Source of the DNA: Clostridiales bacterium
GTDB taxonomy: Bacteria > Bacillota > Clostridia > Lachnospirales > WQUN01
Reading direction: 5' to 3'
Length of the DNA stretch: 33,694 nt
Assembly (NCBI GenBank): GCA_031263155.1
Contig: JAISGK010000011.1
Span: 1 to 33,694 of the forward strand
In this document: one piece after another, positions 1 to 33,694 of the stretch
How the letters are laid out: every line of letters starts with the position of its first letter
Numbering within the stretch: position 1 is the stretch's first letter
Notes under the pieces: generated by a model
Database searches by the model: none
What the model was told of the DNA's origin: nothing
What the model saw: only the letters and a program-made list of their open reading frames with translations
Program-made: the position numbers and the translations under genes

Positions 1-272
1 TGACGCGCGCAATACAACTCTAATACTTGCTTTTGACGTTCTAAATCAGCTTTTTCGTCATGGCTTGATACTCGTGCATAGGCTATTGTTTGTCGTGCTT
101 CTTTTATATGCTCTCTGTATATTTCAGGTTTCAGTTTCAAAATATCATATCGGCGGTGTCCCGACGTTGTTTTTTCGGGTATAAGCCTTCCCTCTTTATC
201 CCATCTGCGCAACGTTGTTATTGACACACCTAATATTTTCGACGCTTCACCTATTGTCACTAATCTATTCAT
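1..272 (-). CDS. tnpA: IS607-family serine recombinase (TnpA), N-terminal part, runs off the left edge
   Basis: Ninety codons are present from an ATG at 272, reading toward position 1, so the 3' part lies outside the window. Residues 1-45 form a MerR-like excisionase helix-turn-helix (VTIGEASKILGV, then LRRWDKEG and SGHRRY). This runs straight into the start of a serine resolvase catalytic domain, IAYARVSS at about residues 63-70, whose serine is the expected nucleophile. HTH first and catalytic domain second is the arrangement specific to IS607-type transposases; ordinary resolvases are the other way round. Such elements usually carry a tnpB gene downstream, which would lie beyond the left edge. 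The 150 bases between this start and position 424 hold no gene I can support; the left end of the element probably lies there. Confidence 0.88.
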   Translation of the reverse strand, partial: MNRLVTIGEASKILGVSITTLRRWDKEGRLIPEKTTSGHRRYDILKLKPEIYREHIKEARQTIAYARVSSHDEKADLERQKQVLELYCAR

Positions 273-424
273 ATTGGATATTATTGCATAGTTTTAGTTG
301 GATGTTAAGTCAACTGTACGGAACCCCCCTCTACAGGCCGCTGAAATACCTTGTGGCGGGGGCTTTCTTTATCCATATGGAAAAAAATAAGGCGGAGATG
401 GAGCATCGTTCCCTACGGCTGTAT

Positions 425-832
425 TTAGTCGAGTCCTGACAGCAACGCGGCCGGGGGGGGGTAATTACCTTGACCGGCGAGTCGGCTTTCAGAAAGCCCT
501 TGTCTCGTTACAATGCAACCGCCTTGTACTCTCGCAGTGCATACGGAAACAAGAGCATCTTCAAAATCATCGTTGGAGAGTTTTAGAGCGTTGAGACAAT
601 CGCTGCGCGTTACATCCACCACATCGTACTGGTTGAGCATAAACTTCAACGCGCTCCGGGCCGATTTCATGCCCCTCGCTTTACTGTACAGGTAGAAGAT
701 ATCAGCTGCGGAATTAGCCGTAACCATCGCGGTTATCGCGCCGCCCTGCGCTTTTAGCAGGATCGCTTTCGCCTCGATATCGAAAGGTTGGCGTTCCTGC
801 AAGGCGTCCATAATAATGTTGGTATCGTACAT
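425..832 (-). pseudogene. PIN-domain ribonuclease (VapC-like), probably frameshifted
   Basis: The reading frame gives 135 residues with a PIN core: YDTNIIMDALQERQPF at the N-terminus and NDDFEDALVSVCTARVQG in the C-terminal half supply the acidic residues expected for Mg-dependent RNA cleavage. The C-terminus does not read normally. After IVTR the +1 frame gives GFLKADSPVKVITP, the usual end of this family, and the original frame resumes with AALLSGLD after a run of nine C (minus strand). Two compensating indels, one in that homopolymer, explain this. The N-terminus may also be damaged, because GTG AAT GTA lies just upstream out of frame, where family members often start MNVLYDTN. No antitoxin gene is visible upstream. 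Either an orphan pseudogene or sequencing error in the homopolymer is possible. Confidence 0.7.
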
Positions 833-902
833 TCACCTGATGACGAGTCTCTTCGGATTTCCTTATCAGAAAAATAATTTACTGTAATGCAATAAATAAT
901 TA

Positions 903-931
903 TTGCGATTTCCTTTACGGTGTGATATAAC
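903..931 (+). promoter_or_regulatory. Sigma-A-type promoter for the DUF2975/XRE pair
   Basis: TTGCGA (903-908) and TATAAC (926-931) are separated by 17 bases, 30 bases upstream of the ATG of the DUF2975 gene. The ribosome site GAAAGGAG lies just before the start. Confidence 0.6.
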
Positions 932-961
932 AGGAACAGTTCACTTGAAAGGAGCTTTTCT

Positions 962-1441
962 ATGTCATCCAAAACATTGGGAAACCTAATGAAGGGGTCA
1001 GTATTTGCCGCCGCTGTATGTGGGCTTTTTCTCTGCGTGTTCGCAGTACCTTCATTTGGAAACAGTATGATTCAGGCAAATCCAGAGTGTAGCGGATGGT
1101 TCTGGCCGTGGCTGATTTTCGCATGGCTTTTTTCATTGCCCTGTTTTGCTATCCTCGTTTTCGTCTGGAAGGTTTCCGACGCGGTCATACACGAAACCGT
1201 GTTCACAGTTAAGACGGCAAAGTGGGTAAAGACGGGCGCAGTCCTGCTGTTGTCCGATACGGTGTTTTTATTCGTCGGAAATGTTGTATTGGTTTTGCTC
1301 AATATGAGCCACCCCGGTGTTCTGCTTCTTTCCGTCATAGGCGCTATTTTCGCCGTGGCACTCTCGCTTTTGGCGGCGGCGCTTTCGCGTTATCTCACGA
1401 AAGCCGCCGTTTTGCAGGAAGAAAGCGAGGGGATGCTGTGA
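962..1441 (+). CDS. DUF2975 family membrane protein
   Basis: A 159-residue integral membrane protein with four hydrophobic segments, at about residues 12-32, 46-68, 88-112 and 120-143. The length, four-helix layout and direct coupling to a small Cro/CI-type regulator are what is seen in DUF2975 proteins of Bacillota; the biochemical role of that family is not established. The start ATG at 962 follows GAAAGGAG by seven bases. The stop codon overlaps the GTG start of the next gene (GTGA), so the two are translationally coupled. The pairing suggests the membrane protein and the regulator act together, but the signal sensed is unknown. Confidence 0.75.
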   Translation: MSSKTLGNLMKGSVFAAAVCGLFLCVFAVPSFGNSMIQANPECSGWFWPWLIFAWLFSLPCFAILVFVWKVSDAVIHETVFTVKTAKWVKTGAVLLLSDTVFLFVGNVVLVLLNMSHPGVLLLSVIGAIFAVALSLLAAALSRYLTKAAVLQEESEGML

Positions 1442-1656
1442 TTATTATCAATGTGGATGTTATGCTCGCAAAACGCAAAATGACCGTAACAGAACTTGCC
1501 GAACGTGTCGGGTTCACGTTAGCGAACGTATCCATGCTGAAAACAGGCAAAATCAAGGCGTTGAAAATAACAACTCTGGATAAACTTTGCGAAGCTCTTA
1601 AATGTCAGCCCGGAGATATTTTGGAATTTAGAGAAGGGGTTGACGACAATGAATAA
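1438..1656 (+). CDS. Small XRE/Cro-CI family transcriptional regulator
   Basis: Seventy-two residues consisting almost entirely of a helix-turn-helix: MTVTELAERVGFTLANVSML, then KIKALKITTLDKLCEALKCQ and PGDILEF, the typical end of the YozG-like HTH group found next to DUF2975 genes. I chose the GTG at 1438, which overlaps the preceding stop codon as GTGA. A longer in-frame start at 1222 would lie entirely inside the DUF2975 gene. It probably regulates its own operon, though no operator palindrome is obvious at the promoter. Confidence 0.8.
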   Translation: MIIINVDVMLAKRKMTVTELAERVGFTLANVSMLKTGKIKALKITTLDKLCEALKCQPGDILEFREGVDDNE

Positions 1657-1803
1657 ACCTATGATGAAAGGCATTTCCACAGCCATAGCAACTTTTGCTT
1701 TTGTGGTCGCCCTGACTGCCTGTTCCGCCTCTCTAACTCAATAGCTGCCGCGTTAGTTCTAATGTTGTCCGCTTGCTGGGGCAAGAAGAAAACCGTTCAA
1801 TAA
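1649..1803 (+). pseudogene. Two overlapping lipoprotein signal-peptide stubs
   Basis: An ATG at 1649, overlapping the end of the XRE gene, opens a 31-codon frame that is only a lipoprotein signal peptide (AIATFAFVVALTACSAS) and stops at 1744. In a second frame, positions 1738-1803 encode another signal-peptide-like stretch with its own lipobox (AAALVLMLSACWGKKK) and a stop. Neither stub is followed by a mature domain. They look like remnants of one or two small lipoproteins lost by deletion. A functional secreted micropeptide cannot be excluded but has no support here. Confidence 0.4.
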
Positions 1804-1849
1804 ACAGCTTTGCAGAAACCTTGTAAATCTCACTAAGGGGGAATCCGCT

Positions 1850-2344
1850 ATGAAAAAGTTTTGTCTTGTATTTCTTGCCCTGCTACTGCTTGCTTTCGCG
1901 GGGTGTGACAGCCACCAAACAGTCAAAATAGACAATGGAGTTCAAACGACTGATTTATCCGATATTGAAATAGACGGCTTAAAAATCGGAACGCCGATAG
2001 CAAACGCCGATTTGACCCGCTATACAAAAGCGGATATTTCATATTCCAAATACACATACGATTATCAAGAAATTCGTATAGCGGTCAATGGATATGGCTT
2101 GATTACAGGGTTGCAAGGCACGGCAGGTATTATCCCATTTTCTCTAAACGGTCACATCTCACCGACTAAAATCAGTGAGACGATAGATATTTTAGGCAAA
2201 AATCATAACAACTATTGGTTTGACAGCGAACAAAAAATAAAGGCGAACACATACATTGACAAAGAACATCACATATCGCTTACAATCGCCTATAGCACAA
2301 TGGACAATGGATTAGTTTGGGCTATCCTTTCAAGCATTTCATAA
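1850..2344 (+). CDS. Predicted lipoprotein of unknown function
   Basis: A 164-residue protein with a clear lipoprotein signal: MKKFCLVF, a leucine-rich hydrophobic core, then LAFAGC, where Cys19 would be the lipidated residue. The mature part (IDGLKIGTPIANADLTRYTK and following) is hydrophilic with mixed beta-strand character; I do not recognise its family. The start is supported by AAGGGGG 8 bases upstream. It lies 17 bases before the next gene on the same strand, and both products would sit at the outer face of the membrane, so they probably form an operon. Confidence 0.7.
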   Translation: MKKFCLVFLALLLLAFAGCDSHQTVKIDNGVQTTDLSDIEIDGLKIGTPIANADLTRYTKADISYSKYTYDYQEIRIAVNGYGLITGLQGTAGIIPFSLNGHISPTKISETIDILGKNHNNYWFDSEQKIKANTYIDKEHHISLTIAYSTMDNGLVWAILSSIS

Positions 2345-2361
2345 ATTCGAGGTTGGCAAAT

Positions 2362-3081
2362 ATGAAAAAGGTTCTTAAAGTAACAATAATCGCCGTTCCG
2401 TACGTTCTTCTGGTTCTGTATGGTCTGTTTTCTCTGGGAACGTATCTTTTTGAGAAATCCCATGAAGAGACGGTTGAAACACTTTTAGTCAATCGCGGCA
2501 ACCGTTTTGATATTCATTATGACAACTCGTGGCTGTCGCAAGGAGAGCATTCCCTTTGGGTTAACGGAAAATATGTGGCACTTGTCGGCATGGTAACCAA
2601 GCCAGCAGACGAATTTATCAAAGAATACATTATCGGTTTTTCCCCTGATGGATACGAACCGTATACTTCAATCATGAGTTATTTAATCAAGGACAACTAT
2701 ATTATTTACAAAACCAGCGACATGGAAGGCTTCAAGGTTTTAGGGGTGCAACGGTTAAATGAAATAACGCTTAATTCAAAACACTTGCTTGAGGATATGG
2801 ACAGCGTAATCAAGCACGAGTATCCGATACACGCAACTTCGGTAGGAAACAGCAATGCGGTTTCGCCTGAACCCAACAACCATTATGGAAAATATGAGGG
2901 GCTTGGCTATCGAATTGAAGCGTTGACAAACGGAGAAGAAACCGAATGGCAGTTCTACGTGACGGACGAGGGTGCGGGCGGGTATATCAAGGCAGGCAAA
3001 ATATTCTCTTTCCGATGGCGGGATTTTGCCAAAAGCGAAGTTTTGCATGATAAGCTAAAATTGAAAAACGTGATATGCTGA
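2362..3081 (+). CDS. Membrane-anchored protein of unknown function
   Basis: About 239 residues. I chose the ATG at 2362 (MKKVLKVTIIAVPYVL), which follows GAGG and gives an immediate N-terminal membrane anchor (residues 6-28). A longer in-frame start at 2317 would overlap the preceding lipoprotein gene and put charged residues before the anchor. The rest is a soluble domain, presumably extracytoplasmic, with many aromatic residues and no motif I recognise. The gene is probably co-transcribed with the lipoprotein gene upstream. Confidence 0.65.
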   Translation: MKKVLKVTIIAVPYVLLVLYGLFSLGTYLFEKSHEETVETLLVNRGNRFDIHYDNSWLSQGEHSLWVNGKYVALVGMVTKPADEFIKEYIIGFSPDGYEPYTSIMSYLIKDNYIIYKTSDMEGFKVLGVQRLNEITLNSKHLLEDMDSVIKHEYPIHATSVGNSNAVSPEPNNHYGKYEGLGYRIEALTNGEETEWQFYVTDEGAGGYIKAGKIFSFRWRDFAKSEVLHDKLKLKNVIC

Positions 3082-3100
3082 ACAGAACAGAGCCAAATAT

Positions 3101-3193
3101 GCAAGCGTAAGCACCATACATAAATAAAGGACGAGCCGCCGCACCCGCCCTTTATATAACCGCTGTTTGCTTGCGTTTTACGGGTAAAACCCG
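3101..3193. terminator. Nested hairpins between convergent genes
   Basis: An outer stem GCAAGC/GCTTGC (3101-3106 with 3169-3174) encloses an inner stem ATAAAGG/CCTTTAT (3124-3130 with 3149-3155), followed by GTTTTA on the plus strand. A separate hairpin CGGGT-AAA-ACCCG (3181-3193) sits just past the stop codon of the minus-strand SDR gene. The location between convergent genes fits termination in both directions, but neither structure has a long U-tract. Confidence 0.4.
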
Positions 3194-3197
3194 CTCC

Positions 3198-4061
3198 CTA
3201 TTCCAAATCCTGTAACAATGACAGCCCTGTAGGTTTCCATCCAAGCGCGGTCTGCGTAATCCCGCTTGACGCGGGGTTATCGGAGGCGATGACCCCGCCC
3301 AGCATACCGAGCCGCTCCATAGCCTGCTCTATCGGCATCGAAACTGTCGGCACGTTCAGCCGCTTGCCTATCGCTTCGGCCACTTCCTTGAACAGTATCG
3401 CGCACTCGCCCACGGCCTGGTACTTCACGCCGTTTCCGCCTTTTTCGAGGGCAAGCAGATACAACTTCGCCAAATCGTCCCTGTGAACAGCGTGAATCCT
3501 GTTCGCACCGTCTCCGACATAGACCGCCGCGCCGCTTTTGCCCGCAATGTCAATGAGCATAGAAGCGAAGCCGTAATTGCCGTGGCCGTGGACAAACCGT
3601 GACGGGCGCACAATAGTCACGCGAACGCCGCGCTCGGCGAATGGCAGAGCCGCCTGTTCGGACACTCGCGGGGTACTGTTTTCGGATTCGGTGTTTTCCG
3701 TTACAACTTGGCCGCTATCGCCCACGGGAACGCCTGATGTGACGATAAACGGCTTGCTCGTGCCGGTAAGGGCCTTGCCTATCGCTTCAATCGCCCGTTT
3801 GTCGGTTTCACAACACTTGGCGAAGTTCGCGAAGTCGTGAACGAAACCGCAATGGATAACAGCGTCAGCGGATTCCGCGCCGCGCTTCAAGCTGTCCAAA
3901 TCTTCAAGGGAGCCGCCCATCGCCGTCGCGCCCATCGCCGCGAGAGCCTGTTCAGACTTCTCCGACCGCGCAAGCCCCACGACCTCGTGACCCGCGTTAA
4001 GTAGTTCCTTGATAACGCCGGAGCCGATAAACCCCGTGCCGCCCGTGATAAATACGCGCAT
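3198..4061 (-). CDS. NAD(P)-dependent SDR-family epimerase/reductase
   Basis: A 287-residue atypical short-chain dehydrogenase. MRVFITGGTGFIGSGVIKEL has the TGxxGxxG dinucleotide-binding loop at residues 7-13. AGHEVVGLARSEKS marks the end of strand beta-2, where the arginine suggests NADP(H) preference. ADAVIHCGFVHDF and IVTSGVPVG follow as in NAD(P)-binding-domain proteins related to UDP-sugar epimerases. The classical YxxxK is not evident, so it may be an atypical reductase or a binding protein. The ATG at 4061 has a strong AGGAGG. A MarR regulator gene lies upstream on the same strand (178-base gap), so the SDR gene is plausibly part of its regulon. The substrate is unknown. Confidence 0.8.
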   Translation of the reverse strand: MRVFITGGTGFIGSGVIKELLNAGHEVVGLARSEKSEQALAAMGATAMGGSLEDLDSLKRGAESADAVIHCGFVHDFANFAKCCETDKRAIEAIGKALTGTSKPFIVTSGVPVGDSGQVVTENTESENSTPRVSEQAALPFAERGVRVTIVRPSRFVHGHGNYGFASMLIDIAGKSGAAVYVGDGANRIHAVHRDDLAKLYLLALEKGGNGVKYQAVGECAILFKEVAEAIGKRLNVPTVSMPIEQAMERLGMLGGVIASDNPASSGITQTALGWKPTGLSLLQDLE

Positions 4062-4239
4062 TTCCTTTTCCTCCTATAAGCGCCGTTCGGCGCGGTTATT
4101 CGTAATACTTGGCTATTTCGGCGGGCTTAATCCGCAGATGAGCATACCTTCCGCGATTTTGCGTCACGTCCTTATAATCAATCGCCCGCTTAGGGCTCTG
4201 GTATGCCCTTCAGTGCCTGTTCGCATAAAAAAATAAATC
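4062..4239 (-). other. Gap between MarR and SDR genes, with a possible gene remnant
   Basis: No intact gene. On the minus strand from about 4206 to a stop at 4096, an open stretch of about 35 codons reads protein-like (TQNRGRYAHLRIKPAEIAKYYE near its end) but has no start codon. It may be the C-terminal end of a deleted gene. The AGGAGG of the SDR gene lies at its downstream end. Confidence 0.3.
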
Positions 4240-4707
4240 CTATTCCGCATTTTGCGCCTCCCGCGACCGTCGTTCAAGCCCGTCGCGTAACTTCACTAGC
4301 AGTTGATAGAGCCGCTCTTTCTCTTGCTCCGTCAAATCCGAAGCCCATTCCTCCAATACCACGACGCTTTTCTTCAAATACATCTGTCCCAACTCGCGCC
4401 CGCTGTCGGTGATAAAGACGCAGAACCCGCGCTTGTCGCGCTCATCGGGACGGCGTTCGATATACCGCCCCTGCTCCAGTTTTGCAAGCAACGCGCCGCA
4501 GGACGAGGACGTGATTTGCAGCCGCAGCGTCAACTCTTTCTGAGTTATGCCGTCCTCCGTAAGCAGGAACTTCAAAATCAGGCCCTGTTGAATGGGCAAT
4601 CCCAGCCCAGCGACCTCCGCATCGGGCTTATAGGTGCGTGTCAGCTTCAAGCATTGCTCGTGGCAACGATGAACCAACACATAGATTTTTTCGGCGTAAC
4701 CGCCCAA
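4240..4707 (-). CDS. MarR family transcriptional regulator
   Basis: About 155 residues with a winged helix-turn-helix: ITQKELTLRLQITSSSCGAL is the recognition region and RYIERRPDERDKRGFCVFIT the wing, with the conserved DxRDKR signature. Helices at both ends form the dimer interface. I chose the TTG at 4707, six bases after GGGGGTGG. An upstream in-frame TTG at 4734 would begin only about five bases after the predicted transcription start. A near-perfect palindromic twin operator overlaps its own promoter, so autorepression is likely, with relief by a small phenolic or oxidising ligand as is common in the family. The likely target downstream is the SDR gene. Confidence 0.82.
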   Translation of the reverse strand: MGGYAEKIYVLVHRCHEQCLKLTRTYKPDAEVAGLGLPIQQGLILKFLLTEDGITQKELTLRLQITSSSCGALLAKLEQGRYIERRPDERDKRGFCVFITDSGRELGQMYLKKSVVVLEEWASDLTEQEKERLYQLLVKLRDGLERRSREAQNAE

Positions 4708-4728
4708 GCTATACCACCCCCAATTAGA

Positions 4729-4774
4729 TATCAAGGCGCCTTAATATTATACCGAGGCGCCTTGATAAAGTCAA
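4729..4774 (-). promoter_or_regulatory. MarR promoter with twin palindromic operators
   Basis: Minus-strand TTGACT (4774-4769) and TATAAT (4751-4746) are spaced by exactly 17 bases. The 13-base sequence TATCAAGGCGCCT (4729-4741) recurs as a perfect inverted repeat at 4755-4767. Each arm is the main part of an imperfect 18-bp palindrome, TATCAAGGCGCCTTGATA, with 17 of 18 matches at 4729-4746 and 16 of 18 at 4750-4767. The two centres are 21 bases apart, about two helical turns. One site covers the spacer and the other the -10/start region, an arrangement suited to cooperative repression by two MarR dimers. Confidence 0.8.
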
Positions 4775-4809
4775 TACTTTGTCCGTAGCTATATTTGAAC
4801 TTTGTATAT

Positions 4810-4853
4810 AAAAAGCCCCTCGGCAGCGACGTCTGACCGCAGAGGGGCTTTTT
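4810..4853. terminator. Bidirectional intrinsic terminator
   Basis: A perfect 12-bp stem AAAAAGCCCCTC (4810-4821) pairs with GAGGGGCTTTTT (4842-4853), giving a GC core flanked by A and T tracts on both sides, with a 20-base loop. It can serve the minus-strand toxin-antitoxin pair upstream and insulates the MarR promoter. Positions 4854-4934 contain nothing else I can support. Confidence 0.82.
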
Positions 4854-4934
4854 ATTGTAGAAATCTTCACTGTTTTATGCTATACTGATATTTAAGGACG
4901 CAGGGTACAGGGTTCCTTTCACCCGCTTTCATCC

Positions 4935-5350
4935 TCAGCTTTTCCAATTCACATATTTCAACCTATCAATCCGCTTAAAATCGCTTACATTATCTGTAAC
5001 CAGTGTATAGTCATGGACAATGCAATAAGCTGCGATAAGTATATCCGCATCATTGCTGCCAAGTGAAATCCCTGCTCCTCCATATTTGCCTTAATTTTAG
5101 CTGCCATACGAAAGTCAGCTTCGCCCATACTTATTCTTGTAGAAGCGTTTTGATAAATTCGCTCAAAAATTCGAAGCTGTGCTGTGGCTTTTTTTCTTAG
5201 TAAATACCACGTAATCTCATAATACGAAATGGGAGGTATAACATAACTGTCACCCTGCTCGATAATTTTCTCAAATTGCTGCACCACCTCTTGGTTTCGC
5301 CCTGGGCGCAGTAGAAAAGAGATTATATTTGTATCAAGCGCATAAATCAT
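4935..5350 (-). pseudogene. PIN-domain toxin (VapC-like), inactivated by a frameshift
   Basis: The N-terminal 90 residues are a normal PIN domain starting MIYALDTNIISFLLRPGRNQ. Translation then shifts frame at about 5062: after NMEEQG the main frame ends as a nonsense tail at 4985. One base over, the sequence continues ISLGSNDADILIAAYCIVHD and ends KYVNWKS with a stop at 4935, exactly the expected C-terminus. A single-base deletion is therefore enough to explain the break. The lost part carries the conserved NDAD acidic residues, so the truncated product should be inactive. The start overlaps the antitoxin stop as ATGA. An intact relative is at 28169-28582. Confidence 0.85.
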
Positions 5351-5658
5351 AGCTCAACCGCTCTTGACAAACCAGCATTAGTCTGCACCCGCAGACTCGA
5401 CATCTCATCCCAATCCGCGTCAGACAAAACACTATTCTCTACTTTTAGTGCGTCCTCTAAGATTGCTTTAATTGCGGCTGCTTTTTGTTGGATATCCGCC
5501 TTGTCTTGCGTTACGCCTACATCATTGGTATCAGGAACTTCATCTTCCAATATATTAACGATTGCCCGCCTTTTTATCGGTATTTTAATCAAAAAATTAT
5601 CAGGGACAAAACGCCCGTCTTCTACAAAATAGCCTTGATAGGTTTGTATCATTTCCAT
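5347..5658 (-). CDS. Putative antitoxin upstream of the broken PIN toxin
   Basis: About 103 residues from the ATG at 5658, which follows AAGGAAGGAG by five bases; an upstream in-frame start at 5688 has no ribosome site. The N-terminal region (YQGYFVEDGRFVPDNFLIKI, PIKRRAIVNILEDE) looks like a short beta-rich DNA-binding or dimerisation element and the C-terminal half is helical, the usual antitoxin plan. The family assignment rests mainly on position: it overlaps the PIN gene by ATGA. With the toxin frameshifted, the antitoxin appears to be retained alone. Confidence 0.65.
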   Translation of the reverse strand: MEMIQTYQGYFVEDGRFVPDNFLIKIPIKRRAIVNILEDEVPDTNDVGVTQDKADIQQKAAAIKAILEDALKVENSVLSDADWDEMSSLRVQTNAGLSRAVEL

Positions 5659-5701
5659 GATGGCTCCTTCCTTTATTAAATTCACCACGAAACCTATTGT
5701 T

Positions 5702-5756
5702 ATTATATCACATTACAAGTCACCGAACCACCCCTTGAAGGGGTGGTCCGGTGACT
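5702..5756 (-). promoter_or_regulatory. Inverted repeat and -10 box upstream of the antitoxin gene
   Basis: A 17-bp inverted repeat with one mismatch (5718-5734 with 5740-5756, loop of five) lies directly upstream of a minus-strand TATAAT (5707-5702). The repeat covers the -35 position, where no good hexamer is seen. It could be the operator for antitoxin autoregulation. Alternatively it belongs to the IS remnant that starts inside its right arm. Confidence 0.4.
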
Positions 5757-5973
5757 GAACGGTAAACCTTACGATAACGCCGTGGTGGAGTCGTTTTTCT
5801 CCGTGTTAAAAAAGGAGGAACTCTATCGGGTGCGGTATCGGTCTGAAGCAGATTTGCGCGCCTCCCTTAGCAAATATGTCAGTTTTTATAACGGCAAACG
5901 GTCGCACAAATGCCTGAATCACAGGACCCCGGAGCAAGCCGAGGTTGAATTTGGACAAATTGCGGGAAAGTAA
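5755..5973 (+). pseudogene. IS3/IS150-family transposase, C-terminal remnant
   Basis: Only the last 73 codons remain, beginning directly after an in-frame TGA. GKPYDNAVVESFFSVLKKEE is the hallmark of the second half of the DDE integrase core, with the final catalytic Glu in VESFF. It continues to YVSFYNGKRSHKCLNHRTPE, the conserved end of IS3-family OrfB. There is no N-terminal part, OrfA or recognisable terminal repeat, so the insertion sequence is dead. Its truncated end lies in the hairpin at 5718-5756. Confidence 0.85.
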
Positions 5974-6149
5974 GAGGGCAAGTCCAGATATCGGAGGTTC
6001 GGAAATGATTATTCCAGATTTTTACTCAAAGATTCTGAGGTCTTTTCATATAATCATAAACAAAAAAAAGACAACCTGCTGTTTTGGACTGTTCCAAATA
6101 TGATCAAAATGATGGTAAAATATATGAAAATATATCGAGGGGGACACAT

Positions 6150-7352
6150 ATGAAAGAGATCGATGAAAAAATCCGTTATATCCGGGAACAGCTTAATATC
6201 GCCCCGGATGTCGTGGCTATCAATAACGCCTCATGGGGGCCGCTCAGTCGCGCTGCGGCGAGCGCGGCCGCCGAACAGTATTATGGCGACTATTTCGGCC
6301 GCAGATACGCCGCCGACTCTTTTATTGCCACAATGCTTGAGATTCTGAAGGAGGACAGGCGTGAACTGGCCTTATTTTTGAATTGCTCACCAGATGAAAT
6401 CGCTTTGACAGAGTCCACGACGACAGGGATGAATATCTGCTTGTGGGGTTTTGATTTTAAAGAAGGCGATGAGATTATCAGTACCACGCTGGAAAACGGC
6501 GCTTGCTTTGCCGCGCTGAACACGCTGGCGGCACGGCGCGGCGTAAAAGTGAGGTACGCCGATCTGGGCCGCGTGGGTGAAAATGACGCTGCGAAGGCGA
6601 TTGAACGGTTAATTACGCCCAAAACCAGAATGGCGCTGCTGTCGCATGTGTTTTATATGTCCGGCGTGACCGCCAATGCTAGAGAGATATCGGAGTTATG
6701 CCGTCGGCGCGGCGTGTTTTCCGTGTTCGACGGCGTTCAGGCGGCCGGGACGCAGAAAATCGACGTAAAGGCGATAGGGTGCGATGCGTACTGCCTCGCG
6801 CGGCATAAGTTTTTGGCCGGTCCGGACGGAGCGGGTGCCTTGTATATCCGCGAAGGGTCGCTGGAGGCGGTAGAGCCTACGTTTTCCGGCGTTTTTACAG
6901 ACATAAACCACGGCATGGAGGGCTATCATCCGATGGGAACAGCGGCCCGCTTTGACGTTTCCACACGCCCATTTCCCGTACAGGCGGCCGCAGCAGCAAA
7001 TATGAGGTGGCTGAGGACGGAGGTCGGCTATGATTTCGTGAACAGCCGGTCGGGGCCACTGCGCGGTAAGCTCTTTGATATGATGGAAACGATAGATAAT
7101 CTGGAACTTTATTCTATTCGGACTTATTCCGACAACGCGGCCTTGATTTTGTTCCGGCTGAAAAACATGGAAGTGGAAGAACTAGCGCGGTTATTGCGCG
7201 ATCACAAGATATATAACAGGCCCGTCGAACATATTTATCCGGCGGATCATGGGGAGCCCCTTTCCGGAGTACGGATTTCAATCGCGTATTGGAACAAAGA
7301 CGAGGATCTGGAGATAATCGCGAAAACATTGCGGCAGGCCGCGAAATTGTAG
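6150..7352 (+). CDS. Class V PLP-dependent aminotransferase-fold enzyme
   Basis: A 400-residue protein of the cysteine desulfurase / isopenicillin N epimerase superfamily. Motifs in order: LTESTTTGMNICLWGF (phosphate-cup region, about 88-103), FDGVQAAG (Asp194 contacts the pyridine nitrogen) and CLARHKFLAGPDGAGALYI, where Lys220 should form the Schiff base. I chose the ATG at 6150 because GAGGGGG precedes it by six bases; a longer frame from 6084 has no ribosome site. No cysteine-bearing desulfurase loop is evident, so racemase, epimerase or lyase chemistry on an amino acid is more likely. It lies just upstream of the peptidase-transporter operon, which has its own promoter. Confidence 0.78.
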   Translation: MKEIDEKIRYIREQLNIAPDVVAINNASWGPLSRAAASAAAEQYYGDYFGRRYAADSFIATMLEILKEDRRELALFLNCSPDEIALTESTTTGMNICLWGFDFKEGDEIISTTLENGACFAALNTLAARRGVKVRYADLGRVGENDAAKAIERLITPKTRMALLSHVFYMSGVTANAREISELCRRRGVFSVFDGVQAAGTQKIDVKAIGCDAYCLARHKFLAGPDGAGALYIREGSLEAVEPTFSGVFTDINHGMEGYHPMGTAARFDVSTRPFPVQAAAAANMRWLRTEVGYDFVNSRSGPLRGKLFDMMETIDNLELYSIRTYSDNAALILFRLKNMEVEELARLLRDHKIYNRPVEHIYPADHGEPLSGVRISIAYWNKDEDLEIIAKTLRQAAKL

Positions 7353-7370
7353 TAGGATTGTAAAACAATG

Positions 7371-7399
7371 TTGACAAGCAGCGTAAGGCGTTTTATAAT
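7371..7399 (+). promoter_or_regulatory. Consensus promoter of the peptidase-transporter operon
   Basis: TTGACA (7371-7376) and TATAAT (7394-7399), both perfect, are spaced by exactly 17 bases. They lie just after the aminotransferase stop and 109 bases before the aminopeptidase start. The match implies strong basal expression unless repressed, most simply by the GntR-type regulator encoded in the operon. Confidence 0.88.
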
Positions 7400-7450
7400 T
7401 TAGCCAGTTATATTGTCCGGTGAGCGAACAAGTGATTTATTAAATGGACA

Positions 7451-7477
7451 CCTCTCAAAACCTTTGTTTTTTAGAGG
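7451..7477 (+). promoter_or_regulatory. Leader hairpin
   Basis: In the 5' leader, CCTCT (7451-7455) pairs with AGAGG (7473-7477), and AAAAC/GTTTT can extend the stem around a bulge. There is no T-run long enough for termination. It may stabilise the mRNA or be incidental. No known riboswitch fold is evident. Confidence 0.25.
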
Positions 7478-7507
7478 CGTAATATATAAAATGTTAGGCG
7501 GAACGCA

Positions 7508-8740
7508 ATGAAAATTAGTGAAATGACAGATGCGTATGCCAGTCTGCTGATTCATCGGGGCGTGAACATTAAACCCGGCCAGCGGCTATTGCTAAATCTG
7601 CCGGCGGAGGCGTGTGATTTGGCTGCGGCGATTGTCCGCCGCGCGTATGAAAGAGGCTCCGGAGAGGTCACGGTCATGTTCGAGAGCTCCGAGACAAGCC
7701 GAGCCCGAATGTTTTACGCGCCGGAAAGCGTATGGCGCGAGGTGGACGCCTCCGCGTCGGCCGTATATCGCCTGTGCGCTGAAAGCGGCGCCGCGTTGCT
7801 GAAACTGAACGCGCCTGATTTGGAAACATTCCGTGATGTGCCGGCGGAGCGTCTGTGGGCAAAAAGTGTAGCCGAGCGGAGGCTGCGCCGGACATACCGT
7901 GAAATGGCGCCGTATGAAGTCCAGGCTTGTCTGGCATCCGCGCCGGTTCAGTCTTGGGCGGCGGCCGTTTTTCCAGAACTCAGCCCCAAAGAGGCATATG
8001 TCGCGCTATGGGAAAGCGTTATTCGCTGTACGAAATGCGATCAGCCGGATCCGGTGGCCGCGTGGGATCTATTTTTCGATCTGTCCGCGAAACGGGCGAA
8101 CAGGCTAAACGATAAGCAGTACATAAAATTGAGATATAAAAGCGGAGTGACAGATCTGGAGGTGGGTCTGCTTAACGGGCACATCTGGTCGTTCGGCGGC
8201 GTCAAGCTTGCTGACGGGACCGTTTTTATGCCTAACCTCCCTACGGAAGAAATTGCCGGGGTACCGCACAAATACAGGATAAACGGGCGTGTCGGCTCGA
8301 CAATGCCTCTGAATCATCAGGGCCGGATTGTTGAGGATATACGCCTTGACCTGGAAAACGGTCGGATTGTCGGCTTCAGCGCGCGTAAGGGTGAAGACGC
8401 GCTGGCCGCTGTCATAGATACCGACGAGGGTTCCCATTATATCGGGGAGATCGCGTTTGTCGATCAGCGGAGTCCTATTGGCCGCGAGAAGCGGATATTT
8501 TATAATACACTGTATGATGAAAACGCGTCCTGTCATATGGCGATAGGCATGTGCGCGTATAACGCGGCCAAGGGAATTGAGGGGCTGTCCGTTCAGGGAC
8601 TGGACGCTCTTGGAATCAATAGTTCCGCCATACATGTGGATTTTATGATCGGTTCGGATGATCTTGATATTACCGGAGTACTGCCGGACGGAACCGAGGA
8701 GCCGGTATTTATCCAAGGGCAGTGGGCGGACAATTTTTAG
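7508..8740 (+). CDS. M29-family metallo-aminopeptidase (AmpS/PepS-like)
   Basis: A 410-residue protein, the normal length for the thermophilic aminopeptidase T/AmpS family, which removes N-terminal residues from peptides with a two-metal centre. The metal ligands are in place: Glu247/248 in NLPTEEIAG, Glu314 in YIGEIAFVD, His343 in DENASCHMAIG, and His376 and Asp378 in SSAIHVDFMIG. No signal peptide, so it is cytoplasmic. Encoded first in the operon, it is well placed to hydrolyse peptides brought in by the ABC transporter downstream. Confidence 0.88.
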   Translation: MKISEMTDAYASLLIHRGVNIKPGQRLLLNLPAEACDLAAAIVRRAYERGSGEVTVMFESSETSRARMFYAPESVWREVDASASAVYRLCAESGAALLKLNAPDLETFRDVPAERLWAKSVAERRLRRTYREMAPYEVQACLASAPVQSWAAAVFPELSPKEAYVALWESVIRCTKCDQPDPVAAWDLFFDLSAKRANRLNDKQYIKLRYKSGVTDLEVGLLNGHIWSFGGVKLADGTVFMPNLPTEEIAGVPHKYRINGRVGSTMPLNHQGRIVEDIRLDLENGRIVGFSARKGEDALAAVIDTDEGSHYIGEIAFVDQRSPIGREKRIFYNTLYDENASCHMAIGMCAYNAAKGIEGLSVQGLDALGINSSAIHVDFMIGSDDLDITGVLPDGTEEPVFIQGQWADNF

Positions 8741-8753
8741 GAGGCAACGTGGT

Positions 8754-9587
8754 ATGAACACAAGTGAAATGATGGAAATTGCGTTGAAACTCGCCGGGCT
8801 TACGGAAAAACCCAGCGACACCGACGTGATTGTCCCAGGGGAAAGCATTAAGAGGATCCTTATCGGGATCGACATGGACACTCCGGAACTGCTGCTGGCG
8901 AGGGAACTCGGCCATGACTGCGTCGTCAGCCATCATCCGAGGAATGTGCCCGCTGTAAAAAAAGACGAAGACGGGCCGGGCGACGTAATGGACACGCAAG
9001 TGGATAAAATGGTCTCATTCGGCGTACCGCGCAATAAAGCGCAAAAGGCTTTGGCCGCCAAAAAAGAAAAAATGAGTTTTATGTTTCACAGCATGAATTC
9101 GGGGCGAACCGCCACCGCCGCGAAGCTGATGCATATGCCGTTTATGTGTATACATACGCCCGCCGATATGATTGGCGAAAAGATTGTTCAAAATTTTTTA
9201 GACGACAAATTCGCGGATAAACCGGAAACCACAGTGGGCGAGGTCATGAAAGCGCTCGACGAGATACCAGAGTACGATCGGTATACGCGCAGGCCCGTCA
9301 TCCGCGTGGGAAACGAAAAAAGCTTCGCGGGTAAAATAGCGGTATTATACGCCGGCGGCACCGGTGGCGGCGCGGACGTATACAAAGCCTATTTCGAGGC
9401 GGGCGTGGGGACGTTGGTACTCATGCACGCTGGTGAGGACGACGCGAAAGCCGTTAAAGAGCAGAATATCGGCAATATACTGGTGGCGGGCCATATGCCC
9501 AGCGATTCTATCGGGATAAACCGCATTATCGCCGAATGGGAAAAAAGGGGCGTATCGGTCACGCGGATGTCCGGCGTGGTTGAGTAG
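8754..9587 (+). CDS. NIF3-like dinuclear metal-binding protein
   Basis: A 277-residue protein from the ATG at 8754, after GGAGGC, 13 bases behind the aminopeptidase stop. ILIGIDMDTPELLLARELG followed by DCVVSHHPRN is the NIF3 N-terminal signature, with the two histidines of SHHP as metal ligands. Near the C-terminus AVLYAGGTGGGADVYKAYFE and LVAGHMPSDSIGINRII match the second conserved block, whose His and acidic residue complete the centre. NIF3 proteins are hydrolase-like hexamers whose physiological substrate is generally unclear. The C-terminal Asp in place of the more usual Glu is a mild deviation. Position inside a peptide-uptake operon hints at a hydrolytic role on the imported compound. 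Confidence 0.75.
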   Translation: MNTSEMMEIALKLAGLTEKPSDTDVIVPGESIKRILIGIDMDTPELLLARELGHDCVVSHHPRNVPAVKKDEDGPGDVMDTQVDKMVSFGVPRNKAQKALAAKKEKMSFMFHSMNSGRTATAAKLMHMPFMCIHTPADMIGEKIVQNFLDDKFADKPETTVGEVMKALDEIPEYDRYTRRPVIRVGNEKSFAGKIAVLYAGGTGGGADVYKAYFEAGVGTLVLMHAGEDDAKAVKEQNIGNILVAGHMPSDSIGINRIIAEWEKRGVSVTRMSGVVE

Positions 9588-9644
9588 CGCTTTGAGACCG
9601 GCTCACAAACTAACTCATGACGTCTGGCAGCGCCAGTGAAGAAG

Positions 9645-9671
9645 ACGGAACCGTCTGACGGTTCCGTTTCT
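9645..9671 (+). terminator. Intercistronic hairpin, possible attenuator
   Basis: ACGGAACCG (9645-9653) pairs perfectly with CGGTTCCGT (9659-9667), loop TCTGA, followed by TTTCT and then the AGGAGGAGG of the permease gene. The short U-tract suggests partial termination, or mRNA processing that sets different expression for the enzymes upstream and the transporter downstream. Confidence 0.5.
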
Positions 9672-9685
9672 AAGGAGGAGGTAAT

Positions 9686-10651
9686 ATGTTCGCCTATATC
9701 GCCAAACGCTTGCTGATGATGGTCGGCGTCGTATTGGGCGTGGTTTTTGTGGTATTTACCATCATGTACATAACACCTGGGGATCCGGCTGAGATTATGC
9801 TGGGCGAAACCGCCACCTACGCCGAGAAAGAAACGCTTCGTGAACAACTGGGGTTGAACGAGCCGTTCTTGGTTCAGTTTGGGAATTATAGCAAAAATCT
9901 GTTTTTACGCGGGGATTTGGGTATTTCATATACCACGAAGCAGTCGGTAAGCAGTGAGATATTGGAGCGTTTTCCCACTACTTTGATGCTGGCCGTCCTC
10001 GGCGTCGCGGTGGCGGTTGGCATTGGAATCCCACTCGGGATCATATCCGCTATCCGGCAGTATACCGTTTTTGACAATATTTCGCTGGTATTAGCGCTTA
10101 CCGGCGTATCCATGCCGAATTTCTGGCAGGGCATGATGATGATCATCCTATTTTCCGTCTGGCTGGGATGGTTTCCTTCCTCTGGGTTCAATACGCCCTT
10201 GCACTGGCTTATGCCGGCGCTGACCATCGGAACCAGTTCGGCCGCGATGATTATGCGCATGACGCGAAGCAGTATGCTGGAGGTCGTGCGTCAGGACTAC
10301 ATCTGCACGGCGCGGGCGAAAGGACTGAAAGAAAGCACGGTTATCATCAAACACGCGCTCCGCAATTCGCTGATCCCCGTTATCACCGTCGCCGGCTTAC
10401 AGTTCGGCGCGCTGCTGGGCGGGTCGGTGATTACCGAGTCTATTTTTTCCATTCCGGGCGTCGGAAAGCTGATGGTGGACGCAGTGAAACAGCGCAACGG
10501 CCCGATGGTTCAAGGGGGAGTTCTGTTTACCGCGATCATTTTCAGCTTTGTGAATCTGTTTGTGGATATTGTGTACACATATATCGATCCCCGGATTCGT
10601 TCGCAATACAGCCGCAAGGCAAAAAAAGGGAGGAAGGCGCCCCATGAGTGA
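9686..10651 (+). CDS. Dpp/Opp-type ABC transporter permease (DppB-like)
   Basis: A 321-residue inner-membrane permease starting MFAYIAKRLLMMVGVV, the classic N-terminal helix of DppB/OppB, followed by YITPGDPAEIMLG. About six membrane segments are visible. The cytoplasmic EAA loop (HALRNSLIPVITVAGLQFG, about residues 225-245) should dock on the ATPases, and ITESIFSIPGVGKLMVDAV is characteristic of the family. The start follows AGGAGGAGG. Its last eight bases overlap the second permease gene. Confidence 0.92.
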   Translation: MFAYIAKRLLMMVGVVLGVVFVVFTIMYITPGDPAEIMLGETATYAEKETLREQLGLNEPFLVQFGNYSKNLFLRGDLGISYTTKQSVSSEILERFPTTLMLAVLGVAVAVGIGIPLGIISAIRQYTVFDNISLVLALTGVSMPNFWQGMMMIILFSVWLGWFPSSGFNTPLHWLMPALTIGTSSAAMIMRMTRSSMLEVVRQDYICTARAKGLKESTVIIKHALRNSLIPVITVAGLQFGALLGGSVITESIFSIPGVGKLMVDAVKQRNGPMVQGGVLFTAIIFSFVNLFVDIVYTYIDPRIRSQYSRKAKKGRKAPHE

Positions 10652-11534
10652 AAATCCGCTGCCTCTTGAAAAAGAAAACGAGGTCTATAGCCGCAAAAGC
10701 TGGTGGGGCGAAGTTTGGGGGCGTTTATACCTAAATAAAATGGCTATGGCCGGCTTAGCCATACTTATTATATTGGTGCTGGCTGCGATTTTCGCGGACG
10801 CGATCGCGCCATTTGGCTATGACGACCAAAACCTGAACGAAACATTTCTGAGGCCGTCCTTAAGCCATCTGTTCGGTACGGATAATTTCGGGCGGGACAT
10901 CTTCAGCCGTATCTTGTATGGCGCGCGTATCTCCCTGACAGTCGGCCTTTTTTCTGTCTCCATCTCGGTTGTAGCCGGCGGGCTGCTCGGCGCAGTGTCG
11001 GCTTATTATGGTCATATGACCGATAATGTGATTATGCGGCTGGTTGACGTTTTTCTCGCTATTCCGGGCATACTGCTGTCTATCTCAATCGCGTCCGCTC
11101 TCGGTCCTGGATTGATGAACATGATGATAGCCGTCGGCATTGGTTCGCTGCCCACATACGCGCGGGTAACGCGCGCGGCGGTGTTGTCGATTAAGGAGCA
11201 GGAGTTTATTGAAGCGGCCGTTTCCGTCGGCGCCAGTAATTTCCGCGTTATTCTCAGGCATATCCTCCCGAATTGCCTGGCGCCCATTATCGTACAGGCT
11301 ACCCTCGGCGTGGCCAGCGCAATCCTGGTCGCCGCCAGCATGAGCTTTATAGGGCTGGGCCTGGAACCTCCCACGCCTGAATGGGGAGCTATGCTGTCGG
11401 TGGGACGTCCGTTTATCCGGGATCATTGGCACATCGTCACATTCCCCGGCATCATGATTATGTTCACTATTTTTGCCTTAAATGTCTTTGGGGACGGCCT
11501 GCGCGACGCGCTGGATCCTCGCTTGAAGCGATAA
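10644..11534 (+). CDS. Dpp/Opp-type ABC transporter permease (DppC-like)
   Basis: About 296 residues from the ATG at 10644, after GGGAGGAAGG; a longer frame from 10560 lies inside the first permease. [20 protein letters not shown] is the first membrane helix and [20 protein letters not shown] is the DppC hallmark. The EAA loop is at [36 protein letters not shown] and [10 protein letters not shown] close the protein as expected. It forms the heterodimeric channel with the preceding permease. Confidence 0.92.
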
Positions 11535-11548
11535 AAGGTGGGAGAGCG

Positions 11549-12520
11549 ATGTTTTTCGAAATCAAAGACCTGTCTATTCATTACTCTACCGGCGGCAATA
11601 CGTTTAAAGCCGTCAATCATATCGATCTGTCCGTCGAAAAAGGTCAGACCATAGGGCTTGTGGGCGAGACGGGCGCAGGTAAAACCTCGACGGCCCTTGG
11701 AATCATGAATCTTGTGCCCAATCCACCCGGCAGGATCGTTAGCGGCGAGATTTTGTTGGAGGGTAAGGACATCCTCAAAATGTCCAAAATAGAGACACGG
11801 CGCGTTAGAGGCAACAGGATTTCGATGATTTTTCAAGATCCGATGACCAGCCTAAATCCGACCATTACTGTGGGCGAACAGCTTTCGGAGGTGATCCGCG
11901 TCCATCAAAAAGCCAGCAAAATTGAAGCGACGTTGAAGGCGAAAGAAATGCTGGAAACAGTGGGCATCTCGGGGGATCGGTACGGAGAGTATCCTCACCA
12001 GTTTTCCGGGGGGATGAAACAGCGCGTCGTAATATCTATGGCCTTGGCCTGCAACCCGGAGCTGCTGATCGCCGACGAACCGACCACCGCGTTGGATGTG
12101 ACGATTCAGGCTCAGGTATTGGAACTGATGAAAAAGCTCAAAAATGATTTTGACGCCTCTATGCTGATGATCACGCATGATTTGGGCGTAGTCGCCGAGA
12201 TATGCGACAGCGTGGCCATTATGTACGCCGGTGAAATCATTGAATTCGGCAGCCTGGAGGATATTTTTGACAGTCCCTCGCACCCGTACACGGTTTTACT
12301 GTTTGGTTGCGTTCCGGACATAGATTCTGATGTGAAGCGCCTGACGCCCATTGAGGGGCTTATGCCGGATCCTTCCCGCCTGCCTGAAGGATGCCATTTT
12401 TATCCGCGATGCCCTAAGCGTATACCGATTTGTGCGGGAGAGGCGCCGGTGAACGTCGAAATCGGCGACGGACACAAGGTAAAGTGTTTTTTGTTTGGTA
12501 AAGGGGCGGCTCTCAATTGA
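11549..12520 (+). CDS. Dpp/Opp-type ABC transporter ATPase (DppD-like)
   Basis: A 323-residue ATPase from the ATG at 11549 following GGTGGGAGAG. Walker A is [10 protein letters not shown], the Q-loop region [12 protein letters not shown], the signature FSGGMKQRV, Walker [13 protein letters not shown] and the H-loop MITHDL. The oligopeptide-transporter C-terminal extension is present with a cysteine-bearing segment ([17 protein letters not shown]) that in some DppD/OppD proteins binds an iron-sulfur cluster. All catalytic residues look intact. Its stop overlaps the next ATPase start as TTGA. Confidence 0.93.
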
Positions 12521-13467
12521 ATACGCTGGAAGTCCGGAATCTGAAAAAATATTTTAAAACGCCGCGAGGCATGTTGCACGCCGTGGATAACGTCAGTTTC
12601 ACTATCCAGGAAGGCAAAACGCTGGGGGTCGTGGGGGAAAGCGGATGCGGGAAATCCACGCTTGGGCGTACTGTAATACGTCTGCTGGAGAAAACCGACG
12701 GGGAGATCTTTTTCGAGGGTCAAAACGTGTCCGACGCTAAGGGGAAAAAATTGAAAGCGCTGCGCGGGAATACGCAAATGATCTTTCAGGATCCCTTTTC
12801 TTCCCTCAACCCCAGGATGACTGTCAGCCAGACTATCGCGGAACCGATGAGGATCTACAAGCGCGGCGGCCGAAAAGAGATAGTCGAACGCGTCCGCGAA
12901 CTGATGGAAACCGTCGGTCTGTCACAGCGCTTTCAGGACAGCTATCCGCATGAACTGGACGGGGGACGGCGGCAGCGTATCGGGGTGGCCAGGGCGCTGG
13001 CGCTTAACCCCAAACTGATTGTGTGCGATGAACCAGTTTCCGCGCTGGATGTTTCCATTCAGGCGCAGATTATCAATTTAATGCAAAATTTACAGGAACA
13101 GCGCAATCTCGCGTATATTTTCATTACACACGATTTGTCGGTTGTCCGGCACATTTCGGATGAAATATTAGTGATGTATCTGGGCGTCGAGGCGGAGAGA
13201 TGCCCGGCGAAGGAACTGTTCAAGAATCCGGCGCATCCGTACACGCGCGCTTTATTGTCCGCGATACCCAGGGTCAACATTCATAAAAAAACGGAACGCG
13301 TTATATTGGAAGGAGAAATCACATCACCTATCGATCCGCCAGACGCATGCCGGTTCGCCGCGCGCTGCCAGTACGCCTTGGACATATGCCGGCGCCGGGA
13401 ACCCGCGCTAACGGAAATAGGAGAGAATCACTTCGCCGCCTGCCATCGGGTGGGAGAGGCACTGTAG
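12517..13467 (+). CDS. Dpp/Opp-type ABC transporter ATPase (DppF-like) with an altered signature motif
   Basis: A 316-residue ATPase beginning at a TTG that overlaps the preceding stop. Walker A is GESGCGKST, the Q-loop region [13 protein letters not shown], Walker [15 protein letters not shown] and the H-loop FITHDLSVV; the C-terminal cysteine segment ([14 protein letters not shown]) is present. The signature reads [16 protein letters not shown]: the conserved serine of LSGGQ is Asp and the glutamine is Arg. The signature serine contacts the ATP gamma-phosphate bound to the partner subunit, so one of the two composite ATP sites may be weakened, an asymmetry known in several heterodimeric ABC ATPases. 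Otherwise this is a standard DppF. Confidence 0.9.
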
Positions 13468-13491
13468 CAGGAGGGATCAACAAAAAACGTT

Positions 13492-14226
13492 ATGGCAACT
13501 CCAAAGAAAAATCAGCTAAACCGTGATTCATTGGTCGATCAAGTATCGGACATACTGAAACAGCAAATTCTGGACGGCCGCTGGAAAACCGGCGAACCGC
13601 TTCCGTCCGAAAAGCAGTTGGCCGAAACATTTGGCGTCAACCGCCTGACGATTCGCGTGGCGCTTAAAAAATTGAACGCCATGTGCCTGATCAACACAAA
13701 AGCGGGCGAAGGCACATTTGTTCGCGAGTTTGACTTGCAGGAATACATGGACGTGATTGGGGAATTCTATCAGACAGTCGATATGATCCAAGATATAAGC
13801 GGGTTTAGGAAACTGCTTGAGAAAGAATGGATACGTCTTGCGATAGAAAACTATAATCCCAAAGAAGTGGAAAAATTGGCGGCAATTGTGGAAGAATGCC
13901 GCAAGGCTGCCGAAGGCAGGAATATACATACTGTCATGGACGTGATTGATCATTTAACCGACGTTGAACTGAAATACCTGTCTCAATTGGCGCGTATGTC
14001 GGGAAACAGCATTTATCCCATATTGCTGGTTGTGGTGAGTAATTTGGTCAAGCGGCACACGGCTTCTATTTATCAGCGTATCCTGGATGGAGAGATTATT
14101 TCCGATTTTCATGACAAAGACGGCAACTTCATTCCGGATCAAATGTTCCCAAACAAAATTCTGTGCTGCTTTTACGATAAAGATTGGCGTCGCGCCTGGG
14201 AGCTCTATGATAAACTTCAATTTTGA
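13492..14226 (+). CDS. GntR/FadR-type transcriptional regulator
   Basis: A 244-residue regulator. Residues 10-75 are a GntR winged helix: QVSDILKQQILDGRWKTGEP, LPSEKQLAETFGVNRLTIRV and INTKAGEGTFVREF. The C-terminal part is helical and FCD-like (FRKLLEKEWIRLAIENYN; the Asp/His-bearing MDVIDHLTDVELKYL; SGNSIYPIL), a ligand-binding domain typical for small carboxylates or amino-acid-like effectors. The ATG at 13492 has GGAGGG unusually far upstream, about 16 bases. Placement between the ATPase and binding-protein genes suggests it controls the operon in response to the transported compound. Confidence 0.85.
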   Translation: MATPKKNQLNRDSLVDQVSDILKQQILDGRWKTGEPLPSEKQLAETFGVNRLTIRVALKKLNAMCLINTKAGEGTFVREFDLQEYMDVIGEFYQTVDMIQDISGFRKLLEKEWIRLAIENYNPKEVEKLAAIVEECRKAAEGRNIHTVMDVIDHLTDVELKYLSQLARMSGNSIYPILLVVVSNLVKRHTASIYQRILDGEIISDFHDKDGNFIPDQMFPNKILCCFYDKDWRRAWELYDKLQF

Positions 14227-14243
14227 CCTGTAGGGAGGTAATT

Positions 14244-15788
14244 ATGAAGGTAACAAAAATTTTAGCCGCGTTTTCTGTTTTTATGTCCGCAGTTGTTTTG
14301 CTTACGGCGTGCGGAGCGAATGGTTCGGGTAGATCCAACGCCAAAAAAGACGAACTGATTGTGGCTATGGCTGCGGAGCCGCAAATGGTGGATCCTCAGG
14401 CGGATAACAACGCGAACAACGCCAAAGTGGCGCGCCAAATGTTCGAGTGTCTTGTCCTCATGAACAATGACGGCGAAATCGAACCGTGGCTGGCGGAGGC
14501 GTGGGAGTTTGAAACAGAGGACAGTATCATGTTTCATCTGCGCAAAGGCGTGAAATTTCACAACGGCGGGGAATTGACGGCCGGCGACGTTTTGTTCAGC
14601 TTCAAACGCGGCCTGGAATTGGCGCCGCAAGTCGCCAGTATCCTTGATATGATGGATCTGGAAAAGTGTGAAATTATCGACGATTATACAATCCGTATTA
14701 AAATGACCGCGCCGTTCGCGCCGATCCTGCGCCATCTCGCTCACCCCGCCGCCGCGATAGTCAGCGAAAAAGCGGTGACCGAGGCCGGAAACGAGGCTTT
14801 TACCCACGCGCCGCTGGGCGGTACGGGCGCTTTTAAATTCGTTTCCTGGAATGCGGGCGATAAAATAACAATGGAGCGTTTTGAGGATTATTGGGGTGCA
14901 AAGCCCACCTTTAAGACGCTGACATTCCGTTTTATCGCGGAGGGTACAAACCGCACCATAGAACTTGAAACCGGCGCGGTGGACGTGTCGCTGAACATTC
15001 AGGCCAACGATGTGGCGAAAATTGAGGAGAACGCGGAACTTACCATGTACCGTGGCCCAGGGTTAGGCAACACGTTCGCCCGGTTTAACACACTGCGCGA
15101 GCCTTTGACCGACGCGAACGTCAGGCTTGCCCTAGTGAAAGCGCTGAATGTAGAATCCATGGTACAGGCGGTGTTTTTTGGAACAGGCGTTCCGTCTTAT
15201 GGGCTTATGTCCTCCCAGGTTTGGGGATACAACGACGAATATCCGCCGTACAGCTATGATCCGGAGGCGGCGAAAAATCTGCTGGCAGACGCTGGCTATC
15301 CCGACGGGTTTGAGATTACGCTGATGGTATCCGATAATCAGGATCGCATGAATATGGCCGAAATTATGCAAAACCAGTGGAAGGCCATAGGCATCAGCAG
15401 CAAGCTTCAGGTATTTGAGACCGGAACGTTTTTTGATCACTACGGAAAAAACGACTATGACATCTGTATTGTCGGGATGACGACGGTTACCCGTGACGCG
15501 GATTACGGCTTGAACCAGATGTGGCCGACCAGCGCGACCCCAGAGGGGATGGAGCCTTTATACTCCAATCCGGAGGTGGACAGGATGCTGGAAGATGGAC
15601 GCAAATTGACTGATGACGAAGCCACCCGCAAAAAGCTGTATTTTGATATTCAAAAAATCATTCTGGATTACGTGCCCATGGTTCCGCTGTTTGAAAGCGA
15701 GGTTCTCGCTGCGTCCAGAGCGAATCTTAAGGGGTTTGAGATGAACGCCGCCGAGCATTTCATGTTTAAACAGTGCTATTTTGAATGA
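14244..15788 (+). CDS. Extracellular solute-binding lipoprotein, family 5 (peptide/nickel type)
   Basis: A 514-residue lipoprotein from the ATG at 14244, preceded by GGGAGGT; the frame extends upstream without a better start. The signal is MKVTKILAAFSVFMSAVVLL followed by TACGANGS, lipidated at the cysteine. The SBP_bac_5 fold shows LIVAMAAEPQMVDPQADNNA, WEFETEDSIMFHLRKGVKFH, GGELTAGDVLFSFKRG and, late, YDICIVGMTTVTRDADYG. It delivers substrate to the permease pair encoded upstream. Family 5 proteins bind oligopeptides, dipeptides, nickel or opines; the peptidase in the operon favours a peptide. It is the last gene before the terminator. Confidence 0.92.
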   Translation: MKVTKILAAFSVFMSAVVLLTACGANGSGRSNAKKDELIVAMAAEPQMVDPQADNNANNAKVARQMFECLVLMNNDGEIEPWLAEAWEFETEDSIMFHLRKGVKFHNGGELTAGDVLFSFKRGLELAPQVASILDMMDLEKCEIIDDYTIRIKMTAPFAPILRHLAHPAAAIVSEKAVTEAGNEAFTHAPLGGTGAFKFVSWNAGDKITMERFEDYWGAKPTFKTLTFRFIAEGTNRTIELETGAVDVSLNIQANDVAKIEENAELTMYRGPGLGNTFARFNTLREPLTDANVRLALVKALNVESMVQAVFFGTGVPSYGLMSSQVWGYNDEYPPYSYDPEAAKNLLADAGYPDGFEITLMVSDNQDRMNMAEIMQNQWKAIGISSKLQVFETGTFFDHYGKNDYDICIVGMTTVTRDADYGLNQMWPTSATPEGMEPLYSNPEVDRMLEDGRKLTDDEATRKKLYFDIQKIILDYVPMVPLFESEVLAASRANLKGFEMNAAEHFMFKQCYFE

Positions 15789-15795
15789 TACGCCC

Positions 15796-15830
15796 AAGGC
15801 GCCCCAATCGCGGGCGCCTTCGCTTTTTTC
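15796..15830 (+). terminator. Intrinsic terminator of the peptidase-transporter operon
   Basis: AAGGCGCC (15796-15803) pairs with GGCGCCTT (15813-15820), loop of nine, followed by CGCTTTTTTC. It begins eight bases after the binding-protein stop codon. Confidence 0.85.
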
Positions 15831-15898
15831 GCGGCCGGAAATGTAACTGGAAGAAGCAGAAAGTTATTTTTCCCAAGTCTGAAAAAGCAGAAAAATTT

Positions 15899-15978
15899 TG
15901 TCCCACCGCTATCGCCCAAACCCACTAAAATCAAAAAGGAAGCCCATATTACGGACTCCCAATTTGACATGCACATAT
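15899..15978. repeat. Direct repeat copy A: relic of a tRNA-downstream terminator region
   Basis: This 80-base segment closely matches 27312-27391 in the same orientation. Nearly identical blocks include AAAATCAAAAAGGAAGCCC and TTGACATGCACATAT. On the minus strand it folds as GGGAGTCC...GGGCTTCC followed by T5, a terminator hairpin (15938-15960). Its stem differs from copy B by changes that keep pairing through G-U wobbles. In copy B it is the terminator of two tRNA genes; here no tRNA is found beside it, although a weak resemblance to the tRNA-Leu 3' end continues to about 16010. The pair brackets the defence island. Confidence 0.75.
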
Positions 15979-16123
15979 GTCCATGATTAATTTTCTGCGG
16001 GTATCGGGACATTACTTAAACCATGTAAAGACCGCTCTGGCGCGCCGTTCAGCCATTCTAGAGCGTACGGAAACGCCTGAAAAGACCACTCAAGAAGATA
16101 AACTCTTTGGCGAGGATGTAAAA

Positions 16124-16315
16124 ATGATTCGCCAGTACAAGCTACAATGCCGACTGCTCACTCCGGCGGAGCAGGCAGAGGCGATAGAGAAATATCAAGA
16201 GGGTTTGAGCATGGCGGCGGTAGCTGATATATACGGCTGCCACTATACGACCATCGGAAGACTTCTTAGGCAGAGGGGGGTTGGTATTCGAAATCCTCAT
16301 TCTAAGACAGACTAA
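16124..16315 (+). CDS. Small helix-turn-helix protein, resolvase C-terminal type (possible remnant)
   Basis: Sixty-three residues from the ATG at 16124, which has GAGG eight bases upstream. LTPAEQAEAIEKYQEGLSMA followed by AVADIYGCHYTTIGRLLRQR is an HTH of the kind found at the C-terminus of serine invertases/resolvases and in small HTH_38-like proteins. The frame is open upstream to 15977, inside repeat copy A, but that part is not recognisable. It is either a stand-alone HTH protein or the end of a decayed recombinase. Its place at the edge of the island suggests it once belonged to the mobility functions. Confidence 0.5.
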   Translation: MIRQYKLQCRLLTPAEQAEAIEKYQEGLSMAAVADIYGCHYTTIGRLLRQRGVGIRNPHSKTD

Positions 16316-16469
16316 GACAGATTAATTTAGGGGGGCGTTTAGGCGGTCGTGTACGATGGATAAACTGGGGGTAATCCCAAATGATAAATTTCAGGCGATG
16401 GATGTTTAGTTGCTACATCTCAGCCACCTAAAGACAACGATCTGGATACAATCGTTGTAAGCCTAGAAT

Positions 16470-16490
16470 CCCTTGGAATCAAGGGTTTTT
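16470..16490 (+). terminator. Intrinsic terminator
   Basis: CCCTTG (16470-16475), loop GAAT, CAAGGG (16480-16485), then TTTTT. It lies about 155 bases downstream of the small HTH gene and faces the convergent defence operon. Confidence 0.6.
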
Positions 16491-16509
16491 GCATTTTCTC
16501 ACCCTGTCG

Positions 16510-16536
16510 ACTGCCGTTTTGGTAGGCGGTTTTTTT
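16510..16536 (+). terminator. Second intrinsic terminator in tandem
   Basis: ACTGCC (16510-16515) pairs with GGCGGT (16525-16530), one wobble, nine-base loop, followed by a run of seven T. The tandem arrangement would shield the convergent minus-strand operon from plus-strand transcription. Confidence 0.5.
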
Positions 16537-16622
16537 GCCTTGTTTGCACTCTATCGGATATTTGCGCACTCTGATTCTGTCCGCGACTACCTTTCGTGTT
16601 AAGGTGAACCCTGCCAAAGTCG

Positions 16623-16766
16623 TTACTTCGTTTCCCATAGCAAATTTAACTGCATGACGCGGTAGATTTGCATTTGCTCTATGTTCGGTGATATATAGAC
16701 CAATGCGCCATTTTTGAACATGAGAACCTGAGTGCTATAATATTGTGGCTCACCCTTTTTAATTAT
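16623..16766 (-). pseudogene. Possible C-terminal extension of the methyltransferase, cut off by a homopolymer shift
   Basis: Just before the methyltransferase stop, the minus strand has a run of seven T (16776-16770). Reading six T instead continues the protein past DRFF as GIIKKGEPQYYSTQVLMFKN, then GALVYISPNIEQMQIYRVMQ, and on to a stop at 16623, about 48 extra residues. The composition is protein-like and there is no independent start codon with a ribosome site. It may be a real frameshift, a sequencing error, slippage, or a chance open frame. Confidence 0.4.
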
Positions 16767-17607
16767 CCCAAAAAAATCTATCCTGCGCTAAGTTCGTTAT
16801 AACTACTTCTCTACCCGACGTTGTTCCTCCCGCATTATGAGCAATGCCATATTCTTGAATATAAAAACTTTTAAATAAATCCCTAACAAGTGGGCAGTCA
16901 TCATAAGTGATTATCCATGGATATTTGGCATCTAGGTGCTTGAGAATAACTCGTTGAAGGTTAAGGTGGTCGCCCTCCGTAAAGAAGTTTGTATAAAGCC
17001 GACTACCTTTAACAACGTAAGGGGGATCAATGTTCAAGAACATCGGTGACTTCATCTTCATTAAGCTCATTCGAATGAGATATCCTGCCTCTTTGTTGTA
17101 GAGCTTAATTTTGCCTTTGAGTTGTGCTATAGCTTCTATCTTATATTTGATATCCTCTTTGTTAAATCGGCAGTCTACCTTGTAAGTTCCTGATTGGTCT
17201 AATCCGCCAATTGGCCCTCCTTTGATGACGCCGGAAAAGTTAACCCTATTCAGAAACAAGGTAGCAAAACCATCTGTAAGAGGGTCAACGTCTGTGCTTC
17301 TATAAATCTGCTTTTGCCGTTCGCGTTCTTCAATGGTAATCGGAGTATCAGTAATCAACCGGAGCAGGTCTTCGGTCTCGTTAAGAACTGCATACCAAAA
17401 ATGGTAAATATGAGAGTCGAAGTCATTTAGTATGGCCGAAGGAACAATGCCTTCACACAGTAATCCAATGCCTATACCAAAGCCACCGGCAAAAGGCTCG
17501 ACATACATCCTGTTGCCGTAGCCGTTAGCAATGATAAGGTTTTTAACCTTCTCATATATTTTTGATTTTCCACCCGGATATCGGAGTGGTGAAAGTGACT
17601 TAGCCAT
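16759..17607 (-). CDS. D12-class DNA N6-adenine methyltransferase
   Basis: A 282-residue methyltransferase of the Dam/DpnM type. LRYPGGKSKIYEKVKNLI opens the protein, MYVEPFAGGFGIGIGLL is the AdoMet-binding FxGxG motif (motif I, about residues 35-51), and MFLNIDPPYVVKGSRLY carries the catalytic DPPY (motif IV). The order I-then-IV is the alpha class. The recognition sequence cannot be read from the gene. It is the last gene of the minus-strand operon, 13 bases after the helicase stop, which suggests it marks host DNA as self for the helicase system. There is no adjacent restriction endonuclease gene of a recognised type. See the possible frameshift at its 3' end. Confidence 0.9.
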   Translation of the reverse strand: MAKSLSPLRYPGGKSKIYEKVKNLIIANGYGNRMYVEPFAGGFGIGIGLLCEGIVPSAILNDFDSHIYHFWYAVLNETEDLLRLITDTPITIEERERQKQIYRSTDVDPLTDGFATLFLNRVNFSGVIKGGPIGGLDQSGTYKVDCRFNKEDIKYKIEAIAQLKGKIKLYNKEAGYLIRMSLMKMKSPMFLNIDPPYVVKGSRLYTNFFTEGDHLNLQRVILKHLDAKYPWIITYDDCPLVRDLFKSFYIQEYGIAHNAGGTTSGREVVITNLAQDRFFWDN

Positions 17608-17620
17608 ACTATCCCTCTAT

Positions 17621-20600
17621 TTATAAGTTTCTGTATTTCATAAATGCGTTCGGCAACCAGTCGGTCAAATCATAAGGATTGAGATATATCTTAGTCCTTG
17701 TGTTTTCCGGCTTTTTGCGAAGCGCAGGAATGACTTCAAATGATACTGCCTTTGAACTTCCGTCTTCGGAAATCAGTTTTTGCAATGGTGTAAGGAAAGC
17801 GGTCTGTTCGCTTACTCCATACATATCTGGTAGTTTTCCATACTGTGCGTAATCAAGCAATTGCAAACCAAGCTGTCTATTAAAAAGTTGATGATGCCGT
17901 TGATTCCAATAGTTATCAAGGCAGTTCTTACAGGAACGCGAACATTCGCACCCAGTAAGAATACTTCTTGCTCTGTCGAGAACCTTGTCCAAAATTGAAC
18001 CAATCAACGATGAGTAACCTGCACCACTGGTAAGATTATCATAGAAAAACATCTCAATGTGCGGGTCATTGCTGTTCATTTTTCTTGGTCTCCATCCACC
18101 GCTGATCTCGTTATAGTCGATGTCTAACACCAGCGAGACCGCTTTTTTAAGCGCCTCGTGCAAAGTAGTCACAGATGCGCGCAATATACTCTTTTCTTCG
18201 GCACTGGAACTACCAACAAGCCTTGTTGAATCATATGATATATCCAACATAAACATATCTGTTAAGAACTCGTATCCTAAGAATATGCCTGTAGTAACAG
18301 TTCCGTCGTGACGGCATAAGCGATTATCGTGATATGGTTGAGAGAATGAAAATATTCCATTCCCGTTCGGTTCTGCGACTTCAGCACCGCCGCACTTTTT
18401 ACACACATTGAACCCGTTCTTACTCCTTCCCATGTTTACGGTTAGCACCTTCCTATCCGGAAGATTGGCAAAACGGATGCGGCTGTTTTCAAACGCATTC
18501 ATCCGAGTGTCTTCGGGAACATAGGAGTAGTAAGGGGCTTCAGCATAGGTATATTGCTCATCCTCGTCTTCGTATTTTACTTCTTCTCCTTTGACAGGTG
18601 AAAACCCCCACGGTCGCAACATTTTATTTATTACAATGGCAGCGCCGCAGTATGGACAGGTAGTTCGCTTTTCGTCATCCCTATCAAGCCCGAACCAATT
18701 ACACTCTGAGCAAATATAAATGTCTTTATAGTAGTCGGTATTTTTGAAATAAAACTCCGCCTGATTTGCTTCAAATCCTCTTGGACGGGGATTTACATAT
18801 ATACCACCGCTTTTGTAAATCTTTTTATCAATAGTAACGAATCGCCCAGGGGCGTACTCGCTCAAAGCGATAGCGATATCACGTTCAGGCGCGTACCGAA
18901 TATCTCTTGGAGCATTCCTACCTCGTTCAGATTCTTTTTCGACGAAGAATCTAACGACATTCTTTGGGAATGAGTAGGACGGAATAAATCCTTCCCTGTA
19001 GAAAACGTCAAACGCTGGAGTTTCCTTATCGTTGTTAATGTACTCATCACGCTTACCCTCAGCCAATACTGAAAGACTAATCTCTCTAAAGTGATTAATG
19101 GTATTGACAGTCGAAAGTCCTGATTCCTTTTCAAAAGAAAGGGCATATTCGATAAAGTTTTCTCCGTACTGCTCACAGAACGTAATAATTCCGATGTCAA
19201 CTATTCCGTCATACCGTCCGCTCATCGTTGGGGTGGACATAAACCCGTTAAGGGCAAGCATATTAACATGACGTTGCTTGATTTTGGGATTGTCGCGGTC
19301 AATCCACGGTTTACGCAAGGAGCCGGAAATCATTTCTTCTGGGTGTTGGAAATAATGACTGTCATGTGTTCCACCGGAAGCATAAGTTACAATAGTCGAA
19401 ATGCCAGCGTTTTTACGGCCTGCACGACCTGCCCTTTGTTGATAATTTTCACGCATTGGCGGTATATTTCGAAGCCCTACCGCTGTTAGAGATCCGATGT
19501 CTATACCAACCTCCATTGTGGTAGTGCAACTCAGAACGTCGATTGCGTCTTCGCCACGCTCTCCGGCATTAATATCTTGAAACCTCATTTCGTACTTTTC
19601 AGTGCGACTCCAAGTGTCGCTACGAACTTCCTTATGCGAAAGTTGCGCTGTATGTTCCTCTGTATCAATGGTGTGAATGCTCTCATTTTTTTGAAGTGCG
19701 GTCAACACTGGGGTTCTCCAAAAATCGAATCGCGCCAAATCCGATTTACCGATTGGAGCTAAATCGGTCGAATCGAAACAAGCACCGCAGTAATCACCAA
19801 TTTTGAATGGCGAGAGTTTGCCGCACTTGATACAGCGATACCATATGAAATCATTCTTAGCTAATTCAATTTTAACGGCACTCAGCTTGATATAATGACG
19901 ATTTGCAGGTGATGGAGCAAAGAATAAGTCTCGTATTTTTCCCACAATCTTATTCATAGTGTTGTTATCAAAGCTGAGCAATTCCTGAATCCTCTGTAGG
20001 AAGCCTTTATCCAAAGATGCAAAAAAATCACAACTTAATCCAAATATCTGATTTTTACTTCGCCCGGGTAACCCCTTACGCACATCATCTTGAATGGTTT
20101 CGCCCAAAGCCGCACTATCATCCATGACGTCCCAAAATAGCAAAACAAGCAACTGATAAAGCGTGGTTTTATCTACACTTATGTCGTATTCGTGTTCCAA
20201 ATCGTCTATGCAATCGTCAAGAACCTCCGACAGCGGAGCTAAAAAGCCCAAACCGATATCTTTGAACGAACGTGGACTTTCCGTGAAAAATGTTAGTAAT
20301 TGCTCATAATAATCGTCCGGTATAGAGCGATAATCACCCGCAAGAGCGGTATAATCAATGGTTCTGCCTCTTCTTTCGGCTCTTGCAAGTGAAGAAACAG
20401 TTTTTCGCATATCGCCCGAAAATATTTCTTTACTTTTACCGCTGAAGAAAGTCAGGTTGTTCTGTATACATACAGCTATAAACGCCGGATATAGGTTAGC
20501 CAGAGGGTGCTCGTCGCCATCGCCTTCAAGCAAGCGCGAAGCAAGTATTACTGCTTGTCGGAACGCATCAGCATCGGAAGACTTGGATAAATCCAAAGCC

Positions 20601-22822
20601 AACTTCGCAGCATTCTGGCGAGAGTCGGAGAATAGCAGCACCTTTCTTCCTTCGTTAATAAATTCAGCCTTCTTCGGGGGCTGAAGCTCGAATTGTGCTT
20701 TTGTAAGATTATAGAATGGTATGTTTCCCTTAGTGGCCAAGTCCACAGGTTTCTTTAAGGGCATAGATTTCTTGCATTTCGGGCACACCCCAAAATTGAA
20801 GGACTGCGTCTTATTATCGAATTTTTCGCTGTAAACAACAGGGAGCAGTGTATCATCTTCTTGCGGGAAGATATATAATTTCCCCGTCAATGGGTCAAGT
20901 GAACCCATTTTGTCGTTCTTTCGCCTTTGATAATTTTGCGGGACAACATATAGCAACATCTCTTTTAGAGAGTTCGTATCTCCGTTTAGTCCACGCTGCG
21001 GGAAAACATACCAATAAGGTTGACCTTCCGTTTTTTGAACATAGACGCGAAGATACAGGGCTCCGCATTTTATATGGTTAACCAGTTCATAAATCCTGCC
21101 ACCGCATTCGCACTTGTCCCTCGGAATGGAGATTACTCTGCCAAGAGATAACTTTTCTCTATCAGAGTGCTTCGCACAAGTGCATTTCGGATTTGAACAG
21201 GCATACAATCCCTGCAATCCACGAAGGAACATATGCAGCCTTACTGGAAACAGAATGTTTCCGTCTTTGGCAGCAAGAGAAACCAATACCAACAGAGCGT
21301 CGAGAGCCTTGTCACCACCCGCTTTGTTGCCAAACAAAGCTTCTTTTATTTCACTGTATGACTTCGCTCCATCACGACACAGTTTATTCAGGATGACAAA
21401 TGCTTCGTACCTTGGCAAATTGTCATATAACCATGCCTGTATTTGCTCCAAACTATAGCAAACGGGCAGGTCGATATGGAATACTGCTTTTGCAAATGCC
21501 CGAATTCTTGTTTCTATAGCTTTTCCTTGTACTTGGTCTGTCCCGATAGATATTAATGCTTCTATGTCTGTTTTGATTTTCGACTTTTCTGCAACAGGTT
21601 CTTTAGAGCCGAACAAGAACTCGCAAGACGAAGCATCTTTATCAGTCAGCTCCGTATAGAAATCATTTATTGCAGTCGGGTCTCCTTGCGGCATACTCGC
21701 CGTTGTCAAAATAAACTGCACTCGCTCTTTTGTGATTCCTAAACGATAAAACAGGCGCTCTAACAAGAGGGCAATTTCTCCACCCGCTGAGCCGCGATAC
21801 ATATGAGCCTCATCCAACACAATAAGTAATTTATTGTCGACTGAGGAATCAAGCCATTCCTTTGTTCTATACCATATGTTAGATTCCCGTTGCCGCATGA
21901 GCATATACTCTAACATCGAGTAGTTTGTAATCAGGATATCTGGCGGGTAATTTTGCATCTCGAATCTGGTAATAAACTCCGCATCATATGGAGAGGGTTT
22001 GTGAATGTTATTCTCAAGATTTTCAATAAAGACTTCCAGTCCATTTACACCAAACCGAGCAGGGTACTTATTAATGCTATTCAAGCCATTAATATTGTTG
22101 AGTTGGCGACGCTGCGTATCAGCATCAGCGTTCTCGTCTACAAGATAGTTCTCTCGGAAAGTGGCCGCTAATTCTTTGCTGCTTGTTGATTTTGGGTTGC
22201 CCGAATAGGGAGTTCTTCCTGTATACATCCCAAAATGCGGTATGCGCGTAGCCTGAGTATCCAACGTGAATATCTCTCGAAATTTTTCTCCGCCGATAAT
22301 TTTTCTAAAACGAGCTAACTGGTCAGAAACGAGGGCATTCATAGGATATATTATCAGCGTCCTAACTGCCTCTTGCTTGAATTGCTTCGGGCGATTTTTG
22401 GCTTCGTCAAAGCACTTTGCAATTATCGGCCACAAAAAGCATTCAGTCTTTCCAGAACCAGTACCAGTGGAAACAAACAGATCTCGTCCTGATAAAAAAT
22501 GTTCCAGCGCAAAAACCTGATGCTCAAACGGGTCAGGAAAAATACCAATATTTTCTTTGATTAGCTTGGATAATGATTCTTTGATCCCTGGTTTAATAAG
22601 GGAAGAATTCACTATACCATTGGGGATTTTTTTATACGAAGCCGAAGTCTCGATATAAGGTTCACGGGCAATATTGGTATGTCCTGAACATAATTCTCCT
22701 AACAAGTCATCGACATACAGCAACAACGTCTCGCTGTTAGCAAGATAATCTGATTTTATGTAGTTTCTCAGTCTATCGCGGATCGCCTGATAATATTGCT
22801 GAACTCCGTTTGCGCTATTCAT
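17621..22822 (-). CDS. Giant DEAH-box helicase with DUF1998-type C-terminus (DruE/DpdJ/MrfA-like)
   Basis: A 1733-residue protein from the ATG at 22822, which has AGGAGG seven bases upstream and overlaps the previous gene by eight bases. Helicase motifs: [17 protein letters not shown] (Q motif), [12 protein letters not shown] (Walker A, about 119-129), [17 protein letters not shown] (Ia), [12 protein letters not shown] (DEAH, about 337-340), FILTTASMP (III), and, after an insertion of some 700 residues, [12 protein letters not shown] (V) and [10 protein letters not shown] (VI, about 1129-1137). The insertion and C-terminus have several Cys-pair zinc sites (CIKCGK...CGAC, CSECNW...CPYC). The end, [17 protein letters not shown] then [15 protein letters not shown], is the DUF1998 zinc region. 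This architecture is typical of Lhr/YprA-group superfamily 2 helicases used in antiphage systems. Confidence 0.9.
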
Positions 22823-23834
22823 GGATACGTCCTCCTTTGGCCTCAAGACCAATATTCTTAAGCACAGCAAGCACCTCTGCTAAGATGCGGTTTTTTATGA
22901 TGAAATTCGCTTTATCGAAAGCCGATCGCTCCGGCCACGATAGTAGTAGCAGGAGATAATATTCGCGGTTTGGTAGGTGACCTCCTACCCTGATTTTGGA
23001 GTGTTCTTCATCAAGTTTGGTGATCCAGACTCTTATCGGGTTCCCATAGTGGTTCTTCATTGCGAAATAGAGTCGCCTGTATTCGTAAGAAGTAAAATTG
23101 TCAGATTGCGATTCTACTGTCTCGTCCGCAAATCTAATGCCGTTTGGAGTTTTCATTACTCGGTAGAAAGGACCCGTTTCAAACCTACGTGCCACGGAGC
23201 AATCAGTCTCCAAATTCTTGTTCCAAGACTTAGATAGTACGCTTTTTACTAATGGATTAAAAAACTCCAATTCGTGAAGTTCAATATCTCTTTCATAAAA
23301 ATCTATCGGGTCAAATTGCGCCTTAAAGTATTCCTCGCAAGTTAAATCATCCCGGATTAAGAAGTCTTTAACGTCCACTGCATATGAAGTGGATGATGAA
23401 AAGACTCCCAGCCCATTAACTGTGTAAACTTCGTTCGGAAGACCAAAAAATAATGTGTCTTTTCCAAGAGGCATGCATCTCCCGAAATTAGTTAATTTAT
23501 TATGATTGTTTTCATCTGTAAGCAAGTGCCCTGTTTCCTCATACGTTCTACGAATAAAAACGGAAATGTTTCTTGGCTGACTGCTTGTATCTACAAAATA
23601 ATCCGAAACAAATGGGAACAACCCAGTATATCGTTCCAACAGTTCATTAAGCACAATGGTCTGATTATGTTTTGTTGTGCCTTTTTTGATCCCCGTTTTA
23701 TTTCGCCCAGTATTTAAGCACCATTGCCCCAATGCTGAGTAACAGAGCCTACAGGTAAAAGCCGCATCAGACTCATTGCGGAAGCGTGGAATGTTCATGT
23801 CCCTTGACATTGCTTTCAACAACTCATTATTCAA
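22815..23834 (-). CDS. Unrecognised defence-operon protein, about 339 residues
   Basis: I do not recognise this family. I chose the TTG at 23834, which overlaps the preceding stop as TTGA and has GGAGGTGG directly upstream; a start at 23870 would lie inside the previous gene. The N-terminal part contains [20 protein letters not shown], then [20 protein letters not shown]. The middle is rich in aromatic and acidic residues ([20 protein letters not shown]) and the C-terminal part is mixed alpha/beta ([20 protein letters not shown]). No membrane segment or signal peptide. Tight coupling on both sides suggests it is a fixed partner of the helicase, perhaps an adaptor or nuclease subunit. Confidence 0.75.
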
Positions 23835-25414
23835 AAAAACCACCTCCTGAATAAATCCTTGTAGGGACATCTTCCATTATCGCTTATGTACTTATTTAGT
23901 CGCTCAGAAACGACGAGGGGAACGGTGCCAAGCACATCCATACAGTAAGGAAGAATATCGAAAGCTAATAATCGACACATGCTTGCTTCATCTGAAACCA
24001 ACGAACTTTTATACAAAGACAGTTCGTTGCACACAGCAACTTCGCCAAGAATTTCCTTGAGAAACGGAGCCCAAAGCGTATCAGAGGCAATGTTAGAAAT
24101 TGTTGCTTCGACCTCCTCTACAGATGACGGGTCTTCCGTCAAGTCGCACTCTTCGGTAAAGGCTTTTATGCGGTTAACATTCAGGTAGTAGCAATATTTC
24201 AAGAATTCTTCAGGAACGTATCGAAGAGTCTTATCATATGCGACTGTTAAGAAAATTATCTTATCTCTATGCCCTTCACAGATTATAGAAAGCATAACCT
24301 CGTCAAAATTTCCGATAAAGTTGTCCAAGCACACAATGCGATTCTTAATAGACAAAAACTCATCAATTGCTTCTACTGAAATATCTGGAGCACACACAAA
24401 TGTGGCCACATTAGGCGAAGCTACAAGCGCATTCGAAACACACTTCATAAGTGAAAAGCCTGTATACCGGCTAACAAGAATAGGCTTTCCAGCAAATAAA
24501 ATATCACACAAATAATCCTTGAGCAGAGAATAATATTCGGCGCTCGTTTCTATATCCAAATCCTCTAAGTTGTAGCCCAAGTAATCCCGGAATTCATCTA
24601 TATCCTTTGGGCGTTTTGACTTTGCAGAAGCTGCTTGCTCGACAAGTTTGGCGCTTTTCTTGTTTTCAAATTCTTCTCTGATTCTGGTTTCAAGTTGCTG
24701 CTGAGCTAAAGTGACGGACAACTCTGCTTCCAATTGCTTTATTGCTACATCGCGCTCTTGAATCATCTTTTCTAATGTCTTGATTTCCTGCTCTTTGGCG
24801 TAGACAACTTCTGTTAGCCTTTCAAGCTCGTCATTAGTACGTTTGAGTGCTTTGATTTCGACAGAGCGTTCTATCAGCTTTTTTCTCGATTTATCCAACT
24901 CAACTTGAATGCGTTCTATCTCGTTTTTATATCTACCTTGCTCCTGCTCCTTTGCATTCAAAGATTTTTTTAGTTCTTTATCCTCTATATCTAAATCTCT
25001 AATCCTTCTGATGCTTTGGCGAAGTAGAGAAATATATTCTTCGGATTGTTCTTCTCCTGTCAGCTTAAAAAAGATTTTTATTTCGTCTACAAAAAAGCAG
25101 AATGGTAAAGTTTGTAACCACGCAGACTCTTTACTTTCACCTTTATCCGTTATAAGAGAAATCTCTCGTTGTATCTCCTCAATCCATCGACTAATGTGAT
25201 TCTCAATGAATGAGGAAATAAATGGTTTATTGCGACTTCTAAACAGTACGGCACTTACCTGTTCTTGGCTTCTTAGACTTGTCGCTCGAAATCCAGGCAT
25301 TATTTTTGCAAAGTCTTTAGGGTATCTCTTAAAATACCATACGGACTCCTGTAGTGGAATCACCGAGCAGACATATTTGAGTTCATCATCAGTCAGCATA
25401 GGAAGGTAGTTCAT
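23831..25414 (-). CDS. Coiled-coil protein with a degenerate AAA+-like C-terminal half
   Basis: 527 residues; the ATG overlaps the preceding stop as ATGA. Residues 1-130 are globular. Residues 140-255 form a long coiled coil (ELKKSLNAKEQEQGRYKNEI and onward). The C-terminal half follows the layout of a McrB-like AAA+ module: AGKPILVSRYTGFSLMKCVS stands where a Walker A would be but lacks GKT/S, NRIVCLDNFIGNFDEVML stands at Walker B with Asp but no DE pair, and IIFLTVAYDKTLRYVPEEFL then KYCYYLNV resembles sensor 1 and the following strand. This reading is inference from pattern only. If right, it is a catalytically dead ATPase fold serving as scaffold or sensor for the helicase. Confidence 0.7.
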   Translation of the reverse strand: MNYLPMLTDDELKYVCSVIPLQESVWYFKRYPKDFAKIMPGFRATSLRSQEQVSAVLFRSRNKPFISSFIENHISRWIEEIQREISLITDKGESKESAWLQTLPFCFFVDEIKIFFKLTGEEQSEEYISLLRQSIRRIRDLDIEDKELKKSLNAKEQEQGRYKNEIERIQVELDKSRKKLIERSVEIKALKRTNDELERLTEVVYAKEQEIKTLEKMIQERDVAIKQLEAELSVTLAQQQLETRIREEFENKKSAKLVEQAASAKSKRPKDIDEFRDYLGYNLEDLDIETSAEYYSLLKDYLCDILFAGKPILVSRYTGFSLMKCVSNALVASPNVATFVCAPDISVEAIDEFLSIKNRIVCLDNFIGNFDEVMLSIICEGHRDKIIFLTVAYDKTLRYVPEEFLKYCYYLNVNRIKAFTEECDLTEDPSSVEEVEATISNIASDTLWAPFLKEILGEVAVCNELSLYKSSLVSDEASMCRLLAFDILPYCMDVLGTVPLVVSERLNKYISDNGRCPYKDLFRRWFF

Positions 25415-26853
25415 ATACGCCCCTCCTCGATAAAGCGTTTCGCAGCAGAGTTTATCCTGCCTGTATTCTCACAGGATTTTATGTATTGAAACGCTATAAG
25501 ACTGAGGGCAAGCGACTCATAGTCGCCCCGGTTAAATTGCTCTTCTCTCTTGTAGTACATCAAAACGTCTTGGAGTATGCGTTCACTATCCCACGATACA
25601 CCATTGTTTGCAGAAGTAATGATACGGTCAAGATAGCCAAACGAGAAATGACGTACCTCGCTTGTAGCGGTCAACAATACAGTCGCACCCCGGCTCATGG
25701 GAGAAACGCCAGAACGATTGAATAGATACGTCGCGTTGTCAGGCGCTATGAATTTCTTTGAAGACTCTTTTGTGAGAAAAATAGTGTCATATTCACTTAT
25801 CAAGCCTTCATGCTTGGCAATCGACAATTCAACATTCTTTCTATACAGCTTAGTCCTAACATTTACCAAGATTTTTGAAACACCACCATCAAGTCTAATA
25901 ATGTCCTTCGAACTGACATTTATATTACCGTGCGGCTGCATTTCAAAAGAAGAGAATATGTACACACTTTTTTCATTGATGGATAGTGTGTCATTGATTT
26001 GCGGCGATGGCGGCCATAGCAAGGTAAGCGTTTCATTGGCTTCTAATTGATACTTCCATGTTTTAAGCTGCTGCTCGACTTTTGCAGTCTTGCTTGTAAA
26101 TGTAACAATGGCACCGGAAAAGTCTCTATTCATGGTACTAAATCTAAATGTGCGCCCTACTTTCACATCGCTCTGAAAGCTCAACGTGTAGTACGGATGC
26201 GTAAACACAAAGAGGTATGGGGTGTTAGTGTATAGCGTTTCAGTTCGCACAAGTTTCGCCTGAAAAACATTATCATCACCATCTGCCTGTATTTTAAAGA
26301 ATGACGGGTACAGATTCCCGCGTCCATCTTTGCGAAACACTTCATATTTCCGCTGCTTAGAATCATTTGTAGAAGAAACATTATATTCCCACGAAAATTC
26401 ATTTATGGGAATTAGCTCAGATACATCAGGGATGAATCTGCTGCCGTTTATCGGAATTGAAATTATAGGTTTGGAGGTAGATGCTGTTCCAACCTGAAAA
26501 AATGCCCCACTCTGTTCATATGATAAAATTTCGTCTGCACTAAATTTCACGCCTATGCTGAACATTTTTGTTGCGTTCGAAAAATAGAACTCTATCTTAT
26601 CTCGTACATTTCGGCGAGAAACAGCATCGCGGATAATCGCATTACGATAACCAAGATAGTTTTCGCATTCAACATTGTTGTTGCCGCTGCGATGTCTGAA
26701 GTGAGTGGCTTGGTTCCTGCTGTCGGCAGCACATAAATGTACTTCTTCCCAGCAACAAGCGCATTCATAACGATATGGCTCAAATCCACCGCTTTTTCCA
26801 GCAGCGTCAGCATCCACATAATCGGATAAAATCGTGTCGTATGCTTTCCGCAT
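25411..26853 (-). CDS. Defence-operon protein with CoiA-like N-terminal zinc motif
   Basis: 480 residues from the ATG at 26853, with GGGAGGG ten bases upstream. The N-terminus has YECACCWEEVHLC, then ATHFRHRSG and VECENYLG: a CxxC, HxxH and Cys set (Cys31/34, His51/54, Cys63) like the start of CoiA-like and related nuclease-associated proteins. The remaining 400 residues are beta-rich (SYEQSGAFFQVGTASTSKPI, YTLSFQSDVKVGRTFRFSTM) and I do not recognise them; no nuclease motif is visible. It is the first large gene of the operon and its stop overlaps the coiled-coil gene. A zinc-dependent nucleic-acid or target-recognition role is plausible but unproven. Confidence 0.72.
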   Translation of the reverse strand: MRKAYDTILSDYVDADAAGKSGGFEPYRYECACCWEEVHLCAADSRNQATHFRHRSGNNNVECENYLGYRNAIIRDAVSRRNVRDKIEFYFSNATKMFSIGVKFSADEILSYEQSGAFFQVGTASTSKPIISIPINGSRFIPDVSELIPINEFSWEYNVSSTNDSKQRKYEVFRKDGRGNLYPSFFKIQADGDDNVFQAKLVRTETLYTNTPYLFVFTHPYYTLSFQSDVKVGRTFRFSTMNRDFSGAIVTFTSKTAKVEQQLKTWKYQLEANETLTLLWPPSPQINDTLSINEKSVYIFSSFEMQPHGNINVSSKDIIRLDGGVSKILVNVRTKLYRKNVELSIAKHEGLISEYDTIFLTKESSKKFIAPDNATYLFNRSGVSPMSRGATVLLTATSEVRHFSFGYLDRIITSANNGVSWDSERILQDVLMYYKREEQFNRGDYESLALSLIAFQYIKSCENTGRINSAAKRFIEEGRI

Positions 26854-26924
26854 TATGCAAGCCCTCCCTTCAACAAACTTGGTTTCCGTCGCTAGACGTA
26901 TTTATCTAACAAAATAAAAGGCAA

Positions 26925-27128
26925 TTATAAATCCAAAATAAAACTGCCATCTTTGTCTATAACGAGGAATTCTTGACCCATTATTTCTGCGGTTTCCTTG
27001 CCGAAAACCTGCCGCGCCAGAACAGCCCGAACGTAAGCGGCAGTAGAAACCTTGTACTTGGCAGCCTCGACTTTGACAGCATCATAAAGCTGTTGAGATA
27101 ATTTTATATTCAATGTGGCTTCTTTCAT
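26925..27128 (-). CDS. Ribbon-helix-helix regulator of the defence operon
   Basis: 67 residues from the ATG at 27128 (GAGGAG nine bases upstream; an in-frame GTG at 27137 is a weaker choice). EATLNIKLSQQLYDAVKVEA then AAKYKVSTAAYVRAVLARQV is a ribbon-helix-helix fold: a beta strand followed by two helices. The short C-terminal tail (GQEFLVIDKDGSFILDL) is acidic. It is transcribed in the same direction as the defence operon, 71 bases ahead of it, from a promoter whose -10 lies inside a 20-bp palindrome. Autorepression that also silences the whole operon is the simplest model. It could instead be an orphan antitoxin. Confidence 0.75.
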   Translation of the reverse strand: MKEATLNIKLSQQLYDAVKVEAAKYKVSTAAYVRAVLARQVFGKETAEIMGQEFLVIDKDGSFILDL

Positions 27129-27152
27129 AGCAAACACTCCTCATAGCAAATC

Positions 27153-27189
27153 TTGTAGTAATTATACTACAAACTATTGTAGCTGTCAA
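27153..27189 (-). promoter_or_regulatory. Defence operon promoter with palindromic operators
   Basis: Minus-strand TTGACA (27189-27184) and TATAAT (27166-27161), both perfect, spacing 17. A perfect palindrome TTGTAGTA-ATTA-TACTACAA (27153-27172) covers the -10 box, and a third half-site TTGTAG at 27177-27182 adds a second inverted pair within the spacer. Repeated half-sites on a strong promoter are typical of ribbon-helix-helix autorepression. Confidence 0.85.
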
Positions 27190-27311
27190 TAATGCTCGAA
27201 ATAGGGTGTTATTTTGCATTTTGCGCAAAAAAATATCACAGCAAAAGCTAATGGTTTAATTAAGGTAGTTTGGATGCCTTTTTTCTCATATCCAAATTTC
27301 ACTCACGAGCC

Positions 27312-27391
27312 TGTCCCACGGCTACGACAAAAACCCTTTAAAATCAAAAAGGAAGCCCGTTTTTTAGGCTCCCAACTTGACATGCACATAT
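27312..27391. repeat. Direct repeat copy B, downstream of tRNA-Leu
   Basis: Counterpart of 15899-15978, same orientation, both spanning exactly 80 bases between matching end blocks. This copy sits right behind the tRNA-Leu gene and contains its terminator, so it is the probable original. The 11.4 kb between the copies carries the defence operon and the small HTH gene. Confidence 0.75.
27346..27373 (-). terminator. Terminator of the tRNA-Lys/tRNA-Leu transcript
   Basis: Minus-strand GGGAGCC (27373-27367) pairs with GGCTTCC (27357-27351) with one wobble, followed by TTTTT. It ends transcription coming from the two tRNA genes. Confidence 0.78.
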
Positions 27392-27408
27392 CTCGTTAAT
27401 TATCTTCA

Positions 27409-27492
27409 TGCGGATGACAGGACTTGAACCTGCACGAAGTTGCCCCCACAAGAACCTGAATCTTGCGCGTCTGCCAATTCCGCCACATCCGC
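27409..27492 (-). tRNA. tRNA-Leu, anticodon CAG
   Basis: 84 bases. The acceptor stem GCGGATG/CATCCGC is perfect with discriminator A. The anticodon stem-loop is CAAGA-TTCAGGT-TCTTG, anticodon CAG. A long variable arm marks a class II tRNA, and the T-loop is GTTCAAGTC. No CCA is encoded. Confidence 0.95.
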
Positions 27493-27519
27493 CTGACTTT
27501 TAATTCACTTTGAACCTAC

Positions 27520-27549
27520 GTTAAATCTGAATCCAAAGGTTGATTTAAC
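27520..27549 (-). repeat. Hairpin between the two tRNA genes
   Basis: GTTAAATC (27520-27527) and GATTTAAC (27542-27549) form a perfect 8-bp stem with a 14-base loop in the spacer between tRNA-Lys and tRNA-Leu. It is probably a processing or folding element of the shared precursor. Confidence 0.4.
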
Positions 27550-27562
27550 AAGGTTTTTATGC

Positions 27563-27635
27563 TGCACCCACAGGGACTCGAACCCTGGACCCACTGATTA
27601 AGAGTCAGTTGCTCTACCAACTGAGCTAAGGGTGC
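27563..27635 (-). tRNA. tRNA-Lys, anticodon CTT
   Basis: 73 bases. Acceptor GCACCC/GGGTGC with a T-T mismatch at the seventh pair, D-arm AGCTCAGTTGGTAGAGC, anticodon stem-loop CTGA-CTCTTAA-TCAG (anticodon CTT), T-arm CAGGG-TTCGAGT-CCCTG, discriminator A, no encoded CCA. Confidence 0.95.
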
Positions 27636-27659
27636 GTATGGCTTCTGAACTTCTTACGC

Positions 27660-27688
27660 ATTATAATCCATTGCTTGGCCTGTGTCAA
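27660..27688 (-). promoter_or_regulatory. tRNA promoter
   Basis: Minus-strand TTGACA (27688-27683) and TATAAT (27665-27660), spacing 17, ends 25 bases before the tRNA-Lys 5' end. A perfect consensus promoter as expected for stable RNA. Confidence 0.88.
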
Positions 27689-27780
27689 GGCCGATTTTCC
27701 AAGGACAAGCAAGTTTGAGAGGGAAGCTGGCGTAATCCCACGATTTAAAATTAGCATGAGACGGGCTGAAAAAAAGTTAG

Positions 27781-27819
27781 TTGACAAATGTCAGACTATA
27801 TAATATCATTTTGTCTGAC
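27781..27819 (+). promoter_or_regulatory. Toxin-antitoxin promoter with operator
   Basis: TTGACA (27781-27786) is followed at 17 bases by TATCAT (27804-27809). An inverted repeat GTCAGAC (27790-27796) / GTCTGAC (27813-27819) flanks the -10 region, a fitting binding site for the antitoxin encoded just downstream. Confidence 0.65.
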
Positions 27820-27836
27820 CAATCGAAAGGAGTGCG

Positions 27837-28172
27837 ATGAATATGGAATTTATGCCAATGCGAGCACTTTCAAGAGAGCCGCAAACCGTCATCAGTCAAT
27901 TACAACGTGATGGCGAACTGGTGGTGACCAATAATGGTCAGCCCATTATTCTAATGATAGACTTGGCGGGCAGAGACTTAGTAGAAGTTGTTAATATTGT
28001 TCGCAATAAATGTACAGCATCATCGCCTGATACCACAGGCAAAACCCAGCGAGCAGCCTTTGAAAGATTTTTTGCGGCGATAGGGGCTATTGATGATGAA
28101 GCAATTACTGACGCTGATATAGCTCAATTTGAAAACAATCAAGTCAATATCGGAAGGGATCTGGACCTATGA
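27837..28172 (+). CDS. Phd/YefM-like antitoxin
   Basis: 111 residues. The N-terminal half, MRALSREPQTVISQLQRDGE and LVVTNNGQPIILMIDLAGRD, is the Phd/YefM DNA-binding fold. The C-terminal half (RAAFERFFAAIGAIDDEAIT) is the toxin-binding region. GAAAGGAG precedes the ATG by four bases. The stop overlaps the toxin start as ATGA. It probably autoregulates through the inverted repeat in the promoter. Confidence 0.85.
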   Translation: MNMEFMPMRALSREPQTVISQLQRDGELVVTNNGQPIILMIDLAGRDLVEVVNIVRNKCTASSPDTTGKTQRAAFERFFAAIGAIDDEAITDADIAQFENNQVNIGRDLDL

Positions 28173-28582
28173 TTTATGTACTGGATAGCAATATTGTTTC
28201 TTACATGCTTAAAAAAGAGGCTGAGGTTATTGCTAATTATCGCCGTACAGCCGATCAAGGCCACGAGTTTATTATTTTACCGATTGTCCGATACGAGGTT
28301 GAAAGATGGCTGATGGAGCAGAAACTCAAAAAAATGCTAACTCAATTTGAAATTTTATGTGAAGAAGCCGGAACATTAGAATTTAGCCGACCGGTGTGGC
28401 AGCAAGCGGCACTCATTTATGCTGATCTTTCACAGCGTGGCGAACTGATTGATGACGCTGATATTTTTATCGCCGCTTTCTGCCTGACATACGAATATAC
28501 CCTTGTAACCAATAACCTCCGCCACTTTGAGCGCATTGACAAATTACATACCGTTAACTGGAAAAGTAATGCGACATTTTAA
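28169..28582 (+). CDS. PIN-domain toxin (VapC-like endoribonuclease), intact
   Basis: 137 residues. MIYVLDSNIVSYMLKKEAEV supplies the first catalytic Asp, RYEVERWL the conserved Glu, and LIDDADIFIAAFCLTYEYTL the C-terminal acidic cluster, ending LHTVNWKS. All expected acidic residues are present. It is the closest intact relative in the window of the frameshifted gene at 4935-5350, sharing the start MIY(A/V)LD(T/S)NI and the end VNWKS. It is presumably an RNA-cleaving toxin neutralised by the upstream antitoxin. Confidence 0.88.
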   Translation: MIYVLDSNIVSYMLKKEAEVIANYRRTADQGHEFIILPIVRYEVERWLMEQKLKKMLTQFEILCEEAGTLEFSRPVWQQAALIYADLSQRGELIDDADIFIAAFCLTYEYTLVTNNLRHFERIDKLHTVNWKSNATF

Positions 28583-28603
28583 GTGTGATAAAATCAATTC
28601 TTA

Positions 28604-28739
28604 CTGACAACATCTTGTCAGCAGTGGTAGTTTAGGAAAACTTCAATCCTAAACCGGTGGCTCTTGATACGGCATTTCCCCAACTTCATAAAAACAATAT
28701 TGGGCGAAGTTACCCATCTCCTCTACCCTGCCTCTTTTT
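28604..28739. other. Inverted repeats in an intergenic stretch
   Basis: Two hairpins follow the toxin gene: CTGACAA-CATC-TTGTCAG (28604-28621) and GTTTAGGA/TCCTAAAC (28630-28637 with 28647-28654). Longer-range pairs AACTTC/GAAGTT and TTGATAC/GTATCAA could enclose the following 100 bases. Neither hairpin has a T-tract. They may be the scar of an excised mobile element or transcription end signals. I see no gene here. Confidence 0.35.
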
Positions 28740-28830
28740 GGTATCAATCAAAATTTTCACGAAGTAAAATCCTTTCTTCCCGTTCTTTGTCCAAATCAAC
28801 TTCATATCCAGCCAAAAGGCCTCGTAACGC
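28740..28830 (-). pseudogene. Remnant of a second antitoxin/PIN-toxin pair
   Basis: On the minus strand an in-frame stop is followed by ALRGLLAGYEVDLDKEREER and a stop at 28744, which reads like the C-terminus of a small antitoxin. Overlapping it, a GTG at 28760 opens MKILIDT, the standard start of a PIN toxin, after which the sequence turns to nonsense. Both ends are cut off, so only the junction of the former operon survives. The reading rests on pattern alone. Confidence 0.45.
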
Positions 28831-29010
28831 TTAAAATGAACGTTACTTGCAGTATAGATACATAGGCTAGGCTAGTAAAGAGGGTGATGGTGGGGATATA
28901 GCTGGCCGCTACCTCATCAGTGAGTTTAAGCTGGGTCGTATTGCCCGCGCTGTCGCGGGCATTGAGTTGATACTGATAGACTTGGCCAGCGGTTAGCTGG
29001 AGGTTGACGG
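28831..29010 (-). pseudogene. Fragment of an extracellular repeat-domain protein
   Basis: A minus-strand frame reads NTVNLQLTAGQVYQYQLNAR followed by DSAGNTTQLKLTDEVAASYI, the pattern of a fibronectin type III or Ig-like domain in secreted proteins. It has no start of its own, since its upstream end lies inside the HypF-like gene, and it degenerates downstream. It looks like a piece of a surface-protein gene joined to the 3' end of the HypF-like gene by rearrangement. Confidence 0.45.
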
Positions 29011-30963
29011 TATTGGAGAGAATTCCCGCGCGAGCCATGCCTGCCCAACCGCTATAGACGAGTCTCCGGGAGGGAATATCTCGTTGCGGGACACCTCAAA
29101 CGCGGCATTTGCCAGGTCTTTAAGCAACATTTCGGCAAAAAACTTTTGCTTCATCATATCGCCCGCCACACAAACTTTGTTATATCCCGCTCGCTTTTTT
29201 ATACGTGTGCATATCTCGACCGTCATGGCGGATACCGCGTGATAAAATCCCAGCGCCAGCGCCCTCCTATAATCCGCTGAGTACCAGCCTACTACTTTTC
29301 CGTGTATTATCTCTATAGGATTGTTAACAGACAACAAAGTGCGCAAAATCTCGCTGCTGTTGATGATAAAGACCCCGGCTTCATCGCTGATCTCAAACGA
29401 CATGTCTATGTGCGCAAGCTGCTGCTCTTGCGCGATTTCTACTTCGCGCTCCAGCGATGCCACGCAGTCGTTAGTGTCCTCGGCAATACCCACTAAGCAC
29501 GCCGCCACATCAAATAATTTCCCCATGCTGCATGTTTGCGTTGTGTTAATGTTATTTTTAAGCGTTGCCGAAAATATCGTACTGTCTTCACACAGGCCGT
29601 GTTCAGTCAAAAAACACTGCATTGTCGTGCGCGCGTCGTTTAACAGCGATGCGTCGCCGGGGATCGTAACATATGACAAATGCCCAACTCTCTCGGCAAC
29701 CCGCTGCCTCATTATGAAAAATTCACTGCCCCAGTCGCGTCCATCCAGGCCCATGCCACCATGATCAAAGGCCAGCCCTATACATTCTGTTAACCCTTGC
29801 TCCGCCATAACAGACGCGACGTGCGCTTGATGATGCTGTATATACACTATATCTATCGGTAGCTTTTCCGCGTCTGAGAAGCTAATGCCCCGCTCGAGAT
29901 ACCCCTGGTCTACATTCGGAGCTATGGAGCCAACACTTACGGAATCTTGATCGTCCGTGTGTTCACTCGCATTGAGGACAATCGCACTCGTATGATCATT
30001 GTTTGTGTCGTCACCCACATCCGCCGCGTCTCGGGCAATGTCCGCGCTGTAGCAGCCAGGATTGGCATCGACGGCAAAACGATTGGGCAAACCCATTATA
30101 TCCAAATGGTCGCGCACAACTTGCGTGGCGTATTCCAGGTTACATTTTACCGCTGCATTGCCTAGCGACTGGCTAAGCATGTATTGATTATCCACTTTAA
30201 TACAAAACGCGTTATTTTCATCCGAGCCGACCGCAAGGACCGTGCCATTGTCTTGAGACATCGGAAGAGCTACAGTTTGTTGCGAGTACCCACGCCCACG
30301 GGTCAAAAAAATAGGCTTGCCGCCAATATATTGAATAACCGTCTCTTCGGCGCAGCGACTTATCATAATCTCATTGGTCAGCGCGGGTATGTTATTCTCG
30401 TTCATAAACCGCAGCATATCCAAATCACGATGAATAACAGTTCCCGCCGACAGCCGATCTGTCAATCGGTTTATATCAACAACGCGCGCATAAGTAAATA
30501 CTATTGTGCCTACATCGCGTGTAATTTGCCGCAAAATTCCCGATGGTATGCTGCAACCGATATACGCGCCACAACAAAGATTGTGCGGGTATGGACGCAT
30601 TTTAAGCCGCAACATAAGAATGGGAGTTTCGGGCGAGAGCAGAAGATGGCGTTCGTAAGCGCTAACATAGCAAACGCGCTCTATCGACGCGATATCTGGA
30701 TGCGCGAGAAAAAGCTCCTCATGCCTGGCGCAGGTAAGCGCACGTACGCGTGACACGGCCTCGCGTGAAAAAGGCGAACATGTTAACAGAAACCCTCCAG
30801 CCGATTTGACAGCGACGATTCCGCTGTTTTTTAGCTCCTCGACGCAATTTTCTGTCGCTTCGCCGCCGCCCGACACAATGCGTCGCTCCGTCGGGCTATA
30901 GAAAAAAAACATAGTTTGCGTATCCTCACTCACCGCCGTATTCGCGGCGCCAAAGTCAAACAT
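28993..30963 (-). CDS. Divergent HypF-like carbamoyltransferase lacking the N-terminal domains
   Basis: 656 residues. HypF normally has acylphosphatase, zinc-finger, YrdC-like and Kae1-like domains and makes the CN ligands of [NiFe] hydrogenase from carbamoyl phosphate. Here the acylphosphatase and zinc fingers are missing. The YrdC-like part starts near residue 35 (SGIVAVKSAGGFLLTC) and ends near GGKPIFLTRGRGYSQQ. The Kae1-like part has TVLAVGSDENNAFCI, IQHHQAHVASVMAEQ (metal histidines) and GLAFDHGGMGLDGRDWGSEF. The usual GGVFQN region reads VCVAGDMMKQKFF. About 45 acidic, low-complexity residues are inserted before the HHQAH motif. The last few codons are rearrangement-derived. No other hyp gene is in the window. 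Function is uncertain. Confidence 0.72.
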   Translation of the reverse strand: MFDFGAANTAVSEDTQTMFFFYSPTERRIVSGGGEATENCVEELKNSGIVAVKSAGGFLLTCSPFSREAVSRVRALTCARHEELFLAHPDIASIERVCYVSAYERHLLLSPETPILMLRLKMRPYPHNLCCGAYIGCSIPSGILRQITRDVGTIVFTYARVVDINRLTDRLSAGTVIHRDLDMLRFMNENNIPALTNEIMISRCAEETVIQYIGGKPIFLTRGRGYSQQTVALPMSQDNGTVLAVGSDENNAFCIKVDNQYMLSQSLGNAAVKCNLEYATQVVRDHLDIMGLPNRFAVDANPGCYSADIARDAADVGDDTNNDHTSAIVLNASEHTDDQDSVSVGSIAPNVDQGYLERGISFSDAEKLPIDIVYIQHHQAHVASVMAEQGLTECIGLAFDHGGMGLDGRDWGSEFFIMRQRVAERVGHLSYVTIPGDASLLNDARTTMQCFLTEHGLCEDSTIFSATLKNNINTTQTCSMGKLFDVAACLVGIAEDTNDCVASLEREVEIAQEQQLAHIDMSFEISDEAGVFIINSSEILRTLLSVNNPIEIIHGKVVGWYSADYRRALALGFYHAVSAMTVEICTRIKKRAGYNKVCVAGDMMKQKFFAEMLLKDLANAAFEVSRNEIFPPGDSSIAVGQAWLAREFSPIPSTSS

Positions 30964-31122
30964 ATTTAAAAAAGCACCTCCAAAGGATTAATGCCTTGGC
31001 TATAGATAAAATTACTATACAATCATATGTTCTCCTTATTGGACAATTGCTAAACCGGAAGAATCCCAACCAAGACAACAAGAATGCCAGATTAGATTGC
31101 GCCTAACCTTTCATCCGCGCGC

Positions 31123-31161
31123 AAAAAGGCGCTAACCATTATGTCAAATGGCCAACGCCTT
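31123..31161 (-). terminator. Intrinsic terminator of the TSUP operon
   Basis: A 15-bp stem on the minus strand (31161-31147 with 31140-31126, three G-U wobbles, loop of six) is followed by T's, 49 bases after the last gene of the operon. The 160 bases between it and the HypF-like start hold no gene; a weak TATAGT lies near 31011 but no clear promoter. Confidence 0.78.
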
Positions 31162-31209
31162 AAAAAAACGTGAAAATGATGCAAGAGTCTCAAGAGTTTT
31201 AGTCCAAGT

Positions 31210-31383
31210 CTATTGAAGCGCCTGCTCTAGGCGTGATAGCTGATCCACCGGAAACATTTTCAGCAAATCCTTGTACTGATCTTGCGTGAGGCCTTCCGCC
31301 GTAACATACATTTGTACCTTGCGATCTATGTCCGCATTGCTAAATTCTTGTTTCATTTGATCAAAGTTATCGAACTGCGTCAT
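31210..31383 (-). CDS. Small protein of unknown function, 57 residues
   Basis: From the ATG at 31383, with GGGGCAAGG upstream, overlapping the end of the permease gene by 17 bases. The sequence is helical and amphipathic (FDNFDQMKQEFSNADIDRKV, then TAEGLTQDQYKDLLKMFPVD, QLSRLEQAL). There is no membrane segment. I do not recognise it. Position as third gene of the TSUP operon suggests a small accessory or regulatory subunit. Confidence 0.65.
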   Translation of the reverse strand: MTQFDNFDQMKQEFSNADIDRKVQMYVTAEGLTQDQYKDLLKMFPVDQLSRLEQALQ

Positions 31384-31771
31384 GAACCTTGCCCCTTTCA
31401 ATCGGTTTTCTAAATAACTCGTATATTCCCATTGCCAGCAAAAAAAATCCAAAGCACCTGCGCAGCAAAGATGAATCCATCTTAACCGCTACTATAGAAC
31501 CCGCTACCGCCCCCAAAAAACCAAAAAGTATTATGGGCATAAGTGGCTTTTTTTCTATGTTGCCCTGCTTTGCGTGTGTGATAAGCGCGATGGCGGCGGT
31601 GGGCAAAAAGTACAGCAGGTTTATATTTTGCGCGAGGTGCTGATCCATGCTAAAAAAAACACACAGCGCCGGTATCAAAATAGAACCGCCTCCAATACCC
31701 ATCCCGCTTATTATGCCCGAGGCAAGCCCGATTAAAACGTATAGCGATATCTCGCCTATTCCCACGCTCAT
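31367..31771 (-). CDS. Half-size TauE/SafE (TSUP) membrane protein, second of a pair
   Basis: 134 residues with four hydrophobic segments. SLYVLIGLASGIISGMGIGG and GSILIPALCVFFSM are the first half-repeat of the TSUP fold, with the glycine-rich GGGS turn. A full-length TSUP protein has about 250 residues in two such repeats; here each gene encodes one. Its ATG overlaps the preceding gene as ATGA. The two probably assemble as a heterodimeric exporter or importer of a sulfur-containing or organic anion. The substrate is unknown. Confidence 0.82.
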   Translation of the reverse strand: MSVGIGEISLYVLIGLASGIISGMGIGGGSILIPALCVFFSMDQHLAQNINLLYFLPTAAIALITHAKQGNIEKKPLMPIILFGFLGAVAGSIVAVKMDSSLLRRCFGFFLLAMGIYELFRKPIERGKVHDAVR

Positions 31772-32124
31772 CCCAATATCATCCTAATTGCCGCGACTAT
31801 CATACACAAACCGAATATTTTGTACAACATACGTGTTTTTATCTTGTTAAGCGCTCGAGCGCCAATAACCCCACCTAGCACGCCTCCACTCGACACCCAA
31901 AAAATAGTGGACCAAGGTGTGTCCGCGTTCGCATAAATGAACACGCTTATTAAAGAGAGAGGGAGAATAACCGCTATGGCCGTCGCGTGCGCCTTGTGTA
32001 CCTCCATGTGTACTAGTTTCTCTAATGCGGGTACGAGTACCGTCCCGCCGCCCGCACCAAACAAACCGTTAAGCGATCCGACTGTCACGCCGATTGCCGC
32101 TTTTGTGAATAGTCCGTTTGACAA
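31768..32124 (-). CDS. Half-size TauE/SafE (TSUP) membrane protein, first of a pair
   Basis: 118 residues starting at a TTG at 32124. AAIGVTVGSLNGLFGAGGGT and VLVPALEKLVHMEVHKAHAT show the TSUP half-repeat, followed by two or three further membrane segments (AIAVILPLSLISVFIY, FWVSSGGVLGGVIGARAL). The ribosome site AAGGAGG lies inside the 3' arm of a terminator hairpin, so its translation may depend on that structure being open. Confidence 0.82.
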   Translation of the reverse strand: MSNGLFTKAAIGVTVGSLNGLFGAGGGTVLVPALEKLVHMEVHKAHATAIAVILPLSLISVFIYANADTPWSTIFWVSSGGVLGGVIGARALNKIKTRMLYKIFGLCMIVAAIRMILG

Positions 32125-32127
32125 TAA

Positions 32128-32170
32128 AAAAACCTCCTTTGGGTTAGTATTATCTCCCCATGAGGTTTTT
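32128..32170 (-). terminator. Terminator between nth and the TSUP genes, overlapping the TSUP ribosome site
   Basis: Minus-strand AAAAACCTC (32170-32162) pairs perfectly with GAGGTTTTT (32136-32128), with an inner TGGG/CCCA pair, followed by TT then A and the TTG start. The GGAGG that serves the TSUP start is part of the right arm. The left arm overlaps the last codons of nth. Confidence 0.65.
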
Positions 32171-32795
32171 ATAATTTACTGGGGCAAAACTCCACTAACC
32201 CACAGGAAGAGCAGCTGGGTTTGCGTGCCTTGCATATGCCTCGCCCGTGGGTAATAAGCTGTGTATTAAGCCGTGACCAGTGTTCTTGAGGGAGTTGGCG
32301 GCACAAATCTTTTTCTACTACATTGGGGTCATCACTTTCAGTTAGCCCCAAACGTTTGGCTATACGCTTTACATGCGTGTCTACTATCACACTTGGTATG
32401 TTAAAAACATGGGCGCGTATAAGATTGGCCGTCTTTCGCCCTACTCCGGGTAAATTTGTAAGTAACGACATATCGTTTGGCACTTGACCGGCATGACGCG
32501 TGACAAGCGCTGACATGGCGCATACTATGTACGTGGACTTGGTGCGAAAAAATCCCGCCGATTTGATTATTTCCGCCACAGCGTTTACATCTGCGGCGGC
32601 AAGAGCCTCCACGCTGGGGTACCGCGTAAATAACACAGGCGTAATCGTGTTAACGCGCGCGTCGGTACATTGCGCGCTAAGTATTGTGGCGACCAGAAGC
32701 TGCCATGGCTCCTCGTATTGCAAAAAGCATTTAATATCGGTCGGGTACGTCTCATCTAACTTATTCAAAAGTGATACCATTGCGTCATGCGTCAT
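32169..32795 (-). CDS. nth: Endonuclease III, DNA glycosylase/AP lyase
   Basis: 208 residues, normal length, from the ATG at 32795 (GAGGTGG upstream). It removes oxidised pyrimidines in base excision repair. Helix-hairpin-helix LTNLPGVGRKTANLI carries the catalytic Lys, and VIVDTHVKRIAKRLGL has the catalytic Asp. The C-terminal iron-sulfur cluster loop is CKARKPSCSSCGLVEFC, the exact Cx6Cx2Cx5C pattern. LVATILSAQCTDARVN is also diagnostic. It follows the tRNA-Gly terminator, and I see no clear dedicated promoter, so it may rely on read-through. Confidence 0.95.
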   Translation of the reverse strand: MTHDAMVSLLNKLDETYPTDIKCFLQYEEPWQLLVATILSAQCTDARVNTITPVLFTRYPSVEALAAADVNAVAEIIKSAGFFRTKSTYIVCAMSALVTRHAGQVPNDMSLLTNLPGVGRKTANLIRAHVFNIPSVIVDTHVKRIAKRLGLTESDDPNVVEKDLCRQLPQEHWSRLNTQLITHGRGICKARKPSCSSCGLVEFCPSKL

Positions 32796-32840
32796 TTTGC
32801 CACCTCGTTTAGACTTGGCGCTTTTAGAAGTTGGCCATAC

Positions 32841-32864
32841 AAAAAAAGCGGGGCGAAACCCCAC
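32841..32864 (-). terminator. Terminator after tRNA-Gly
   Basis: Minus-strand GTGGGG (32864-32859) pairs with CCCCGC (32853-32848), loop TTTCG, followed by a run of seven T. Confidence 0.82.
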
Positions 32865-32891
32865 AAGGAAAAAATGTTTGAAACAAAGTCG

Positions 32892-32963
32892 AGCGCGAGA
32901 CGGGATTCGAACCCGCGATCCTCGCCATGGCAAGGCGATGCTCTACCACTGAGCCACTCGCGC
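32892..32963 (-). tRNA. tRNA-Gly, anticodon GCC
   Basis: 72 bases. Acceptor GCGCGAG/CTCGCGC is perfect. The anticodon stem-loop is TCGCC-TTGCCAT-GGCGA, anticodon GCC. The T-arm is CGGG-TTCGAAT-CCCG, discriminator T, no encoded CCA. Confidence 0.95.
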
Positions 32964-32998
32964 GAAGAACTAAAATCAGCCTCAACACTTACAATGTT

Positions 32999-33028
32999 AT
33001 TATAGCGTACGTTCAATCGCCTTGTCAA
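32999..33028 (-). promoter_or_regulatory. tRNA-Gly promoter
   Basis: Minus-strand TTGACA (33028-33023) and TATAAT (33004-32999), spacing 18, end 36 bases before the tRNA 5' end. Confidence 0.8.
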
Positions 33029-33601
33029 CAACAATATTGTGTGTGCGCAATTTAAGTGGGTTACTACCATGAAACCAAAGCCATTGGGTATATTATGCCA
33101 GATGCTTTGAATATGCTCCTCATTGTATTCTCTGACAGAGCAATATTCTTTTTCTCGCGGATTAGCTCTGCAAAAACAAAAAATTCGCAGTCATACCTGC
33201 TCGTATACAGAACAAATATCGGCCGCCCCGCGCTAATACAACGCATGAGCGGCCGTCTTCCGCAGTTCCCATGTATGAAATATGCTTTCCCCTCTGTTTT
33301 GTATCCTGCTATGTACCGATATTTCGCCTTGCGCGGTTAATTGAGGTAATTATACCTCTTCCCTGCTTTCGGTACAAATTCTTGCGCGGTTTCCCGACAC
33401 AATACAATATGCGGATCAGAGGCTGATGTGTGTCAAATTATACGCCCCCCCTGACACGCATTATTTTATTATTTTTGCACGTTTGTGGTTAATCTGTAAA
33501 ATTAAATCTGATTTTGTAGATCTGTTTTCCTTGAAAAGACGAGCATGTTGAGCGCATTATATAAATGAACAATACGTTCATAATATATTTTAGGGGGAAA
33601 C
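33029..33601. other. Long intergenic stretch with several inverted repeats
   Basis: No credible gene: frames of up to 94 codons exist but have no ribosome site and look random. Structures seen: CGGCCGC/GCGGCCG (33220-33226 with 33249-33255); TGTACCGA/TCGGTACA (33312-33319 with 33369-33376) enclosing GAGGTA-ATTA-TACCTC (33343-33358); GTGTCA/TGACAC (33430-33435 with 33452-33457) followed by an AT-rich T-tract; and ATGAAC-AATAC-GTTCAT (33565-33581), a possible operator just upstream of the last gene. Confidence 0.4.
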
Positions 33602-33694
33602 ATGTATCATTCTGGTGGAAACGACGATTTGATTCCCAAAACCGAGACAAATCTCGAATCGGAATCGACAAACGAGATTCTAAACTCTAATGAC
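33602..33694 (+). CDS. N-terminus of an unidentified acidic protein, runs off the right edge
   Basis: Thirty-one codons from an ATG preceded by AGGGGG with four bases spacing. The visible part (MYHSGGNDDLIPKTETNLES and on) is acidic and asparagine/serine-rich, probably a disordered cytoplasmic N-terminus. It is too short to assign a family. The palindrome at 33565-33581 may regulate it. Confidence 0.55.
   Translation, partial: MYHSGGNDDLIPKTETNLESESTNEILNSND

Follow-up and report, generated by a model that had tools for sequence, protein, structure and literature searches.

Druantia type I is an anti-virus system encoded by druABCDE, and Druantia type II is encoded by DruM-F-G-E, where DruM is a cytosine methylase. 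Both types have been described to encode inactivated McrB-like proteins, the one of type II with an extended coiled coil, and the DruE of type I was reported to have an inactivated C-terminal nuclease (PMC12458937). In the case of Druantia type III, DruE was reported as a helicase-nuclease effector that acts on replication intermediates (PMC13192584). Here, we describe an operon found in a stretch of 33,694 nucleotides, which as a whole is called the window in the following. Its genes make it almost certain that this operon represents a Druantia type I variant.

Operon layout and protein identities

Inspection of the open reading frames showed six genes on the minus strand, in a block at 16759-27189 (Table 1). 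The five large genes are tightly coupled, with successive overlaps of ATGA, TTGA and 8 bases followed by a 13-base gap, exactly as an earlier sequence-only reading had described them. The motifs it had listed were also found, namely GSGKT, DEAH, the zinc-binding MZB/DUF1998 region (PF09369) and the D12 class of the methyltransferase (PF02086). Regarding translation starts, druD begins at a TTG with a good ribosome site, and a longer ATG reading frame extends to 23870. In the case of druE, the start is an ATG preceded by AAAGGAGG, a ribosome-binding sequence, and the mechanical reading frame begins at a TTG at 22870.

Table 1. Positions of the operon genes, the leader elements and the flanking repeats in the window.
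Feature	Position	Strand	Remarks
Imperfect 112-nt direct repeat, copy 1	15899..16010	.	76% identical to 27312-27423
D12-class (Dam-like) N6-adenine DNA methyltransferase	16759..17607	-	PF02086; 13 bases after druE
DruE	17621..22822	-	1733 aa from ATG; PADLOC DruE1; Pfam DEAD, Helicase_C, MZB
DruD	22815..23834	-	339-351 aa by start choice; PADLOC DruD1 and structure model
DruC-position protein	23831..25414	-	527 aa; coiled coil and degenerate AAA+; weak DruC1 match
DruB	25411..26853	-	480 aa; PADLOC DruB1; CoiA-like N-terminal zinc site
RHH/CopG-like small protein	26925..27137	-	70 aa; alternative ATG start at about 27128; weak Pfam matches
Perfect 8-bp inverted repeat TTGTAGTA-TAAT-TACTACAA	27153..27172	.	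Overlies the -10 box; candidate RHH operator
Predicted promoter TTGACA-17-TATAAT	27161..27189	-	Consensus match only, 12/12 bases; sigma-70-type
Imperfect 112-nt direct repeat, copy 2	27312..27423	.	Overlaps the 3' end of tRNA-Leu (27409-27492)

Three of the large proteins could be assigned with PADLOC models. DruE, a DEAH helicase of the YprA/MrfA family with an MZB/DUF1998 zinc region, matched DruE1 (PDLC00013) over its full length (1953 bits, residues 18-1748), the next best model being DruE2 with 624 bits. DrmA reached 42 bits over the helicase core, and the models of Druantia II-IV and of DpdJ scored far lower than DruE1. DruB matched DruB1 (PDLC00003) with 554 bits over positions 1-477 of 477. 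Its zinc site (C31, C34, H54 and C63) is an invariant C-C-H-C in alignments and resembles the N-terminus of CoiA; by profile comparison this region aligns with the canonical DruB of the P. putida operon at 85% probability. DruD matched DruD1 (PDLC00008) over its full length with 506 bits, and its C-terminus matches the canonical P. putida DruD at 90% probability, likewise by profile comparison. The predicted structure of DruD has a pLDDT of 89, and fold searches with it (Foldseek, VIA) gave only weak partial matches to winged-helix and PH-like folds, with Z at most 5.4. Searching PDB sequences with the DruB and DruD profiles yielded nothing useful.

The gene in the druC position, between druB and druD, showed a different picture. 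Its product matched DruC1 (PDLC00006) only weakly, with 13 bits over the coiled coil, and hhalign gave no support for kinship with the P. putida DruC. An AlphaFold model (pLDDT 87, pTM 0.53, 29 sequences) predicts a helical head, a long coiled coil at 125-260, an AAA+-like domain at about 268-421 and a C-terminal helical part. Foldseek E-values for this model were weak, the best being 0.02. With VIA-align, many AAA+ proteins, including a MoxR-like ATPase (2r44) and RavA, superposed at Z of about 10, with an rmsd of 2.7-4.7 Å over 108-234 residues, and these scores fit a predicted AAA+ fold. No functional Walker A could be detected in the protein. A Walker-A-like string occurs in just 3 of 86 DruC-like sequences, where it looks incidental, so the P-loop is degenerate. 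The modelled coiled coil with a degenerate AAA+ domain agrees with the inactivated McrB-like proteins reported for Druantia (PMC12458937).

DruA (DUF4338, PF14236) was searched at several levels. There was no match in the genome of the window, which is 92% complete, in a search where the control panel was silent. No match was found either in the genomes behind 45 related loci, where both canonical plasmid loci were positive in the identical search, or in the flanking sequences fetched for the loci of this lineage. DruA is present at L005-L008, which are proteobacterial and haloarchaeal loci, and on four of the more distant viral contigs. Because DruA was sought and is lacking, the locus was filed as a Druantia-I-like variant and not as canonical type I.

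The sequence-only reading had recognised none of DruA to DruD and had left the three accessory proteins without an assignment to a described system. This no longer holds for two of them, which are DruB and DruD by full-length matches in the described order; the coiled-coil protein keeps its weak score. The fold searches it had proposed were run for DruD and for the coiled-coil protein, and the AAA+ assignment came from VIA-align. It had also offered two identities, a divergent Druantia type or a new helicase-methyltransferase system, and had named a PADLOC model search among its checks. That search points to a described system in its known order, so the first identity stands. A new system with no relation to Druantia could still draw on the lack of DruA and on a DruC-position protein that fails the canonical model. 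It is contradicted by the full-length DruB, DruD and DruE matches and by the profile matches that tie DruB and DruD to the P. putida operon, and we regard it as very improbable.

The sixth gene encodes the small RHH protein. A predicted promoter and a palindrome lie upstream of it, an arrangement resembling an autoregulated leader; the RHH protein would probably be a local autoregulator acting through the palindrome. No homologue of the RHH gene was found at any related locus examined, and its membership in a conserved unit was therefore ruled out. Thus, of the six-gene operon in the sequence-only reading, the five large genes recur and the RHH gene is local. At L018, L019, L033 and L036, the slot upstream of druB that the RHH gene takes in the window is occupied by a small gene of the XRE helix-turn-helix type, which is similar to the N-terminal domain that C5 methylases of a sister clade carry as a fusion.

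At the edges, the two copies of the 112-nt repeat bracket the operon and possibly represent an old island edge or a trace of integration. No integrase was found between the copies, and when relatives were searched for an empty integration site, the matches were mostly to tRNAs. Just past the tRNAs, on the opposite strand at 27837-28582, a small antitoxin-like gene is followed by a PIN-domain gene, a VapBC-like pair.

Recurrence of the unit and its methyltransferases

Recurrence of the five-gene order in other genomes had been set as a check beforehand, and the order does recur in many. As the five large genes keep an identical order in these genomes, the unit goes beyond chance. In the case of G355, a genome of another class, the whole unit B-C-D-E-methyltransferase is present, with identities to the window of 44% for B, 46% for C, 58% for D, 77% for E and 66% for the methyltransferase. 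For a broader view, 80 DruE relatives were fetched by DruE alignment from a collection of 84,980 genomes, the loci thus being chosen for the similarity of their DruE to that of the window. Nearly all of them carry B-C-D-E, and in the window these genes follow one another on one strand in the order typical of Druantia type I. A scan of genome contigs with DruD as a single protein gave no match, its patterns being probably too specific.

On a quick DruE tree (93 sequences, with long-branch warnings), the loci with a D12 methyltransferase fall into one group: the gene is present at 22 of 28 loci within one clade and at none of the 65 outside. What remains unusual about the operon is this fixation of the enzyme throughout one clade, together with the missing DruA. 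The remaining six loci are L016, where the contig ends in druE, L020, where druE is cut short, and L021, L024, L027 and L029. A whole methyltransferase follows druE in 19 loci, counting the window, with gaps of 0-19 bases in 17 and of 53 and 131 bases in the other two. The hosts are mostly Bacillota and some Bacteroidota, several of them metagenome bins. In L015 (3018-3917) and L028 (2604-3467) the D12 gene is displaced 2-3 kb upstream of druB instead of following druE, and these copies are 40-42% identical to that of the window, though the DruE proteins are 76-77% identical.

The D12 enzyme has the catalytic DPPY, and its motifs are invariant in 19 homologues. It scored 320 bits against PADLOC PD-Lambda-5_B, to whose subfamily it belongs, and fell below the cut-off of NCBI's Dam model. 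The closest solved structures are 7m6b and DpnM (2dpm), the kinship with DpnM being distant. Across loci, distances of the methyltransferase correlate with those of DruE at a Spearman coefficient of 0.46 for all copies and 0.53 for adjacent copies, neither of which was reached in any of 2000 permutations; for DruB, DruC and DruD the coefficients are 0.92-0.96. The moderate value indicates that the enzyme is linked to the operon but more exchangeable than B, C and D.

Methylases of another class were found in a related DruA-less clade. There, a C5 cytosine methylase (PF00145, at 13 loci) or a type II endonuclease (at 11; Eco47II-like PF09553 or EcoO109I-like PF14511) was found at 15 loci, nine of which have both. 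These genes are mostly located directly upstream of druB and are co-directional. In L046, L047, L049, L050, L056, L057, L070, L083, L094 and relatives, DruB-C-D-E is preceded by genes for a C5 methylase and a type II endonuclease, and such loci look like Druantia attached to a whole restriction-modification system. In L053 (4011-4829) and L069 (3769-4575), an unnamed gene for 268-272 aa stands on the opposite strand between the C5 methylase and druB; it had no match in NCBIfam or PADLOC and might encode a restriction endonuclease that has so far escaped recognition.

In a third DruA-less subclade, B-C-D-E is present and no adjacent methyltransferase was found, which implies that the core does not require methylation in all its forms. 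That other methyltransferases fill the slot in this subclade was unsupported, as no methylase family was among the 25 of 47 Pfam matches listed when 66 neighbours were scanned. Altogether, methylases appear to have joined this DruA-less lineage at least twice, with some members lacking one.

These patterns bear on a reading in which DruB-C-D-E would be a complete defence alone, and the D12 enzyme an accessory with a role in protecting the element, in tuning expression or against other restriction systems, dispensable for telling self from foreign DNA. The many DruA-less B-C-D-E loci without an adjacent methyltransferase fit it, as do the looser following of DruE, the displacement in L015 and L028 and the loci L021, L024, L027 and L029, in which no D12 gene was found. 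The close position after druE in most of one clade, and the fact that the sister clade is coupled separately to C5 methylases, argue against it. On balance, we consider an accessory methyltransferase unlikely.

Proposed mechanism

As an explanation of the whole, we favour with moderate confidence a Druantia type I variant that lacks DruA and is coupled to a methyltransferase, in which the D12 enzyme would provide self-marking. DruB, the DruC-like coiled-coil pseudo-AAA protein and DruD would probably be the sensing or assembly part and may form a complex. DruE would likely be the DNA-acting engine, an ATP-driven helicase or translocase on invading DNA. This division of labour is drawn by analogy with the DruE of Druantia III (PMC13192584). 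The methyltransferase in the operon suggests that self and foreign DNA may be told apart by methylation: most likely, the enzyme protects host DNA by methylating its own motif throughout the host genome, and perhaps it replaces the contribution of DruA in the canonical system. Self-marking would be the most economical reading of the methylase; like it, an antiphage function of the operon is inferred. No intact nuclease domain was recognised by Pfam in any of the five operon proteins.

Several points count against the favoured explanation. Firstly, a single further clear D12-class gene lies on a different contig of the host genome. Secondly, a methylase that tracks DruE only moderately could be a loosely held passenger. 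Thirdly, the third subclade does without an adjacent methylase, and the low DruC1 score without hhalign support leaves the DruC position weakly tied to the canonical protein.

D12/Dam enzymes are small, stand-alone modification enzymes. This speaks against a role in which the methyltransferase would modify invading DNA or act within an effector complex, as the PglX-type enzyme may in BREX-like systems, and so does the use of ordinary type II methylases with their own endonucleases in the sister clade. In its favour, the PglX-like methyltransferase of the related ARMADA is required for defence, beyond mere host viability (PMC12458937). We hold such a role to be improbable.

The DruB-C-D-E core might be a DNA-attack module that is gated by methylation and can be combined with various methyltransferases, D12 here and type II C5 restriction-modification there, with DruA as one of several routes to self/non-self discrimination. 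This is a possibility that we propose tentatively.

Comparison with described systems

DISARM, Dpd, ARMADA and Druantia II and III were ruled out as identities by scores and missing partners. With DISARM and ARMADA, the window shares a YprA-family helicase next to a DNA methyltransferase (PMC12458937). It differs from DISARM, which has a DrmA-type helicase, DrmB and the PLD nuclease DrmC, by the low DrmA score and the absence of any PLD domain found; of ARMADA, neither the BrxHII-like (BrxHII/RapA) helicase nor the PglX-like methyltransferase is in the operon. With PD-Lambda-5 it has in common a D12 methyltransferase of one subfamily, but that system has no Druantia genes.

Druantia type II resembles the window in combining a DruE-family helicase with a DNA methyltransferase and in its coiled-coil pseudo-McrB partner (PMC12458937). 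However, the window methylase is D12 and thus of another class than DruM, DruE2 scores well below DruE1, and neither DruF nor DruG was matched. Within the searchable literature, whose scope did not extend to the original Doron 2018 paper with its supplementary tables, we found neither a type I lineage described as lacking DruA and carrying a D12 methyltransferase nor a report of Druantia genes that follow type II restriction-modification genes.

Compared with druABCDE, the window lacks DruA, has a D12 methyltransferase after druE and carries a protein in the DruC position that the canonical model does not match. Annotation that requires DruA or the canonical DruC model will, this suggests, miss or misfile a widespread Bacillota lineage. 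As a natural variant without DruA but with a methyltransferase in the operon, it offers a direct test of self/foreign discrimination in Druantia I. Druantia I itself is already known, and PADLOC models already fit the DruB, DruD and DruE of this clade. With the P. putida pKF715A locus (L005), the operon shares these three families, the B-C-D-E order and a coiled-coil protein in the C position.
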